Source: a virus
IMG/VR virus record: IMGVR_UViG_3300033182_000318
Coordinates: 1 to 56,842 of that record
Strand: one strand, 5' to 3'
Length of the DNA stretch: 56,842 nucleotides
Numbering within the stretch: position 1 is the first letter of the stretch; each line of letters opens with the position of its first letter. Below, one piece after another: positions 1 to 56,842 of the stretch. The notes beneath the pieces were generated by a model, which was not told the DNA's origin, did not search any database, and saw only the letters and a program-made list of their open reading frames with translations. A program made the translations under genes and the position numbers.

Positions 1-12
1 ATCATCATCTCT

Positions 13-3000
13 TTATAATACTACCAGACTTCCTTGAACATCTACAGTTCCTTGTATATCTAAAGGACCAGCAGCAACAGTTCCTTCTGTTGAAGCTATT
101 GTAAATGTTTCATTTGAATCCATTGTTAATTGATGTGTAAAAAATCCACCTCTAGCTGACATAGAAACATTGTTATCTATTGTTAATCTTTCTTGACCAG
201 CAGTATCTACTCTAATAATGTCTTCATCTGCCGATTCTTCTACTTGTATTAAAGTATCAGCATCTGCGTCTGAAACTGAGTTAGAACTAATTCCGCTAAG
301 TGCTGTATCTACATAAGCAGTTGTAGCTACTTTAGTAGAGTTATCGTTAGCAGTTTGTGTAGCTACAGTTACCCCAGCACTTGTAGCATTCAATACATTT
401 GTACCACCAGCAGTAAATCTTATAGTGTCATCATCAGTAGTTTGCTCTAATTCTATTTTTGTATCAGTATCATTATCGCTAAATACTGTTACAGAAGTTT
501 GTGTAGCACCAAGGTCTATATTGTCTGTAGTTCCATCATAAGCAGTAAATGGTATTGCTCCAGCTACTGAAATATTTGATAAAGTGATTGGGTCTGAAGT
601 AGCACCAGAAAGAATAACAGGTAAACTACCACCACCTGCTCCTCCAGAAGATTCAAATGTTATTGTATCTGTACCAGCATCTGTGGTAATTGTCATTCCT
701 GTACCAGCAGTAAAAGTTAAAGTATCTGTAGCTCCATCTGCTACTACATCTGATTGTCCAGATACAGAAATTGTTTTAAATGTTTCAGTAACTGTTCCAC
801 CAGATTCATTAGAAGGAACAAAATTACTTCCGTCCCATTTTAATATTTGACCAGTACTTGGAGCAGAAGTAGTTGTATCTACATCACTTAAATCATCTAT
901 ACTAGCTAAAGCTATTCTTGCATCTGCTCTTGTATCTGTATAGTAAAGATTAGTTAAACCTTCTGTAATATCGTCTGTATCGTGATTTGAAACATCACTT
1001 ACTGTTCCTGTTACATTACCAACTAAGTTTGCTGTAATTGATGAAGGTAATCCTATAGTTAAAGAATCTCCACTAACTAATACTTCTACTTCGTTAGTTG
1101 TTCCACTAAATGTTAAAGTATCAGAATCAATAATTGTTGAAGTATTTGAGCCATCAGATATTGTAAAGCTAGACATTGAACCAGCACCAGCACCTGCTAA
1201 TAAGTTAGCTACAGTCATTTTCTTTAGACCAGAAGCAGAGTTATCGTATATTAAAACTAAATCATTTGTTTCATCTATTGTTGTTTCAGCAGTTTGTCCT
1301 GTTATTACAGTTGCATCTACTGATATAGCACCAGTTGTATATGTAATACCATTACCACCAGATAAATGTGTATCTATTCTTCCAGTTGTAAAGTATAAGT
1401 TTGTAGCACCTTCAGTTAAATCGTCTGTATCTTTTAATGCGAAGTCTGTATTAAAATATGTTGAAAAGTCAGCAATAGCTAACTTAGTAGCAATACTGTT
1501 TGTTATTGTAGTTGAAAAGTTTGCATCATCACCAAGAGCAGCAGCTAATTCGTTTAAAGTATCTAATGTTGCTGGAGCAGAATCGACTAAACTAGCTATT
1601 TCAGTATCTACATAAGACTGTGTTGCATAACTATTAGTTGTTAAATATGAACTTACTCTCGCATCTGTATAGTAAAGGTTAGTACCTTCGGTTAAATCTG
1701 TTGTTGATTTACCACTAAAAGCAGTATCAAATCTAGCCGTTGTGTAATAAAGATTTGTTCCTTCAGTTAAATTAGTTGTAGTTTTTCCAGAAAAATCTGT
1801 ATCAAACCGAGTGCTTGTGTAATAAAGATTTGTTCCCTCAGCAACATCATCTGTATCTATTGTGATATTTACCCAATTAGCTCCGTTATATTGTAAAAAT
1901 TGACTTGTAGTTAAAGTTGTTATAGAAACATCATTCATTTCAGATAGTTCATTTTCAGCAGCTACAGCACTATCAACATATGATTGTGTAGCGTAACTAT
2001 TTGTTGTTAAATAACTACTTACTCTTGTATCTGTATAATAAAGATTGGTAGAACCTTCTGTTAAGTCGTCAGTATCTTTAGCAGTAAAAGCTGTATCAAA
2101 TCTAGCTTGTGTATAGAATAAATTTGTTCCTTCTGTTATATCATCTGTATCTGGAACTACATTTACCCAAGCTGTTCCATTGTATTGTAAGAATTCTCCA
2201 GTAGCTAAAGATGTCAAAGTGACATCATTCATTTCGCTTATTTCATTTTCTGTTGCCACTGCATTATCTACATAGGTTTGTGTAGCATAGCTGTTAGTTG
2301 TTAAATAAGAACCAACTCTTGCATCTGTATAATAAAGATTTGTTGCTCCTTCAGTTAAGTCATCTGTATCTTTTCCTGAAAAAGCTGTATCAAACCTTGC
2401 AGTTGTATAATAAAGGTTTGTACCTTCTGTTAAGTCGGTAGTTGTTTTACCACTAAAATCTGTATCAAATCTTGTTGAAGTGTAATATAAATTAGTAGCA
2501 CCTTCTGATAAATCATCAGTATCTTTTAAAGCGAAATCTGTATCAAAATATGTAGAGAAATCTGTTATTGCTAATTTAGTTGCAATGCTATTTGTAATAG
2601 TTGTAGAGAAGTTAGCGTCATCTCCTAACGCAGCTGCTAATTCATTAAGTGTATCTAAAGTAGCTGGTGCTGAATCAACTAAGTTTGCAATTTCTGTATC
2701 TACATAAGTTTGAGTTGCGTAACTGTTTGTAGTTAAATATGAACTAACTCTAGTGTCAGTATAATAAAGATTAGTTAATCCTTCTGTTAAATCATCTGTG
2801 TCTTTAGTAGAGAACTGTGTATCAAACCTAGCATTTGTAAAATATAAATTAGTTGTTCCTTCGCTAATATCATCTGTATCAAAAACAATATCGGCAGAAC
2901 CATCAAAAGCTACACCATTAATATATCTTTCTGTTTCTAATTCAGCAGCTTTATATGCTATAAATCCTATGTCAGTAGCATCAATATTATTAGCTAATTC

Positions 3001-3207
3001 ATTTACAGTTATTTCACTTAATGTAGATAAACCACCTAAGCCTAAATTTGTTCTAGCATCAGCAGCACTATCAGCTCCAGTACCACCATGTATAATTGGA
3101 ACTACGTGTCTATTAGTTACTGTATCTTCAAACTCAACAAACGTAGTAGGATTACCGTCACCATCATAAGTAACTGATATTGGTTTCTTTTCTATTATTG
3201 TTGGCAT
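13..3207 (-). CDS. Large repetitive tail fibre protein (1064 aa)
   Basis: Probable tail fibre. Residues about 110-640 contain some twelve copies of a short motif of the form DDLTEG-x-TNLYYT, each followed by an R-F-D-T or R-V-S-S-Y segment, a pattern common in fibres of marine tailed phages. A longer unit with the core LDTLNELAAALGDD occurs twice (about residues 161-214 and 520-575), nearly identical in protein but differing at many synonymous positions. The C-terminal third is Thr/Ser/Asp-rich with a second beta-repeat style (TITVGG/TISVSG followed by DTLTFTAG). No S74 chaperone or enzymatic motif is seen. It ends 13 bases from the window edge; if the molecule is circular, the next gene downstream is the glycine-rich protein at the right edge. 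Confidence 0.85.
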   Translation of the reverse strand: MPTIIEKKPISVTYDGDGNPTTFVEFEDTVTNRHVVPIIHGGTGADSAADARTNLGLGGLSTLSEITVNELANNIDATDIGFIAYKAAELETERYINGVAFDGSADIVFDTDDISEGTTNLYFTNARFDTQFSTKDTDDLTEGLTNLYYTDTRVSSYLTTNSYATQTYVDTEIANLVDSAPATLDTLNELAAALGDDANFSTTITNSIATKLAITDFSTYFDTDFALKDTDDLSEGATNLYYTSTRFDTDFSGKTTTDLTEGTNLYYTTARFDTAFSGKDTDDLTEGATNLYYTDARVGSYLTTNSYATQTYVDNAVATENEISEMNDVTLTSLATGEFLQYNGTAWVNVVPDTDDITEGTNLFYTQARFDTAFTAKDTDDLTEGSTNLYYTDTRVSSYLTTNSYATQSYVDSAVAAENELSEMNDVSITTLTTSQFLQYNGANWVNITIDTDDVAEGTNLYYTSTRFDTDFSGKTTTNLTEGTNLYYTTARFDTAFSGKSTTDLTEGTNLYYTDARVSSYLTTNSYATQSYVDTEIASLVDSAPATLDTLNELAAALGDDANFSTTITNSIATKLAIADFSTYFNTDFALKDTDDLTEGATNLYFTTGRIDTHLSGGNGITYTTGAISVDATVITGQTAETTIDETNDLVLIYDNSASGLKKMTVANLLAGAGAGSMSSFTISDGSNTSTIIDSDTLTFSGTTNEVEVLVSGDSLTIGLPSSITANLVGNVTGTVSDVSNHDTDDITEGLTNLYYTDTRADARIALASIDDLSDVDTTTSAPSTGQILKWDGSNFVPSNESGGTVTETFKTISVSGQSDVVADGATDTLTFTAGTGMTITTDAGTDTITFESSGGAGGGSLPVILSGATSDPITLSNISVAGAIPFTAYDGTTDNIDLGATQTSVTVFSDNDTDTKIELEQTTDDDTIRFTAGGTNVLNATSAGVTVATQTANDNSTKVATTAYVDTALSGISSNSVSDADADTLIQVEESADEDIIRVDTAGQERLTIDNNVSMSARGGFFTHQLTMDSNETFTIASTEGTVAAGPLDIQGTVDVQGSLVVL

Positions 3208-3208
3208 A

Positions 3209-4021
3209 TTATACTAACATCTCCTCAGCATCTAGGTTATATGAATTTCCACTACTATCAAGTAAAGAAACTTGTAAAGTAGAACCATCAGACTTAGCAG
3301 AAGGAAAGAAACTTAAATCAGTTCCATCTGAATCTATAAAATCCCATACTTGTATTTCTCTTGCATAACTTCCATCATTAATAAAATAAGGTTCGGCTTC
3401 TATTTTATCTGTTGTTCCATTTGATTGTGTAAAAGGTAATCCTTTCCATCCTGGTCGCCAAGTATCAGTATCAACAATACTTCCGCCACCAGTTGAAGCA
3501 ATAGTTAAAGTTTTATTGATAGCATCTGCTGTTAAAGTAATATTACTTCCAGCAATAAACTCTAAAGTATCTGAAGTGCTATCAGAAACAATATCAGTTC
3601 CACCTACAGTTATTGTATTGAATGAATTAGGTAATGTTTGTGGATTAGACCAACTGATATTTCCATATCCATCTGTTTTTAAAACTTGATTTGCTGTACC
3701 TGTATTACCATTAATTTTTAATTTAGCTGAAAGAATATCAACCATACCATCTGTTTGTATTTTGATAGCAGGAACACCATAAGCAGCTAAGTAAACAGGA
3801 TGTTCTTGTGTTGTACCAAGAGTTAAAGATTGATTAGAAAGAACAGACATACCGTCCAAATACAAGAAAGCATTTGAACCAGTTACACCAGCAGATTCTA
3901 CGTGTACAGTAGCATTTCCTACTTGTATTCCAGATACACCATCTTCAAAAGTCCAAGCATCAGAACCACTTGGATTAGTTAATAATTGAACAGAAGTATT
4001 TTGATGTGTAGTTAAACTCAT
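3209..4021 (-). CDS. Fibre-associated structural protein (270 aa)
   Basis: Likely a short fibre or fibre-connector protein. It carries the GTANQVLKTDGYGNISW motif typical of phage fibre shafts and a segment beginning SFNTITVGGTDIV whose layout matches one in the neighbouring large fibre, so the two share a domain. The start codon overlaps the stop of the upstream S74-type tail protein as ATGA (4018-4021), showing translational coupling. The C-terminal 80 residues, with WRPGWKGLPF and FFPSAKSDG, are not recognised. Two bases separate it from the large fibre gene. Function is inferred from position and shared motif. Confidence 0.75.
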   Translation of the reverse strand: MSLTTHQNTSVQLLTNPSGSDAWTFEDGVSGIQVGNATVHVESAGVTGSNAFLYLDGMSVLSNQSLTLGTTQEHPVYLAAYGVPAIKIQTDGMVDILSAKLKINGNTGTANQVLKTDGYGNISWSNPQTLPNSFNTITVGGTDIVSDSTSDTLEFIAGSNITLTADAINKTLTIASTGGGSIVDTDTWRPGWKGLPFTQSNGTTDKIEAEPYFINDGSYAREIQVWDFIDSDGTDLSFFPSAKSDGSTLQVSLLDSSGNSYNLDAEEMLV

Positions 4022-7000
4022 GATTCTAATGCCTCAACTCTAGCGGTTAATTCTTGAATAGCATTTATTAATATATATATCAATGGTCTTTCAGCATAGC
4101 TTTTAGTATTTTGTACAAATTCACCATCAACCATTATTCCTAATTCTTCTTCTGTTTCATTTCCTTCTTTATCAGTAACTATATGAGTATTAGGAGCAGT
4201 ATCAACTAACTCTGGCATAACTTCTTCTAGTTCTTGTGCTAATAATCCATATTGAACTTCTGTATTTTCTGGGAATGGTCTTACATCATCTTTCCAATCA
4301 TATGTTATTGGTCTTAATTGATTTATTTCATTTAATCCATATCCTAAATCTGTAATATTTTCTTTTAATCTCTCATCTGAATATGGAGTGTAAATTGTAT
4401 AAGAACCGCCAGAAGAATTAAATCCATATAAATATGCACCAGAACCAGCACCAACAACTCTAATACCTAAAGAGCTAAAGTTTCTATAAAGATTAACTGT
4501 TCCACCATTACCTCTAAAGTCATCTCCAGATGTCCAACCGTCTGCATCCATGTGTGTAGAAACATCAATTCTTGTAGCGTTTAACTGACCTACTTGTGTT
4601 AAAGTATTACCAGCTAAGCTAACTGTGCCATTAACACCTAAACCACCAGTACCAACATTTAAGGCATCTAAAGAACCTGTTCCTGTTAATGTACCTGCAT
4701 CAACAGTAGTACCCGTTATAGTTCCGCCAGATATTCTATCTGCCGACATAGTACCAGTAGTTATATCGTTAGCACTAACAGAAAAAGCAGTAACTTTACT
4801 AAAAGATACAGATTGTATTTTGCTATCAGTTACAGCATTATTTGCTATCTTAGCTTCAACAACTGCATTAGCAGCTATCTTCGCAGCTTCTACTGCGTTA
4901 CTAGCTATCTTTGCTGCGTCTATTGCACTATTTTGAATTTTAGCATTACTAACAGCACTATTAGCTATCATACTTTCGACAATACTTATTGAATCAGCAC
5001 TTAATTTATTAAAATCTAAAGAGCCAGCAGATATTCTATCTGCACTTAATGTTCCACCAGTTATATTATCTGCTGATAAATTAGAAACAGTAATAACACT
5101 TGCATCTATTGTTCCAGCAGTTATTTTATCTGCTGATAAAGAATTTATCTTAGCATTTGTTACTTGTGCGTCACCAATCTTAGCAGTTGTTATTTGAGCG
5201 TCACCAATATGAGCAGTTGCAATAGCAGCAGTAGCTATATGTTGTGAATCTACTAATTCAGCACTAGCACTTTGTTCTGTACTAGGAACACTTTCGTTAC
5301 CACTTCTATCTACCGCAGTAAATCTAAAATAACTTACATCAGTTGAATCTAAAGATATAACACCTTGAACAGGAATTTGAGAAAATATATTTGCATAAGT
5401 AACAGGTATTTCTCCTAACTTACTATCACTATTAACAGTAAAACCAGAAGTTGTCGAACCATAAACATTTAATCGTTCTATATCTCTTTCTAATGTGTAA
5501 TCATTTAATTCGCCTTGCTTACCTAAACTATGTGTAATTAAAACTCTTAATGGAGAAGTAGCAATAGTATCTGCTTGTTTAGGTTGAGATGGAGCAGTTG
5601 TATCTGGAGGAATAGCTACAGTTATATTTGTACTATAAGTACTTTCATAACCTTTTGTATCTACCGCAGTTACACCAATATGATATGAAGTTCCTGTGAT
5701 TAATCCGTATATTGTTACATCTGTATCGTTCCATTCAGTAGCAACATATTGATAACCAGTAGAACTTGTTGGTTTATATCTAATTCTATATTGGTAACCA
5801 TCTGTCATAACAGTACCATCTGTATTATTTGGTTCGTCCCAAGTTACAGCAATAGCACCTTCTGTAATACCTTCGTTATTTAGATATGTAGATACAGTTC
5901 CAGCTACGCTTCCTGGTGTATCTGGTACTGAACCTAAATCTGCATATTTATCTTGAATTAATCTTCCAGAATATTTTAAATCATCAATTAAACTTCTTGG
6001 ACTTTCTCCAACTTCAATAGTTGCTTCGCCAGTATCATATTCAACATATCCACTTAAATCTGTATAATTTCCATCTTTATCTCTGTGATAAACACCAGCA
6101 CCAGCAGAGATTGGAAATGTAATTCCGAGCACACGAATTGAAACAGGATGGATGGTTTGTCCACGATATTCAACTTCGTTTGTTTCATCAACAAAATCAA
6201 TATCAGGGTCATAAACATAAACATAATCTCCAGTATTATATTCCCCATTAATATCGTATATTTCTGTAACTAATCTAATAGTTTGTTTTGTTCTGTTAAA
6301 TTCATCTAATGTAGCTGTAGCTCTAACATCTTTTTGATTGTATGGAATATTTGCTTCAGATACTAAAGCAGTTCTTTTTAATTCATTACCAAATAAATCT
6401 TTATATGGTATAGATGATTGTGTAGCTAAACCTTCTGTTACACTAAATCCAGCATCTTCTCCTAATAATCTAACTTCTGAAACATAATCTTCCGCATTAA
6501 ATTCAGACTTTAATTGTGATATTTGAACACCAGTTATATTTGGGTCATCACCACCTTGATTTCTAACAATTACTGTAGTTGGTGTTGTAGTAAATAAATT
6601 AGAAGCACTACCAACATCAATTTCACCATTTGGTTTTATTTTGTATTCAGCATCAGTAACAACACATATTTGTTCTAATGCTGTTTTTGCATTTGTATAA
6701 ATAAATCTACCAGTAAAGTTAGTTCCTGTTTCAGTTACTGTTCCTTTAATTAAACCACCAGTATTACCAGCATCATCTCTTAAAATACCATAAGGAACAG
6801 TATTGCTATCTAAAGCAGTAGCAATAGAAACATTATTAAAAGACCTAGTTGGTGTATTTATCATACGACCACGATTATCTTTATCTCCTAGCCATACACC
6901 TAAACCTTTTCCAACTAATGTCATAGTGCTACCATCAGTTTCTTTTCTTAAAATAACACCTGTGTATCTAGCACTTGATAAAATAGTATTATCATCAAAT

Positions 7001-7140
7001 TGGTCTGGAGATAAAGGTTGTGGTGTAACAATGATATGTGACCAACCAGCTAACTTATTCAATACAGAAGTAGGCGTAGTAGTTACATTTAATCTTAGGT
7101 CAAAACGACCATCTCCCATTAATTTTTCTGTTACGCTCAT
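4018..7140 (-). CDS. Tail tip/receptor-binding protein with FN3 and C-terminal S74 chaperone (1040 aa)
   Basis: Probable central tail-tip or spike protein. The N-terminal 400 residues resemble baseplate/tail-tip folds by position and composition only. A fibronectin type III domain lies near residues 410-515 (TEGAIAVTWDEP to GYESTYS). Next comes a long stretch of short repeats of the form AKI-x-x-A and LSADKITAGTI (about 640-800), as in gpJ-like tail proteins. The C-terminus contains the intramolecular chaperone/peptidase S74 signature YSDERLKENI, with the Ser and Lys expected for self-cleavage, followed by YGLLAQELEEVMPELV. S74 domains trimerise spikes and then cut themselves off. ATGA overlaps link it to both neighbours. 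The S74 assignment is firm; the N-terminal role is inferred. Confidence 0.9.
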   Translation of the reverse strand: MSVTEKLMGDGRFDLRLNVTTTPTSVLNKLAGWSHIIVTPQPLSPDQFDDNTILSSARYTGVILRKETDGSTMTLVGKGLGVWLGDKDNRGRMINTPTRSFNNVSIATALDSNTVPYGILRDDAGNTGGLIKGTVTETGTNFTGRFIYTNAKTALEQICVVTDAEYKIKPNGEIDVGSASNLFTTTPTTVIVRNQGGDDPNITGVQISQLKSEFNAEDYVSEVRLLGEDAGFSVTEGLATQSSIPYKDLFGNELKRTALVSEANIPYNQKDVRATATLDEFNRTKQTIRLVTEIYDINGEYNTGDYVYVYDPDIDFVDETNEVEYRGQTIHPVSIRVLGITFPISAGAGVYHRDKDGNYTDLSGYVEYDTGEATIEVGESPRSLIDDLKYSGRLIQDKYADLGSVPDTPGSVAGTVSTYLNNEGITEGAIAVTWDEPNNTDGTVMTDGYQYRIRYKPTSSTGYQYVATEWNDTDVTIYGLITGTSYHIGVTAVDTKGYESTYSTNITVAIPPDTTAPSQPKQADTIATSPLRVLITHSLGKQGELNDYTLERDIERLNVYGSTTSGFTVNSDSKLGEIPVTYANIFSQIPVQGVISLDSTDVSYFRFTAVDRSGNESVPSTEQSASAELVDSQHIATAAIATAHIGDAQITTAKIGDAQVTNAKINSLSADKITAGTIDASVITVSNLSADNITGGTLSADRISAGSLDFNKLSADSISIVESMIANSAVSNAKIQNSAIDAAKIASNAVEAAKIAANAVVEAKIANNAVTDSKIQSVSFSKVTAFSVSANDITTGTMSADRISGGTITGTTVDAGTLTGTGSLDALNVGTGGLGVNGTVSLAGNTLTQVGQLNATRIDVSTHMDADGWTSGDDFRGNGGTVNLYRNFSSLGIRVVGAGSGAYLYGFNSSGGSYTIYTPYSDERLKENITDLGYGLNEINQLRPITYDWKDDVRPFPENTEVQYGLLAQELEEVMPELVDTAPNTHIVTDKEGNETEEELGIMVDGEFVQNTKSYAERPLIYILINAIQELTARVEALES

Positions 7141-8333
7141 GGCTTAACTGGTTTAACTATCTCGTATACACTATCTAAATATTGGCTATATACATTTGCA
7201 GCAGTATCAAAAGAATTTGCACTACTACCGTCTAAAACATAACCAACCATAATTCTAAATTTATCAGATGAAGTTCTAGTCATACCACCATTAGTTTCGT
7301 CAAAAGTAACTGTATTTGCAGAACCTAATAAATATCTAGTTGTACTTACATCTGATTCTATATATTTTTCATCTACTTCTGCTGTACCAGCTTCTGGTGT
7401 AGTCAAACTTATTTTCATATTTGCAGAAGTCCATTGTGTTAATAATATTGTTGCGTGATGTGCACCTCTACGAAGTGAGAAATCAGCAGTTAATACTCCG
7501 CTACCATTTGCGTTGTAATGACTTGTTAATCTAACAACTACTTGTTCTGGAGAATTTCTTAATACTGATAATGTTTTCCAACCCCTAAATTCAGCTAAGG
7601 AAGAACCACTTTCTATTTTATATTCTTTGGAAGTACCAAAAGCAGAACCACTATAAATACTTGTAGTAAATCTGCTTTCACTAGCTCCTTCTCCAAAATC
7701 AAGTTTAATTATTCCATTAGTGATATAGCTATTTGTGATTGGTGATTGAACAAATAAAGAAGTTCTCACTTTATTACCAATAACAACCTTCGCACTTCCT
7801 TTATAAAAATCCCCTTGGTCTGCTGACCAAAATGCAGAACCAGCTTTTAAAGTTGAACCGTATCGAATATATTGTGTTCCTGCATCTGTAGTTCTAGTTA
7901 CTGTGCTAAAAGATTGTTCAGCATCATAATTGTAATGCCCAACAGGTAAACCATGCCATTGTCCATTACTTGTAGAACTTATACCAAAGTTATTATCTAA
8001 GATTGCACCAGAAAACCTTGATTCGAATTTAACATTATTTGCATCACCTAATTGATTTACAGTAATACGATAACCAAATCCACCAAAACTAATTTTTTGC
8101 ATAGAAATACTTGCATTTATTATCTGACAATATCCATTTAATGTATCATCACCAGTATAAGAAAAAGGAACTGTTTCTCCCATAGAAGCTAAACCAGTTA
8201 GTTCATCTCTAAGATATTTCATATCTGCTATATCAGAATTATTTAATCTACCTGAGAAAGATAAGAAACCACTTTCATCAATAGATAATGTAGCAGGTGA
8301 TGTTATTGTTAATCTTCCTATTGTTAAACTCAT
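7137..8333 (-). CDS. Tail protein, probable distal tail component (398 aa)
   Basis: No family is recognised from sequence alone. It lies directly downstream of the tape measure gene and upstream of the tail-tip protein, the usual slot of the distal tail (Dit) or a baseplate hub component, and is coupled to both by ATGA overlaps (8330-8333 and 7137-7140). The protein is beta-rich in composition, with many Gly, Ser and Thr, and has no signal peptide or coiled coil. The opening MSLTIGRLTITSP suits a hydrophobic N-terminal beta hairpin. The function is inferred from gene order. Confidence 0.75.
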   Translation of the reverse strand: MSLTIGRLTITSPATLSIDESGFLSFSGRLNNSDIADMKYLRDELTGLASMGETVPFSYTGDDTLNGYCQIINASISMQKISFGGFGYRITVNQLGDANNVKFESRFSGAILDNNFGISSTSNGQWHGLPVGHYNYDAEQSFSTVTRTTDAGTQYIRYGSTLKAGSAFWSADQGDFYKGSAKVVIGNKVRTSLFVQSPITNSYITNGIIKLDFGEGASESRFTTSIYSGSAFGTSKEYKIESGSSLAEFRGWKTLSVLRNSPEQVVVRLTSHYNANGSGVLTADFSLRRGAHHATILLTQWTSANMKISLTTPEAGTAEVDEKYIESDVSTTRYLLGSANTVTFDETNGGMTRTSSDKFRIMVGYVLDGSSANSFDTAANVYSQYLDSVYEIVKPVKP

Positions 8334-11300
8334 CTACTTAACAATCCTCCTCTACCTTCTTCTTCTAGCTTAACTAATTCACGTCTAATATTTTCTGCAA
8401 TATTTCTAGCAACTATTGTATCAGTTGGGAAACCAGTTACATTAACAGTTACATTAGCACCACCTAAGCTCATACCTGAGTTTTCAATAGGTGTAATTTT
8501 TGTACCACTACCAGTTGATTGAATTAATTCCATACCACGCTCACCAACTACACCCATACCGCCTGTTGGTAAGAAGCCACCTTTTTTATATCCTAAGATT
8601 TGACCTGGTTTAATTAAGTTTGGATTACCACCAATAATGTTTTTGTTCTTGTCATATAAATCTTGCCAACTAATTCCTAAAGCATTAGCAATACTTCCTA
8701 GTGTATCTCCAGCTTTAACAGTATATGAACCACCAGTCATAGCTCCTGTAGAACTTAAAGAATTTAAAGTTGTATATTTAGATATCAAACCATCAACCTG
8801 AGTAGTAGCTATACCAGCAGAAGTAGCTATTGAAGTAAAGAAAGCAACTTGTTGTGCTGTTAAATTAGGAAGGCTTTGAGATATTGTCATTAAGTCAGCT
8901 TCTGCGTTAGCTAATCGCAATGTAGCTTGTGCTTGATTATCTACAGCTTCAGCTATTTCGTTTGGTAAATCTTTTTCTCTTTTTTGTAAATCAGTTAATT
9001 GTTGTTCAGCATCTAATAATTCTCTAGTAGGAGCATCAGCGTCTTTAACTGCTTGTGCTAATTCTTCTTCGGCAACAGCTAATTCTAAAGTAGCATCTTG
9101 ACCTTCTTCAACTGCTTTAGCTAAGAAATCTCTTTTTCTAGTTAAATCTCTAATTCTTAATTGTTCAGCAGCAGTTCTTTGAGCATCTCTTTCTCTTAAC
9201 TCATCAACTCGTTTTTGAGCATCTGCTAAATTATTAGTAATATTAGCTTGTTCATCTAATAGTCTATTTAAGTTAGCAGTGGCTGAAACTAATCCTCTAT
9301 TAGCAGATAGTTTAGATAATCTAGCTGATATAAAATCAACAACATCTACGAAGCCTTGCATTTGTTCATCAAATTCAGAAACAAAATCTCCAGCTAAATT
9401 TTTAGTAATCTTATCAATCTCACCTTTAACATCAGAATTAACAAAAACTCTATTGTAGAATGTCATTAAATCATCTTTAGTCATGTTTATGTTTTTGTCA
9501 TCTAATAATTGTTTAGCAAAATTCAATGGTATATTTTCAGCAGTAAAGAATTGTGCGTCAGTACCAAATTGACTTAATATATTTTTTTGCATACCAGAGT
9601 TGAATGCAGAACCTATCTCTCCACCAGCTTCTTCAAATTCTTTTTCTATTTCAGAAAATACAGGAGGTAATGCACTACCAAATACTTCTAAGAAAAATTT
9701 AGGATTATTTTCAGCAATAAGCATTTCAATAAATCTACCCATACCATCAGGGTCAGCTAATATTTCTTCAATTAGTTTTGTTGTTCCAGTTCCTTCTTTT
9801 CTAAATACATCAACTAATCCTGCTAAACCAGCTTCGGCTAATCCTGTTAATGCTGCTTCAAAATCAGTTTGCCTTTGTAACTTAACAACTATTTGTGCAA
9901 TAAACTCATCTATGCTGGTATCAATATCTTCTGGTATATCTGAGAAAGCATTAAACCCATCACGTAATCCGTCTTTGATACTTGTATTGAAATAATCTAA
10001 AGCAGATTTAATTGCTCCAGTTCCTTCTTCAATACCTTCACCTGTTTTAGTACCAACATCAATTCCTAATTGTCGTAATGCTTCGACTTCAGCTTCTAAC
10101 AAAGGTTCGTTTTCTTCTATTGTTTCTATAATGCCTAATAGAAGACGAGCTGTGTCTGCTTTAGCTCTATTACCAGCATCTCTCATAGCAGCAGTTCCGC
10201 CTAATCTAGTTAGTGCGTCATTAAAATCATCTATACTACTAACGCCATTTATTAAACCAGCTTTACTTTCATCTATTTCTTTTAGTAAATCTGCTATTTG
10301 TGTTTTAATCTTAAAAGCATCACCAGAATTTGCACCATTTTTAATAGCTTCAAATAAGGTATTAATATCAACACCTGCATCGTTTAATAGTTTAAGTTTT
10401 TCTCTAGGATTATCTCCTAACATTTGTTCTAATAAATTAAGTTTTTGTTCTGGAGTTAATTCAGACATATTAGCTCTAAGTTCTGCAACTGCATCTATAA
10501 AGTTAGCAGTTTCCATTTGACCTTGTATTATCTTTGCAACAATTAATCCAATTACACCTAAAGCAACTGAGAAAGAAGCAGCTAAAGTTTTAACACTTGC
10601 TGATAAACCAAGAACAGAAACAGAAGTTGCTTGCATTGTTGTTTTTAAAACAGCGAAAGCAGCTTTATAAGACATTACACCTATAACGCCTGAAACTAAT
10701 AATAAACCTAAATTTCTAACTAAAAATATTGTCATTTTAATTGCAATACTTCCTTGATTATAAGCATTCGTTAAACCTGCTACTGCTTGTGCTACTGATT
10801 TAACTGCTGGTAAAAATGCTTCACCCAAACTAATTTTTAAATCATTAATAGCATTATCCATCAAAATTAATTGAGAAGTTGTTGTTTCTACTCTCTTTTG
10901 AAACTCTATCTCTAACGCATTACCAGTATCTTCAATACCCTCTTGGGCTCTTGCTAAATCGAGAGCTTTAAAAAATTCAGGAGCTGCTTGTGATGACCTT
11001 AAAAGAACATCTCTAACACGAACTGCATTTAAACCAAGTTTTTCCATAACAGCAAATACATCTTCACCATCTTCTTTCATTTGGTTTAATCCATTTAAGA
11101 AAGCAGCTACAGCTAAAGCAGCATCTTCTTCAAATGCTTTTCTAAAATCTGCTGTTGTCATTCCAGCAACTCTAGCTAGTGTATTTAATTGTTCACCACC
11201 AGTTCTAGTTGCTTGTTGAACTGCTACCAAGAAACGACTTAATGCAGTACCACCAAGTTCAGCTCTAACACCAACTTGTGAAATAGCAGCAGACATAGCA

Positions 11301-11941
11301 AAGATATCAGGAACAGACATACCTACTACACGACCAGTACCTACTATTCTTAATGCTAGGTTTGTCATCATATCTTCAGTGGTAGCAAAGTTGTTACCTA
11401 GTTCAACGATAACTCCACCTAGCATTTTGAATTGGCTTTCAGGTAGTTGTGCGATTGAGGCTAATCTGGCTAAAGCAAAAGCAGCACCTTCAGATGACAT
11501 AGTTGTAGTTGCAGCCAATTTAGCTACTGTTTCTGTGAAATCAATTAATCCAGATTTACTGATACCTAGCTGACCAGCAACTTCACCTATTCTGTTTATC
11601 TCCTCTACTGCTATTGGTAATTCTTTTGATAAATCTCTAATACGCTCTGCTAAAATTTGAAACTCACCTTCAGTAGCATCTACAGTTTTTCTAACACCAG
11701 TAAAGCTATCTTCGAAGGCTCTAGCTGAAGTAACAACATCTGCGAAGTTTCTTGATATTGCTCTTACACCTAAACCAGCTATAAATGCAGCAGAAAATTG
11801 TCCACCTAATGTACGAGCAAACTGCACCACCATTGGTGCTTGTCCACGCATACCTGTTCTAAACTGTGTACCGAAACCAGCGAAACTTGGAAATATTTGT
11901 AATAGACCTGTTAAGCCAGACTTACCTATGTTTTCTGCCAT
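8330..11941 (-). CDS. Tail tape measure protein with C-terminal LysM (1203 aa)
   Basis: Tape measure protein that sets tail length and may help DNA enter the cell. The N-terminal 330 residues match the TP901 core type of tape measure (LAERIRDLSKELPI, IGEVAGQLGI, GGTALSRFL). A hydrophobic segment lies near 400-470 and long coiled coils near 870-1040 (QQLTDLQKREKDLP). Near residues 1095-1140 is a LysM peptidoglycan-binding motif (YTVKAGDTLGSIANALGI with NPNLIKPGQIL), followed by the usual C-terminal FLPTGGMGVVGERGMELI tail. It is the longest gene in the window and sits downstream of the chaperone and lysis cassettes. The LysM is a notable addition and suggests contact with the wall during injection. 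Confidence 0.95.
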   Translation of the reverse strand: MAENIGKSGLTGLLQIFPSFAGFGTQFRTGMRGQAPMVVQFARTLGGQFSAAFIAGLGVRAISRNFADVVTSARAFEDSFTGVRKTVDATEGEFQILAERIRDLSKELPIAVEEINRIGEVAGQLGISKSGLIDFTETVAKLAATTTMSSEGAAFALARLASIAQLPESQFKMLGGVIVELGNNFATTEDMMTNLALRIVGTGRVVGMSVPDIFAMSAAISQVGVRAELGGTALSRFLVAVQQATRTGGEQLNTLARVAGMTTADFRKAFEEDAALAVAAFLNGLNQMKEDGEDVFAVMEKLGLNAVRVRDVLLRSSQAAPEFFKALDLARAQEGIEDTGNALEIEFQKRVETTTSQLILMDNAINDLKISLGEAFLPAVKSVAQAVAGLTNAYNQGSIAIKMTIFLVRNLGLLLVSGVIGVMSYKAAFAVLKTTMQATSVSVLGLSASVKTLAASFSVALGVIGLIVAKIIQGQMETANFIDAVAELRANMSELTPEQKLNLLEQMLGDNPREKLKLLNDAGVDINTLFEAIKNGANSGDAFKIKTQIADLLKEIDESKAGLINGVSSIDDFNDALTRLGGTAAMRDAGNRAKADTARLLLGIIETIEENEPLLEAEVEALRQLGIDVGTKTGEGIEEGTGAIKSALDYFNTSIKDGLRDGFNAFSDIPEDIDTSIDEFIAQIVVKLQRQTDFEAALTGLAEAGLAGLVDVFRKEGTGTTKLIEEILADPDGMGRFIEMLIAENNPKFFLEVFGSALPPVFSEIEKEFEEAGGEIGSAFNSGMQKNILSQFGTDAQFFTAENIPLNFAKQLLDDKNINMTKDDLMTFYNRVFVNSDVKGEIDKITKNLAGDFVSEFDEQMQGFVDVVDFISARLSKLSANRGLVSATANLNRLLDEQANITNNLADAQKRVDELRERDAQRTAAEQLRIRDLTRKRDFLAKAVEEGQDATLELAVAEEELAQAVKDADAPTRELLDAEQQLTDLQKREKDLPNEIAEAVDNQAQATLRLANAEADLMTISQSLPNLTAQQVAFFTSIATSAGIATTQVDGLISKYTTLNSLSSTGAMTGGSYTVKAGDTLGSIANALGISWQDLYDKNKNIIGGNPNLIKPGQILGYKKGGFLPTGGMGVVGERGMELIQSTGSGTKITPIENSGMSLGGANVTVNVTGFPTDTIVARNIAENIRRELVKLEEEGRGGLLSR

Positions 11942-11971
11942 AACCTAATTACACAGGATAAATAAATAAAA

Positions 11972-12562
11972 TCAAGATAAGGATTGTTCTAAAATATACT
12001 TTCCTAATGGTGGATAAACACAGTTTCTTAATATCTGTCTTTTATCTTTTAATTTGGTATTGGCAATATAAATTTTATGATAGTTTTCTAAATCTGAAAT
12101 TTTATTAGACCATCTAATTTTGACTTCAGGAAAATCTTGTGGTTGTAATTCAAAGTTAGACCAAAATAAATGTCTTGATAATTTAGTAGCTTCTATTAGT
12201 GGTTGATAATAAGGAACAACATTTTCTACTAACCATTTTCCTTTAAAGTGATGTTTGAGAAATATTATTTCTTGATATAAAGTCATATCAGGATATACAG
12301 GTTCAGCACCTTTTTTTAATCCAACCATTTGTCTAATTTTACTATGAGTAGGACATGGTGGACTTGACCATATAAAATCGTATTCATCAAAATGTTTTAA
12401 TAAATAAGCGTGTGCATCTGCAACTATAACTCTATCTTGTGGATAAAAACTTTTATATACTTTGGCTATATCTTCTTTATATTCTACAGCAGTAATATCG
12501 TGTTCATTTGACCATAACTTTCTATTACCACCAATTCCAGAATATAGATTTAATATTTTCAT
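11972..12562 (-). CDS. DNA (cytosine-5) methyltransferase, short form (196 aa)
   Basis: C5-cytosine methyltransferase fold: motif I for S-adenosylmethionine binding is LNLYSGIGGNRK at the N-terminus, an acidic D-x-F/W turn follows (DYDF-like EYDFIW), and the catalytic loop is SSPPCPTHSKIR, where the Cys after Pro-Pro is the nucleophile. At under 200 residues it is shorter than typical bacterial enzymes and probably has a minimal target-recognition region, as in several phage enzymes. The start overlaps the SET-domain gene by four bases (ATGA). Likely role: modifying phage DNA against host restriction. The target sequence cannot be read from the protein. Confidence 0.8.
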   Translation of the reverse strand: MKILNLYSGIGGNRKLWSNEHDITAVEYKEDIAKVYKSFYPQDRVIVADAHAYLLKHFDEYDFIWSSPPCPTHSKIRQMVGLKKGAEPVYPDMTLYQEIIFLKHHFKGKWLVENVVPYYQPLIEATKLSRHLFWSNFELQPQDFPEVKIRWSNKISDLENYHKIYIANTKLKDKRQILRNCVYPPLGKYILEQSLS

Positions 12563-12852
12563 ACTTTGTATAAAGTATATTTTAAAGTCAATTCTGATAG
12601 ACCTTTAATATCTTCTAAAGTATGTAAGTACCACCATCTACCAACTTTTACTATTTCACAATTTGGTTTGTCTGAATGATTAACAAAACCACCTAAAGGT
12701 GTTCTAACAATTTCTCCTGTTTCTAAATCTACAATATGTGATATGCCTAAAGTTTCTCCTTTAGGTATATCAGATAAAGTAAATAAACCTAGCCCTTCTA
12801 TCTTGCTAGGCATAATAGTTAAGTTATCAGGTAGTGGTTTATATTTTGTCAT
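12559..12852 (-). CDS. Small SET-domain protein (97 aa)
   Basis: Compact SET-domain protein. Visible motifs are GLGLFTLSDIPKGETLG at the N-terminus (the usual G-x-G-x-F/Y start of SET folds) and GGFVNHSDKPNCEI, corresponding to the N-H-x-x-x-P-N-C/A catalytic motif that binds S-adenosylmethionine in SET lysine methyltransferases. The C-terminal motif is weak (ELTLKYTLY in place of E-L-T-x-D-Y). It is sandwiched between a cytosine methyltransferase and a muralytic gene, overlapping the former by ATGA and the tiny membrane ORF upstream. A phage SET protein could methylate a virion or host protein; the substrate is unknown. Confidence 0.75.
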   Translation of the reverse strand: MTKYKPLPDNLTIMPSKIEGLGLFTLSDIPKGETLGISHIVDLETGEIVRTPLGGFVNHSDKPNCEIVKVGRWWYLHTLEDIKGLSELTLKYTLYKV

Positions 12853-12919
12853 TTTTAATTAACCACCATGCTAGCCAATTAAGTGCTAGAAAAGACAAAA
12901 CCACTATTAGTTCATCCAT
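12839..12919 (-). CDS. Tiny hydrophobic membrane peptide (26 aa)
   Basis: Translates as MDELIVVLSFLALNWLAWWL plus IKNDKI: one transmembrane segment with an acidic N-terminus and basic C-terminus. A strong ribosome binding site (GGAAGGAGG) lies just upstream, inside the end of the muralytic gene, and its end overlaps the start of the SET gene. The position directly after a transglycosylase-like lysis gene makes a holin-accessory or pinholin-like role possible, but this rests on topology and position only. Confidence 0.5.
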   Translation of the reverse strand: MDELIVVLSFLALNWLAWWLIKNDKI

Positions 12920-13454
12920 ATTGTTCCTCCTTCCATAATTTATGCCACTTAGATTCATTCTCCCAACAGTTTTGGCTTGATGACCAATCTCTCCATTGAG
13001 TTTTTCCATATACTTCCTCTGCTAATATAGAACTTGCTTTGATATTCCAATAAGCAGTTTTCTGTGCCTGAGCCATTTTAAAACCTACATTTGTTTTTGA
13101 TACTTCTTGTTTTGTATAAGGTCTGCCCTGATACATTACTACCCAAGTATTCCAGTAAGGTACATATCCCATTTCAGCTAACCAATTCCATGTCCACGGC
13201 ACAAACTGCATGACACCTGTATCGTTGTTTCCTTCAGCCGTTCTTACTACTTTATGATTTCCTCTACTTTCACACCAACCAATACGAATAGCAGTACTAA
13301 TATTTTCTTCTTCAAAAAATTCATAATATAGTTCAGCGTGTTGTTGCATAACTTCTGGAACAGTATCGTTACACTTCATATACATATCGATAATATGACT
13401 TTCATCCATTGAAGGAGAAAGCGTAGCTAAAAATATAATACAACTTGCTATCAT
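12912..13454 (-). CDS. Secreted lytic transglycosylase-like endolysin (180 aa)
   Basis: SLT/lysozyme-like muralytic enzyme. The N-terminus (MIASCIIFLATLSPS) is a short hydrophobic signal-like segment. The core IGWCESRGN followed by DTGVMQFVPWTWNWLA is the Glu-Ser catalytic helix and GVMQ motif of soluble lytic transglycosylases and Rpf/lysozyme-like folds; the Glu of CESRG is the predicted catalytic acid. The C-terminal half, rich in Trp, is not recognised. It overlaps the tiny membrane ORF downstream. Likely lysis enzyme, or wall-opening enzyme during entry, since it lies within the tail cassette. Confidence 0.8.
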   Translation of the reverse strand: MIASCIIFLATLSPSMDESHIIDMYMKCNDTVPEVMQQHAELYYEFFEEENISTAIRIGWCESRGNHKVVRTAEGNNDTGVMQFVPWTWNWLAEMGYVPYWNTWVVMYQGRPYTKQEVSKTNVGFKMAQAQKTAYWNIKASSILAEEVYGKTQWRDWSSSQNCWENESKWHKLWKEEQYG

Positions 13455-13464
13455 AGATTTAATT

Positions 13465-13776
13465 TTACATACGATATTCGTCTAGTGGTATCGCTTTTTC
13501 AGGTTTTCTTGGTTTTAATCCAAGACTTTGTCTTAACTTATCTTTAGCCCATTGATTTGGAGTTTGTGCTGCGGATTGTTTTTTCTCGTTTTCGTTCTCG
13601 GTTTTTTGATAAAGTATTCTAAAAAAAACACTTTCAGGTGGTAAAGCAAATAAAAGCCTACGAAATTTAGTCCATGGAAGTTTTAACGGACTATCAATGT
13701 TGTAAAAATTTAAAAAATCAGATTCGATATAAGCCCAAAATAGTAGAACATCATTGAAAGTCCAAGCTATTTTGGG
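13465..13776 (-). CDS. Tail assembly chaperone, frameshift extension (T part of gpGT)
   Basis: Open frame in -1 relative to the upstream chaperone gene, with no good start of its own. It is entered by slippage on CCCAAAA (13770-13776) and adds about 101 residues after the upstream 127, giving a fusion of about 228 aa. The extension reads on from AWTFNDVLLFWAYIESDF to PLDEYRM and contains PPESVFFRILY and a C-terminal basic region. Tail assembly chaperone pairs made by -1 frameshifting immediately before the tape measure are nearly universal in siphoviruses; here a lysis/modification cassette has come between the chaperone and the tape measure. Confidence 0.8.
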   Translation of the reverse strand, partial: PKIAWTFNDVLLFWAYIESDFLNFYNIDSPLKLPWTKFRRLLFALPPESVFFRILYQKTENENEKKQSAAQTPNQWAKDKLRQSLGLKPRKPEKAIPLDEYRM

Positions 13777-14150
13777 TTATCACCCGATTCCTTATCTGTA
13801 ATAACTTTTTCTAATGTTTCGTCTAAATCCATTTCAGGTGCAATACCATATTGTTGTAACAACCATGTAGCTAAATCATTTATTTGTTCCCAAGTTGCTC
13901 CAGATTCAACAATACTTTTTAAGTTTTGTTCACCTATTAATACTTCTAACCATTGAGGAATTTGGTTAGGCTCAATCATTGTATCTTCTGCAAAAAATTC
14001 CATCTGCTTTAATACAGCTTTTGCAGATATTTGAGCTGGTAATGAATACGAAATACCTTTGATGACAAAGACAATATCAGGTAAATCTAGTTCTTCTACT
14101 GCCTCATCAAAGTCTTTAAATTTAATTGGTTTGTCTGACATAACCTCCAC
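13767..14150 (-). CDS. Tail assembly chaperone (gpG-like, 127 aa)
   Basis: Short helical acidic protein (MEVMSDKPIKFKDFDEAVEE; later IPQWLEVLIGEQN, TWLLQQYGIAPEMD) lying just downstream of the tail tube gene. Size, position and the slippery heptamer at its end mark it as the short form of the tail assembly chaperone, which coats the tape measure during tail assembly. MSDKPIKF, three codons in, is an alternative start. No enzymatic motif. Confidence 0.8.
   Translation of the reverse strand: MEVMSDKPIKFKDFDEAVEELDLPDIVFVIKGISYSLPAQISAKAVLKQMEFFAEDTMIEPNQIPQWLEVLIGEQNLKSIVESGATWEQINDLATWLLQQYGIAPEMDLDETLEKVITDKESGDNPK
13770..13776 (-). promoter_or_regulatory. Programmed -1 ribosomal frameshift site
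   Basis: On the minus strand the last codons of the chaperone gene read AAC CCA AAA TAG. The heptamer C-CCA-AAA fits the X-XXY-YYZ slippery consensus, and a -1 shift continues as ATA GCT TGG into a 101-codon open frame ending at 13465. The heptamer sits immediately before the zero-frame stop, the usual arrangement for gpG/gpGT in siphoviruses. Confidence 0.8.
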
Positions 14151-14181
14151 TTACTCCTGTTCTGTTCAGTTACTATTTATT

Positions 14182-14766
14182 CTAAGCTGTTTCGTCTACA
14201 ATCTTGAATATGTCTGTACCGTTTGCACTATCACTAGCTGGTACTAACAATCTAAATTGAGCTGCTACAAGTGTTTTACTAGGTGCTTTTTGGTGTGCCA
14301 TTTGGATTGCTCCAACTGATACTGCCCTTGGTATTTGAACTTCTCTAACATAATCGTCAGAAGCTCCACCACCGCCACCTGGTGCTTGTACCCTTAGCAT
14401 GATAGACCACTCTGTGAAACCCGCAGTTGTTGGAGGAACAAAAGTCTTTAGATTGTTTACCGTATCTGTTGTTATTGTTCCGCCAGACATTGCATATTTG
14501 AGATTCTCCAATGTGGCTTGTGCTAATTCACCGCTTAGATTTATGGTTTGAGCTGTTTTATATATGTCGATTGGGTCGATTTCCTCTGCAACCATAATAT
14601 CTTCGAATGTTCGGTCAATCTCAAATGTCCAACCGTCTTCTGAATATCCCACATGTACCCAGTCTGATGCTGGGGTTGTGGATGGGTCTGAAGGGAAAGC
14701 AGTACCTTTAGCAGCGACATATAAATCGCCAGTACCAATCAAAACATCATCAACGCTTTGTGCCAT
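14182..14766 (-). CDS. Major tail tube protein (194 aa)
   Basis: Tail tube subunit by size and gene order: directly upstream of the tail chaperones and downstream of the tail terminator and connector genes. The sequence (VDDVLIGTGDLYVAAKGTAFP; VGYSEDGWTFEIDRTFEDIMV; IPRAVSVGAIQMAHQKA) has the beta-rich look of siphovirus tube proteins, whose SEDGWTF-like turn precedes strands forming the tube lumen. A Gly run (APGGGGGAS) lies in a predicted loop. About 35 bases separate it from the chaperone gene, matching high-level independent translation. Confidence 0.8.
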   Translation of the reverse strand: MAQSVDDVLIGTGDLYVAAKGTAFPSDPSTTPASDWVHVGYSEDGWTFEIDRTFEDIMVAEEIDPIDIYKTAQTINLSGELAQATLENLKYAMSGGTITTDTVNNLKTFVPPTTAGFTEWSIMLRVQAPGGGGGASDDYVREVQIPRAVSVGAIQMAHQKAPSKTLVAAQFRLLVPASDSANGTDIFKIVDETA

Positions 14767-14793
14767 TGTCTAGCTCCTTCTTTCTACCTTGCC

Positions 14794-15015
14794 TTATTCT
14801 TCTTCGTCAGAAAAATAATCTTCTACTTCAATTAGGGGTTTACCATCACATATTACAAGTAAAGCAACCCCACTACTTTTTTTATTTTGAATAAGTTGCC
14901 AATCTTTCTCAGAAAGTTCAGCACTATCCCCTTTTTTTAATAGTGAACCATCAGGTAAAACAACCTGGTCTGTGTTCACTTCTGGGTTTATTTCTACTTG
15001 TAATTTAACTGTCAT
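14794..15015 (-). CDS. Small structural-cassette protein (73 aa)
   Basis: Unrecognised. Acidic, with a VLPDGSLLKKGDSAELSEKD segment reminiscent of small beta proteins found between tail terminator and tube genes, and an acidic tail (EDYFSDEEE). Its start lies inside the end of the upstream terminator gene (11-base overlap), so it is co-translated with the neck/tail cassette. No function can be assigned. Confidence 0.65.
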   Translation of the reverse strand: MTVKLQVEINPEVNTDQVVLPDGSLLKKGDSAELSEKDWQLIQNKKSSGVALLVICDGKPLIEVEDYFSDEEE

Positions 15016-15463
15016 TTAAACTCCTGTAGGTCATTGTAGCATCAAAATTATAACGTGCTAGTCCGATACCTTCTTCATCTATTCTTCTTACATTACTTGT
15101 TACTGTAAATCCATATATAACACCAGTTACTCCACCATCAGAAGTGTAAGAATTAGTTTTTTGTGCAAATGCTTCTTGCATAACTGTATTAGCAACACTA
15201 AAAGCTGTTCCATAATCAGGTTTATTTTTTGTATTATCTCCACCCCAATTACCTGCATACGCATCAAATTGAAAATCTGCTCTACCAATTAATGCTTCAG
15301 AATCATCTACAGAACCGCCTAATAAAGTTACAACAAGAAATGGTAATGTTGGTTCAATAGGTAAATTAGTAGCAACTCTTGTACTAATTAAATCTGTTAT
15401 TGAAGTTTTAGATAATGCCCATGTTCTTACTAAGATTTCTGAATCTGGTAATGAAGTAACCAT
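15005..15463 (-). CDS. Tail terminator-like protein (152 aa)
   Basis: Probable tail terminator or completion protein that caps the tube and joins it to the neck. The gene lies between the gp10-like connector and the tail tube; the size is typical. PTLPFLVVTLLGGS and the C-terminal ARYNFDATMTYRS match the beta/alpha pattern of such proteins (a VxR/P-x-LPFLV strand and a final Y-F/N-x-D-x-x-x-TYR strand). Start and stop overlap the neighbouring frames (stop of the upstream gene at 15463). Family membership is inferred mainly from gene order. Confidence 0.65.
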   Translation of the reverse strand: MVTSLPDSEILVRTWALSKTSITDLISTRVATNLPIEPTLPFLVVTLLGGSVDDSEALIGRADFQFDAYAGNWGGDNTKNKPDYGTAFSVANTVMQEAFAQKTNSYTSDGGVTGVIYGFTVTSNVRRIDEEGIGLARYNFDATMTYRSLNDS

Positions 15464-15945
15464 TAGAAAACACCTTTTTTACTTTTCTGTATCAAACTAG
15501 CTAAACCTTTTCTAATATATCCTGAAGCTCTTTGACCATTAATAATTCCATATTTCCAATTAGCTGGATTTCCAACAGGTTTTTTTATTTCTGTAAACAA
15601 ACCACGTAAGCCAGTTCCATATTCTACGAAAGCCCAATAAGGAGCTAAATCAGCTCTTTTATTTTTAGGATTAGACGCACCAATAGAAATACCAGCAACA
15701 TACTTAGGTTTAATTCTTTGACCTTGGTCATAAATAGTTCCTACATCTTGTTGTGGGTCTAAAGGTAAAATAGAATCTCTTAATTTACCAGTATCAACAG
15801 GTACAAATCTTCGAACTTCTCTAGCTAATGTATTACTTAATTTTCTTAGAAATGCTTGATACTGAAGTGTATTTTCGAGAGCTGTTAATAAAGTCGGTTC
15901 GTCTATCTGAACACTAAATCCACCATCAAATCTATAAGTTTTCAT
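15463..15945 (-). CDS. HK97 gp10-like neck/minor tail protein (160 aa)
   Basis: Head-tail connector of the HK97 gp10 type. Diagnostic segments are FVPVDTGKLRDSI, where the V-D-T-G-x-L-R motif is the family signature, and YWAFVEYGTG, the second conserved motif. These proteins link the neck to the tail in siphoviruses. ATGA-type overlaps join it to the gene upstream (15942-15945) and it abuts the terminator gene downstream. Confidence 0.85.
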   Translation of the reverse strand: MKTYRFDGGFSVQIDEPTLLTALENTLQYQAFLRKLSNTLAREVRRFVPVDTGKLRDSILPLDPQQDVGTIYDQGQRIKPKYVAGISIGASNPKNKRADLAPYWAFVEYGTGLRGLFTEIKKPVGNPANWKYGIINGQRASGYIRKGLASLIQKSKKGVF

Positions 15946-16289
15946 AATGTTGTTGCCCTTTGCATTTCTACTCTTTTGTGATGATTAGAACCATCAAAAT
16001 CTCTTATTAAACGAACTGAATCAACTTCATAATATTTTCCATCATAAATAATTCTATCAAATTCATCTACATCAACGCTTGGGTCTACGACAGCTAAATA
16101 TCTTTCTAAATTTAAGTTTCTTGTTTTATCTTCATCATCACGAACTTCACGAATATAAGTTTTAACACCAGATTCGGTTGTAGACCAAGTAGAATTGGAA
16201 TTACCTCTATCATCAACACTAGAACCAGAAGATTTTTGTATGTCAATAGTTTGTTTTAAAACAGCTTTAATTGCTCTATCCATTGCCAT
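15942..16289 (-). CDS. Head closure/head-tail joining protein (115 aa)
   Basis: Small beta-rich protein between the gp6-like adaptor and the gp10-like protein, the position of the head-closure ring (SPP1 gp16 / HK97 gp7-type). The C-terminal IIYDGKYYEVDSVRLIRDFDGSNHH resembles the final strands of this family (YxVxxv..r....h). The middle contains acidic-basic stretches (REVRDDEDKTRNLNLERY). No transmembrane or catalytic motif. Confidence 0.65.
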   Translation of the reverse strand: MAMDRAIKAVLKQTIDIQKSSGSSVDDRGNSNSTWSTTESGVKTYIREVRDDEDKTRNLNLERYLAVVDPSVDVDEFDRIIYDGKYYEVDSVRLIRDFDGSNHHKRVEMQRATTL

Positions 16290-16292
16290 ATT

Positions 16293-16745
16293 TTACCTCT
16301 GACCTGGGTCGTATAATTCTCCTCGCCTTCCTTCTCCTTCAGGATGGTCGTGCATTTCTAATTCAAAATTAGGTTGTACTAAACTACTATTTTCTTTGTA
16401 AGAATAAGCATCTCTTTGGTCTTTATCAATAGAAGCAGCAAATGGTTTTGCAGGTTTTATTCTCATAGCCATAGTTCTTAATGTATTAGCCATATTAAGA
16501 TAATTTTCAAATCTTTGCCTTTTAGCGATTGACATACCTTCTAATGTTGTAGATACATCTCTTGCAAATTTACCTGCTATTGTTTCACAACATTGTGAAG
16601 CAGAATAATAAACATTAGGTTGTTGAGTAATTACGTAATCTATTTCTTCGTCTGATAATAATTGGTCGTTTGTATCTGTATCGCCTATAAGAAGTCTGAC
16701 TTTATCTCTGTCAGTCGATACGTCTGAATTATATGTCCAAGTCAT
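16293..16745 (-). CDS. Head-tail adaptor (gp6-like, 150 aa)
   Basis: Helical adaptor that docks to the portal. DKVRLLIGDTDTNDQLLSDEEI is the typical opening of gp6-like connectors, in which R-x-L-I-G-D-T and the acidic L-S-D-E-E-I helix are conserved. The region after residue 100 is Lys- and Pro-rich and ends in GRRGELYDPGQR. It starts inside the end of the upstream small protein and is followed after three bases by the closure gene, within an unbroken head-to-tail operon. Confidence 0.8.
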   Translation of the reverse strand: MTWTYNSDVSTDRDKVRLLIGDTDTNDQLLSDEEIDYVITQQPNVYYSASQCCETIAGKFARDVSTTLEGMSIAKRQRFENYLNMANTLRTMAMRIKPAKPFAASIDKDQRDAYSYKENSSLVQPNFELEMHDHPEGEGRRGELYDPGQR

Positions 16746-17037
16746 CTTCGCCTACTTCTGGCTCAGATACTTGCTCCCATGCTTCATTTACATCAGGAGT
16801 TGATGGGTCATCTGCTTTGAAAGTACCATCATTATTTTTTGCCCTTTTTTTAGCCTTTGGCTTCGGCTTTTCCTCTACTACTGGTTCTTCAATTTCTTCT
16901 ACAATAATTTCTCCAGCTGAGATAAGTGCTGGTAGATTAACAAATTCTTGAACGATATCAGCAGGAAGTTCATCACCATAGTCGAAAAGTTTTCCTTCCA
17001 TTTTGATTAACTTACCTGCTGTGTATCGTACTGTCAT
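16729..17037 (-). CDS. Small capsid-cassette protein with basic linker (102 aa)
   Basis: Unrecognised protein lying seven bases after the capsid gene. The N-terminal half (YTAGKLIKMEGKLFDYGDELP) looks like a small beta domain; the middle has EEPVVEEKPKPKAKKRAKNN, an acidic-then-basic low-complexity linker; the C-terminus is acidic. Similar small proteins follow capsid genes in many siphoviruses and may act in neck assembly. No firm function. Confidence 0.65.
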   Translation of the reverse strand: MTVRYTAGKLIKMEGKLFDYGDELPADIVQEFVNLPALISAGEIIVEEIEEPVVEEKPKPKAKKRAKNNDGTFKADDPSTPDVNEAWEQVSEPEVGEDDLDI

Positions 17038-17044
17038 GTTAGCC

Positions 17045-18022
17045 TTAACTTACACATCCACTAAAGAAGATACCTAAATCAGAGCTTACTAGCTTGGAAT
17101 CAAAAGCCATTTGACCTTCAATTCTATCTGATTCGGTTGCTTCCATTCGGAATCTTTTTATTCTAACACCTGCACCACCTGCACCTGAGAAACCAGTCCA
17201 AGCAAAGTGATATCCAGCAGACGGTTGATTTAGTCCTGGATTTGGATTTGAATACAATAATAACGCATTTTTACCAAATACGAAGCTGAAAGAATCAGTT
17301 GCCTGTTCCTCAGCAGTGTTTTCTATGGACATTGCAACCACAACTTTGTCCACACCGAACAATGAAGCCAAAAGGTCTGTTGAAACAATACCTTTTTGGG
17401 TGTACTTGATTCTATCAAGAATGTCAGCATGGTTACGCAAGGAGTTAAGAACTTCAGCACCAATAACAAGAACATTAGGCATATAACCTGTAGATTTAGC
17501 CATTACAATAGCTTGGTCTTGTATGTTCTGGATTGGAGTTGAGCCTGACGCATCCCATTGTTTAAATTGTCCACTTGATGGAGTTCCAGACACACCTGTT
17601 AAGTCTGTGTCCCAAATACCAGTAGTGAAATATGTGCTTGTCCAAATCTTTTCTCTTTTAAGGAGTAATTGATTTGTTACGAACATAGTTGCGTCTTTGT
17701 CCATGTTAATTGGACTATCGGCATTAGCTTTAGTTTGGTCATCCACATCTTTATGAACGGCATATACATCTGCATAATAAGTAGGTGTATTGTCGATTGT
17801 GAAACCAACTCCTTTAGATTCCGTTCCTGGTGCCCTTAAATCAGCTTCAGTACGAAACCAGTCGCCTTTGTTGTACTTAAAGTATCTATCGGATTGTTTT
17901 TGAACAGGAATTATCGGGAACACTGTACCTGCAATATACTTTTCAGCTTTTTGCATATAAGCGATAGAAATGTTTGTAAGTGGCTTATTAACGTGAACGT
18001 CAGAAGCTACTGGATTAGCCAT
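17045..18022 (-). CDS. Major capsid protein, gpE type (325 aa)
   Basis: Major capsid protein of the phage lambda gpE / HK97-fold group. Recognisable segments: the N-arm IAGTVFPIIPVQKQSDRYFKY, the scaffold-facing DVYAVHKDVDDQTKANAD (V-D-D-Q near residue 95), LLLKREKIWTSTYFT, and the C-terminal RIKRFRMEATESDRIEG preceding a final strand. Two bases separate it from the upstream decoration protein, and scaffold, decoration and capsid are in the usual order. Copy number is expected to be hundreds per virion. Confidence 0.9.
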   Translation of the reverse strand: MANPVASDVHVNKPLTNISIAYMQKAEKYIAGTVFPIIPVQKQSDRYFKYNKGDWFRTEADLRAPGTESKGVGFTIDNTPTYYADVYAVHKDVDDQTKANADSPINMDKDATMFVTNQLLLKREKIWTSTYFTTGIWDTDLTGVSGTPSSGQFKQWDASGSTPIQNIQDQAIVMAKSTGYMPNVLVIGAEVLNSLRNHADILDRIKYTQKGIVSTDLLASLFGVDKVVVAMSIENTAEEQATDSFSFVFGKNALLLYSNPNPGLNQPSAGYHFAWTGFSGAGGAGVRIKRFRMEATESDRIEGQMAFDSKLVSSDLGIFFSGCVS

Positions 18023-18024
18023 AT

Positions 18025-18405
18025 CTATGCACCCCTTCCATAATTACCTAATAGGATAGTAGCAAGTTCCCCTGCTGCTGCTCCTTCTAATACAAGTCCT
18101 GCCGAATACTTTGTTGTATCTGTGCCAGCTGCAAAAACAGCAGCTTGACCGTCAGCAGAAGCGTGAACTAAATCACCAGCAGCGAGAGTTTCGTCTGCTT
18201 CAACTTTTGTGACGCCAGATATCATAACTGTTGCAGATTGACCTGCTGTTGGTTTGTTTTGCAACACACCTAAAACAATGTCTGTTTCTGCATCTGCTAA
18301 ATCAACTTTTCCATCAGATTCCATTGTTACAAATTGGAATTGATTTGAGGATAAGTCTTCACCAGCTTCAAAGGATAGTTTTTGCAATGGAATTTCGTAT
18401 GCCAT
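18025..18405 (-). CDS. Capsid decoration/cement protein, DUF2190-like (126 aa)
   Basis: Small Ala/Gly-rich beta protein between scaffold and capsid. The pattern VLGVLQNKPTAGQSATVMISG, AAGDLVHASADGQA and TKYSAGLVLEGAAAGELATILL is characteristic of DUF2190-type decoration proteins, which stabilise the capsid shell. Gene order and 126-residue length agree. Adjacent spacing to both neighbours is under three bases. Confidence 0.8.
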   Translation of the reverse strand: MAYEIPLQKLSFEAGEDLSSNQFQFVTMESDGKVDLADAETDIVLGVLQNKPTAGQSATVMISGVTKVEADETLAAGDLVHASADGQAAVFAAGTDTTKYSAGLVLEGAAAGELATILLGNYGRGA

Positions 18406-19317
18406 TTAGCTCACCTTTCCTTCGAGATATCTTTGATACAATTCTGGGTTATCTAATAGAGCTTTTTCATAGGCTTGCTCGTAGGTAATGTCTTCAGTCA
18501 TAAGACTTTTAGCAATAGCTTCGATTTCGCCATTTGAATCTGACTCTTTAGAAGAACCAACTTCAGCGAAAAGTGAAGATTTTCCGATTGTAGCATCAAC
18601 ACCGTTAAGCATTTCCTCTAACATAGAAAATTCTTCATCTTCCAAAGTTCCAGCAACTTTTTTCAATAGAGATGCAAGAGCATCTTTTTCTATTGGTAAG
18701 TTACTGAATTTTCCAGCTTTATCCGCAAACTCTTTAGAAAGTCTAGCTTCCTTTTCAGCTTCAGCCATAGCTCTTGCTGATTCAGCATCAGCTTGTGCTT
18801 TAGCTACAAGTTCTTGGATTACTGGGTCTGCCGATTTTAGAATAGCATCTTCTTCTTCAACTTCCTCAACGGAAATTTCAGAAACTGCTTTTTCTAGCTC
18901 GGAGATTTTACTGTCTTGCTCCTCGGCTGTTGCCTCTAAAGCAGTAACAGTATCTTCCAGTTTTGATACGTAAGAACGTACTTCTTCTGGAGTTTCTTCA
19001 AGCATAGATGATAAAGTTTCTTCGTTTAAGTTTTCACTCATGCGAATTTCTCCTTCTTCTATTTCTACTTGATTGTTTAAGGAAATTGTATCAACTTCCT
19101 CAACACCTGCAAATTCTGAATCGCCAGATTTATGTAAAACGACAGTAGCTAACTCATTAGCTGGTCTTCCTACTAAACTGACTTCGTCAAAAACCATATT
19201 TTGTAATCTTTTAGCAAATGGTAATTTATTTTTTTTCTTTTTCTTCCTACCATCTAACTCATCAGTCATAGCGTCTTTAGCACTATACTCTTGATTATAT
19301 TTTTCTACTTCGCTCAT
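18406..19317 (-). CDS. Protease-linked head maturation/scaffold protein (303 aa)
   Basis: Two-part protein. Residues 1-65 carry MVFDEVSLVGRPANELATVVL, the V-S-L-V-x-R-P-A-N motif of XkdF-like phage prohead protease regions; residues about 95-300 are an acidic coiled coil (KLEDTVTALEATAEEQDSKI, then AEAEKEARLSKEF) typical of a scaffold. A strong internal ribosome binding site (GAAGGAGAA) precedes ATG at 19041, so a separate scaffold of about 211 residues could be made from the same gene, as in the lambda C/Nu3 arrangement. It begins with a Lys-rich stretch (GRKKKKKNK). It is the first of the scaffold-decoration-capsid trio. Confidence 0.8.
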   Translation of the reverse strand: MSEVEKYNQEYSAKDAMTDELDGRKKKKKNKLPFAKRLQNMVFDEVSLVGRPANELATVVLHKSGDSEFAGVEEVDTISLNNQVEIEEGEIRMSENLNEETLSSMLEETPEEVRSYVSKLEDTVTALEATAEEQDSKISELEKAVSEISVEEVEEEDAILKSADPVIQELVAKAQADAESARAMAEAEKEARLSKEFADKAGKFSNLPIEKDALASLLKKVAGTLEDEEFSMLEEMLNGVDATIGKSSLFAEVGSSKESDSNGEIEAIAKSLMTEDITYEQAYEKALLDNPELYQRYLEGKVS

Positions 19318-19633
19318 CTTTAAAAATTACTGTGTCTGCAATTCCTTCATAACTTTTTTTAAATGTACTAACCATAATAGGCTTCTTTCCATCACGTGCA
19401 ACTTGGGATTCAGCTTTACGCTTTCTTCTAATAGCACTGCTCTTTTGTTCTGATGACATTCTTGAAGCTACTCTAGCTGGAACACACTTTGGATATTTTC
19501 TTTGATAATCTCTAGCAGACATTCCTTCAGTTGGTCTACCACAAGCAGCATATCCACCACCAGCTTTTGGTCTGGATATATCTACCCATTGTTCTTTAAA
19601 CCATCTTCTAAGCCCACCTTGATATTCAGCCAT
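19295..19633 (-). CDS. RWFKEQWVD-type conserved basic protein (112 aa)
   Basis: Starts with GGLRRWFKEQWVDISRPKAG and GYAACGRPTEG, a conserved pattern seen in small proteins of phages and large DNA viruses (W-F-x-E-x-W-V-D-x-x-R-P). The rest is strongly basic (AIRRKRKAESQVARDGKKP). The family function is unknown to me; location in the head cassette and basic charge suggest a DNA- or capsid-associated role. It overlaps the start of the scaffold gene by 23 bases. Confidence 0.65.
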   Translation of the reverse strand: MAEYQGGLRRWFKEQWVDISRPKAGGGYAACGRPTEGMSARDYQRKYPKCVPARVASRMSSEQKSSAIRRKRKAESQVARDGKKPIMVSTFKKSYEGIADTVIFKDERSRKI

Positions 19634-19836
19634 TATCCTCCTATTTTAAATAATAACTCTGTAAAATTAGTTTCTAACATATCTAGTTCAGCATTCATCT
19701 CCATAACCATTGCATCACAAGCGTTCTGATGTGATTTAATTTCTTCTATTGAGTTAAATACCCAACCAAATGCACCAAGCATAGCTGATAACACTACAGG
19801 TATAATTGTTTTGGTATCTATTTTTATTTGTGACAT
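19633..19836 (-). CDS. Small membrane protein with C-terminal coiled coil (67 aa)
   Basis: Residues about 11-29 (IIPVVLSAMLGAFGWVF) form one transmembrane helix, followed by an amphipathic region (EMNAELDMLETNFTELLFK) suited to a coiled coil. It lies in a run of three tiny membrane-protein genes (19633-20333), a pattern typical of holin and spanin-like lysis accessories. It abuts the downstream gene at a one-base overlap. Function not established. Confidence 0.6.
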   Translation of the reverse strand: MSQIKIDTKTIIPVVLSAMLGAFGWVFNSIEEIKSHQNACDAMVMEMNAELDMLETNFTELLFKIGG

Positions 19837-19843
19837 TTTTCTC

Positions 19844-20038
19844 CTACATTAAATTCTGAATTAAAGCACTTAATGCAGCCAAAGCTACAATCCAACCACT
19901 TAATTCCGCTCTTGATATTTTTGAATTAACTTTCTCGTGAAGTTCATCTATCCTTTTGTTTATTTTCTCCTGTCCATCTAAAACCATTAATAACATTTCT
20001 TTTTGTGTCATTCCGTTAGTGTTATTATTATTAGTCAT
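19844..20038 (-). CDS. Small tail-anchored membrane protein (64 aa)
   Basis: N-terminal Asn-rich leader, an amphipathic helix (VLDGQEKINKRIDELHEKVN) and a C-terminal transmembrane segment (WIVALAALSALIQNLM). The topology recalls XhlA-type haemolysin/holin partners, which have a cytosolic coiled coil and a C-terminal anchor. A clear ribosome binding region and an eight-base overlap with the upstream holin-like gene support reality. XhlA-like role is inference. Confidence 0.6.
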   Translation of the reverse strand: MTNNNNTNGMTQKEMLLMVLDGQEKINKRIDELHEKVNSKISRAELSGWIVALAALSALIQNLM

Positions 20039-20273
20039 TGTGGCTCACAATATTAAAGGCTTGATTAACTTCTTCCCAAGTCAATTTTCCGTCTTCTAAG
20101 TATTTTCTGGCTAAGATTTCTAAAACATTTGCTACACCAAGAAAACCAGCTAAAATAGCTGATTTATAAACATCAATCCCCACTAAACTTCCTGCACCGA
20201 TTACGCTTAATGCTTGTGCTATAAAAACTGCAACCATACGTTTACTTATGTTTTTATACAATTCGTAATCCAT
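20031..20273 (-). CDS. Holin-like membrane protein (80 aa)
   Basis: With the ATG at 20273 the product is 80 residues: KNISKRMVAVFIAQALSVIG, then GVDVYKSAILAGFLGVANVL-like hydrophobic stretch (two transmembrane helices), and an acidic C-terminus with DGKLTWEEVNQAF. The layout resembles r1t-type phage holins. The frame is open further upstream to a GTG at 20333, but that extension is Phe/Asn-rich and encoded by homopolymeric DNA, so the ATG is preferred. A second holin-like gene lies at 28463-28651. Confidence 0.6.
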   Translation of the reverse strand: MDYELYKNISKRMVAVFIAQALSVIGAGSLVGIDVYKSAILAGFLGVANVLEILARKYLEDGKLTWEEVNQAFNIVSHND

Positions 20274-20331
20274 AAGGATATGTTTAACAGAAAAAAAATT
20301 AAAAAAAAATTGGTTTTTTGTAAAACTTTTC

Positions 20332-20343
20332 ACCTATATAGGT
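20332..20343. promoter_or_regulatory. 12-bp perfect palindrome
   Basis: ACCTATATAGGT is a perfect palindrome in the short gap between the phosphoesterase gene and the holin-like gene. It could be an operator for a dimeric regulator; nothing else supports this. Confidence 0.3.
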
Positions 20344-20364
20344 AGAAGAAAAAAGCTCTCAGTT

Positions 20365-21432
20365 TCAGTCTAACCAAACATTTTCATAATCTGCTGTGAC
20401 GATACCTTTTTTAGGATTAACAAACATCATTCTTTGAGCAGGTAATCCTAAAGCACCTAAGTTTTCCGCAGCATAGTAGTTATTAGATTCTGGCGAAGGA
20501 CTACATCTCATAGTGATACCAGCATCTGTCCAAGTTAATTGTTGATGCCAATGACCAAAAGCTACATCTTTAAAGTCTGGAAATGGCATATCTGGTTGCG
20601 AACCTAATGCTTTCCAAGCGACAACTTTCTTTTTGACACCATACCATGGAATACCTAACTGACCACGGAATTGGTCACCGTGAACAAGTAGGCAAGAATA
20701 TTTACCGATAGTATCCACAGCATACCAACCTCTATCACCTTCAAAGGCTTCAGGATTTACCCATTCTAATCTTTTCTCTCCAGAAAACATTAATTTAGTA
20801 GTTTCATACAAAATTCTATCTGCATTGTCTTCAGGATGAAAAGTTCCATATCTACCAATTCTTCCATGGTTACCAATAACAGAAGTTACTTTGACTTCAT
20901 CAAAAGTGGCTAACATTTCTCTAATAAAATTAGTTAATGTTTCTAAGCCATTTTTCATTAACTGTCTATACAAACCAGAATCAACTACCCACGCTTGACC
21001 AGGGAATATATCAATACCTTCAACAATATCTCCTAATATCCAAATATGAGCTTTTTTAATATTGTGTGATTTTCTATGTATAGCTGTTATCTCTTGAACT
21101 TTTTTAGCATACTGTGCAATTCTTTGCTGACATATTTCCGAATTGTAAGTCGGTGTTTTTTTACCCATTTGCCAGTCAGCCAACATAATGACAGCTACTT
21201 CTTCGTTCTTACTTTTAGCAACTGTTAATTTTGGTGGTTTAACTGGTGGTATATCAATATCAGCTATTGAATCTTGTACTGCATTGTAAATAGCATCTAC
21301 CAATTCATCTTGATTGTTTTTTAGCTTATCTACTTGCTTGTGTAAACGATTTATTGTCTTTTGTAAATCTTTTACTTTTTCTGATTCAGATTCAGCGATT
21401 AAATCTGCAATTTCTTTATCTTTAAGTGTCAT
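20365..21432 (-). CDS. Calcineurin-like metallophosphoesterase (355 aa)
   Basis: Metal-dependent phosphoesterase. The motif series is visible in order: MLADWQMGK (D-x-Q in place of D-x-H), WILGDIVEG (G-D-x-x-x), VIGNHGRIG (G-N-H), LLVHGDQF (H-G-D) and FGHWHQ (G-H-x-H). The first 60 residues form a coiled coil (KDLQKTINRLHKQVDKLKNN). Such phage enzymes may be nucleases or phosphatases acting on DNA ends or nucleotides. It lies among structural genes, which is unusual for a replication nuclease, so a host-takeover role is also possible. Catalytic class is firm, substrate unknown. Confidence 0.85.
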   Translation of the reverse strand: MTLKDKEIADLIAESESEKVKDLQKTINRLHKQVDKLKNNQDELVDAIYNAVQDSIADIDIPPVKPPKLTVAKSKNEEVAVIMLADWQMGKKTPTYNSEICQQRIAQYAKKVQEITAIHRKSHNIKKAHIWILGDIVEGIDIFPGQAWVVDSGLYRQLMKNGLETLTNFIREMLATFDEVKVTSVIGNHGRIGRYGTFHPEDNADRILYETTKLMFSGEKRLEWVNPEAFEGDRGWYAVDTIGKYSCLLVHGDQFRGQLGIPWYGVKKKVVAWKALGSQPDMPFPDFKDVAFGHWHQQLTWTDAGITMRCSPSPESNNYYAAENLGALGLPAQRMMFVNPKKGIVTADYENVWLD

Positions 21433-21444
21433 ACCAGCCCTGCT

Positions 21445-21690
21445 TTACAATTCTTTACCGCTATCGATTAACGATAGGATATTTCTTCTGAAGGTATCTA
21501 CTGTACCTTTGAATCCAAATTTTTCTTTGCATATTCTATGTGCTGGTGCAAATGGTACTGCAATATTTTGTTCGTTGCAATGTTTTATTAAAGCATTGAT
21601 ATATTGTTTTCCATCAGCAGAAATGCTGTCTATCAGCATTGTTTTTCCATGTGATTCAAACGTGGATTCAATTAATTTATTAACGTCCAT
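21445..21690 (-). CDS. Small conserved protein, possible DNA-binding (81 aa)
   Basis: Unrecognised alpha-helical protein. The C-terminal part, PAHRICKEKFGFKGTVDTFRRNI, has a helix-loop-helix look with basic residues and could bind nucleic acid. It is 12 bases from the phosphoesterase gene and preceded by a good ribosome binding site (AAGGAGAAAA), so it is probably translated with it. Confidence 0.6.
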   Translation of the reverse strand: MDVNKLIESTFESHGKTMLIDSISADGKQYINALIKHCNEQNIAVPFAPAHRICKEKFGFKGTVDTFRRNILSLIDSGKEL

Positions 21691-21756
21691 TTTTCTCCTT
21701 AAATAAGTTAAGGGTATTTTAATATAAGTTTTTAGTAATGGTAGTTTATTTACGTA

Positions 21757-23019
21757 TTATTTTTTAGACATTTTCCAAGTACCGCCTCTAGCCTTATAGG
21801 TTTTAGATGCCCATGCGTTAGCGTATGCACTTGGATATACGTTAAATTTTGATTTAGTTTCAGCTAGAACTGATTGCCAGAGCTTTGGTTTAGTTGGAAT
21901 TGGCTTGGCTTTGGATATTTTTTTTTTCTTCTTTTTCTTGTAATCCCATTCAGTATTTGCGACATGAACATCACCTGGTGTTATGTCTTTTTTAACATTT
22001 TGATATCTTTCTAATAATCTACGACCTTTTGCAGCTAATTTAGCAGCATCTTGTCTATTCTTAGGAACTGGTTCACCCCAAGCATTAGCTGATAGAGCAA
22101 GTCTTGATGGTTGCCCATTAGGTTTAACCATTGGACCACTAGGATTGGTAAAAAATCTTGTTAAGAAAGAACCTTTTCTTCTCATCTTTTCTGGTGTGTT
22201 AGCAGGTCCTTTAACACCAGGTTTTAAATTAGCACCTTCAGTTCTTTTAAAGTGTTCACGTCCAGCTTGTGTTAATCCACCTTTTGGGTCTTTTAATATT
22301 GGATGACCAACTTTATGTGATTTTTTAACTTTTTTAGATTCTGATATAGCAATAGCCATTGCTTGTTTTCTATCAGTAACTAATTTACCACTAGAAGATT
22401 TTAATTTTTTATTATAAAACTCACGCATAACCATGCCGATTTTATCTTTCCCTGCACCTTTACCCACAGCTTTTTGTGATTCCATGTGAGCTTGATTAAA
22501 AGTTTTGCCATCTAAAATTCTTTTTCTCATATCTTTAATATGTTTTGGTGTGTGATGTTTAGAGTGTGCTTTTAATTTCTTCTCATCTTTTGTAGAAATA
22601 GCTTTTCCTACTTCTAACATTTCCATATCAACTAATTCTCTTTTACCTTTTCCGTGTACTGAAAATCCTGTATATGAACCATCTTTTACTTTTTCCCAAA
22701 CATCATCATTATCAACTTTAAATCCTATCCACCAACCAGCAGGGATGTTATCAGATTTTGATACTAAACCGAGAGCTTCTAATTTATCTGGAGTAACAAC
22801 AAAAGATTCTACAACTCTTGCAACATTTTGATTAATGTGCATTTCAGCACCATTTCTGGAATGAAGAACATAATCGTATGCAGCTTTTTCTAATTCTCCA
22901 ATGTCGTCAATGAAATCTCCTTGTGAATCAACATAGACTTCACCATCTTCATCTTTTATAATATTTGCCCAACCGAATACTAATCTTTGGTCGTTATCAA
23001 ACTTTATGATTTCGTTCAT
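21757..23019 (-). CDS. Prohead protease-like protein with basic C-terminal modules (420 aa)
   Basis: The N-terminal 150 residues (LVFGWANIIKDEDGEVYVDSQ, ELEKAAYDYVLHSRNGAEMH, GWWIGFKV, SFTGFSVHGKG-like YTGFSVHGKGK) match the XkdF-type phage serine protease family (peptidase S78-like). The remaining 270 residues are basic and modular: KHHTPKHIKDMRKRI; LTQAGREHFKRTEGANLKPG with RRKGSFLTRFF and AWGEPVPKNRQDAAKLA, a pattern seen in small phage DUF6321-type proteins; and a final KSKFNVYPSAYANAWASKTY module. The ATG at 23019 overlaps the upstream stop (ATGA) and is preferred over an earlier in-frame ATG at 23055. Confidence 0.75.
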   Translation of the reverse strand: MNEIIKFDNDQRLVFGWANIIKDEDGEVYVDSQGDFIDDIGELEKAAYDYVLHSRNGAEMHINQNVARVVESFVVTPDKLEALGLVSKSDNIPAGWWIGFKVDNDDVWEKVKDGSYTGFSVHGKGKRELVDMEMLEVGKAISTKDEKKLKAHSKHHTPKHIKDMRKRILDGKTFNQAHMESQKAVGKGAGKDKIGMVMREFYNKKLKSSSGKLVTDRKQAMAIAISESKKVKKSHKVGHPILKDPKGGLTQAGREHFKRTEGANLKPGVKGPANTPEKMRRKGSFLTRFFTNPSGPMVKPNGQPSRLALSANAWGEPVPKNRQDAAKLAAKGRRLLERYQNVKKDITPGDVHVANTEWDYKKKKKKKISKAKPIPTKPKLWQSVLAETKSKFNVYPSAYANAWASKTYKARGGTWKMSKK

Positions 23020-23858
23020 GTTGTAGATTGTACAGGATGTAATTGGCATCTGCAATTTGGATGAATTGGAGGAGATTGATATGCACCCATTGAGGTTTGG
23101 AAGTATTGTCCAGCTAAAACAATATCATTTGCCGAAGGTGCACATTTAACACAAGGTTGAGCATCTGTTATCCATTGAACAGGTGTTGGTGTTCCTGTAG
23201 ATTTCCATACTTCTAATTTTGCAGTTTCAATAGCAGTTTGTACTTCTGTTTGTGCTATTAACTGTGCCCTTTGATTTAATAATTTAGCTGAATAATCAGA
23301 TACTTGTTTGTTTATTTTTGATTGAGATATACCTTTTGTAGATAAATTATTTCTTAAATTTTCAACAGCTCTAGCTCCTCTAGTGTCTAATCCAATATTG
23401 TCTTTTACTCTTTTTGCTATTTCTGAAACACTAGCACCAGTTCTTATTCCATTTCCGATTGTTTCTCTTAAAGCTAATTGTGTTTGTTTACTTATTCCTT
23501 CAACTAAAACTGCACCTCTTTCTTGTGCAAACTTAGAAGCTAATCCGTTTATCAATTCTGGGTTATCAGGTATAGCTCTCGCTAATTTTGAATAAGCCAG
23601 GGATGCAGCCTGAGTAAAAACAAATGCACCTAAAGCTAACATTAAAGTGCTATCGAATTGAGTAATTTCTTCGTCTAAAACGTTCTGCTCGTTAAAGTTT
23701 TTAGATAATTTAGCAATTTCTGATTTATATAATTTTTCAGCTTCACGAATAGTATCTTCGTAGATTTTTTCATATTCTTCAAAATCTTCGATTACTTGTT
23801 TTCTATTTTCCTTCGGATTTATTGCCTTCAGGATTAAATTCTTGTCTAACTGCTTCAC
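23016..23858 (-). CDS. MuF-like head morphogenesis protein (280 aa)
   Basis: Phage Mu gpF-like minor head protein that associates with the portal. The C-terminal signature is TEVQTAIETAKLEVWKSTG, W-I-T-D-A-Q-P-C-V-K-C, and HPNCRCQLHP: a zinc-binding C-x-x-C plus H-P-N-C-R-C. The N-terminal half is helical (EYEKIYEDTIREAEKLYKSE). The start overlaps the portal gene by about 56 bases and the gene ends with an ATGA overlap with the protease gene, so portal, MuF and protease are co-translated. Confidence 0.85.
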   Translation of the reverse strand: MKQLDKNLILKAINPKENRKQVIEDFEEYEKIYEDTIREAEKLYKSEIAKLSKNFNEQNVLDEEITQFDSTLMLALGAFVFTQAASLAYSKLARAIPDNPELINGLASKFAQERGAVLVEGISKQTQLALRETIGNGIRTGASVSEIAKRVKDNIGLDTRGARAVENLRNNLSTKGISQSKINKQVSDYSAKLLNQRAQLIAQTEVQTAIETAKLEVWKSTGTPTPVQWITDAQPCVKCAPSANDIVLAGQYFQTSMGAYQSPPIHPNCRCQLHPVQSTT

Positions 23859-25305
23859 GAGCTTGTTCCCTTACTTGATTTACTGTTTCTTGTTGCTGTG
23901 CTAATTGGACAATTTTTTGATAATCAATATCAGCAATTCCTGATGAATTATTTGGGTCTTGTGGTTTCAAATAATCTTGACTATCTTGTTTTGGCAATGT
24001 AGCAATCTGTCTTAAATATTCTTCAAGTTTTTGGTCAGGGAATATTTGCATACCAGAACCAGCAAGAGTAGATATGTATTGAGCCAACTCTTGTAGTGAT
24101 GGTGTTTCCAAATCACTGTGTCTTAGTTTTGGTAATCTAGTTGTATCAAAACCATTGATTTGAAATAATTTTGGAATAGCATAATCGTTAAATACATTTG
24201 TTATATTGTCTAAGTAACTTTCTAATGCTACTGCAAATAATCTTGTTTTATTTCCTGCTAATGAATAAGAACCTGTTCCACCATGACCTAATAAAATAAA
24301 GTCTGCTAATACTGTCATAGCAATTCTTTGTTCGTATCTGGTAACAATAGCTGTTGTGTCAAACTGTCTACTTCCACCAGAATTTAAAAGACCAAATTCG
24401 TATAATGGCTTTCCTGAAGCATCATAAACTCTAGGAAAGATAATTCCTTCTTGTGTATCTCTACGAACATTAACAATTAATTTTTTAATAGCTTCTAACA
24501 TTGCTTGTTGGTCAGCAGTTGCACCAGCAGCCATAATAGCTGGGTCTACATAAGCTATTGGAATACCAGCTAAATCTCTTTCTACACCAATACCTTCTAT
24601 TTCTTCAATTCTTTTTTTGAAGTACCAAGAACGATAAGCGTTTCTTAAAATAGAACGACCTTCAGGATTATTTTTATGTGATTGTGTTCTGAATAATAAA
24701 CATTTTTCCATTGGAATAACTACTTGTTTGTAGCTTGGTGGAGCTAACTGCATAGCACCACGAATGCCACCTTGTGGGTCAAATATCCAATGGTCTATGG
24801 TGTCTTGGGCACGCATTGGCATCTTTCTCCAACCAATTCTTCCATCTGTAAACTTAGAACGTTGTGTTGGGTCTGTTGTTTCCATACCACCACGCCTTTT
24901 GTAAACTATTTCATGTAAGCTAAATCCATACACAAGCATTGACATAACTTCAGAAACAAATTCAAGCCATGTGTTAGACATATCATCCATACACTCTTGA
25001 ACAAATTGTGCTTGTTTGACATCATCTCTTTTAGCTGAGAATGGTTCAACATCCCATTTAGTACTTCTAATAATTTGGTCTACGGCAAATAAAATAGCAC
25101 CGATAATAGCATCATTGTCTGCCATTTCACGATATGTTTTCATTCCCTTTCGACCTTGTAAGTCGTACAGGAACTCCTCCATCACATATCCAGCTTGTCT
25201 GTTTAATCCAGACATACCAAACTCTGACATACCTACTCTGGAATTAACATTAGGAGCAGAATCTCCTAACGCTTTATTTATTTGTTCAAAATCTTTTTCA
25301 CTCAT
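23803..25305 (-). CDS. Portal protein (500 aa)
   Basis: Portal protein at the head vertex through which DNA passes. Recognisable features are LYDLQGRKGMKTYREMADND, the usual M-x-x-x-D-x-x-I-G-A-I-L opening (AIIGAILFAVDQIIRSTKWDV), RKMPMRAQDTIDHWIFDPQG, and the FLLLG-like ADFILLGHGG loop region before the C-terminal wing. Length is in the normal range. Next to MuF and the protease as usual. The start overlaps the end of the primase gene by eight bases. Confidence 0.85.
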   Translation of the reverse strand: MSEKDFEQINKALGDSAPNVNSRVGMSEFGMSGLNRQAGYVMEEFLYDLQGRKGMKTYREMADNDAIIGAILFAVDQIIRSTKWDVEPFSAKRDDVKQAQFVQECMDDMSNTWLEFVSEVMSMLVYGFSLHEIVYKRRGGMETTDPTQRSKFTDGRIGWRKMPMRAQDTIDHWIFDPQGGIRGAMQLAPPSYKQVVIPMEKCLLFRTQSHKNNPEGRSILRNAYRSWYFKKRIEEIEGIGVERDLAGIPIAYVDPAIMAAGATADQQAMLEAIKKLIVNVRRDTQEGIIFPRVYDASGKPLYEFGLLNSGGSRQFDTTAIVTRYEQRIAMTVLADFILLGHGGTGSYSLAGNKTRLFAVALESYLDNITNVFNDYAIPKLFQINGFDTTRLPKLRHSDLETPSLQELAQYISTLAGSGMQIFPDQKLEEYLRQIATLPKQDSQDYLKPQDPNNSSGIADIDYQKIVQLAQQQETVNQVREQAREAVRQEFNPEGNKSEGK

Positions 25306-26233
25306 CTTCAGGAAACCACATCTCTGCTTCTGTAAATAACTCTTTTCTTTGTTCTTTAGTTAAATCTGCTGGGTCTTTAGCCCAGTCTGATTTATACCTT
25401 CCAACCATTATTGGTATTTCCATCTTATCACAAACACTAACACCTGCCATTTTGCCTGCGTCATCATTGTCAAAACATAGCACAATATAGGCAGGGTTTA
25501 GGCGGTTTAAGAGCGTTTTTTGAAAATCGCTAAAATTAGACCCTAAAATAGCTAAAGAAGGTATTCCTATTTCCCAAAAAGACAAAGCATCAATAGAACC
25601 TTCAACCAAAGCAACACCTCCATCATACTTCAGCTTTTTAAAGTTCTCGTTTATCAAGTTATCTTTTTGATATTCATGCTGACCATATAAAAATCCAGCT
25701 TTATTAAATCCTTTTGGATATAAATAACGAATATTAGCTTCTGGGTCTAATCTTCTTTTGATTACACCAAGAATTTTTCCGTGATGTGTTTTCAAAGGAA
25801 TAGTTGCAGAATTAGTTAATGGGTCATATCCCAAATCAAACCTTTCTACAGTTTCTTCACTTAATCCACGGCTTTCCCAATATTCATGTGGATATTTATA
25901 TTGGTCTAACCATTTTGGTTCAAAATATTCAGTATCAGAATCCATTGTTGGGTCTGTAATGTATTCATCTAATTCACGAATAATATTATCGATAGCATCA
26001 ACAGGAATTTCTTGTAGATGTGGATAATTTTTCTTAATACCTAATCTTCGTAATAAAGTATTCCAATTACCTTTTTCATTACAACCATGACAAATCCATA
26101 ATCCATTTTTTTTATTAACGGCAAAACTAGGATTGTTGTCTGAATGAAATGGACATCTACAATAATATTCTTCTTCAGATTCAGTTACAACGTCTAAATG
26201 TTGATTGACTATCTTTCCTCTATAATCCATCAC
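25298..26233 (-). CDS. dnaG: DNA primase, DnaG type with zinc finger and TOPRIM (311 aa)
   Basis: Primase making RNA primers for lagging-strand synthesis. N-terminal CHC2-like zinc finger: YYCRCPFHSDNNPSFAVNK and LWICHGCNEKGNW (C-x-x-H...C-x-x-C). TOPRIM core: ALVEGSIDALSF (conserved Glu) and VLCFDNDDAGKMAG (D-x-D). RGLSEETVERFDLGY between them is the conserved linker of DnaG. At 311 residues it lacks the C-terminal helicase-binding domain of the bacterial enzyme. Upstream genes lead to DnaB, so primase and helicase are co-transcribed. Confidence 0.9.
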   Translation of the reverse strand: MMDYRGKIVNQHLDVVTESEEEYYCRCPFHSDNNPSFAVNKKNGLWICHGCNEKGNWNTLLRRLGIKKNYPHLQEIPVDAIDNIIRELDEYITDPTMDSDTEYFEPKWLDQYKYPHEYWESRGLSEETVERFDLGYDPLTNSATIPLKTHHGKILGVIKRRLDPEANIRYLYPKGFNKAGFLYGQHEYQKDNLINENFKKLKYDGGVALVEGSIDALSFWEIGIPSLAILGSNFSDFQKTLLNRLNPAYIVLCFDNDDAGKMAGVSVCDKMEIPIMVGRYKSDWAKDPADLTKEQRKELFTEAEMWFPEDE

Positions 26234-26558
26234 GCTTTACCAAATCCATAGCGACATAGTCTATAATTACTGTTTGGTATTCACTAAATTCGAAATATTC
26301 TCCACCAGCAGTATGACCACCTACTTTAATTTTCCAATGATTTTCACCTTTATTATCGGTTACCATTTCTATATTTTCGATAACTACACCTTGTTTGAAG
26401 TTACCTTCCATAACCATTCCTACTTTTAAGTCTGAAGGTTTCATAGCTTTTTGATTACCACCTGGGATAGTTCTTCCATATCCCAGATAGTATTTAACAT
26501 TTGTTTTTCTTGACATTTTTCCCCTTTCTATCAAGACAAATTCTACTTCGTCTGTCAT
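26220..26558 (-). CDS. Unknown protein upstream of primase (112 or 98 aa)
   Basis: Unrecognised beta-rich protein: PSDLKVGMVMEGNFKQGVVI and HWKIKVGGHTAGGEYFEF suggest a small barrel. Two starts are plausible. The upstream ATG (26558) overlaps the stop of the zinc-finger gene as ATGA, which favours coupling; the internal ATG at 26516 has a stronger ribosome binding site (AAAGGGG). It overlaps the primase gene by 14 bases and so belongs to the replication operon. Confidence 0.6.
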   Translation of the reverse strand: MTDEVEFVLIERGKMSRKTNVKYYLGYGRTIPGGNQKAMKPSDLKVGMVMEGNFKQGVVIENIEMVTDNKGENHWKIKVGGHTAGGEYFEFSEYQTVIIDYVAMDLVKRDGL

Positions 26559-26731
26559 TTGATTAATTCACGTCCACGAACACGTGGAAACTTTTTTTCA
26601 TGATGTTGAAAGCAAAATTTTTGTTTATTATATTGGCTAAGAACTTGTTCACAATCTTTATTTTCACAAACTCTGCCTTTAGCAAAAGTTTTACTTTTTC
26701 GAGCTTTAGGTTTTCTAGTTCCTTCTATCAT
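26555..26731 (-). CDS. Small zinc-finger protein (58 aa)
   Basis: Basic peptide starting MIEGTRKPKARKSKTFAKG, with RVCENKDCEQVL and KFCFQHHEKK giving C-x4-C and C-x2-HH, a likely zinc-binding knuckle. ATGA overlaps link it to both neighbours (26555-26558 and 26728-26731). Probably a DNA- or RNA-binding accessory of the replication operon; function not known. Confidence 0.55.
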   Translation of the reverse strand: MIEGTRKPKARKSKTFAKGRVCENKDCEQVLSQYNKQKFCFQHHEKKFPRVRGRELIK

Positions 26732-26886
26732 TTGTTTTCTACTTGTTCTGATATAGCAAAAACACCAATATTAAATTGATTTGGTATATTTTTTATATCG
26801 TCTTCGGCATATTTAATTGCCTGTTCTTCATTTTCAGCTAGGTAAGTTTTTTTACCGCTTAGTAAGATGTTAAATTTTTTCATCAT
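26728..26886 (-). CDS. Small unknown protein (52 aa)
   Basis: Product MMKKFNILLSGKKTYLAENE followed by a helical segment (EEQAIKYAEDDIKNIP). The compact alternation of strand and helix suggests a small alpha/beta domain. A GGAAG ribosome binding site precedes the tandem ATG codons, and the end overlaps the next gene as ATGA. No family recognised. Confidence 0.5.
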   Translation of the reverse strand: MMKKFNILLSGKKTYLAENEEQAIKYAEDDIKNIPNQFNIGVFAISEQVENK

Positions 26887-27049
26887 CTTCCTTTCTTTTA
26901 ACTATTTCCATAGTAATTTCTTGATTTAAGTTGTCAATGATTTGGTTAAACTTTTTTTCATACAACTTTTTGAGTAAAAACTCTGGGTCATCTTTTAATT
27001 CTTTAGCTTTAAAGATAACCCATTGAGTTTCACTATTCCAAAGACTCAT
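26870..27049 (-). CDS. Small helical protein downstream of DnaB (59 aa)
   Basis: Begins at an ATG sharing one base with the helicase stop codon (TGATG) and reads MSLWNSETQWVIFKAKELKD, then a helical stretch (LLKKLYEKKFNQIIDNLNQE). It overlaps the next small gene by 17 bases. Coupling to DnaB makes a replication accessory possible, but no motif supports a specific job. Confidence 0.5.
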   Translation of the reverse strand: MSLWNSETQWVIFKAKELKDDPEFLLKKLYEKKFNQIIDNLNQEITMEIVKRKEDDEKI

Positions 27050-28335
27050 CAGTCATATTCCAAATCATCTTGGTCTGAGATAATCAAATCTTGTGCATCA
27101 TCTCCAGATATTTCTTCAAACGAACCAGAACCTGGTGTAAATTTACAAAACCAGTTTTTGTTATCTTGTCCATGTCTGAATTTAGCTAATTTGAATTTAA
27201 CAACGTGGGGAGATTTCTGTACCAGAGTGACTACACAGTCCGCATCCATACCTATGGCATCAGATTGGGATAAATGAATTACTGAAGGGGGTTCGTTACC
27301 TCCACCTTCTCTATTCATTTGTGCAGCAGATATAATCGGGATATCATATCTCTGAGCTATTGCTTTGATATCAGCACTTAACGAAGCAACAGCTCGCCAA
27401 TCATCTCCCCCTGACTTCAACAAAGTTAAATAGTCTATATAAACAACAGTTGGCTTATGTTCTTGTATTCTACTAGCAACAACTGCTGGAGAAACTGCTC
27501 CTCTACTACCGTCTACTACTGTAAAACTTCCTTTAATTTTTTTAGGAAGTTCTTGTAAGAATTTTTTGTATTCTCTGATATCAAAGTTTTCACCTTTCAT
27601 TAAATCTAAAGATTTGAAAGTTTCTTTTCCATATTCTGAAGAAAGAAAACTTTGTACCCTAAACCCAATTTGTTTTGAAGGTTGTTCTAAAGATACAAAT
27701 AAAACTTTTTCTCCTGCTTGTAATGCTGAACAAGCCATACGAATTAAAGTCCAAGTTTTTCCTTGTCCTAATCTAGCTCCTATTACCCAGAAATCTCCTC
27801 CTGATGCTCCACCAGTTAAATTATCTAAAGTTGGGAAGCCAGTTGGTATTCCTGCTAAACCTCTTTTATCTTTTGCAGCTATTCTTCTTTCAATATCTGC
27901 TAGTAAATAATCTCCATCTGATACAACATCTAAAGTACTAGAACCAGTATTAACTTTTTTCTGAAGTAACAAAATATCTTGATACAAAGAATCTAATAAC
28001 TTAGAACCTTGTTCTTTTTCTTTTATATCTTCAAAAGTATTTTTCATTAAAGAACTTAACTTAGTTCTAACATAGTTATCTTTAACTTCTGAACAAAAAT
28101 GTTCTAAGTCATCTACCTTGTACAAAGTAACTTCAGGGAAGTTAGTTTTAAAAGCATTAGTACTAGGTAAAGTTCTATGCTGTATAAAGTACTTTTCTAT
28201 CCAAGAATATTCTTCAGGATATGATATAAAGTATTCTCTACTTATTCCTTGTTCAGCTATTACTGCGTAGTCTTTTCTGCGTAGCAAAGCAGAAACAAGA
28301 AGTATTTCAGGATGTGCTGACATCTTCTGCTCCAA
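27049..28335 (-). CDS. dnaB: Replicative DNA helicase, DnaB type (428 aa)
   Basis: Hexameric 5'-3' helicase that unwinds the fork and recruits primase. The N-terminal domain (HPEILLVSALLRRKDYAVIA) is followed by the RecA-like core: GIPTGFPTLDNLTGG, Walker A GARLGQGKTW, EKVLFVSLEQPSKQIG, Walker B TVVYIDYLTLL, and IISAAQMNREGG with the conserved Gln of motif H3. The C-terminus is acidic. It starts the leftward replication-and-head operon; the region upstream (28336-28462) is a divergent control region facing the holin gene. Confidence 0.9.
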   Translation of the reverse strand: MEQKMSAHPEILLVSALLRRKDYAVIAEQGISREYFISYPEEYSWIEKYFIQHRTLPSTNAFKTNFPEVTLYKVDDLEHFCSEVKDNYVRTKLSSLMKNTFEDIKEKEQGSKLLDSLYQDILLLQKKVNTGSSTLDVVSDGDYLLADIERRIAAKDKRGLAGIPTGFPTLDNLTGGASGGDFWVIGARLGQGKTWTLIRMACSALQAGEKVLFVSLEQPSKQIGFRVQSFLSSEYGKETFKSLDLMKGENFDIREYKKFLQELPKKIKGSFTVVDGSRGAVSPAVVASRIQEHKPTVVYIDYLTLLKSGGDDWRAVASLSADIKAIAQRYDIPIISAAQMNREGGGNEPPSVIHLSQSDAIGMDADCVVTLVQKSPHVVKFKLAKFRHGQDNKNWFCKFTPGSGSFEEISGDDAQDLIISDQDDLEYD

Positions 28336-28462
28336 TCGTCTTATCTATTCAGTTGTTACACAAGCTCTTGTGATAAGAAAGTAATTTACACCATATTGAT
28401 TTTTATGTGTAGTTTTTTTAAATATTTTTTTTTACTAGACTGTTTTGTGAAGGAGAAGATAA
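28336..28462. promoter_or_regulatory. Divergent control region between dnaB and holin-like gene
   Basis: Non-coding, AT-rich DNA separating leftward dnaB from the rightward holin gene. It contains the 14-bp palindrome CACAAGCTCTTGTG (near 28359-28372) nested inside CTTATC/GATAAG arms, a plausible operator or small hairpin. No convincing consensus promoter pair was found on either strand, although transcription must start here in at least one direction. Confidence 0.4.
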
Positions 28463-28651
28463 ATGGAAAAATACAAAGACCTTTTAGAAAGAGTTGGATT
28501 TACATTTGCAGAAGCATTCATTGCTTCCATAACTGTAGCTCCACTCATTGAATTAGATGCTTCAACTTTACAGTTGGCAATCATTGCAGGTGCTTCAGCA
28601 GCTCTTGTTGTTGTAAAAGAATTTGTAAAAAATAATATGCCTAGTAAGTAA
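28463..28651 (+). CDS. Holin-like membrane protein (62 aa)
   Basis: MEKYKDLLERVGFTFAEAF begins an amphipathic helix that runs into two hydrophobic segments (AFIASITVAPLIELDASTLQ and LAIIAGASAALVVVKEF) and ends in a basic tail (KNNMPSK). This is the topology of r1t-family holins common in actinophages (family knowledge), which form membrane lesions for lysis. A strong AAGGAGAAG ribosome binding site precedes the ATG. It is the first gene of a short rightward unit with the tRNA-like RNA. Confidence 0.7.
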   Translation: MEKYKDLLERVGFTFAEAFIASITVAPLIELDASTLQLAIIAGASAALVVVKEFVKNNMPSK

Positions 28652-28670
28652 TACTGGTATAATTATTTTA

Positions 28671-28747
28671 GGGCTGGTACTGGAAAGACTTGCTAAGTGT
28701 TGCGGGACAGTTAGTGAGTAACGAGGGTTCGATTCCCTCCCAGTCCA
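28671..28747 (+). tRNA. Degenerate tRNA-like RNA (77 nt)
   Basis: The ends fold like a tRNA: acceptor GGGCTGG pairs with CCAGTCC (one G-U), followed by discriminator A; the T-arm GAGGG-TTCGATT-CCCTC is perfect. The middle does not fold properly: no D-stem can be drawn after the TA at positions 8-9, and the best anticodon-like arm (28693-28714) has a G-G mismatch and an eight-base loop. An alternative reading with TTGCTAA as the loop would suggest serine GCT but also has a G-G mismatch. CCA is not encoded. It could be a decayed tRNA, a D-armless tRNA, or a tRNA mimic in which the TGGAAAGAC segment resembles the D-loop part of tmRNA. Confidence 0.5.
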
Positions 28748-28751
28748 CAAC

Positions 28752-28940
28752 ATGGACGATTTAGAGAAAGAAATTCAAAGACAAGCTAAAGAGCTAGTAG
28801 CTAGTTTAGAACACCTTTTGTCATTAATAGGTGAATATTCAAATCCTAGAATGTATCGTTGTTCTGTTTGTAAAAGAAAGTTATCCAATCACAAAGAAAA
28901 TATCTTTTGTAAAGACAGAGAGCATTTTACAAAAGGTTGA
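28752..28940 (+). CDS. Small zinc-ribbon-like protein (62 aa)
   Basis: Helical N-terminus (DDLEKEIQRQAKELVASLEH) and a C-terminal Y-R-C-S-V-C-K-R-K with a further Cys in IFCKDREH, a C-x2-C...C-x4-H zinc-binding pattern. It starts five bases after the tRNA-like RNA without a clear ribosome binding site, so it may be translated poorly or start elsewhere. No function assigned. Confidence 0.45.
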   Translation: MDDLEKEIQRQAKELVASLEHLLSLIGEYSNPRMYRCSVCKRKLSNHKENIFCKDREHFTKG

Positions 28941-29557
28941 AAATTTTCTCCCAAATTTTTTCTGGGGAAATTATGCCACTAAGGTAAATCGTCTTCTGTT
29001 AGACCCCAATTTAAGCCTTCTGGGATAGTTCTAAGGGATTGTTTTACTTTCTTTGGTGTTTTTTTATATTGGTCTGCTTCATGGCGAATCAGCACCGAAG
29101 TCAAGATGGCGTTTGGCGAAGCGGAAACAAAAAAAAATTTACGATTCTTACTCAACCACAGCCTCGCTTTGCTCGGCACAACAATACTCACTACCATACT
29201 TACAATTACAAATAGTGATATACGTACCGTCTTCATTTTTTGTTGTCATACACATAGAAATCAATCGTATCATATAAAAAAAAGAAGTCCATTTAGTGTG
29301 GGTGGTGAATCGGTTGCCCGACTCGGGTGGTTTCACATCCAAATAGACTTCTTTTGAATATATATATTAAATAAATCAATTTAAGAATAGTTCATATCGA
29401 TTTTTTTGTCAAGGGAATTTGGGGGATTTTTTCGTCTTTAGCTTGTTGCATTGTAATGGACGATTGAACCTTCTTCTCAGAAGTTTTATATCAGTGACTG
29501 AGAAATCCCCCTCAACTTCCCACCTAATATTGTATACTATCTATGTTTTATGACAAA
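28941..29557. other. Region without a confident gene; two structured elements
   Basis: Two weak leftward frames exist: 28979-29236 (85 codons, ending IPEGLNWGLTEDDLP) and 29148-29255 (35 codons, Cys-rich, with ITICNCKYGSEYCC). They overlap in different frames and neither has a good ribosome binding site, so I do not call either as a gene. The region also holds the stem-loop at 29280-29355 and paired elements near 29415-29515 (GGGGGATTT with AAATCCCCC about 80 bases apart), so a non-coding RNA or a terminator cluster is possible. Confidence 0.4.
29280..29355. terminator. Long stem-loop with AAAAGAAGTC/GACTTCTTTT arms
   Basis: Ten perfect base pairs close a 56-base interior that contains a smaller CCCG-ACT-CGGG hairpin. 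The A-tract on one side and T-tract on the other allow rho-independent termination in either direction, for the rightward holin unit or for leftward transcripts. The large folded interior is unusual for a plain terminator. A similar element lies at 49252-49305. Confidence 0.5.
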
Positions 29558-29701
29558 TTATTCTTCTTCTGTTTTAGCTATTGCTAGTTTTTTACCAAAA
29601 CGTTTATTGTACTGACGACAACCTACATTTCCGCAAACTCTATAGTTATCTCTAATTTTAAATTGGCTTTTACAACTCTTGCAGTTTTCTATAAATTTCA
29701 T
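29558..29701 (-). CDS. Small zinc-finger protein (47 aa)
   Basis: Reads MKFIENCKSCKSQFKIRDNY then RVCGNVGCRQYNKRFGKK and an acidic end. C-x2-C and C-x4-C pairs make a classic zinc ribbon of the kind found in small phage proteins. A ribosome binding site (AAGGAGAT) lies somewhat far upstream. Function unknown; a translation or transcription accessory is possible. Confidence 0.55.
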   Translation of the reverse strand: MKFIENCKSCKSQFKIRDNYRVCGNVGCRQYNKRFGKKLAIAKTEEE

Positions 29702-29885
29702 GCTCTCAGTTTATCTCCTTCTAAAAATTTTCTGTATATAAAAAATGGGTGACCAACGGATAAGTGGAAAAAGGCAAATTTTTGGGGGGGTGGGGTGCAA
29801 AGTTTTTCATGTTAAGTACTCATCACCAATCTTGTGTATAAATCGCTGCTGCATGGCTACTGAGTTGTTAAACGAGAGCTAAATG

Positions 29886-30137
29886 TCAATCCACTAGCTC
29901 TAGCAACCAGCTCCCATTGATTTTTATGCTCTCAAAATCTGTTTTAATCATGTGCTGCTGTCTGGATAAGTATGCTTTAGTTCTCTTATCTGTATTATGG
30001 CTACTGGTTACATTGGTTGGGCTATTTATTGAGAACGTTGCATTGTTATTTACAAAGTTCCTAGAAACTAAATCCTTTAAATCTACTTGTTCTCCACTCA
30101 CTAACCCTAGCATGAAGGCTTTTTCTATATCAATCAT
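29886..30137 (-). CDS. Unknown protein downstream of terminase small subunit (83 aa)
   Basis: MIDIEKAFMLGLVSGEQVDL starts a helical protein with a Ser/Asn/Thr-rich middle (NNNATFSINSPTNVTSS). It follows the small terminase gene by 12 bases and is likely co-transcribed. No family recognised; the low-complexity centre lowers confidence in function but not in translation. Confidence 0.5.
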   Translation of the reverse strand: MIDIEKAFMLGLVSGEQVDLKDLVSRNFVNNNATFSINSPTNVTSSHNTDKRTKAYLSRQQHMIKTDFESIKINGSWLLELVD

Positions 30138-30149
30138 GAGAACATTATA

Positions 30150-30584
30150 CTAAGAAACTGCATCACCATCAATTTCCTGTCTTATAGCTTGTAAGTACTC
30201 CTCTTTGCTCCCATCAACAATCATAACTCCCTGTGTGATTTGTTGTTTTATTTCGGTCTGTTTCGGGGCTTCGAGTCCATATATCTTACTTATTCTATCC
30301 ATAACCGATAAAGCTCTGTCAATAGCTCCTAATTCTCCTTGTTGAACTCTTTCCCATAAGATTAATAAGATTTGATTTAGTCGCTCATATTCTACTTGTC
30401 GGAGTTCATCTGTAGGCTCGGCGATTATGGTTTTCATACTACGTTGAACACTCTTATAGGCTCCACTACTATCAGCATATCCTAATTGCTTTGCAATGAC
30501 CTCATAACTAGCTCCAGCTTTGCGTAATTCTAATGCTTGTCTGTCTTTTTCTCTTACTTCGATTGATTTAGTATTTACTTTCAT
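30150..30584 (-). CDS. terS: Terminase small subunit (144 aa)
   Basis: DNA-recognition subunit of the packaging motor. The N-terminal part (DRQALELRKAGASYEVIAKQ then LGYADSSGAYKSVQR) is a helix-turn-helix, and RQVEYERLNQILLILWERVQ, LGAIDRALSVMDRISKIYGL are the central oligomerisation helices typical of small terminases from actinophages. The C-terminus is Gln/Glu-rich. The large subunit lies 6.9 kb away at 37497-38882 on the same strand; these genes normally adjoin, so the intervening rightward block looks inserted. Confidence 0.8.
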   Translation of the reverse strand: MKVNTKSIEVREKDRQALELRKAGASYEVIAKQLGYADSSGAYKSVQRSMKTIIAEPTDELRQVEYERLNQILLILWERVQQGELGAIDRALSVMDRISKIYGLEAPKQTEIKQQITQGVMIVDGSKEEYLQAIRQEIDGDAVS

Positions 30585-31708
30585 GTACTCTGTTTATCTT
30601 ACTCTCAAACTGTCATCTATGCAAAGCCAAACCCCATGAATTTTGAATATCGCATAGAGGTCTTGAATTATGTCTTGTTTCGCCATAACTTGTAGTACCT
30701 AAATACTATTTTTAATCTTAAATAGCTACTATATGAGGACTGGAAATAACTATTTATGTTGTGTTTATTCTTTTTATTTACCTATTATATTAAATGATTT
30801 AATGACACCGAAGCCGAATTTTTTGAAAATTTCTTGCATTTGAGGTCAAAACCCTACCTTTGAGCTTGTGAAAAATTTCACAAAGTACAACTATTAGGCA
30901 TGTACTCAACTAATTTTTGCTCAAAAATGGCTATTTTTTTCATGAATATTTATACATGAAAAATGTATAAATATACATAAATTTTTAGTCCTCTTGTCTA
31001 AAATCCCATTAAATAAGGCTTTAAAATAGGCTTATTTTATGGGCTTTTTTCCAGCTTATTTATTGAAAAAATCTTAAAAATAGGCTACCTATTTGCGAGG
31101 ACTATAGTATACTTATTATAAGGTATTTTATATCTTAAACCATCTTGGATAAAGAGGACAATAGGTGGTAGTTAGCCTACAGTCGTTGTCGGAGGACAAA
31201 ATGGAACTGGCTTTCAGCCTAAGTGCAAAATCTCTCCAAGAGGACACACAGAGCTTGTGTTTTCAAGCTGACTAGAGGACAATAATATACTCTTTTGACC
31301 TTACTGTCAGATGAGGACACAAGTTAAGCCTTCGGTGTATGAGGGCTTAGTCTGTTGTGTTGGTGGTTGATATTGGAGCAACCATACGACTTGCGGAGGA
31401 CGTCTCAGTATAGCGTGATACACCATACCCAAGACCAAAAGTCTTGAGGTCAGTAATCCACTTCAGTTCAAGAAGTAAAAACTACCAAGCTAGGTAGAGG
31501 ACTAACGTTTTATGTGTTAGAAATTGTCTGTGCGTTGGTGTGTAGGGAGAGGACACTTTCCCGTGTAGCCAAATAGTTTGTACAAAAGTACCATAATCAT
31601 AAAAAAGAGGTCTTTTCTTAATAACCAAGTTCCTACATAATAGAGGACGCCTAGTGGATAATCGTACAATACGCATTACAATGTCCTCATAGAAATGGGG
31701 GTAATATA
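30585..31708 (+). ncRNA. Non-coding leader with dense hairpins and GAGNNC spacers
   Basis: About 1.1 kb without a credible gene. It contains about 16 GAGNNC hexamers on the plus strand separated by stem-loops. Examples: ATATTTATACAT with ATGTATAAATAT (30946-30974, 12 bp); CCCAT+AAATAAG with CTTATTT+ATGGG (31005-31043); AAATAGG-CTA-CCTATTT (31078-31094); AGCTTG with CAAGCT; TAAGCC with GGCTTA; GGTTG with CAACC; GTAC-AAAA-GTAC. The regular order hairpin, spacer hexamer, hairpin suggests a structured RNA continuing into the coding part downstream. Transcription direction (rightward) is inferred from the strand of the hexamers and the downstream genes. Confidence 0.6.
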
Positions 31709-31941
31709 TGGCTAGAATTGGCTCATGCAGAAGATGTGGAGGACACAATTCCTCAACTTGCTCCTGCAATAGATTAATGATTAATACTAATTTTCCAATT
31801 CAAATGGGATTGGATAAAAAAAGAGGTCAAGCTCAAAAAATACTAATCAAAAATCCTGAAAAAATACAACAAATAATAGACATATTAACTAATTAATTAA
31901 AACTAACTAACTAACTAATGAGGACATTACAATGCGTATTG
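31667..31941. repeat. 24-nt inverted repeat pair flanking a small ORF
   Basis: Arms at 31667-31690 and 31918-31941 are complementary at 22 of 24 positions. Each arm has an ACA in the middle, so as RNA the arms would pair as 11 and 10 bp around an ACA/ACA internal loop. The outer ends contain GTCCTC and GAGGAC. The arms enclose 227 bases with the 62-codon zinc protein. Confidence 0.8.
31709..31896 (+). CDS. Small Cys-rich protein (62 aa)
   Basis: MARIGSCRRCGGHNSSTCSC carries C-x2-C and C-x-C, a likely zinc site, followed by a basic helical region (KKRGQAQKILIKNPEKIQQI). A purine-rich GGGGG lies upstream of the ATG. It sits inside the inverted repeat 31667-31941 and holds one GAGGAC hexamer read as Gly-Gly-His and one GAGGTC. 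Function unknown. Confidence 0.45.
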
Positions 31942-31983
31942 AACATACACTTCCTAATGTACTCCGAGAAAGAGAGTATATAT

Positions 31984-32265
31984 ATGGATAAACAACAATT
32001 AGCCGAATTAGTTGAGTATTTTGGTGAGGTCAAATTCACTAGAAAACAACTTAATCTAATTCGAGAAATCTTAAATATGAACACAATGTCATTAGTCAAT
32101 GAGTACAGCAACAAAAACTCTAAGAGTTTCAAAGTTGCATTAGATAAATTGGCTAGTGTTAATTATGATATAGCAAACGTTATGACAGAGGTCAGCCCAT
32201 CATTTAACCGAGATAAATGGTTTGATGAGGGCAACAAAACCTCAAATGCTCATATGATTTGGTAA
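31984..32265 (+). CDS. Unknown helical protein (93 aa)
   Basis: With the ATG at 31984 the product starts MDKQQLAELVEYFGEVKFTR and is helical, with LDKLASVNYDIANVMTEVSP and an aromatic C-terminal end (FNRDKWFDEGNK). An upstream in-frame ATG at 31960 overlaps a reverse GTACTC hexamer and is less likely. Hexamers fall in-frame as EV, EG and as Tyr-Ser-like readings. No family recognised. Confidence 0.55.
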   Translation: MDKQQLAELVEYFGEVKFTRKQLNLIREILNMNTMSLVNEYSNKNSKSFKVALDKLASVNYDIANVMTEVSPSFNRDKWFDEGNKTSNAHMIW

Positions 32266-32280
32266 TATTAAGGAGTACAT

Positions 32281-32400
32281 ATGAGTAAATTTCAACCAAA
32301 GTTCGTTTGTTATTGGTGTAAAACACAATTAGCAGAGGGCGAACAACTTACAGAAATAAAAGGTAACTTTTACTGTAAAAATTGCGATAATGTTAGGTGA
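32281..32400 (+). CDS. Mini zinc-ribbon protein (39 aa)
   Basis: Reads MSKFQPKFVCYWCKTQLAEG, later GNFYCKNCDNVR: two C-x2-C knuckles, a complete zinc ribbon. The ribosome binding site AAGGAG overlaps a GAGTAC hexamer just before the ATG, so that hexamer may double as part of the initiation region. It overlaps the next frame. Confidence 0.6.
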   Translation: MSKFQPKFVCYWCKTQLAEGEQLTEIKGNFYCKNCDNVR

Positions 32401-32548
32401 GGTCGATACACGTATAAAATGTATGTGTAATCAATTCATGGCTAAAGTTTCCGTAATGGCTAACGTAAAGAGTACAACACTTGTACAATTCTTTTGTTTC
32501 CATTGTGGTGCGAGTACTGTAGCTAAAGAACAAGCAAAAAGAGTATAA
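32390..32548 (+). CDS. Mini zinc-binding protein (52 aa)
   Basis: Starts within the end of the previous gene and reads MLGEVDTRIKCMCNQFMAKV, later QFFCFHCGASTV: C-x-C and C-x2-C pairs. Two GAGTAC hexamers are read in-frame as Lys-Ser-Thr and Ala-Ser-Thr, one GAGGTC as Glu-Val. A paralogue-like relation to the neighbouring zinc ribbons is likely. Function unknown. Confidence 0.5.
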   Translation: MLGEVDTRIKCMCNQFMAKVSVMANVKSTTLVQFFCFHCGASTVAKEQAKRV

Positions 32549-32640
32549 AACAAGATTTCGGAGTACATTATGAAGTGTATGGTATGAATTATAACAATCA
32601 GTAATCTACGATAGGTCTGTGTCCTCGTGGAAGGATAAAA

Positions 32641-33546
32641 ATGAATAAAGATAGAGTTATCTTATCAGAGGACGTAAGTTCTCTAATCCCTAAAGGCTCT
32701 TTAGACAATTATGTTGAGAGAGTATTAGCAGGAGGTCAAACAGACCTACAAATACTAGCATACGCACACAAAGTAATGCACAATGTCCTCATTACTGGGG
32801 ATACAGGTGTTGGTAAAACTCATAGTGTTTCAGCTCATGCTGAGAGTACAAGTTTACCATTTGTTTCCATAGCTTGTAATGGTGCTACTAACCCAGACCA
32901 AATGTTTGGGCAATTTAAACCATCAGAGGACGGAAATGGCTTTGAGTGGGTAGACGGAATTGTTACAACTTTAGTAAGAAATGGTGGTGTCCTCTTACTA
33001 GATGAGGTTAATTTTATGAAACCTGACATTTCGGCTGCCCTCCACCCTTTGCTAGATAGTCGCAGAACACTAACTCTAGTTGAAAATGGTGGCGAGGTCA
33101 TCAAAGCTCATAAGGAATTTCAAGTAGTTGCTTGTATAAATCCTAATTATGAGGGCACTAGACCATTAAACGAAGCATTTAAAAATCGCTTTGGTATTCA
33201 TTTAGAATACACCTACGAGGGCAACAATGAGGATATTCTCGTTGAGAATAGACCTACTTTGCTTGAACTCGCAGACAAGCTAAGAGTTGCTCGTGAAAAT
33301 GGTACGATTGCTACACCTGTGAGTACAAACTCACTTATGGAATTTGGCGAATTTGTTGAGGACTTAGGTCTGGAATTTGCTATATCCAATTTCGTTAATA
33401 AATTCGATATTGATGAAAGAGCAGCAATCAAAGAGTACTTTGATGTATTAATACCACAAATCGCTAACGAATTTGGCGAGGACGTTCCTGACATGTTTGT
33501 CAATGATGTACCTCAATCAAATGACTTAGATGATACAGATAACTAA
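32641..33546 (+). CDS. CobS/MoxR-like AAA+ ATPase (301 aa)
   Basis: AAA+ ATPase of the CobS/gpvN/MoxR group. Walker A is LITGDTGVGKTHS; Walker B is GGVLLLDEVNFM; sensor and finger region is CINPNYEGTRPLNEAFKNRF. The QMFGQFKPSEDGNGFEWVDG segment is the usual pore/insert motif of CobS-like proteins. Together with the downstream VWA protein it forms a MoxR-VWA type chaperone pair; marine phages often carry a cobS-like gene of unknown role, and cobalamin metal insertion is not implied. Ribosome binding site GGAAGGA precedes the ATG. Glu-Asp pairs are repeatedly coded GAG-GAC, unlike the GAA/GAT-rich usage elsewhere. Confidence 0.9.
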   Translation: MNKDRVILSEDVSSLIPKGSLDNYVERVLAGGQTDLQILAYAHKVMHNVLITGDTGVGKTHSVSAHAESTSLPFVSIACNGATNPDQMFGQFKPSEDGNGFEWVDGIVTTLVRNGGVLLLDEVNFMKPDISAALHPLLDSRRTLTLVENGGEVIKAHKEFQVVACINPNYEGTRPLNEAFKNRFGIHLEYTYEGNNEDILVENRPTLLELADKLRVARENGTIATPVSTNSLMEFGEFVEDLGLEFAISNFVNKFDIDERAAIKEYFDVLIPQIANEFGEDVPDMFVNDVPQSNDLDDTDN

Positions 33547-33561
33547 GAGAGGACTAACTTA

Positions 33562-35529
33562 ATGGATTATGAAAAAATGTCCATTGAGGAATATAACGAG
33601 TTGATAGAGAGAATGGTTGAGGACACCTCAGCCAACTCTCTTGATGAAATGTCTGCTGAGGACAAACAACGTAAATCTATGGTTGATATTATCGGTCAGA
33701 GTTTTGCGAGTACATTTACTAAGGTAAATCGTATTTTACTTGGCGACTATGAAACTCAAATATTTCTTGAGGACGGTAGACAAAAAATGGTTGATGCTCC
33801 TGCATGGACAGATGGCGAGGACGTATATTTGAATAAAAGATACGTTGCGAAATCTTTTGCTAATTTGGTAGAAAGTAACCAAATTAACTTTAAGAACATA
33901 GCAGAGGTCAAAGGTCTTAACTATCATGAGTTGGCTCATATTTTCTTTACACCAAGAATGAATAGCAAGATAGCGAAAGAGGTCAGAAAAATGGCTGATA
34001 ACTTTCCTGATTATTGGTATGCGTACAACGTGTTAGAGGACTTACGAGCAGAAATGTCTATGGTTATGATATTCCCAAAAATTGTTGATTATTTTTCAAT
34101 CGCAGTTTTTAACTATATCTTAAACCAAGAGGACGGTGATGTTGCAAATTCTTATATGTTGTTAAGTGGTAGATATTTTTTACCAATCGAAACACGTATG
34201 GAAATGAGGTCATTATTCGCACAAGAATATGGCGAAAAATTCACAAAGAATATGGAACAGATTGTCGAGGACTATGTTAAAAATATCACTTATACAAACA
34301 CCCGATATCAAGAGGGCTATGACTTAATCGAAAGATTTGTCATAGAAGTGTTAAAGCCTATGAGGACAAAATCTGGTAAGGCTTTACCGAAGTGCATAGG
34401 TGGTAGTCAACACGTACATGATAAAGATGCAGGAGCAGGTCGAGGTCATTGGGGAAAGAAAACCTTACAAGGTAGTCTTTCTAAAGGTACTACAAGAGTA
34501 CAAGACCAAAAACTTGTTAAACCTTATATAGAGGAATTAATTAATGAAGTTAAGGAAACTATAGAGGACATTAAATCTAACGAAGTTACTAACTTAGGAA
34601 CGAAAGCTGGACGAGGTCAAACTGATAACCAATCGGTTAAAGATGTAAAAGCTAGTTTAGAGGAAATTATCGAAATATACGAGTCCAATCCTACTTTCAA
34701 AAATGATGTTGAAATTACTAAAAAAGATATATCAGCAAAAATTGAGAAAGCAGTTGAGGACATTAACGTTGTCGGTATTACTGCTCAACCTATGCTTGTT
34801 GCACCTTCTCCGAGTACACTTAGTCTAAAATCTCAAATTGATAGATATTTTAGACAATTAAGAATTGACTTAGAGCAAGATTGGTTACGAGGTCGTAAGA
34901 CAGGTATCGTAGATATGAACAGATTAATGAGGACACAACATCTTCCTAGAGCAGATGTTTTCAAAAAATGGAAACCTAGCGAGGAGGACGCTGCTACTAG
35001 CGAGTGTGTTATATTGCTTGATATGTCAGGCAGTATGGACAGCGTTGCGAGGTCAGCTAGTGAAGTTGTGTGGATATTAAAACAATCGTTAGATAAAATC
35101 GGTGTGAGGACTACAGTATTAGGCTTTGCAAATCAATGTTATATTATTTACAAACCTAATCAAAAAGCAATTAGAGGACAAGTTCCTGTATATGCTACTG
35201 GTGGTGGAACTCAACCCGAGTACGCATTGAAACAAGCATTAAACGTTTTACGTACAAGTGATAGAAACAACAAATTTGTTGTTGCCCTCACTGATGGTGC
35301 TTGGACAGATAGCGAAAAAGAAATCGAATTAGTTAGAGAAATTACAAAAGAGGTCGATAGTTCAAATCTCTTATTCTATGGTGGATATTTCGACATGGAG
35401 AGGGCTAAGGACAAAGACAAATATGCTTTTGGAAATTTTACTAACATTAAGCAAATAAAGAAGTTAGAGGACACTTTAGATATTGTAAAATCTATCGTTT
35501 CCGATATAACTAATAAATATATATACTAA
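33562..35529 (+). CDS. CobT-like VWA-domain protein with HExxH motif (655 aa)
   Basis: Partner of the preceding AAA+ ATPase. The N-terminal half contains LNYHELAHIFFTPRM, an HExxH that is typical of zinc metallopeptidases and also seen in CobT-like proteins. The middle is charged and helical. The C-terminal 200 residues are a von Willebrand A domain with a complete MIDAS: VILLDMSGSMDSV (D-x-S-x-S), the conserved Thr in ATGGGTQPEYAL, and VVALTDGAWTD. CobS/CobT-type complexes use ATP to remodel a bound client held through the MIDAS metal. It follows the ATPase by 15 bases with GAGAGGA as ribosome binding site, which again contains a spacer hexamer. Confidence 0.9.
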   Translation: MDYEKMSIEEYNELIERMVEDTSANSLDEMSAEDKQRKSMVDIIGQSFASTFTKVNRILLGDYETQIFLEDGRQKMVDAPAWTDGEDVYLNKRYVAKSFANLVESNQINFKNIAEVKGLNYHELAHIFFTPRMNSKIAKEVRKMADNFPDYWYAYNVLEDLRAEMSMVMIFPKIVDYFSIAVFNYILNQEDGDVANSYMLLSGRYFLPIETRMEMRSLFAQEYGEKFTKNMEQIVEDYVKNITYTNTRYQEGYDLIERFVIEVLKPMRTKSGKALPKCIGGSQHVHDKDAGAGRGHWGKKTLQGSLSKGTTRVQDQKLVKPYIEELINEVKETIEDIKSNEVTNLGTKAGRGQTDNQSVKDVKASLEEIIEIYESNPTFKNDVEITKKDISAKIEKAVEDINVVGITAQPMLVAPSPSTLSLKSQIDRYFRQLRIDLEQDWLRGRKTGIVDMNRLMRTQHLPRADVFKKWKPSEEDAATSECVILLDMSGSMDSVARSASEVVWILKQSLDKIGVRTTVLGFANQCYIIYKPNQKAIRGQVPVYATGGGTQPEYALKQALNVLRTSDRNNKFVVALTDGAWTDSEKEIELVREITKEVDSSNLLFYGGYFDMERAKDKDKYAFGNFTNIKQIKKLEDTLDIVKSIVSDITNKYIY

Positions 35530-35601
35530 ATAAATCGAGGACATTAGACCTATCGTAGATTACTGATTATCAAAATTACTCTTTATTAATTAGGAGGACA
35601 T

Positions 35602-35769
35602 ATGACACTAATGCAAATGTTTTTCAAAGATTGTGATAATTGTGGGAGTACTACAATTTGGACAAAACTTGAACAACGCAGCGAAACTCAAACTCTAGTC
35701 GAGTGCGACCAATGTGAAAGGCAGGAAATCATGCCGACTACAGTACACGAGGACGTTTTAGATGGTTGA
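35602..35769 (+). CDS. Zinc-ribbon mini-protein (about 55 aa)
   Basis: A strong AGGAGGAC ribosome binding site (containing the GAGGAC hexamer) precedes ATG; the product has KDCDNCGSTTIW and VECDQCERQE, two C-x2-C knuckles. The final bases overlap the next gene (ATG at 35762). The start may be off by two bases because I placed it by eye. Likely another nucleic-acid or protein-binding zinc ribbon of the block. Confidence 0.5.
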   Translation: MTLMQMFFKDCDNCGSTTIWTKLEQRSETQTLVECDQCERQEIMPTTVHEDVLDG

Positions 35770-36148
35770 TGACATTAAAAATATTTTAATATCGTTAAAT
35801 CTAATTCGTACACAAAAGTTATCCTTAGATGACCAAGAGAGTACATTAAAAGCTAAGTTAATGCAATACCTTAAAAATAGTGATATGAAAAGTTTTTCAA
35901 TATCACATGAGGGCTTAAACATTAAATCTACTCTAGTCAAAAATGACAGAATAGAAATTGATGAATTAGGACTTATTGAGGACTTATCTACAGAACAATA
36001 TAATAAAATTATTAAAAAATCTATAGATAAAAAATTGCTTGAAATCGCCATTAAAAATGGGGATATATCAGAGGACATAGCTAAGAAATATCTCAAAGTC
36101 AAAACAGGTAAAGACTATATAAAACTTAATGTTGAGGAGGACAAGTAA
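35762..36148 (+). CDS. Unknown helical protein (128 aa)
   Basis: Charged helical protein (LIRTQKLSLDDQESTLKAKL, later IEIDELGLIEDLSTEQYNKI) resembling siphovirus Gp157-type accessory proteins in length and style, though I cannot confirm it. The start overlaps the previous small gene by eight bases. Within it a 12-bp stem-loop (35880-35906, GTGATAT and ATATCAC arms) and ATTAAAA-ATA-TTTTAAT are embedded in coding sequence between hexamers. Confidence 0.65.
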   Translation: MVDDIKNILISLNLIRTQKLSLDDQESTLKAKLMQYLKNSDMKSFSISHEGLNIKSTLVKNDRIEIDELGLIEDLSTEQYNKIIKKSIDKKLLEIAIKNGDISEDIAKKYLKVKTGKDYIKLNVEEDK

Positions 36149-36447
36149 TGATTAATCCAATACAAAAATCCCCCTCAGCATTGAGGACTTGGGTTGATAA
36201 AAACACAAGAGAAAAAGTCTATTTACCGATTGACTTAGCGAGGTCTTTAGATGTGGATATCAAGACAGTTCGTAGATGGTTGAGAACAAAGAAAATTTTG
36301 CCTAGTTATCATTTAACGCAGGGAAAAAATTCAATACCAATATGGACTGCTGAGGACATTATCTATGTACAAAATTGGTATGTAAACAAATCAAAAGGAA
36401 AACAACCTAAATATAGAGAGGAGGTCAGTACAGATGATAACATTTAG
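36148..36447 (+). CDS. MerR/excisionase-like HTH DNA-binding protein (99 aa)
   Basis: LPIDLARSLDVDIKTVRRWL is a winged helix-turn-helix of the MerR/excisionase type, followed by the wing-like ILPSYHLTQGKNSIPIW and TAEDIIYVQNWYV. The likely role is binding DNA as a regulator or architectural protein, and it is the only plausible local candidate for recognising the GAGNNC array if the array acts as DNA. Its ATG shares a base with the upstream stop (TAATG) and is preceded by GAGGAGGAC. Confidence 0.75.
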   Translation: MINPIQKSPSALRTWVDKNTREKVYLPIDLARSLDVDIKTVRRWLRTKKILPSYHLTQGKNSIPIWTAEDIIYVQNWYVNKSKGKQPKYREEVSTDDNI

Positions 36448-36637
36448 TAGTGGCTTACATTTAGCAATTATATTCGTAATGGCTTTAGCTATGCTTTATA
36501 TACTTTTCGAGGTCTATAACGTAGTTAGGCTTTATATTGCCGAATATAAATACAACAAAGAAAAACCAATAAACATTGACTTTAACAAGAGTACAGATGT
36601 TGATGAGTTTTTCAATAATACTTACAAAACATGGTAA
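36434..36637 (+). CDS. Small membrane protein (67 aa)
   Basis: One transmembrane helix near the N-terminus (LHLAIIFVMALAMLYILFEV) and a soluble charged tail (YKYNKEKPINIDFNKSTDVD). The ATG lies inside the end of the HTH gene with AGAGGAGG upstream as ribosome binding site. Function unknown. Confidence 0.6.
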   Translation: MITFSSGLHLAIIFVMALAMLYILFEVYNVVRLYIAEYKYNKEKPINIDFNKSTDVDEFFNNTYKTW

Positions 36638-36852
36638 AAAAACCAAGTCTAAACGAGGGCGATACCATAGAACACGCTTTAACTGTTGAAACTGTTATAG
36701 CTGGTCAAAAAATATGGATAAAGACAGGAGCTACCACTACTGTGAGGACAGGCGAAAGTCCGAGTGGTGCTAGTAAACGTTTAGCCAACTTTGTAAGCAG
36801 GAGGACTTCACAACAAGTGCAAGAAATCCGAAACGCAGGTAAATCAGAGTAA
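36631..36852 (+). CDS. Unknown small protein, last gene of the block (73 aa)
   Basis: Basic protein: EHALTVETVIAGQKIWIKTG suggests beta strands, followed by ASKRLANFVSRRTSQQVQEI, an Arg-rich helix that could bind nucleic acid. The start overlaps the preceding gene by seven bases. The last GAGTAC hexamer before the terminator lies just past its stop. Confidence 0.55.
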   Translation: MVKKPSLNEGDTIEHALTVETVIAGQKIWIKTGATTTVRTGESPSGASKRLANFVSRRTSQQVQEIRNAGKSE

Positions 36853-36882
36853 TTTTGAGTACATAATTCATACGTACCTTTT

Positions 36883-36930
36883 GGGGATAGTAGTTAAATT
36901 TTATTATTTAGCTACTATCCCCATTTTTTT
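36883..36930 (+). terminator. Strong rho-independent terminator
   Basis: GGGGATAGTAG-TTAAAT pairs with ATTTAG-CTACTATCCCC over 17 positions (one G-U) around a six-base loop, followed by a T-tract. It ends the rightward block and, with the A-tract upstream, could also stop transcripts coming leftward from the terminase gene. Confidence 0.9.
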
Positions 36931-37496
36931 TTGTGCTCTTTTTTTTGAGATAGAACCCCCCCAGCAGCCCACAAAAAAAAGAGTGCATTTTTCAGTTTTC
37001 ATGACACACCCAGCAGAGAAATATCAGAATATTGAGAACAATTTTTGTTAAATTCCCACGGAGGCTAGGCTTCCAAAGAGAACAGATTTGCTTCGCTGCC
37101 ATTAAATTATGTTCTCTTTTCTTCTAATTCTCGCCATCTGGCTTTTGCAAGAAACTGTGCTCGGGAAGGAAGGAGTGAATTTTTGAGATGCTCTCATTTT
37201 TTTTTCACCCAAGGGGGAATGTCAGGAAAAAATAAAGAGCTCACCAAACACCAACCCCACCTCCATCTTCAAAAAAAAAAAGTACTCAGAACCCATCTCA
37301 GCATCATTTTTGCTCTCTTTTTTTAGTGCGAACCGTTTGCAAGAAGAATTGTCCTCTTTTTTTTACGCAACATAATAAATGTCCTCGTTTTTTGAAAATA
37401 CACCTTTAAGGGCACTTTAAAAATGCACTCGGAACTTTCAAAACTTCCACAAATGAAAAATGATATTTTTGACTAACTATATAAGAGTGCGAAAGT
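36931..37496. other. Non-coding, homopolymer-rich spacer with paired GAGNNC motifs
   Basis: No gene seen. Long A and T runs alternate with GAGNNC or its complement (36934, 36981, 37034, 37077, 37110, 37158, 37191, 37230, 37282, 37312, 37351, 37381, 37425, 37495), now mostly on the minus strand, the sense strand of terminase read-through. Several pair: AAAGAGAACA with TGTTCTCTTT (about 37072-37116), and GCTCTTTTTTTT with AAAAAAAAGAG (about 36936-36983). It may act as a bidirectional termination zone and a continuation of the hairpin array. Confidence 0.5.
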
Positions 37497-38882
37497 TTAA
37501 AGACTCCAAGGACTTTTCTCACGAACAAAATCAATTAATGGTGCTAACGCTTCAAACTTAAATCCACGTTCTGCCCATGCTAAAGCCATAGCAACCATAC
37601 TGTCAGGTGTGTGACCATTTCCAAAGATATCATCAAAACCAGCATATTTATGGTCTTGATACATACTTTCTATCATTGGACTTTGAATTAATCCACGCTC
37701 ACACGCAGAAATATATTCAGAAAATAAATTCTTTTTATTACTTCCAGTAATTACATAAGGAATTGAATCAACTGTTATATAATCTTCTACTACATTACCA
37801 ATACCAGTAGCATCATGAACTAATTTACCAGGATATTTAGCTAATCTTTGTTCAGCTTTTGCTACCATATCTCCCCAAGGTTCACGGTGTGTTCTTTCAA
37901 AAGCAACTACACGCCAAGGCTCAACATCAGTTCTTAATGTAACTATAACTGTACAATCTCTTTGTTTCGCCCAGTCCACTCCAGTTATGTAAGTGCCCTC
38001 CCCCATATATTTTTCGAACTGGTATTCTACACCGACTTCTCCAGAAACCTTATCGTGTGTTTGTAATGAAAACATTTCATCAACTTTCTCTGCTTCTATA
38101 GCTCTACCTTCAAATGAAGGCTCTTGCATATCAAACTCTATATCCCACATAGCTTGTGAAACTTCACTTCTTTTTCTTTCTACTTCAGAAGGTTCTAACC
38201 AACCATGTGGTTTAACTGTTTCTCTCCAACACCATTCATATACTGGATAACCTTTTTCTTTTGCTCGTCTAAGCATTTCTGTCATAGTTTTATCTGGATA
38301 TTGGTGTGTAGAAGAAGCAACTGTTTGTGTTTGAATACCATTCTTAGCCATTGGCTGTCCCTGTGCTGCTTCTAAGATATCTAGCTCCATTTCATCTATC
38401 TCATCTAGTCTTAATCTTTGTGGGTGCTGACCACGAACAGACCTTTGTGAAGCTGTTAAAGCTCTAATCCAAGCTCCTGAAGTTAAATTAGTTGAATATT
38501 TGTTTGGTGCATCTACTAAAAGACCTGTAGGTGCGTTTTTATGTGCCCATGCTTCTAAAGATATTTCATAAACACGAAGTGATTGTGCTGCTGAACCTCC
38601 TAGTACTGTTACCTGAGCTCCTAAAGTTACTGCTTCCGTCAAGGCTAATAATCCTAAAGTATTAGTTTTTCCTCCCATACCACGACTAGCTTTCCAAATA
38701 GAAAAAGGATGCCTACCGAAGTAAGCATCAGCGAATGCCTCAAATGGAGATTGGTGGTGTGGACAAATAGATGTTCTTGGTATGGATATTCCCCATAATA
38801 AACGAACTACTTCCCATAATTCATCATCATCTTGGGGTGGTCTGCCTAGAATTAGCTGTTTTTTTGTTTCTGTTTGTTCCAT
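37497..38882 (-). CDS. terL: Terminase large subunit (461 aa)
   Basis: Packaging ATPase-nuclease. ATPase part: WKASRGMGGKTNTLG (Walker A-like), LRLDEIDEMELD (Walker B), and TQTVASSTHQYPDKT (coupling motif). Nuclease part: YITGVDWAKQRDCTVIV (first acidic residue), LVHDATGIGNVVEDYI, and a C-terminal Asp (GHTPDSMVAM). Length is usual. The ATG is only about five bases downstream of a predicted transcription start (see 38894-38899), with no ribosome binding site, so the mRNA may be leaderless, a common feature in Actinobacteria. Confidence 0.9.
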   Translation of the reverse strand: MEQTETKKQLILGRPPQDDDELWEVVRLLWGISIPRTSICPHHQSPFEAFADAYFGRHPFSIWKASRGMGGKTNTLGLLALTEAVTLGAQVTVLGGSAAQSLRVYEISLEAWAHKNAPTGLLVDAPNKYSTNLTSGAWIRALTASQRSVRGQHPQRLRLDEIDEMELDILEAAQGQPMAKNGIQTQTVASSTHQYPDKTMTEMLRRAKEKGYPVYEWCWRETVKPHGWLEPSEVERKRSEVSQAMWDIEFDMQEPSFEGRAIEAEKVDEMFSLQTHDKVSGEVGVEYQFEKYMGEGTYITGVDWAKQRDCTVIVTLRTDVEPWRVVAFERTHREPWGDMVAKAEQRLAKYPGKLVHDATGIGNVVEDYITVDSIPYVITGSNKKNLFSEYISACERGLIQSPMIESMYQDHKYAGFDDIFGNGHTPDSMVAMALAWAERGFKFEALAPLIDFVREKSPWSL

Positions 38883-38893
38883 AATTAGTTAAA

Positions 38894-38899
38894 ATTATA
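38894..38899 (-). promoter_or_regulatory. Extended -10 promoter element upstream of terL
   Basis: On the minus strand TGGTATAAT gives a perfect TATAAT with an extended TG-N. No good -35 is present. The predicted start near 38887 lies about five bases before the terminase ATG, implying a leaderless or nearly leaderless message. Confidence 0.5.
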
Positions 38900-38903
38900 C
38901 CAC

Positions 38904-38956
38904 AGGTGATTTCAATAGCGTAGTGGAGGTAAACAGGAAACACTATGAAATCACCT
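38904..38956. promoter_or_regulatory. 11-bp inverted repeat between divergent terL and JAMM genes
   Basis: AGGTGATTTCA and TGAAATCACCT are exact complements 31 bases apart, with an inner TAGTG/CACTA pair. The location directly upstream of the terL -10 element suggests an operator or a transcript-level switch for the divergent pair. Confidence 0.6.
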
Positions 38957-39002
38957 AAATGTGTTATTATTATTGTAGCAATATATAAAGAAAGGGCTAC
39001 TT

Positions 39003-39413
39003 GTGTCAGATATTGAACTAACTAGCACGGTTTATGTGCCAGATAACTTAGCTGAATATGATAAATATTTAGTAGAGTTTTATTGTGATATTCCTTATGA
39101 TTATGATAATCCTACCGAAGAACAAGTGTTCTTTTGTTTAGGTCATTGGGATAATGAAGAAGTTTTATATATTAAAAAAGTTGTACCAATAAAAAACATA
39201 GCGGAGGATAAACAAAATAAATTTGAAGTTAATCCTCTCGACTATGAAAAATATTCTAATTTATTAGTTGCTATAATTCACACACATCCTAATAATAATG
39301 TTTTTCCTTCAGATGAAGATATTAAACACTTACCTAAAGATGTTATTGGTGGTATCTATCAACCTACAACAAACCACGTTATATGGTGGAATGCTTATAA
39401 ATTAGATTTATAA
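39003..39413 (+). CDS. JAMM (Mov34/MPN-like) metalloprotease (136 aa)
   Basis: A stand-alone JAB1/MPN domain. IIHTHPNNNVFPSDEDIKHL contains the full JAMM motif H-x-H-x7-S-x-x-D that binds catalytic zinc in isopeptidases; an upstream Glu in the first strand is plausible (LVEFYCDIP). Phage tail proteins of the gpK type fuse this domain to NlpC, but here it stands alone, on the opposite strand to its neighbours and away from tail genes. It could process a tail protein or remove ubiquitin-like tags. It begins with GTG at 39003 after GAAAGGG. It is convergent with 39415-39735. Confidence 0.8.
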   Translation: MSDIELTSTVYVPDNLAEYDKYLVEFYCDIPYDYDNPTEEQVFFCLGHWDNEEVLYIKKVVPIKNIAEDKQNKFEVNPLDYEKYSNLLVAIIHTHPNNNVFPSDEDIKHLPKDVIGGIYQPTTNHVIWWNAYKLDL

Positions 39414-39414
39414 A

Positions 39415-39735
39415 TTAGCCTCTTTTTGTTCTTCTAGCTGGTGTTGGTGTAGTTTTTAAAGGACCACGCTTTGAAGCAGCAGCTCTAACAGCAGCTACGT
39501 TACTTCTAGCAGTAATACTTTGTGCCCTTAAAATGTTTCTAGCTCTTGTTTTAGCTCTTGCACCTTTGTTAGGGTCATTAACTGTAGCCTGTGCATTTGT
39601 TAATTGCTTGAACTTTGTTGCTCTTGCAGAACCAGCTTTGAAAGGGTTTCTTTTACTACCTCTAGCTCTTTGTTGTGCAGAACGTGTTGCACCAGAACCA
39701 GACCCAGCACCTTTAATTGTAATTACATTATTCAT
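39415..39735 (-). CDS. Highly basic Ala/Arg/Lys-rich protein (106 aa)
   Basis: Low-complexity basic protein (GSARATKFKQLTNAQATVND; SITARSNVAAVRAAASKRGP; ending PTPARRTKRG) with almost no acidic residues. This looks like a histone-like or internal virion DNA-binding protein; nothing more specific can be said. It ends one base from the stop of the convergent JAMM gene. Confidence 0.6.
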   Translation of the reverse strand: MNNVITIKGAGSGSGATRSAQQRARGSKRNPFKAGSARATKFKQLTNAQATVNDPNKGARAKTRARNILRAQSITARSNVAAVRAAASKRGPLKTTPTPARRTKRG

Positions 39736-39771
39736 AGTAAGAACAATAGTTAGTGAAAAAACAAACGCAAG

Positions 39772-41193
39772 TTAGTCGTCTATATGTTTAGGCTTTGAAC
39801 CAGGTGCTAATGGGTCGTACATTTCTCCATCTTTACCTTCTTTTTTATCATATACAACACCACGTCTTTTGTGTGCATAGTTGTATAAATAAGTAGTTGG
39901 CATATCTGGTTTCACTCTTTCTTTAACTAAATTATGTCCTGGATTTCCTCCATAGATTAATAAGTGCTCTGGTTGTAAAGCATCCAAGGCTATCTTTGTA
40001 CAATTAGCTAATACTTGAATAGATTTCTCTCTTGTATCACGTTTTGGATTACCTTCTTCGGCATCTATATTCTGTAGGCAAATAGCTAAGATAGGTGGAT
40101 TTTTAGGTATTCCTAACATAGCTATATCCATTGATTGCTCATCTGCGAATTGAACACGTGGTATAACTTTTATTCCAACTTCTTGAAACATACGTCCTAA
40201 CCATTGTGCGTTATATACTGCTTGTAAATGGAAGGCTTTTGGTTCTGTAAAATAAAAAGAAAAGTCTGGAGCAATAGCTGTTTTAATTCCAGCACTAACT
40301 ACTTTCTGTATCATATAACCAGTATGAGTAATAAAGTTAAAGAACTTATGGTCATGTGTAAAGAAAGACATAATAGCTCTTTCATATGGCATACCTATTG
40401 GTCTTGCTAAACCATAATTCCATAACCAATGTGTTATACCATCATCTGGTGTTGCATCTCTACCTCCCCATGTATCTAATGGTTGTGGTAGTTTGTCTAA
40501 CAACATATCCCTTCTTAATTCTGGTATATCCCATCTATTGTTTGTAGGAAGAAAAAGTTTTTCATCATCTATCATTAAAACACTTTGGTCTATTTTATTA
40601 TCTAATTCGACATTATCGTCAAAGCCATCTTCTTCGTCATCATCTTCTGTTATACCGATATTAATATCTGTTAGTCCGTCTAATGTATCAGGTATTTCAT
40701 ATTCCCCTTGCTGTGGGTTAGATAAACCATCAATGTATGTATCTAAATTAGTATTACTACTTGTTAAACTATCAAATGTTTGAGTTAAACTTCTATCAAC
40801 AGCATCAATTATCATACTTACATCTTGTGTTGTATAACCAGTACCAACTGGGTTTTTAACATTTTTCAATAAATTAGCTAATTGACTTGTATCATATGAA
40901 GCTAAATCGTTTGTTCTGTTATCTGCTAAAACAATTTTAGAAGCCGATTCATCATCAACATCAACATAAGCTACTTGTATAGTTTCCCATCCTAAACTTT
41001 TTGCAGCCATCCATGTGTGATTACCAGCTAATATAGCGTTATCTTTTTTATTAACAACGATAGGTTTGTATTGTTTGTTTTCATTTAATGATTCAGCAAT
41101 AGCTTCAATGCTACCTACTCTAGGATTTCCTTTATATGCTTTTAAATCCGTAACTTTTACATCTGCTATTTCAATTACTCTGTTGTTTTCCAT
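39772..41193 (-). CDS. ParB-like domain fused to DUF4417-like domain (473 aa)
   Basis: N-terminal ParB/sulfiredoxin-like domain (LKAYKGNPRVGSIEAIAESL, KPIVVNKKDNAILAGNHTWM, NRTNDLASYD), found in chromosome-partition and phage nuclease-like proteins. After an acidic linker (TEDDDEEDGFDDNVELDNKI) the C-terminal 250 residues read TAIAPDFSFYFTEPKAFHLQ, IKVIPRVQFADEQSMDIAML and LLIYGGNPGHNLV, the pattern of DUF4417. Similar fusions occur in actinophages. Possible roles are nuclease, kinase-like CTP switch or host-takeover. It overlaps the WhiB gene by 23 bases. Confidence 0.75.
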   Translation of the reverse strand: MENNRVIEIADVKVTDLKAYKGNPRVGSIEAIAESLNENKQYKPIVVNKKDNAILAGNHTWMAAKSLGWETIQVAYVDVDDESASKIVLADNRTNDLASYDTSQLANLLKNVKNPVGTGYTTQDVSMIIDAVDRSLTQTFDSLTSSNTNLDTYIDGLSNPQQGEYEIPDTLDGLTDINIGITEDDDEEDGFDDNVELDNKIDQSVLMIDDEKLFLPTNNRWDIPELRRDMLLDKLPQPLDTWGGRDATPDDGITHWLWNYGLARPIGMPYERAIMSFFTHDHKFFNFITHTGYMIQKVVSAGIKTAIAPDFSFYFTEPKAFHLQAVYNAQWLGRMFQEVGIKVIPRVQFADEQSMDIAMLGIPKNPPILAICLQNIDAEEGNPKRDTREKSIQVLANCTKIALDALQPEHLLIYGGNPGHNLVKERVKPDMPTTYLYNYAHKRRGVVYDKKEGKDGEMYDPLAPGSKPKHIDD

Positions 41194-41569
41194 TTTTCCT
41201 CCTACGTAATTCTAGCTCTCTTTTATAATTATGTTGTAATAATTTTCTTTCCTCTGGTGTATAACCACCAAATATTCCCATATCAGATTTAGTTATTATT
41301 GCAAAGTCTAAACATTCACGTTGTACTGGACAAGCATGACACACTTCTTTGGCATCTTCTTCTGTATAAAGATATTCTCCATCTACTTTTACTGTAGGAA
41401 AGAATTTGTTACTATCTTCACCAACACAATTGCCATTATTTTTCCAATCCCCTTCTAATAAAATTTGTATATCTGTATTACATTTCCAATCATCTGGTTT
41501 TTCTCGAATAAAAGAAGGTTGAAACTTTGGTATTAATTTACCATATTTAAGTTGTTCGTCTTCTTCCAT
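41171..41569 (-). CDS. WhiB-like transcription factor (132 aa)
   Basis: WhiB family iron-sulfur regulator. The four cluster cysteines are in KCNTDIQ or NGNCVGEDSN, and EVCHACPVQREC, followed by DFAIITKSDMGIFGGYTPEE (the G-[I/V]-W/F-G-G turn) and a basic C-terminus (YKRELELRRRKNGK) for DNA contact. WhiB proteins occur only in Actinobacteria and their phages, so this is the strongest host clue in the window. In mycobacteriophage TM4 a WhiB protein alters host gene expression and superinfection (literature knowledge); a similar takeover role is likely. An early Cys at about residue 29 adds a fifth Cys. Confidence 0.9.
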   Translation of the reverse strand: MEEDEQLKYGKLIPKFQPSFIREKPDDWKCNTDIQILLEGDWKNNGNCVGEDSNKFFPTVKVDGEYLYTEEDAKEVCHACPVQRECLDFAIITKSDMGIFGGYTPEERKLLQHNYKRELELRRRKNGKQQSN

Positions 41570-42080
41570 TGATTACTTCCTTATCCCAACCGTATAATGC
41601 TATTCCTGTAGCATCACACATATCTTGGTTATGAAATTCTGTAGTTGGGTACATAGCTTTTATATGATTAGCTATGTCTTCTTTACTAGCGTTACCTTTA
41701 CCTATGGCTACTTTCTTCCATGTTGAATTATTAACTATTTGTACTGGTATGTTATAACGTTGTAGTGTATCAATAATAGCTCCAGCAACATATGTTTGAC
41801 TAACTGTAGACCAGACACCACCTTTACCAACTACCGCTCCTTCAATAACAGCGTAAGTAGTAAATTGTAAATCTGGGTCTAATTGAGTGACTACCTTATG
41901 TACAAAGCTAGTTCCTATTGTGATATGACTTGTGTCGAATTTTGTGCCTGGAAATGGCTGATAAAAGCAGTATGGTTTTAAGTTGGTTGGTTCTGTTTCT
42001 TCTTCTCCATGTAATAGCGTTAAAGCTAATTTACGTGCAGAAGGGTCAATTCCTAAAACTTGCCATTTGATACCCTTCAT
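41547..42080 (-). CDS. RuvC-like Holliday junction resolvase (about 177 aa)
   Basis: RuvC/RNase H-fold nuclease. VLGIDPSARKLALTLL holds the first Asp, YAVIEGAVVGKGGV the conserved Glu, and QDMCDATGIALYGWD the C-terminal Asp pair; NNSTWKKVAIGKGNASKEDI is the usual K-rich segment before it. Such phage enzymes resolve branched DNA before packaging. The ATG at 42080 (GAACAGG upstream) is preferred over 42104 because it starts the domain and lessens the overlap with the upstream gene. Confidence 0.8.
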   Translation of the reverse strand: MKGIKWQVLGIDPSARKLALTLLHGEEETEPTNLKPYCFYQPFPGTKFDTSHITIGTSFVHKVVTQLDPDLQFTTYAVIEGAVVGKGGVWSTVSQTYVAGAIIDTLQRYNIPVQIVNNSTWKKVAIGKGNASKEDIANHIKAMYPTTEFHNQDMCDATGIALYGWDKEVINGRRRTT

Positions 42081-42438
42081 CCTGTTCTTGCTCCAATCTA
42101 GCAACTGTTATTCTCCTAGAACCTAAATCCACTTGGGCTTTAAGAAGCTCTAAGCATGAACGCAGTTCCCCTGTTCTATATTTGTAGTGTTTACTTCCTT
42201 TGAGTATAACACCGTTGCTCTCTAATTGGTGCAATTTAGCCTCAATTTCTTTGGCTCGTGAATAGTATGCTGTAGCAAGTTCTAATAATGTATCAATACC
42301 ATCTTCAAGTGGTGCTGGTTTTCTACCAAATAATACATCAATATATTCTTGTATTTCATTACGAACTTGGTCTAAGTTTCTTAACTCATGACCTACTTTG
42401 ATTGCTTTAATTGCCATTTGGAAATTCCAAACATTCAT
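42046..42438 (-). CDS. Unknown helical protein in recombination cluster (130 aa)
   Basis: Helical, charged protein with RNEIQEYIDVLFGRKPAPLE and RAKEIEAKLHQLESNGVILK. It lies between the PD-(D/E)XK nuclease (32-base overlap) and the RuvC-like gene (overlap), so it is likely part of the nuclease set. No known motif. Confidence 0.65.
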   Translation of the reverse strand: MNVWNFQMAIKAIKVGHELRNLDQVRNEIQEYIDVLFGRKPAPLEDGIDTLLELATAYYSRAKEIEAKLHQLESNGVILKGSKHYKYRTGELRSCLELLKAQVDLGSRRITVARLEQEQDEGYQMASFRN

Positions 42439-43171
42439 TTCTATAAGGACACATTTGATATTCTTTACCTTGTCTTAATCTGCATTGTTCTTTTACATCA
42501 GGATATGTAAAGAATAAAACACCATCTTCTAAAGATTGCATTTCTGCTTTGACTTCAGTTAATATCTTTGGGTCAGGATAAATTAAAAACTCTCTCCAGT
42601 CTTGTGTTCTTTTATCTTCGTAGATAACACTAAATAGTTTTATTTCTGGGTCTAAAACAAAATAAGTATGTATTTGTTTTAAGTGTATATCTTTAACTGA
42701 ATCAGTCATATAGCTTGTGCCTTTTAATTCAAAACCATATTTCCCATATTCTTTGCTAAAGCCTATACCATCTATAGAACCACCAAAGCTAGGATATTTT
42801 TCACTACTAACTTTAGTTTCAACATCTGTCAAAGCACCTGACATCAATCCCATCATTTGCCAACGAATATGTCGCCATGTTCCATCATTAAATAAATTTT
42901 GTAAAGTTGTATCAACCATATCTAACTTTTGAATGTCACCTGTATAATCAAACATTTGTTTTCTTAAACAACTTCCACGACTAGACGCACCAAATCTTCC
43001 TGTACGTTTTGAGTTAGAATTATCTGAAACAATTTCAATTAATTTATCTTGAATTGTTTTATCCGTAATAACAATATTTTTTTGTTCAGATAAGAATTTA
43101 TCAATTATTGGTGTAATAATTTTTTTTGTTTTTTCTAAATTAAGTTCTGATATTAAATTAGTTAGTGACAC
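42407..43171 (-). CDS. Cas4/RecB-like PD-(D/E)XK nuclease with Fe-S cysteines (254 aa)
   Basis: Cas4-like exonuclease. SSRGSCLRKQMFDYTG holds the first cluster Cys; GGSIDGIGF (Asp) and YGFELKGTSYMT (E-x-K) form the PD-(D/E)XK site; EQCRLRQGKEYQMCPYRNEC supplies three more Cys. This four-Cys arrangement is typical of Cas4 and AddB-type iron-sulfur nucleases. No CRISPR array or cas1 accompanies it, so a role in phage recombination or end processing is likely. Confidence 0.85.
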   Translation of the reverse strand: MSLTNLISELNLEKTKKIITPIIDKFLSEQKNIVITDKTIQDKLIEIVSDNSNSKRTGRFGASSRGSCLRKQMFDYTGDIQKLDMVDTTLQNLFNDGTWRHIRWQMMGLMSGALTDVETKVSSEKYPSFGGSIDGIGFSKEYGKYGFELKGTSYMTDSVKDIHLKQIHTYFVLDPEIKLFSVIYEDKRTQDWREFLIYPDPKILTEVKAEMQSLEDGVLFFTYPDVKEQCRLRQGKEYQMCPYRNECLEFPNGN

Positions 43172-43610
43172 CTTCGTACCAACCTTTCTCTGGTGTCCAC
43201 CAGTAATAAGGTTTATCTGGTTTTTCTTTCCAGTTAAACTGTTTGTACCAATCTTGGTCTTTTCTTAATAGGTTAGCTCTATGTGAACTATGTAAGTTTT
43301 CATTGCCTAACCAATGTGGTTTCCATTTTGGTTTTTCTAAAGCGAAGTGTTCATACTTGTTTAGAACTTTTTCCATGACTGTATCGTTAAAGCCACGTTG
43401 TTTCCACTCATGACAAATCATAACTGTATATAAAACTAACCATTGCTCATGTCCTGTCCACATTTTAACAATAGGATGATTTTTCCAACCTGTTTGATTT
43501 TCTATACAGTTAAGTATTTGCATACCTTCTACCCGTTGTTTGCCTAATCTTTTGTCGTCTAATACTGAAGCACTTTTAACAAAGTCTTCGTATGGTAAAA
43601 ATGTTTGCAT
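43158..43610 (-). CDS. Pyrimidine-dimer glycosylase-like (MSMEG_6728 type) protein (150 aa)
   Basis: Starts MQTFLPYEDFVKSASVLDDK then RLGKQRVEGMQILNCIEN, the conserved opening of a small actinobacterial and phage family related by name to T4 endonuclease V-like pyrimidine dimer excision proteins. HPIVKMWTGHEQWLVLY and the WWTPEKGW end fit too. Probable DNA repair of ultraviolet damage; family evidence is from the N-terminus only. Start shares a base with the upstream stop (TAATG). Confidence 0.7.
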   Translation of the reverse strand: MQTFLPYEDFVKSASVLDDKRLGKQRVEGMQILNCIENQTGWKNHPIVKMWTGHEQWLVLYTVMICHEWKQRGFNDTVMEKVLNKYEHFALEKPKWKPHWLGNENLHSSHRANLLRKDQDWYKQFNWKEKPDKPYYWWTPEKGWYEGVTN

Positions 43611-43741
43611 TATTTACCAGACCTTTTTCTTTTACTTTTAACAACTTTACTCATAAAGTTAGAACTATTATTTGCTTTAGTTAAGCCACGATATTGTCCA
43701 CCTTTTTTAGACTTCATAGCTCTACGTTCTGCTCTGTTCAT
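43610..43741 (-). CDS. Small basic protein (43 aa)
   Basis: MNRAERRAMKSKKGGQYRGL followed by a Lys/Arg-rich tail (KVVKSKRKRSGK). Very strong ribosome binding site (AACAGGAGGAAG) five bases before the ATG. Likely binds nucleic acid; similar tiny RAERRAxK proteins occur in actinobacteria and actinophages. Coupled to the next gene by TAATG. Confidence 0.6.
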   Translation of the reverse strand: MNRAERRAMKSKKGGQYRGLTKANNSSNFMSKVVKSKRKRSGK

Positions 43742-43764
43742 TCTTCCTCCTGTTTTAATTCAGC

Positions 43765-43887
43765 TTATGCTTCTAGTTCTGAAGCACAGTAATCACACAT
43801 GTGTATGTCTCCTTGCTCTATATAGATACCACCATCATGGCTATGAAAGTGTCCATCACATCTTCCACAAATTAGTATACCACCCAT
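43765..43887 (-). CDS. Mini zinc-ribbon protein (40 aa)
   Basis: MGGILICGRCDGHFHSHDGG and DIHMCDYCASELEA give two C-x2-C pairs and His residues, a complete zinc site. The ATG overlaps the stop of the upstream gene as TAATG, so it is coupled. Function unknown. Confidence 0.6.
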   Translation of the reverse strand: MGGILICGRCDGHFHSHDGGIYIEQGDIHMCDYCASELEA

Positions 43888-44558
43888 TATAAATTATCTC
43901 CACCATTAACAATAGATTCTAAATATAATCCAGATATTTTTTGAAATACAATATCTAATGTTTGTAGATAAATAGGTGTTAAATTAAGGATAGAATCTTT
44001 CAACTCATCCGAATATAAGTGCTCGGTTAAATCGATTGCTTGTTCGTTCATTTCCTCATCATTATCACTAAAATTTATTCTTGTCATAAAAGAAGTAACA
44101 TTTTCTAAATGTGGTCTAGCAACTTCATTGTAATAATTACTCATTTGTTCTAAGTACCAATCTTTATCTGTTCCTTGATTTATCTTGTCACCAAACATCA
44201 TTTGTAGTGTTACCAAATGTCTGGATATTAAAACACTTCCAGCTAGAACCAACCAAACAAAAAATGTTACATCTGTAGATAATTGATGAGTAAATGCTTT
44301 GTATATATTACCCTCAAAATCATCTTGTTTCTTTTCTATTTCACCAGCTACTTTAGTGAAAGGTAAAACATTTGATTTTATCTCCCAAATGTTAGCGAAT
44401 GAAGGCGATTCATCTATTAATTGTGAAACTACCCTTAGATTTTTTTCTACGAATTGTAATATTTCTTCTACTTCTTCTTCAGAATCTGCTAATAATTTTA
44501 GTTTATCAACATCAACCTGAAACATAGCAAACAATTCGCTTCTGCTCATTTCGTCCAT
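43887..44558 (-). CDS. Unknown acidic helical protein (223 aa)
   Basis: With the ATG at 44558 (AAGGAGATATA directly upstream, TAATG overlap) the product is 223 residues, acidic and helical: EEEVEEILQFVEKNLRVVSQ, and a hydrophobic centre (TDVTFFVWLVLAGSVLIS) that may be one membrane helix. No family recognised. It is between replication/recombination genes. Confidence 0.65.
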   Translation of the reverse strand: MDEMSRSELFAMFQVDVDKLKLLADSEEEVEEILQFVEKNLRVVSQLIDESPSFANIWEIKSNVLPFTKVAGEIEKKQDDFEGNIYKAFTHQLSTDVTFFVWLVLAGSVLISRHLVTLQMMFGDKINQGTDKDWYLEQMSNYYNEVARPHLENVTSFMTRINFSDNDEEMNEQAIDLTEHLYSDELKDSILNLTPIYLQTLDIVFQKISGLYLESIVNGGDNL

Positions 44559-44977
44559 TATATCTCCTTTGTTAGCCAGACTTCTGCAACTAAGCCATTG
44601 CCAAATTTTATATGCCAAACAACTTCTTTGTTTTGTTTTTGTGCATACCTTAATGATTTTAATAGGTCATCTGATTTAAGTGTAAAACTTTTATCACTTT
44701 TTTTTACTTCTATTATGGATGCTTCATTTTCCTCAACTGCTTTACGCATACCATCATATTTTATATTACCTGCACCAGACATTGGTGTAGGTTTACCACC
44801 GTACTGTTTAACTGCTTTTTTCTCGTATCGTCTACCAGCTACTTGTGGCGTATCTATTTTCCAAGCAGGTTCGTTAGTTGTTTTCTTAGCTTCGCTACTT
44901 CCTTCGGATTCTCTATCAGATGAGTTTTGAAGTTTTGATATCCAACTATTGCTTTTTCTGCTGTTGCTATCTTCCAT
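44558..44977 (-). CDS. Putative small PD-(D/E)XK resolvase-like nuclease (139 aa)
   Basis: After a charged, disordered N-terminus (EDSNSRKSNSWISKLQNSSD), RRYEKKAVKQYGGKPTPMSG and AGNIKYDGMRKAV, then ASIIEVKKSDKSFTLKSDDL, give the E...G-x-x-S-G-A...D...E-x-K pattern of phage Holliday-junction-resolvase-like or restriction-fold nucleases. The start lies 124 bases inside the end of recA, a large overlap that may mean a later start is used. Nuclease class is a fair inference. Confidence 0.6.
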   Translation of the reverse strand: MEDSNSRKSNSWISKLQNSSDRESEGSSEAKKTTNEPAWKIDTPQVAGRRYEKKAVKQYGGKPTPMSGAGNIKYDGMRKAVEENEASIIEVKKSDKSFTLKSDDLLKSLRYAQKQNKEVVWHIKFGNGLVAEVWLTKEI

Positions 44978-45852
44978 TTTTTAACACCTTCTCTTAGTAT
45001 CAAATCTTTTTCTAATCCTACACTTATTATAAATGCTAATTCATCTATTGAGCCATTTTTTAAATCAAAGTCAAAGAATATTTCTCTATATGGTTTAGAC
45101 ATTTTAGATTTCTCTATCTTAGCTCTAATTTTCTGAACAGATATTTGTGTAGACTTTACTGTTTTTTCTCCATCCCAGATGTCCACAGTTTCTGTTTCTT
45201 TCCCTGCTTTTCTGAGAGCTATTCGATATGCTGCGTAGAAAGGCAAGGCTTTTCCACCTGGAACTGTTTCTGGATTACCAAAGATTTGTCCTACGTTGAG
45301 CCTGGTTTGATTAATCATCAATACTGCTGTGCTCTTATTTGCTGCTGTTAATTTTCTTAATCCTTTTGACATTAAAGCTGCAAGTCTAGCTGGTTGATGA
45401 TTGACACCTTTTTCTCTTTTATCTTCTTCAGATTGTGGTAATAAAGCTGCGACACTATCCCAAACAATTAAATCTATTTCTTGTCTTAATAAAACTTCAG
45501 TAACATCTACTGCTTCTTCTCCATTTTGTGGTGTTAAATAAATTAGTTCTTCAACATCTACACCTAAAGACTTAGCCCATTCTGGGTCAAATGAATGCTC
45601 TGTATCTACTAAAGCAGTAGTCCCTTCATTCTTTTGCGTTTCTGCTATTGCTTTATACGCAACATAACTTTTTAATGTAGAATAATCTCCATAGATTTCA
45701 GTAAACCTATTCTTAGGTAAACCTCCATCTAATAAATAATCTACAGGTAAAACACCTGTTGGTATTCTTTCTATCTTTACAGAAGAACCCATTGTTACTG
45801 TGTCTTCTCCTAGTAATTTATTTAATTCTTTTGCTATTTCGTTAGCTTTCAA
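44854..45852 (-). CDS. recA: RecA/UvsX-like recombinase (332 aa)
   Basis: Strand-exchange ATPase. IPTGVLPVDYLLDGGLPKNR and TEIYGDYSTLKSYVAYKAIA are the start of the core; TALVDTEHSFDPEWAKSLGV and EEAVDVTEVLLRQEIDLIVW follow, with Walker B LIVWDSVAALLP and the L2-like VLMINQTRLNVGQIFGNPET. The Walker A reads G-D-Y-S-T-L-K-S, with Leu at the usual second Gly, reminiscent of phage UvsX (F at that place) rather than bacterial RecA. It drives phage recombination and replication restart. Confidence 0.9.
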   Translation of the reverse strand: MKANEIAKELNKLLGEDTVTMGSSVKIERIPTGVLPVDYLLDGGLPKNRFTEIYGDYSTLKSYVAYKAIAETQKNEGTTALVDTEHSFDPEWAKSLGVDVEELIYLTPQNGEEAVDVTEVLLRQEIDLIVWDSVAALLPQSEEDKREKGVNHQPARLAALMSKGLRKLTAANKSTAVLMINQTRLNVGQIFGNPETVPGGKALPFYAAYRIALRKAGKETETVDIWDGEKTVKSTQISVQKIRAKIEKSKMSKPYREIFFDFDLKNGSIDELAFIISVGLEKDLILREGVKKWKIATAEKAIVGYQNFKTHLIENPKEVAKLRKQLTNLLGK

Positions 45853-46117
45853 TTTTCACCTCTATTTCAATAGTTGCTTCTGATGGTGGAATATCGTTAT
45901 CATTCCAAAACTGTAAAAGTTTAGATGTAATAAATGTTTGTATTGCTAAAGTAGTATCGTCAATAGCACGTTTAGAAAATGTAACATTGTTTTGATTCAT
46001 ACTTTCTAAAGACTTTTTTAAATTTATCTTTAGTCTGTTATCTTTTGTTTCGCCAAATTCTTTGAACATAGCAGAAAAAGTATCTTCGTTTAAATCAATA
46101 AATTCATCTTTACTCAT
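45842..46117 (-). CDS. Small unknown protein between recA and polymerase (91 aa)
   Basis: Mixed protein with FIDLNEDTFSAMFKEFGETK and a beta-type C-terminus (SEATIEIEVKIES). Overlaps the polymerase stop (ATGA, 46114-46117) and the recA start. Probably a replication accessory. No known motif. Confidence 0.6.
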   Translation of the reverse strand: MSKDEFIDLNEDTFSAMFKEFGETKDNRLKINLKKSLESMNQNNVTFSKRAIDDTTLAIQTFITSKLLQFWNDNDIPPSEATIEIEVKIES

Positions 46118-48771
46118 GAAAATCTTCCTAGTCCTAAAGAACGTAATGCTCCAGCTTTTCGTAACTTTTCAGCAGTTCCTTTTAGTGTACCATCTTTCTT
46201 ATACAAACTAGCACCAGTCAAAGTTCTAGCAGGAACACGTGCTATCATATCTTCAAAACTCTGATAAGGTGCTAGTTCAGCGATTTGAGTGGCTACAGAA
46301 GCACCTATGCCATCTATAGACATCAAACCTTTTCTAATACCGTCTTGGTCTAAAGTCCAAGCTACATCAGATTTATTGACATCAGGTGCTTTTATTTTAA
46401 TACCTAATCTCTGTGCTTCTTTAATGTATTCTTTTTCTTTAGGTGTTCCGACAGTAGTTTCTAATAATGCAGACATATAATAAAGAGGAAAATGTGTTTT
46501 CATATAAGCAGTCTGATAGCCTAAGACACCATAAGCTACAGCGTGTGCTTTATTAAAACCATATGCGTGGAAACCTTGCATCATTTCCCATATTTCATCT
46601 GCTTGTACTTTATTTAATCCTTTTGCTAAACAAAGGTCATAAATTAATTGTCTATTCTTTTCAAATGTTTTAGTTGAAGCATCTGAATAGCCACCTTTGC
46701 CATGTTTAACTTTGATAGCTGATAAGAATTGATTTAAGTTGTCATCAGGTAAACCAAGTATTCTAAGTATTTGTAATACTTGTTCTTGATAAACAACTAA
46801 ACCTAAAGTATCTTCTAATACAGGTTCAAACATTTCATGTGGATAATCTACTGCTTCTTTTTTAAATCTTCTATCTAAGAATTTTTGTGTATAACCTGTA
46901 TTCATAGTAGAAGGTCTATATAAAGCCATAATGAGAATACAATCTTCTAATGAATTAACTTTCATTTCTCTACAACCTTTCATAGCAGTCCAACCTTCAA
47001 ATTGAAATATTCCAGACTTATATCCATAAGGAACACCACGTCTTAAAGTCATAAATGTTTTTTTATCATTAAAGTTAAAATCTTCATGATAAAGTTCTAT
47101 ATCACCTCCTAAGTATTCATATACTTTTTTAACAGTTGATAGTGTTCTTAGACCTAATAAATCTACTTTGACAAAGCCAGCATTTTCTATGTCATCCATA
47201 GCCATCTGTGTAACTTGTAATCCTGAGCTCGGAATAAACATCTTTGGAACGATATCGTCAAAATCTTTCCCGTCATGTACAACATAACCTGCTGCATGAG
47301 CCGAAGGTGCTTTTAATACTTCTAAATCAGATAAAGTAGTTAAATCTCTTTGTAGCTTTTCAGGTAAATCTTCAATGCTTTTAACTTTATCAAACTTCTT
47401 CTTAAATTCTGTAGCATTGTATGCCCTTCTTTGTTTAGCCATATACTGAACAAATAAAGAACCACGACCAAAATCATCTAGTCCTAACTTGCTATATGTT
47501 CCTAATTGAACCAAATTGTATTTAGCTGATACCCAATCAACTACTTCTTGTCTTCTATCATCTTGAACATCTAAATCAATATCAGGTGGTTTACTTCTAT
47601 CCCTAGACATGAAACGAGCAAAATCTAACCCAAAATCTAATGGATTAAAGTTAGTAATACCTAATAAATAACAAACCATTGAACCATTAGCAGAGCCTCT
47701 AGTGTTAAACATAATCTGATTATCGTCCATATAATCAGTAATACTTTTAATTAATAAAAAGTAATCTGACATTTTAACGTCTTTGATTACTTGCAATTCG
47801 TGTTCAGCCCTTGCTTTCTGTGCTCGGTTTTTCGCTTTAGATAAAACTAATTCTCTAAGTTTCCCGTCTGCATCATCATCCATTGAAGGAACTTGATATT
47901 CATAATTGTTTAATCTATCAATATCAATATTGTGATTTTCTAACATAAACTTGTTAGCTTTTAATGAATTACGCCATACTTCAGAACTAAATTTACTTTT
48001 TATACTTTCAGTATTTGATAAATGATATGGGTCACCAGGAAATGAACTATCTTCTGTATCGTAATATGCAATATATTTCATTAAGTCATGTGTCTTTTGC
48101 TGTCTAGCATTTGTGTAATGACTATCTGAAGTGATAATAGTTTGTGTATTTGTTTTCTCTGCTAATTCTAATAGCTGTTCCACAATTTCATCATCTTCTT
48201 CTTTGCCGTGGTGTTGTAATTCAACAAATGTATTTGGATATAATTTTTTAATTCTATTTAAAATAGCAACAGCAGAATCCATACCTTGATTAAACATAGT
48301 TTGTTGTATCAAGCCAAAATAACAAGCAGTTAAAACAACTATATCTTCTCCTGCGAATTGCTCTAAATCTGTCCAATCTATTAATGGTTTTCTATGATAA
48401 TTTGCTCTAGTATGACTTTGATTATTCATAGCTACTAGCTTTTTATATCCTTCAGTATTTAAAGCTATTAAAATTAAATGATATCTTTTCTTTTTTAATT
48501 CATCATCTTGCTTATCAAATACAAAATATGCTTCTATACCAATAAATGGTTTGATACCGTTTTGTTTACATTCTTTATATAATTCAAATGCAGATGATAG
48601 AACACCATGCTCTGTTAAAGTTAAAGCAGGTTGATTTTGTGAAACTGCTTTTACTACTAATTCTGATACAGATGACATACCATCTAGCCAAGAATATTTA
48701 CTATGTGAATGTGTGTGAAACCAATCTATATCACGAACTGTCTGTCTTGTTCTTTTGCTTTTTCTTGACAT
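46114..48771 (-). CDS. dnaE: DNA polymerase III alpha-like subunit (885 aa)
   Basis: Family C replicative polymerase. PHP domain at the N-terminus: DWFHTHSHSKYSWLDGMSSV (H-x-H) and PALTLTEHGVLSSAFELYKE. Palm: FNTRGSANGSMVCYLLGI and KPPDIDLDVQDDRRQEVV (the catalytic Asp pair). VVYQEQVLQILRILGLPDD and FNKAHAVAYGVLGYQTAYMK are the thumb/finger motifs. At 885 residues it lacks the C-terminal OB and tau-binding regions of the bacterial enzyme. Together with primase and DnaB it lets the phage run its own fork. Confidence 0.9.
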   Translation of the reverse strand: MSRKSKRTRQTVRDIDWFHTHSHSKYSWLDGMSSVSELVVKAVSQNQPALTLTEHGVLSSAFELYKECKQNGIKPFIGIEAYFVFDKQDDELKKKRYHLILIALNTEGYKKLVAMNNQSHTRANYHRKPLIDWTDLEQFAGEDIVVLTACYFGLIQQTMFNQGMDSAVAILNRIKKLYPNTFVELQHHGKEEDDEIVEQLLELAEKTNTQTIITSDSHYTNARQQKTHDLMKYIAYYDTEDSSFPGDPYHLSNTESIKSKFSSEVWRNSLKANKFMLENHNIDIDRLNNYEYQVPSMDDDADGKLRELVLSKAKNRAQKARAEHELQVIKDVKMSDYFLLIKSITDYMDDNQIMFNTRGSANGSMVCYLLGITNFNPLDFGLDFARFMSRDRSKPPDIDLDVQDDRRQEVVDWVSAKYNLVQLGTYSKLGLDDFGRGSLFVQYMAKQRRAYNATEFKKKFDKVKSIEDLPEKLQRDLTTLSDLEVLKAPSAHAAGYVVHDGKDFDDIVPKMFIPSSGLQVTQMAMDDIENAGFVKVDLLGLRTLSTVKKVYEYLGGDIELYHEDFNFNDKKTFMTLRRGVPYGYKSGIFQFEGWTAMKGCREMKVNSLEDCILIMALYRPSTMNTGYTQKFLDRRFKKEAVDYPHEMFEPVLEDTLGLVVYQEQVLQILRILGLPDDNLNQFLSAIKVKHGKGGYSDASTKTFEKNRQLIYDLCLAKGLNKVQADEIWEMMQGFHAYGFNKAHAVAYGVLGYQTAYMKTHFPLYYMSALLETTVGTPKEKEYIKEAQRLGIKIKAPDVNKSDVAWTLDQDGIRKGLMSIDGIGASVATQIAELAPYQSFEDMIARVPARTLTGASLYKKDGTLKGTAEKLRKAGALRSLGLGRFS

Positions 48772-48980
48772 TGTTTAATCCAATCTAAATTTTTTCTTGT
48801 TCTGGCTATACCAGCTTTTCTTAATGACCATTCGGTAATGTGTTCTGCACACCTTACCACGTTAAATTCGCTATCTTTTCTTATTAACCAATATTTTCTA
48901 ATGGGATTAACTGATAAGATAGCTTTGCCACACTTATGACAAATTAAAAACTCTGGAATACTACTTTGTGTATCTTGCAT
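48726..48980 (-). CDS. Zinc-finger-like protein (84 aa)
   Basis: LICHKCGKAILSVNPIRKYW and VVRCAEHITEW give C-x2-C and C-x2-H zinc ligands, followed by a basic helical tail (KAGIARTRKNLDWIKQCQEK). It overlaps the polymerase gene start by 46 bases. Possibly a DNA-binding accessory. No specific family. Confidence 0.6.
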   Translation of the reverse strand: MQDTQSSIPEFLICHKCGKAILSVNPIRKYWLIRKDSEFNVVRCAEHITEWSLRKAGIARTRKNLDWIKQCQEKAKEQDRQFVI

Positions 48981-49233
48981 ACAAGTTTATTTTCATATCA
49001 ATAATTCTTGTAGTAAATTCAAAATGAGGAAACTTATTCTGTTTCTTCCATTGAGAAATATTATTCCTTAAAGATTTTTCTTGTGATAAAGGATAAGCTC
49101 CTACAATTCCCCATCTTCTTTTTTTATCATTCATTAATTGTTCTTGAACGAAGTCTGGAAAATATTTTGACTTACCTTTTCTATTTCTTCCACCTGTTTG
49201 TTTTTCAGGTAATTCTTCTATAAATTCTACCAT
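48961..49233 (-). CDS. Unknown basic protein (90 aa)
   Basis: From the ATG at 49233 (AAAGGAACACA upstream) the product begins MVEFIEELPEKQTGGRNRKG and continues with basic and aromatic segments (FVQEQLMNDKKRRWGIVGAY; NNISQWKKQNKFPHFEFTTR), suggesting a helix-turn-helix-like small DNA-binding protein. The open frame extends further upstream into the stem-loop, an unlikely start. Confidence 0.55.
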   Translation of the reverse strand: MVEFIEELPEKQTGGRNRKGKSKYFPDFVQEQLMNDKKRRWGIVGAYPLSQEKSLRNNISQWKKQNKFPHFEFTTRIIDMKINLYARYTK

Positions 49234-49251
49234 TGTGTTCCTTTCATATAG

Positions 49252-49305
49252 AAAAAGCACAGTAGTCTGGCGGATTGGGTTGTGACTAGACTAGCTGTGC
49301 TTTTT
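49252..49305 (-). terminator. 17-bp stem-loop terminator
   Basis: AAAAAGCACAG with CTGTGCTTTTT, continued by TAGTCT with AGACTA after a one-base bulge, around a loop GGCGGATTGGGTTGTGACT. The tract of T follows on both strands. It ends the ssDNA-binding-like gene (leftward) and separates it from the next small genes, or acts as an attenuator. Confidence 0.75.
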
Positions 49306-49318
49306 CGTTATACGTATA

Positions 49319-50329
49319 CTACTTTGTAGGGTAGTAACCTTTTGCTTTTGCGTATATAGCACAATCGCTAATAAATTTAGTTTGATAACTAAGCACGAAA
49401 GCAACTAATTTTGCCTTATCACCACCAGCTTGTGTAACAGGAATTTCATAATCTTTACAAATATTCTTGATTTCGCCAATGGTCATATCATCTAGTTCTT
49501 CTTTTGTGAATGGGTCATCTCCCCAAACTGCATTTTCAAAATCTTCTACAGATTCGAAATCAGTATCTAAATCTTCAAAAATTTCTGATACTTCTTCAGC
49601 ATTATCAAATAATTGATATTCACCACTAGATTCTTCTAATGCAATATTTTCTGCTGTTTCGTCTTCAGTTTCTACTTCGATATCTTCAAAGAAACTTTCG
49701 TCTTCTTCTACTGTTTCTTCTACAATAGAATCTTCTACGATATCGTCATCATCTTCTACGAAATCGACATCATCATCAGTTGGTGTAGATGTCTTTGCTG
49801 TATTGTTAAATAAAGCATTTTCATTTCCCATAGCTGAATTAAATGCTGTTTCCAGAATTTCCAATAAATCAAGTTTAGAATATTTTGCACTTTCAAAACT
49901 TGTAGGTGCTTCTGGAGTAACATCATAAGATGTGTCAAGACCTTTACCAGTTCGCATTATCTCATAATCTCTATCAGTAATGGTATTGTATCGGTCATAT
50001 CTTAGAACCAAACGATTAGCTAAGTCTTTAGGCATTTTCAATGCTATGACTTGGTCTGTTTCTCTGTCCACACATTGTGCTAAGAACCTTTGTGAAGGTC
50101 TTACAGGTGGTTCAACTCCATCAGCTACTGGAATATATCTTCTGATATCATTGTCCCAATATTCTTGATAGGCAAACCATTCATCTGGTTCAGTTAGGAA
50201 TCTGACAACTTTAGTGTTATCAGCTTGGACGTTAGTGATAAGTGGTGCGGAACTTTTGTTAAACATTCCTTTCAAGTGTCCAACGGACTTGAATGTACCA
50301 CCTTTTATACTTGGCTTACTTTCTGTCAT
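49319..50329 (-). CDS. ssDNA-binding-like protein with acidic tail (336 aa)
   Basis: N-terminal half: KVVRFLTEPDEWFAYQEYWD then FLAQCVDRETDQVIALKMPK, a beta pattern like phage ssDNA-binding proteins of the gp32-like kind in marine phages. From about residue 175 a long acidic stretch (VEDDDDIVEDSIVEETVEED) follows, typical of a C-terminal tail that recruits replication proteins. A SAP-like basic helix (DDMTIGEIKNICKDYEIPVT) lies near the end, useful for DNA binding. AT-rich leader DNA upstream contains possible -10 elements (TATACT, TACTAT). Confidence 0.65.
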   Translation of the reverse strand: MTESKPSIKGGTFKSVGHLKGMFNKSSAPLITNVQADNTKVVRFLTEPDEWFAYQEYWDNDIRRYIPVADGVEPPVRPSQRFLAQCVDRETDQVIALKMPKDLANRLVLRYDRYNTITDRDYEIMRTGKGLDTSYDVTPEAPTSFESAKYSKLDLLEILETAFNSAMGNENALFNNTAKTSTPTDDDVDFVEDDDDIVEDSIVEETVEEDESFFEDIEVETEDETAENIALEESSGEYQLFDNAEEVSEIFEDLDTDFESVEDFENAVWGDDPFTKEELDDMTIGEIKNICKDYEIPVTQAGGDKAKLVAFVLSYQTKFISDCAIYAKAKGYYPTK

Positions 50330-50421
50330 TTTATTTCTCCTTCTTGCTTAATTGCCACTAAGGGCTTTTATTGCTTATATGATAAAATATAGTATAGCGT
50401 GTATTTTATGTAAACAAATTT
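50330..50421 (-). promoter_or_regulatory. AT-rich leader with possible promoter for the ssDNA-binding-like gene
   Basis: On the minus strand TTGTTT, a 15-base spacer and TATACT (or 17 bases and TACTAT) lie near 50386-50415. AAGAAGGAG before the ATG is a good ribosome binding site. Promoter call is weak because the spacing is not ideal. Confidence 0.35.
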
Positions 50422-51012
50422 TTAAGAAATTATTTTGCCTTTTGTTTTAGCATCTAATCTAATTAAAGTTCCATTAATTTCTTGTAGTTTTTCAAAAACC
50501 ATTTTTGATGAAATCATATCATCACCACTTTTATTTGAAGTAGTTGGTTTGAATAAATCTTGTATGTTCTGATATGTAATGGAAACTTTCTCTCCATTAA
50601 GTAAAGCATTAGAAATTTTCTTATATGCCTTTTTATAAGCATCACCACTATTACCAACAAAACCATCTTTACCTCTATCTAAGTCTTGTTGAGTTTCGCC
50701 TAAAATGTAACATCCTGCGGTATGCTCATCCGTGTTTCCAGAGTGAATTAATATGAACTCGAAACCAGGAACATTTTGTAACCAAAGCATTCCGTGGTGT
50801 TCAGAACCATACCTACTAGCATATTTAGTATGAAATCCACCTACTGTTCTAAATTTAATATCGTATGTTCCTTCTGGGATAGCAGTTTCTCCGTATACTT
50901 TTACTTCTCTAACTTCATCTTCTAACCCATAACATTCAAATTCTCCATCAATAAAAAATAAAGAATTTGTGGCATCTTTGCCAAATTGAAATCTAACGAC
51001 ATCTAATTTCAT
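50422..51012 (-). CDS. DUF5675-like protein, putative peptidoglycan hydrolase (196 aa)
   Basis: AIPEGTYDIKF and FILIHSGNTDEHTAGCYILG are the hallmarks of DUF5675: an H-x-G-N...H-T-x-G-C motif like that in L,D-transpeptidase/amidase-like folds, with a catalytic-looking His and Cys. In other phages such proteins sit near lysis genes. The C-terminal 50 residues are helical. ATGA coupling to the next upstream gene (51009-51012). Wall cleavage is an inference. Confidence 0.65.
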   Translation of the reverse strand: MKLDVVRFQFGKDATNSLFFIDGEFECYGLEDEVREVKVYGETAIPEGTYDIKFRTVGGFHTKYASRYGSEHHGMLWLQNVPGFEFILIHSGNTDEHTAGCYILGETQQDLDRGKDGFVGNSGDAYKKAYKKISNALLNGEKVSITYQNIQDLFKPTTSNKSGDDMISSKMVFEKLQEINGTLIRLDAKTKGKIIS

Positions 51013-51227
51013 GCAGTTCCTTCTGGTTTAATATCTTCATCTACTTTGTCATTATTTTGAATTAAAGAATTATATTTTAATTTATATTGGTTAGCTATTG
51101 CTAATGCCTGAGTTAAATTATCTTCTAACTCCATAATTCTATTTCTTTGAACAGCAATAACAGTATGAGCGTCTAATTGCTCACCCTGCATTTGTTCTTG
51201 TTGTTGTTGTTTAGTTTCTTTACTCAT
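51009..51227 (-). CDS. Small coiled-coil protein (72 aa)
   Basis: Gln-rich N-terminus and a coiled coil (AHTVIAVQRNRIMELEDNLT) with heptad-like spacing. It lies upstream of the DUF5675 gene with a 4-base overlap. Similar short coiled-coil genes upstream of lysis enzymes exist in many phages. No function shown. Confidence 0.55.
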   Translation of the reverse strand: MSKETKQQQQEQMQGEQLDAHTVIAVQRNRIMELEDNLTQALAIANQYKLKYNSLIQNNDKVDEDIKPEGTA

Positions 51228-51243
51228 ATTTTCTCCAATAATA

Positions 51244-51309
51244 TTATGTTGTCCATTTTACTACACATGTGCCACTATTAATAATACATATATCTGTTCG
51301 TATTGTCAT
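51244..51309 (-). CDS. Possible 21-aa peptide
   Basis: MTIRTDICIINSGTCVVKWT plus T. A GGGAGG lies about 11 bases upstream, inside the end of the neighbouring fibre-associated gene. Only size and ribosome binding site support it. Confidence 0.25.
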   Translation of the reverse strand: MTIRTDICIINSGTCVVKWTT

Positions 51310-51316
51310 TAATTAA

Positions 51317-51685
51317 TCATTCCTCCCAGAGCCAAGTAGTTTCGTTTAGTGTATAATTCTCATCTGGTTGAGGTGCTATAAAAACATCATTTTCTGTATC
51401 ATATGTATATCCTTCTGCTGGATAGTTGCCTCTAAAGGCTTTAGATTGGTCACCCTCTACTTTTTTTTCAAAATTATCTTCTTGCATTTCCATTACCCAA
51501 TACTTATTACCATAAGTGTTATAAGAACATTGTTTCCATACTGTATCTTCTCCATATAATGATTGTAAAAACTCAACACCATTTGATTCTTCTTCAATAC
51601 CATCTTCATTTAACAATTCATTATTGTGAATGACAGTTAATCTAATAACAATATTATTTTCATTTAATTCTGCAAAATGTGCCAT
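51317..51685 (-). CDS. Fibre-associated protein, paralogue of 54301-54705 (122 aa)
   Basis: From the ATG at 51685 (TAATG overlap with the glycine-rich gene) it reads MAHFAELNENNIVIRLTVIH, with SYNTYGNKYW, FRGNYPAEGYTYDTENDVFI and TWLWEE. The gene at 54301-54705 shares MAHYAFLNDNNIV, SYNTVGNSH, RGNYAGIGFTFDEENDVFY and WIWQA in the same order. These proteins lie next to glycine-rich adhesins and may act as fibre assembly or tip factors, as in T4-like and cyanophage relatives (inference). Confidence 0.7.
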   Translation of the reverse strand: MAHFAELNENNIVIRLTVIHNNELLNEDGIEEESNGVEFLQSLYGEDTVWKQCSYNTYGNKYWVMEMQEDNFEKKVEGDQSKAFRGNYPAEGYTYDTENDVFIAPQPDENYTLNETTWLWEE

Positions 51686-52596
51686 TATACTGTAAAACTC
51701 CCACTCCCTGTCCAACCATAGTATCTATATGTTGCATCAACTCCTACTGTTGGAGAACCTGTAGTTGCAGTTAAAGTTTTATCACTTGGTATTCTGACAT
51801 ATACCATTCCAGAACCACCAGCATTACCTGCATTAACTTCTCCACCTCCGCCACCACCTGTGTTTGTTCCACCATTATGACCTGAATTATCTGGTCTACC
51901 CATACCACCACCACCAGCTCCGCCATTAGAGTGATTACCAGAAGTAGAACCTCCAGCACCACCTCCACAAAAATAACCACCAGAACCACCTACTCCAGCA
52001 CCAGAAGTCCAAGCAGAGAAATTTACTCCAGAGCCACCGTTACCACCAGTATTCCAAGCTCCACCACCGTTACCACCATTACCAACAGCACCACCAGCTC
52101 CACCACCTGCTGTATAAGAGTTTGTACCAGAACCACCATTACCACCTAAAGAACCTGTACCGCCACCTTGTCCAGAACCACCACCAGAACCTACATTACC
52201 ACTTAAACCACTACCACCCGGAGAACCACCACGAACACCACCTACCATAGTTGCATTACCGCTATCAATAACATTTCCACCAGAATCTTCTATCTTAGAT
52301 GTTCCACCTTGTGCTTTTGCTGCACCTCCGTTACCAACTGTTACTGTGTAAGTATCACCAGATTGTAAAGCTACTGTGTTTGTTTTATAATAACCACCAG
52401 CACCTCCACCGTTCCAAGAACCACCACCGCCAGATATAACTAAATATTCTATATCTTGCGTATTAAACTTTCTCCATTTATCTTCTGCTACTAATATTGC
52501 TACTTCATTAATATCGAAAATACCAGAGTTATGTGCGTTTGTTTGTGAAACATCTTTTACTTTGGTACCTATGTGACCGAATCTTCTTCTACCCAC
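51685..52596 (-). CDS. Glycine-rich tail adhesin (303 aa)
   Basis: A short N-terminal domain (FDINEVAILVAEDKWRKFNT then QDIEYLVISGGGGSWNGGG) is followed by about 190 residues of glycine-rich repeats with G-G-x-G patterns, ending in GMVYVRIPSDKTLTAT and a terminal WTGSGSFTV. This architecture matches Gly-rich phage adhesins of the gp38 type, which pack as polyglycine sheets at the fibre tip. One of four paralogues in 51.7-56.8 kb. Confidence 0.8.
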   Translation of the reverse strand: MGRRRFGHIGTKVKDVSQTNAHNSGIFDINEVAILVAEDKWRKFNTQDIEYLVISGGGGSWNGGGAGGYYKTNTVALQSGDTYTVTVGNGGAAKAQGGTSKIEDSGGNVIDSGNATMVGGVRGGSPGGSGLSGNVGSGGGSGQGGGTGSLGGNGGSGTNSYTAGGGAGGAVGNGGNGGGAWNTGGNGGSGVNFSAWTSGAGVGGSGGYFCGGGAGGSTSGNHSNGGAGGGGMGRPDNSGHNGGTNTGGGGGGEVNAGNAGGSGMVYVRIPSDKTLTATTGSPTVGVDATYRYYGWTGSGSFTV

Positions 52597-52603
52597 AATT
52601 AAC

Positions 52604-52933
52604 CTATGATATTTCTATATAACTTATAACTATCTCTAAATCATTTGCAGTAGAAGCCCAAGCTCTAAGCTCATCATTAGGTTCAAGAACTAACTTTCCA
52701 CCTATCGGATTAATAGCTGAATCAGCAGGGACAGCAACAGTAGATGTTAATGCTTTAGCTGAAGTAGCTGATTGGTCATAATAATCTATATTGACATCAG
52801 CAGAGTTTGTTCCGTGAACATTGGCTACTTGACATAATATGACTATTTGTTTATTGCTTGTGCTATTAGTATGAACAGCAGTATCAGCAGTTGTTCCCAA
52901 TGCTGCGTTTATTGAATGAAATGTTTCAGCCAT
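52604..52933 (-). CDS. Small structural protein (109 aa)
   Basis: MAETFHSINAALGTTADTAV opens a beta-rich protein (GGKLVLEPNDELRAWASTAN; ending LEIVISYIEIS) typical of a small phage virion protein in the tail region. Between glycine-rich adhesins. No specific function. Confidence 0.65.
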   Translation of the reverse strand: MAETFHSINAALGTTADTAVHTNSTSNKQIVILCQVANVHGTNSADVNIDYYDQSATSAKALTSTVAVPADSAINPIGGKLVLEPNDELRAWASTANDLEIVISYIEIS

Positions 52934-53218
52934 TTACTCTCCTAATGCTATTACTAAACCAACAGAAACGCCTGTTGTATCTGTGTCAATATTTCCCCAG
53001 ACAGTCCCATTGTAATACTGTAATTTGCTCTCTGTCGAGTTAAAGATAACCTCACCTGTTGCTGGAGAAGCAAGTGCATCTCTTTCTGTTGTAGTAAATA
53101 CAGGCATTTTTAAAGGTGTTGCACCAGTTTCTGAACCATCAAAAAACTCGGCTAATCCATTTGAATCGCCATCTTCAAATCTTATTCTTACTGGTCTATT
53201 TCCGTATGATGTTACCAT
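52934..53218 (-). CDS. Small tail protein sharing adhesin N-terminal module (94 aa)
   Basis: The C-terminal part, TTTERDALASPATGEVIFNS then TESKLQYYNGTVW, is the same module found near the N-termini of the three largest glycine-rich adhesins (TTPQRDALTSVAG, YNSTDSKVQYYDGTSW). It is a stand-alone version or a truncated paralogue. Confidence 0.7.
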   Translation of the reverse strand: MVTSYGNRPVRIRFEDGDSNGLAEFFDGSETGATPLKMPVFTTTERDALASPATGEVIFNSTESKLQYYNGTVWGNIDTDTTGVSVGLVIALGE

Positions 53219-53219
53219 A

Positions 53220-54308
53220 TTAACTCCAGCTCACAGTTCCTGTACCTGCGGTAAATATTGCAATATTGTCTGAACTATTTGTAGTTGTTGAACTAGTTAA
53301 ACCTGCTCCAACACTAATAGTTTTGTCATTTGGATATCTTAATATTACGACACCGGAGCCGCCTGCGCCGCCGACTGCACCAGCACCTCCACCACCACCG
53401 CCGCCAGTATTGGCAGTCCCGCTTGCTCCTGTTGTAGAAGTGCCGCCAGCGCCACCACCGGCTGTAGCGGTTCCGCCAGCAACAGTTCCAGAGGCTCGGC
53501 TACTTGAGGCTCCACCACCACCGCCAGCTCTAGCAACTGCGGAACCGGTTATTGATGATGTAACTCCAGACCCACCATTACATCCGGTATTTGTATTTCC
53601 TGTTTGTGCTGCGCCAGCACCACCAGCACCACCGCCAGCACCACCGGCGCCATCATTTGCTGGTTTGCTGCCAGAATATCCCTGTCCAGATGTCCCGCTA
53701 CCGGCGGTGCCACCAAGCCCGTTTGCTCCACCACCAGAGCCGCCGTCTCCATTTCCTGTGTAAAAGGAAGGAGTGCCACCTGCCGATATACCGCCACCGC
53801 CGCCGGTGGCTGTAACTGAGCTAAAAACAGAATTGTTTCCCGGTCTTCCGCCGCCATTACTGTTATCAGCAACAGCAGCACCAGCAGAACCACCAGCACC
53901 AACTGTTACTGTGTAATTAAAACTTGGGGTTACTTCTAAAGAACTTTCTGCACTGTTACCACCACCAGAAGATTCATTATTATAAGCAGAGCGATAACCG
54001 CCTGCACCACCGCCACCGGCGCCAGTATTGTTTATAACAGCACCACCACCACCACCACCGCCACCAGCAATAACTAAATATGAAATATCTATTGTAAAAG
54101 TACTAGAAGACATAGCATTCCAACTAGAACCATTGTAAACATACAAAGTTCCATCAGTAGAATTATATATTGTATCTCCAGCAGACATACCAGTAAGTGC
54201 GTTTATTTCGGAAGTTGTATAACTTTTTAACCTAAGTGAATTAGATAAAGCAATACCATTACCAGAAGTCTTCTCTGATATGTTATCGACTTTTAATTCA
54301 CTAGCCAT
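53220..54308 (-). CDS. Glycine-rich tail adhesin, GC-rich codon usage (362 aa)
   Basis: N-terminal module (ASELKVDNISEKTSGNGIAL; TSEINALTGMSAGDTIYNST) followed by a glycine-rich domain and VVILRYPNDKTISVGAGLTS near the end. In 53340-54060 the Gly/Ala codons are GGC/GCG/GCC-rich, in sharp contrast to the GGT/GGA use of its three paralogues, indicating recent exchange. Likely receptor-binding tip. Confidence 0.8.
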   Translation of the reverse strand: MASELKVDNISEKTSGNGIALSNSLRLKSYTTSEINALTGMSAGDTIYNSTDGTLYVYNGSSWNAMSSSTFTIDISYLVIAGGGGGGGGAVINNTGAGGGGAGGYRSAYNNESSGGGNSAESSLEVTPSFNYTVTVGAGGSAGAAVADNSNGGGRPGNNSVFSSVTATGGGGGISAGGTPSFYTGNGDGGSGGGANGLGGTAGSGTSGQGYSGSKPANDGAGGAGGGAGGAGAAQTGNTNTGCNGGSGVTSSITGSAVARAGGGGGASSSRASGTVAGGTATAGGGAGGTSTTGASGTANTGGGGGGGAGAVGGAGGSGVVILRYPNDKTISVGAGLTSSTTTNSSDNIAIFTAGTGTVSWS

Positions 54309-54705
54309 TGACTAATTCCCAACCTTGTGTGTTATCACCATTGTAAGCATTCTCGTTCCAAATATATGCTTCTCCATCATCTGGATAATCATTTGGAGCT
54401 TGCCATATCCAGTTTTCGTCTAAAGCCCAACTTGGATATGGTTGTGGTGGATAAAACACATCATTTTCTTCATCAAATGTGAAGCCAATACCTGCATAGT
54501 TCCCACGATATGGTGTTCCATCTAAGGTATGAGAATTACCAACAGTGTTGTAAGAAGTTCTTTTGCAGGTTTGTCCACGAAAATCTGCATACCATTCTTC
54601 CCAGCTATCAAAGCCTTCTGGAAGGTCTTCGTTATCGTCTTCGTCTTTACCTACAATAACTTCAGTTACTATATTGTTGTCGTTTAAAAAGGCATAATGT
54701 GCCAT
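54301..54705 (-). CDS. Fibre-associated protein (134 aa)
   Basis: MAHYAFLNDNNIVTEVIVGK opens it; SYNTVGNSHTLDG, RGNYAGIGFTFDEENDVFYP and DENWIWQAPNDYP are repeated in the 51317-51685 paralogue. It overlaps the end of the upstream intergenic region and the start of the adhesin gene (8 bases). Probable adhesin assembly or tip factor, inferred from pairing with the glycine-rich genes. Confidence 0.7.
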   Translation of the reverse strand: MAHYAFLNDNNIVTEVIVGKDEDDNEDLPEGFDSWEEWYADFRGQTCKRTSYNTVGNSHTLDGTPYRGNYAGIGFTFDEENDVFYPPQPYPSWALDENWIWQAPNDYPDDGEAYIWNENAYNGDNTQGWELVNG

Positions 54706-54762
54706 ATTATTCTCCTATCTTTCTAAATATTATCATGTTATTTTTTTCATTAAAAGTTTGCA

Positions 54763-55788
54763 TTATGACCAACTTACTGTTCCACTTGTTTCAATTTGTA
54801 TATATTTACTTGAATTATCACTTTGTTCTCCTGCTGTAGATGAAGCACCACCAGATAAGGATATTGAATAAATAGCAGGATAACGAAGTATTACTACTCC
54901 AGAACCTCCAGCAGTTGATGTTCCATTAGGATAACCTGCTCCTCCACCACCTGTAAAAGCTGTACCAGCAGTTGCAGTAGCAGAAGCATTACCAGACATA
55001 CCACCATTACCTCCTCCACCAGAACCACCAATACCTTTAGTAGGTGTTCCTGTGTTGCTAAATGCACCACCACCTCCACCACCAGCTCTAGTTACACTAG
55101 AACCTGTGATTGTAGAAGCTAAACCTGCACCACCATTACCACCATCTCTAACACCTGGAGCATTTTCACCAACACCACTAGCTCCACCACCTCCACCACC
55201 AGCTTGACTACCACTTTCTCCATTACCAGAACCACCATCACGACCTTCATTGGGTGTACCAGAACCACCTGCATTACCTGGTCCATTACCACCACCACCA
55301 GAACCACCTGTAGCTCCTGCACCAGTTGTACCAGCACCACCACCTGTAGATGTTATTGAGGAAAATACACTATTACCACCATTAGTACCATTACCAGAAG
55401 TACCACCTGCACCACCTCCACCTATAGTTACTGTATAAGAAGTACCAACAACAGCACTTATGTAAGTTTCTTCTGAACTGTTAGCACCGGATGTACCATA
55501 AGAAGTTCTATAACCACCAGCTCCACCAGCAGAATATCCATAAGAACCTCCACCACCTCCAGCTATAACAAGGTAATCTACTGGAACATTTTTTGCTCCA
55601 AGATTACTCCAAGATGTACCATCATAATATTGAACCTTACTATCAGTAGAGTTATAAATTATATCCCCAGCAACAGAAGTTAAAGCATCTCTTTGAGGAG
55701 TAGTATATGACTTTAATTGTAAAGCATTATCCATTGCGACATTATTACCGCTTCTTGTTTCTATGTTATCTACTTTTAATCTACTCAT
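54763..55788 (-). CDS. Glycine-rich tail adhesin (341 aa)
   Basis: N-terminal module MSRLKVDNIETRSGNNVAMD and TTPQRDALTSVAGDIIYNST, then VDYLVIAGGGGG and a long glycine-rich domain with GGSGVVILRYPAIYSIS near the end. Shares over half its pattern with 55795-56838 and 53220-54308. Uses GGT/GGA codons like the surroundings. Probable receptor-binding tip. Confidence 0.8.
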   Translation of the reverse strand: MSRLKVDNIETRSGNNVAMDNALQLKSYTTPQRDALTSVAGDIIYNSTDSKVQYYDGTSWSNLGAKNVPVDYLVIAGGGGGSYGYSAGGAGGYRTSYGTSGANSSEETYISAVVGTSYTVTIGGGGAGGTSGNGTNGGNSVFSSITSTGGGAGTTGAGATGGSGGGGNGPGNAGGSGTPNEGRDGGSGNGESGSQAGGGGGGASGVGENAPGVRDGGNGGAGLASTITGSSVTRAGGGGGGAFSNTGTPTKGIGGSGGGGNGGMSGNASATATAGTAFTGGGGAGYPNGTSTAGGSGVVILRYPAIYSISLSGGASSTAGEQSDNSSKYIQIETSGTVSWS

Positions 55789-55794
55789 AATATC

Positions 55795-56838
55795 CTAACT
55801 AAATGTAATGTTTCCTGTTCCTGCTGTAAAAGTTACTATTGTATCTGAACCATCTGTAGTAGTTGATGAAGTTAAACCTGCACCAACTGAAATAGTTGCA
55901 TCTGCTGTAGGAAATCTTAGTATGACTACACCACTACCACCATTTGCACCATTAACGCTTTGTTTACTTCCACCACCACCACCACCAGTGTTAGCTGTAC
56001 CAGCAGTTCCTCCAGAACTAGAGCTTCCAGCACCACCTCCACCTGTGCCTCCACTTCCTGCTGTTCCACCAGATGGATATGTTCCACCACCTCCACCACC
56101 ACCTCTAGTTACACTAGAACCTGTAATTGAAGAAGCTAAACCATTTCCACCATTTCCTGCTGTTGAACCTCCAGAACCTGCACCACCTGTTGCACCTGCA
56201 CCACCTCCACCACCTGCTGGGTAATTAGGAGCAGAAGCAGAATTAACACCACCATTACTACCTTGTCCACTTAAACCATTTCCAGATATTTGTGTTCCAG
56301 CACCCCAAGAACCAGCACCACCTCCAGAGCCACCTTTAAATCCTTCTGGTCCTAAACCAGAGTTAGAACCTGGTTTACCACCACCATAACTTATAATATC
56401 AAAAAATACACTATCACTACCAAAGTTACCATTTGTACTAGCACCTGCTCCTCCACCACCTACTGTTACTGTATAATTAGTTGAAGTTGCAATATAAGCA
56501 TTTACTTCGCTTGTTGAATTACCACCAGATGTTTCAGTAGAATAAGAGTTTCTATAACCACCAGCTCCACCTCCACCACCACCATTTCCACCACCAGAAG
56601 CACCACCTGCAACGACAAGATAGTCTATTGAAATTAAATCTAAACCACCTAAATCTTCCCAAGCAGAACCTGTATATACTTGAACCTTACTGTCTGTAGT
56701 ATTGTATATCATATCCCCAGCAACTGATGTAAGTGCATCTCTTTGTGTTGTGGTGTATGACTTTAATCCAAGTGCATTATCTATAGCTACATTGTTTTGG
56801 TCATTTGTTGAAATCTTATTTGTTTTTAATTCACTCAT
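55795..56838 (-). CDS. Glycine-rich tail adhesin (347 aa)
   Basis: N-terminal module MSELKTNKISTNDQNNVAID and TTTQRDALTSVAGDMIYNTT, then IDYLVVAGGASGGG, a glycine-rich domain, and VVILRFPTADATISVGAGLT with a closing FTAGTGNITFS. It starts four bases from the window edge; no ribosome binding site is visible because the upstream DNA would lie at the left edge if the molecule is circular. Fourth member of the adhesin set. Confidence 0.8.
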   Translation of the reverse strand: MSELKTNKISTNDQNNVAIDNALGLKSYTTTQRDALTSVAGDMIYNTTDSKVQVYTGSAWEDLGGLDLISIDYLVVAGGASGGGNGGGGGGAGGYRNSYSTETSGGNSTSEVNAYIATSTNYTVTVGGGGAGASTNGNFGSDSVFFDIISYGGGKPGSNSGLGPEGFKGGSGGGAGSWGAGTQISGNGLSGQGSNGGVNSASAPNYPAGGGGGAGATGGAGSGGSTAGNGGNGLASSITGSSVTRGGGGGGGTYPSGGTAGSGGTGGGGAGSSSSGGTAGTANTGGGGGGSKQSVNGANGGSGVVILRFPTADATISVGAGLTSSTTTDGSDTIVTFTAGTGNITFS

Positions 56839-56842
56839 ATTA

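Follow-up and report, generated by a model that had tools for sequence, protein, structure and literature searches.

The stoperators of Cluster A mycobacteriophages such as L5 and Bxb1 are 13-bp sites that occur in 24–34 copies per genome, genome-wide, mostly in intergenic DNA and in one orientation. From one related phage to another the letters of the site vary, and the recognition helix of the repressor shows changes that correlate with them (PMC3029335). BldC of Streptomyces, a small protein with a MerR-like winged helix, binds asymmetric repeats without forming symmetric dimers, and RacA, a protein of related fold with binding sites near the Bacillus subtilis origin, recognises GC-rich DNA in the form of a symmetric dimer (both PMC5859096). 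Among phage RNAs, GOLLD and ROOL are large and structured and have no assigned function (PMC12286853). Here we describe a phage locus at which a dense array of short DNA sites and a large structured RNA overlap.

The window that we analysed comprises 56,842 nt, positions 1 to 56,842 of the IMG/VR record IMGVR_UViG_3300033182_000318. Relatives were found in IMG/VR as four contigs with a CobS-like protein about 97% identical to that of the window (L004–L007), a 57-kb record, G001, in which the protein is 77% identical (locus L027), and a 14.7-kb contig, L008, in which it is 59% identical. The comparison thus covers effectively three lineages (the window, G001 and L008), all metagenome contigs, with one letter switch among them. 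The nearest cultured relatives of the CobS–CobT genes are phages infecting actinobacteria, and no prophages were found in the GTDB genomes searched with the terminase.

Counting both strands, the hexamer GAGNNC forms a sharp block of 133 sites (102 plus, 31 minus) from 29702 to 37490, a span of 7.8 kb that takes in genes and non-coding DNA alike. The initial annotation had noticed this word between the hairpins of the 1.1-kb leader at 30585–31708, yet it is not peculiar to the leader and runs far into coding DNA. The sites are evenly spread, with a mean gap of 59 bp, a coefficient of variation (CV) of 0.31 and a largest gap of 114 bp, whereas randomly placed sites have a CV of 0.98 and, on average, a largest gap of 317 bp. 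A helical period near 10 bp was seen in G001 only. In a scan over 4-base gapped words the array pattern ranked first, unprompted; no equally regular array was found among the CobS or terminase relatives or the Gordonia, Brevibacterium and lake actinophages searched.

When the sites were aligned, a consensus of G[A or C]G[GT][AGT]C[AGT] emerged, in which positions 4, 5 and 7 are almost never C and beyond which the flanks are uninformative. In its GAG form, GAGKDCD (GAG[GT][AGT]C[AGT]), the refined site occurs 112 times in the array of the window and 3 times in the other 49 kb, where 25 would be expected; in G001 the counts are 102 inside and 8 outside. The looser GAGNNC is about five-fold enriched within the array of the window and avoided outside it. 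Against synonymous-codon shuffles, the array genes carry 67 sense copies where 26 are expected and the remaining genes 26 where 77 are expected, and the control words GGGNNC and GTGNNC were unaffected. The depletion affects both strands of the late genes. Outside the array of G001, GAGNNC is likewise depleted (18 versus 86 expected, z −10.7), with GCGNNC at 21 versus 22. The synonymous third positions that fall in motifs of the window are 81% conserved in G001, as against 62% elsewhere (p = 5e-4). Individual sites turn over: GAGGTC at 31607 is GTTGTC in L004, L005 and L027, which have a GAGTAC 21 bp upstream. Array sites of the GAG lineage often coincide with Shine–Dalgarno positions, as at the start codons at 32281, 33562, 35602 and 36148.

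L008 carries an array, written GCG, in the corresponding region, where it begins shortly upstream of the small Zn-ribbon gene and reaches as far as the terminase. There, GCGKDCD occurs 105 times in the array and never outside it; for GCGNNC outside the array the count is 2 versus 4.2 expected, a comparison of low power. Within genes, 15% of the L008 sites fall at the exact aligned position of a site in the window (null 1.6%) and 56% lie within 10 bp of one (null 31%). Coincidence so far above chance indicates that the arrays are homologous and that some 125 sites had their second letter replaced. Third codon positions in motifs of the window are correspondingly less conserved in L008, at 36% versus 54% elsewhere. 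This switch in a relative provides a built-in test of the co-evolution of a reader with its code. On balance we favour the view that the block is a regional address code, in which about 130 evenly placed copies of one short, asymmetric word, superimposed on genes, regulatory DNA and a structured RNA, would be read on double-stranded DNA by a protein covering the region, purged elsewhere and jointly rewritten when the specificity of the reader changes. GCGNNC, the word of L008, is itself low in the outside genes of the window (6 versus 19 expected; 1–29 kb and 37.5–56.8 kb).

Depletion that tracks the motif in use in both the window and G001, together with a site specificity that differs between relatives, might also be expected if the words were sites of a host or phage modification or restriction enzyme, the array being marked or protected and the other copies purged. 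Methylases of the Type III, BREX and Type IIG classes typically recognise asymmetric, degenerate words about this long. A restriction target, however, should be shunned everywhere and not kept about every 60 bp over 7.8 kb, and modification needs no even spacing. Moreover, a single methylase-like gene was noted in the window (11972–12562, minus strand), and no homologue of it was found in G001, which keeps the array; the phage's own methylase was rejected as the reader on this ground. We consider an enzyme of this kind unlikely. The methylase-like protein is a compact, C5-methylase-like product of 196 aa, too short for the usual target-recognition domain, and its gene adjoins that of a 97-aa protein with a SET-domain match (12559–12852, minus strand).

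The orientation of the sites bears on the molecule in which they are read. Over the rightward transcription unit, the core of the array (31097–36862) holds 89 plus sites and 10 minus sites. The left flank (29702–31096) is mixed, with 8 plus and 11 minus sites, the first of which lies directly against the start codon of a 47-aa Zn-ribbon gene (29558–29701, minus strand) in all three lineages; the right flank (36863–37490) is mostly minus and stops 7 bp short of the 3′ end of the putative terL. Minus sites occupy the gaps between plus sites, and none of 5,000 randomisations of the minus sites was as regular in any of the three lineages. In the cores of the window and G001 they lie a median of 45–48 bp from the nearest plus site, where 16–18 bp would be expected, and antisense gap-filling also occurs at every one of the three left flanks. 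Because antisense copies fill the sense gaps, which a strand-specific RNA signal would not predict, the word appears to be read on double-stranded DNA. Together, these results identify the array as a regularly spaced, strand-tolerant signal at the level of double-stranded DNA that is under selection, and the reader, we infer, is likely to be a protein.

The same gap-filling weighs against a motif that acts in RNA, bound by a protein or nuclease along the early transcript, folded RNA included. Such a reading would account for the bias towards sense sites in the rightward unit (89:10), including 13 of the 14 sites in 31097–31683, and for the somewhat greater structure of the coding core relative to other genes. 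It would not account for the depletion of the motif on both strands of the late genes, and the structural context of the motifs is inconsistent; we judge it quite unlikely. The initial annotation had treated the hexamer as a component of an RNA, a view that does not fit an array on both strands over 7.8 kb that persists, letter-switched, in L008, where no homologue of the RNA was detected. The idea that the motifs are RNA packaging signals displayed by hairpin loops was rejected, as they have no systematic structural context. The mean fold z of the coding-core mRNA (31900–36850, plus strand) is −1.26 per 100 nt, compared with −0.16 to −0.66 in other regions; in L008 it is −1.18, and in the window the extra folding is not phased with the motifs.

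The genes at its edges raise the further prospect that the array serves DNA packaging or segregation, much like a pac site or a centromere, with the small terminase or a partner as its reader. In all three lineages it includes a putative small terminase with a helix-turn-helix (HTH; 30150–30584, minus strand) and ends at a putative large terminase subunit (37497–38882, minus strand), a name given by eye in view of its sequence and place; for the terminases as a whole, the assignments are based on position, inspection of the sequences and weak matches. The 57-kb genomes of the window and G001 are collinear and circularly permuted relative to each other, which fits headful packaging. Nevertheless, the HTH of the small terminase is nearly identical in the window and L008 despite the differing motif, and the protein was rejected as the reader for that reason. 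Known pac sites are far smaller than a 7.8-kb carpet, and a packaging role seems improbable. Near the terminase, 39772–41193 (minus strand) encodes a ParB N-terminal domain fused to DUF4417.

To return to a protein bound along the array, the core encodes a MoxR/CobS-like AAA+ ATPase (32641–33546), a CobT-like VWA protein (33562–35529) and two candidate binders, all on the plus strand. One is a 99-aa protein with a predicted MerR-like winged helix (36148–36447). Foldseek placed the RacA–DNA complex, MerR and BldC on top for its model, which is of modest confidence (mean pLDDT 69), with probabilities of 0.99–1.00 and E values from 1.8e-3 to 7e-2, RacA also being matched weakly by sequence, below curated cut-offs. 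The recognition helix reads KTVRRW in the GAG phages and KTVKRW in the GCG phage. This R/K position is one charged position with a consistent change, and its correlation with the site letter rests on one switch; in an alignment made by eye it appears to adjoin the equivalent of BldC Arg30, which contacts a base (PMC5859096). The alternative candidate is a 52-aa Zn-ribbon protein (32390–32548), which is 81% identical between the window and G001 and 32% between the window and L008. The protein encoded at 36631–36852 is predicted to form a beta hairpin plus a helix, for which no PDB match was found. Tiny proteins with cysteine pairs, resembling Zn ribbons, are unusually numerous in and around the array (26555–26731, 28752–28940, 29558–29701, 31708–31896, 32281–32400, 32390–32548 and 35602–35769).

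We suggest that a monomeric protein, which would need no palindrome, occupies the sites on double-stranded DNA; asymmetric and about 7 bp long, the sites are of the size that one small domain reads. Most simply, the binder would be the phage's own RacA/BldC-like winged helix, an assignment that we put forward as a possibility, and in the L008 lineage the specificity of this protein would have shifted in step with its sites. Binding about every 60 bp could then spread a carpet of nucleoprotein over the early region, as we call it from the gene layout, and so mark it. By analogy with the stoperators of other actinophages, such a carpet might most readily block RNA polymerase, giving early-to-late or lysogenic silencing, although silencing as the purpose of the array is likewise conjectural; depletion of sites elsewhere would leave other genes free. 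The chief alternative for the same complex is a role in anchoring or compaction, like that of RacA, and the mixed orientation of the flanks suits an architectural protein better than a roadblock. As a whole, the picture of operator-like sites through which a monomeric, asymmetric binder would mark the early region, and probably silence it, much as an extreme stoperator system would, is our tentative best explanation.

Upstream of and within the core lies the leader at 30585–31708, which the initial annotation had described as non-coding, rich in strong hairpins and a candidate large structured RNA. No convincing open reading frame was found in the region, and reading of the sequence bore out all four hairpins singled out there: TTGTGAA/TTCACAA at 30866–30883, also present in G001 and L008; a 12-bp perfect stem at 30946–30957/30963–30974 with the loop GAAAA; a stem with 12 of 13 bp paired at 31005–31017/31031–31043, kept in relatives, with a similar inverted repeat in L008; and the 7-bp stem of AAATAGG-CTA-CCTATTT at 31078–31094, directly before the RNA and the first core site, GAGGAC at 31097. 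Relative to dinucleotide shuffles, 160-nt windows starting at 30820–30980 and at 31220 fold with z scores of −2.9 to −3.9. The hexamers, proposed to separate the hairpins, have no consistent position relative to them, which indicates two independent patterns overlaid on each other.

A large structured RNA was confirmed for the second half of the leader only, where about 540 nt on the plus strand (~31140–31680) are conserved in six genomes and nearly identical between the window and G001; apart from the named hairpins, the first half is mostly diverged among relatives. Fold prediction and alignment of relatives, two of the checks proposed for the candidate, both supported the RNA in this second half. 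RNAalifold on the six sequences (four distinct) yielded 157 pairs, long-range helices included, and 14 base pairs with double changes, compared with a mean of 6.7 in shuffled alignments, none of 500 of which reached 14; counted by cells, there were 18 with double changes versus 7.3 (0 of 500). In this consensus structure 97.3% of cells are paired, a figure that falls to 38–49% (maximum 48.6%) when the partner is slid by 1 to 3 columns, and the whole stretch folds as a single sequence with a z of −3.5. The fixed bases of motifs that lie in the RNA show no excess conservation between the window and G001 (40 of 46, versus 86% for the rest). As the initial annotation had supposed, the RNA does not resemble GOLLD or ROOL: no Rfam covariance model matched at threshold, the best sub-threshold match in the leader being a Streptococcus sRNA model at 28.6 bits where 48 are required. 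The suggested vicinity of tRNA-like genes was not borne out, as the window lacks any tRNA gene.

Among 17 loci, a covariance model of the 123-nt second domain of the RNA matched only the window and L027. At the syntenic place in L008 we detected neither an RNA homologue nor a folding excess; DNA searches for the RNA among phage records, and of plasmids with the L027 copy, returned nothing, and a pattern scan of IMG/VR returned only the same five contigs. We conclude that ~31140–31680 encodes a genuine, conserved and previously uncatalogued large structured RNA, which appears to be a new family. It occupies the 5′ end of the unit transcribed rightwards and may be either a separate RNA or the 5′ leader of an mRNA. 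A structured leader is also found in cultured phages. In the Gray group of Gordonia phages, a non-coding leader of about 1.1 kb occupies the syntenic place between a leftward helicase block and the rightward CobS–CobT operon; it folds with a z of −3.1 and has 22 double-change cells, where the shuffled maximum is 15. GMA6 has a gap of similar size there (z −2.1). These leaders, in Gray, GMA6 and kin (L011, 12878–14035; L115, 11938–12991; L123–L128), make the RNA part directly testable in culturable phages. In two Gordonia phage records a small open reading frame, which may be spurious, is annotated inside the leader.

The hairpins at 30866–31094 lie in a divergent intergenic region and recur in relatives, as they might if the leader were a cluster of promoters and terminators in which hairpins serve as terminators or operators. 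Promoter-like matches, however, number 8 versus 13.8 in shuffles and terminator-like sites 3 versus 1.6 expected, and the covariation, the 157 pairs and the long-range helices of 31140–31680 speak against such a cluster, which we hold to be very improbable. An origin of the hexamers in codon usage, Shine–Dalgarno sequences or chance, to which the GAG of Shine–Dalgarno sites and their overlap with some motifs might point, is already refuted by the synonymous-codon shuffles inside and outside the array, by the presence of the array in non-coding DNA and its CV of 0.31, and by the GCG of L008, which is not Shine–Dalgarno-like.

Kept against the constraints of the genetic code and of RNA structure and erased elsewhere, the array of this small phage points to strong selection for a region-wide nucleoprotein state, and an address code of this kind, if true, would be a new way to mark and control one part of a genome. 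We know of no precedent for its anatomy, an evenly spaced carpet of sites, and the literature on evenly spaced motif arrays in phages held nothing relevant among open-licence papers. The novelty lies in this anatomy; the RNA alone is a new family of a known kind, distinguished from GOLLD and ROOL by the lack of an Rfam model match, the lack of nearby tRNA genes and its place at the 5′ end of an operon. Like stoperators, the array belongs to a putative actinophage and consists of many copies of an asymmetric site that varies by a letter between relatives and whose orientation is biased with transcription, although this bias holds in the core (89:10 sense) and the left flank is mixed. Unlike stoperators, its sites are about 7 bp long, number about 130, run evenly through coding DNA in both orientations and are depleted elsewhere; confined to 7.8 kb and mostly within genes, they are neither mainly intergenic nor genome-wide. 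The candidate binder would share the MerR-like winged helix of RacA, its nearest structural match, and RacA is an architectural protein that acts in one chromosomal region, as the binder of the array may do. RacA sites, however, are few and widely spread in the genome and form neither an even carpet nor an array through coding sequence. With BldC the candidate would share a small winged helix acting on asymmetric repeats, yet the repeats that BldC binds are 9 bp long and adjoin one another at promoters, whereas the sites of the array stand about 60 bp apart over 7.8 kb.
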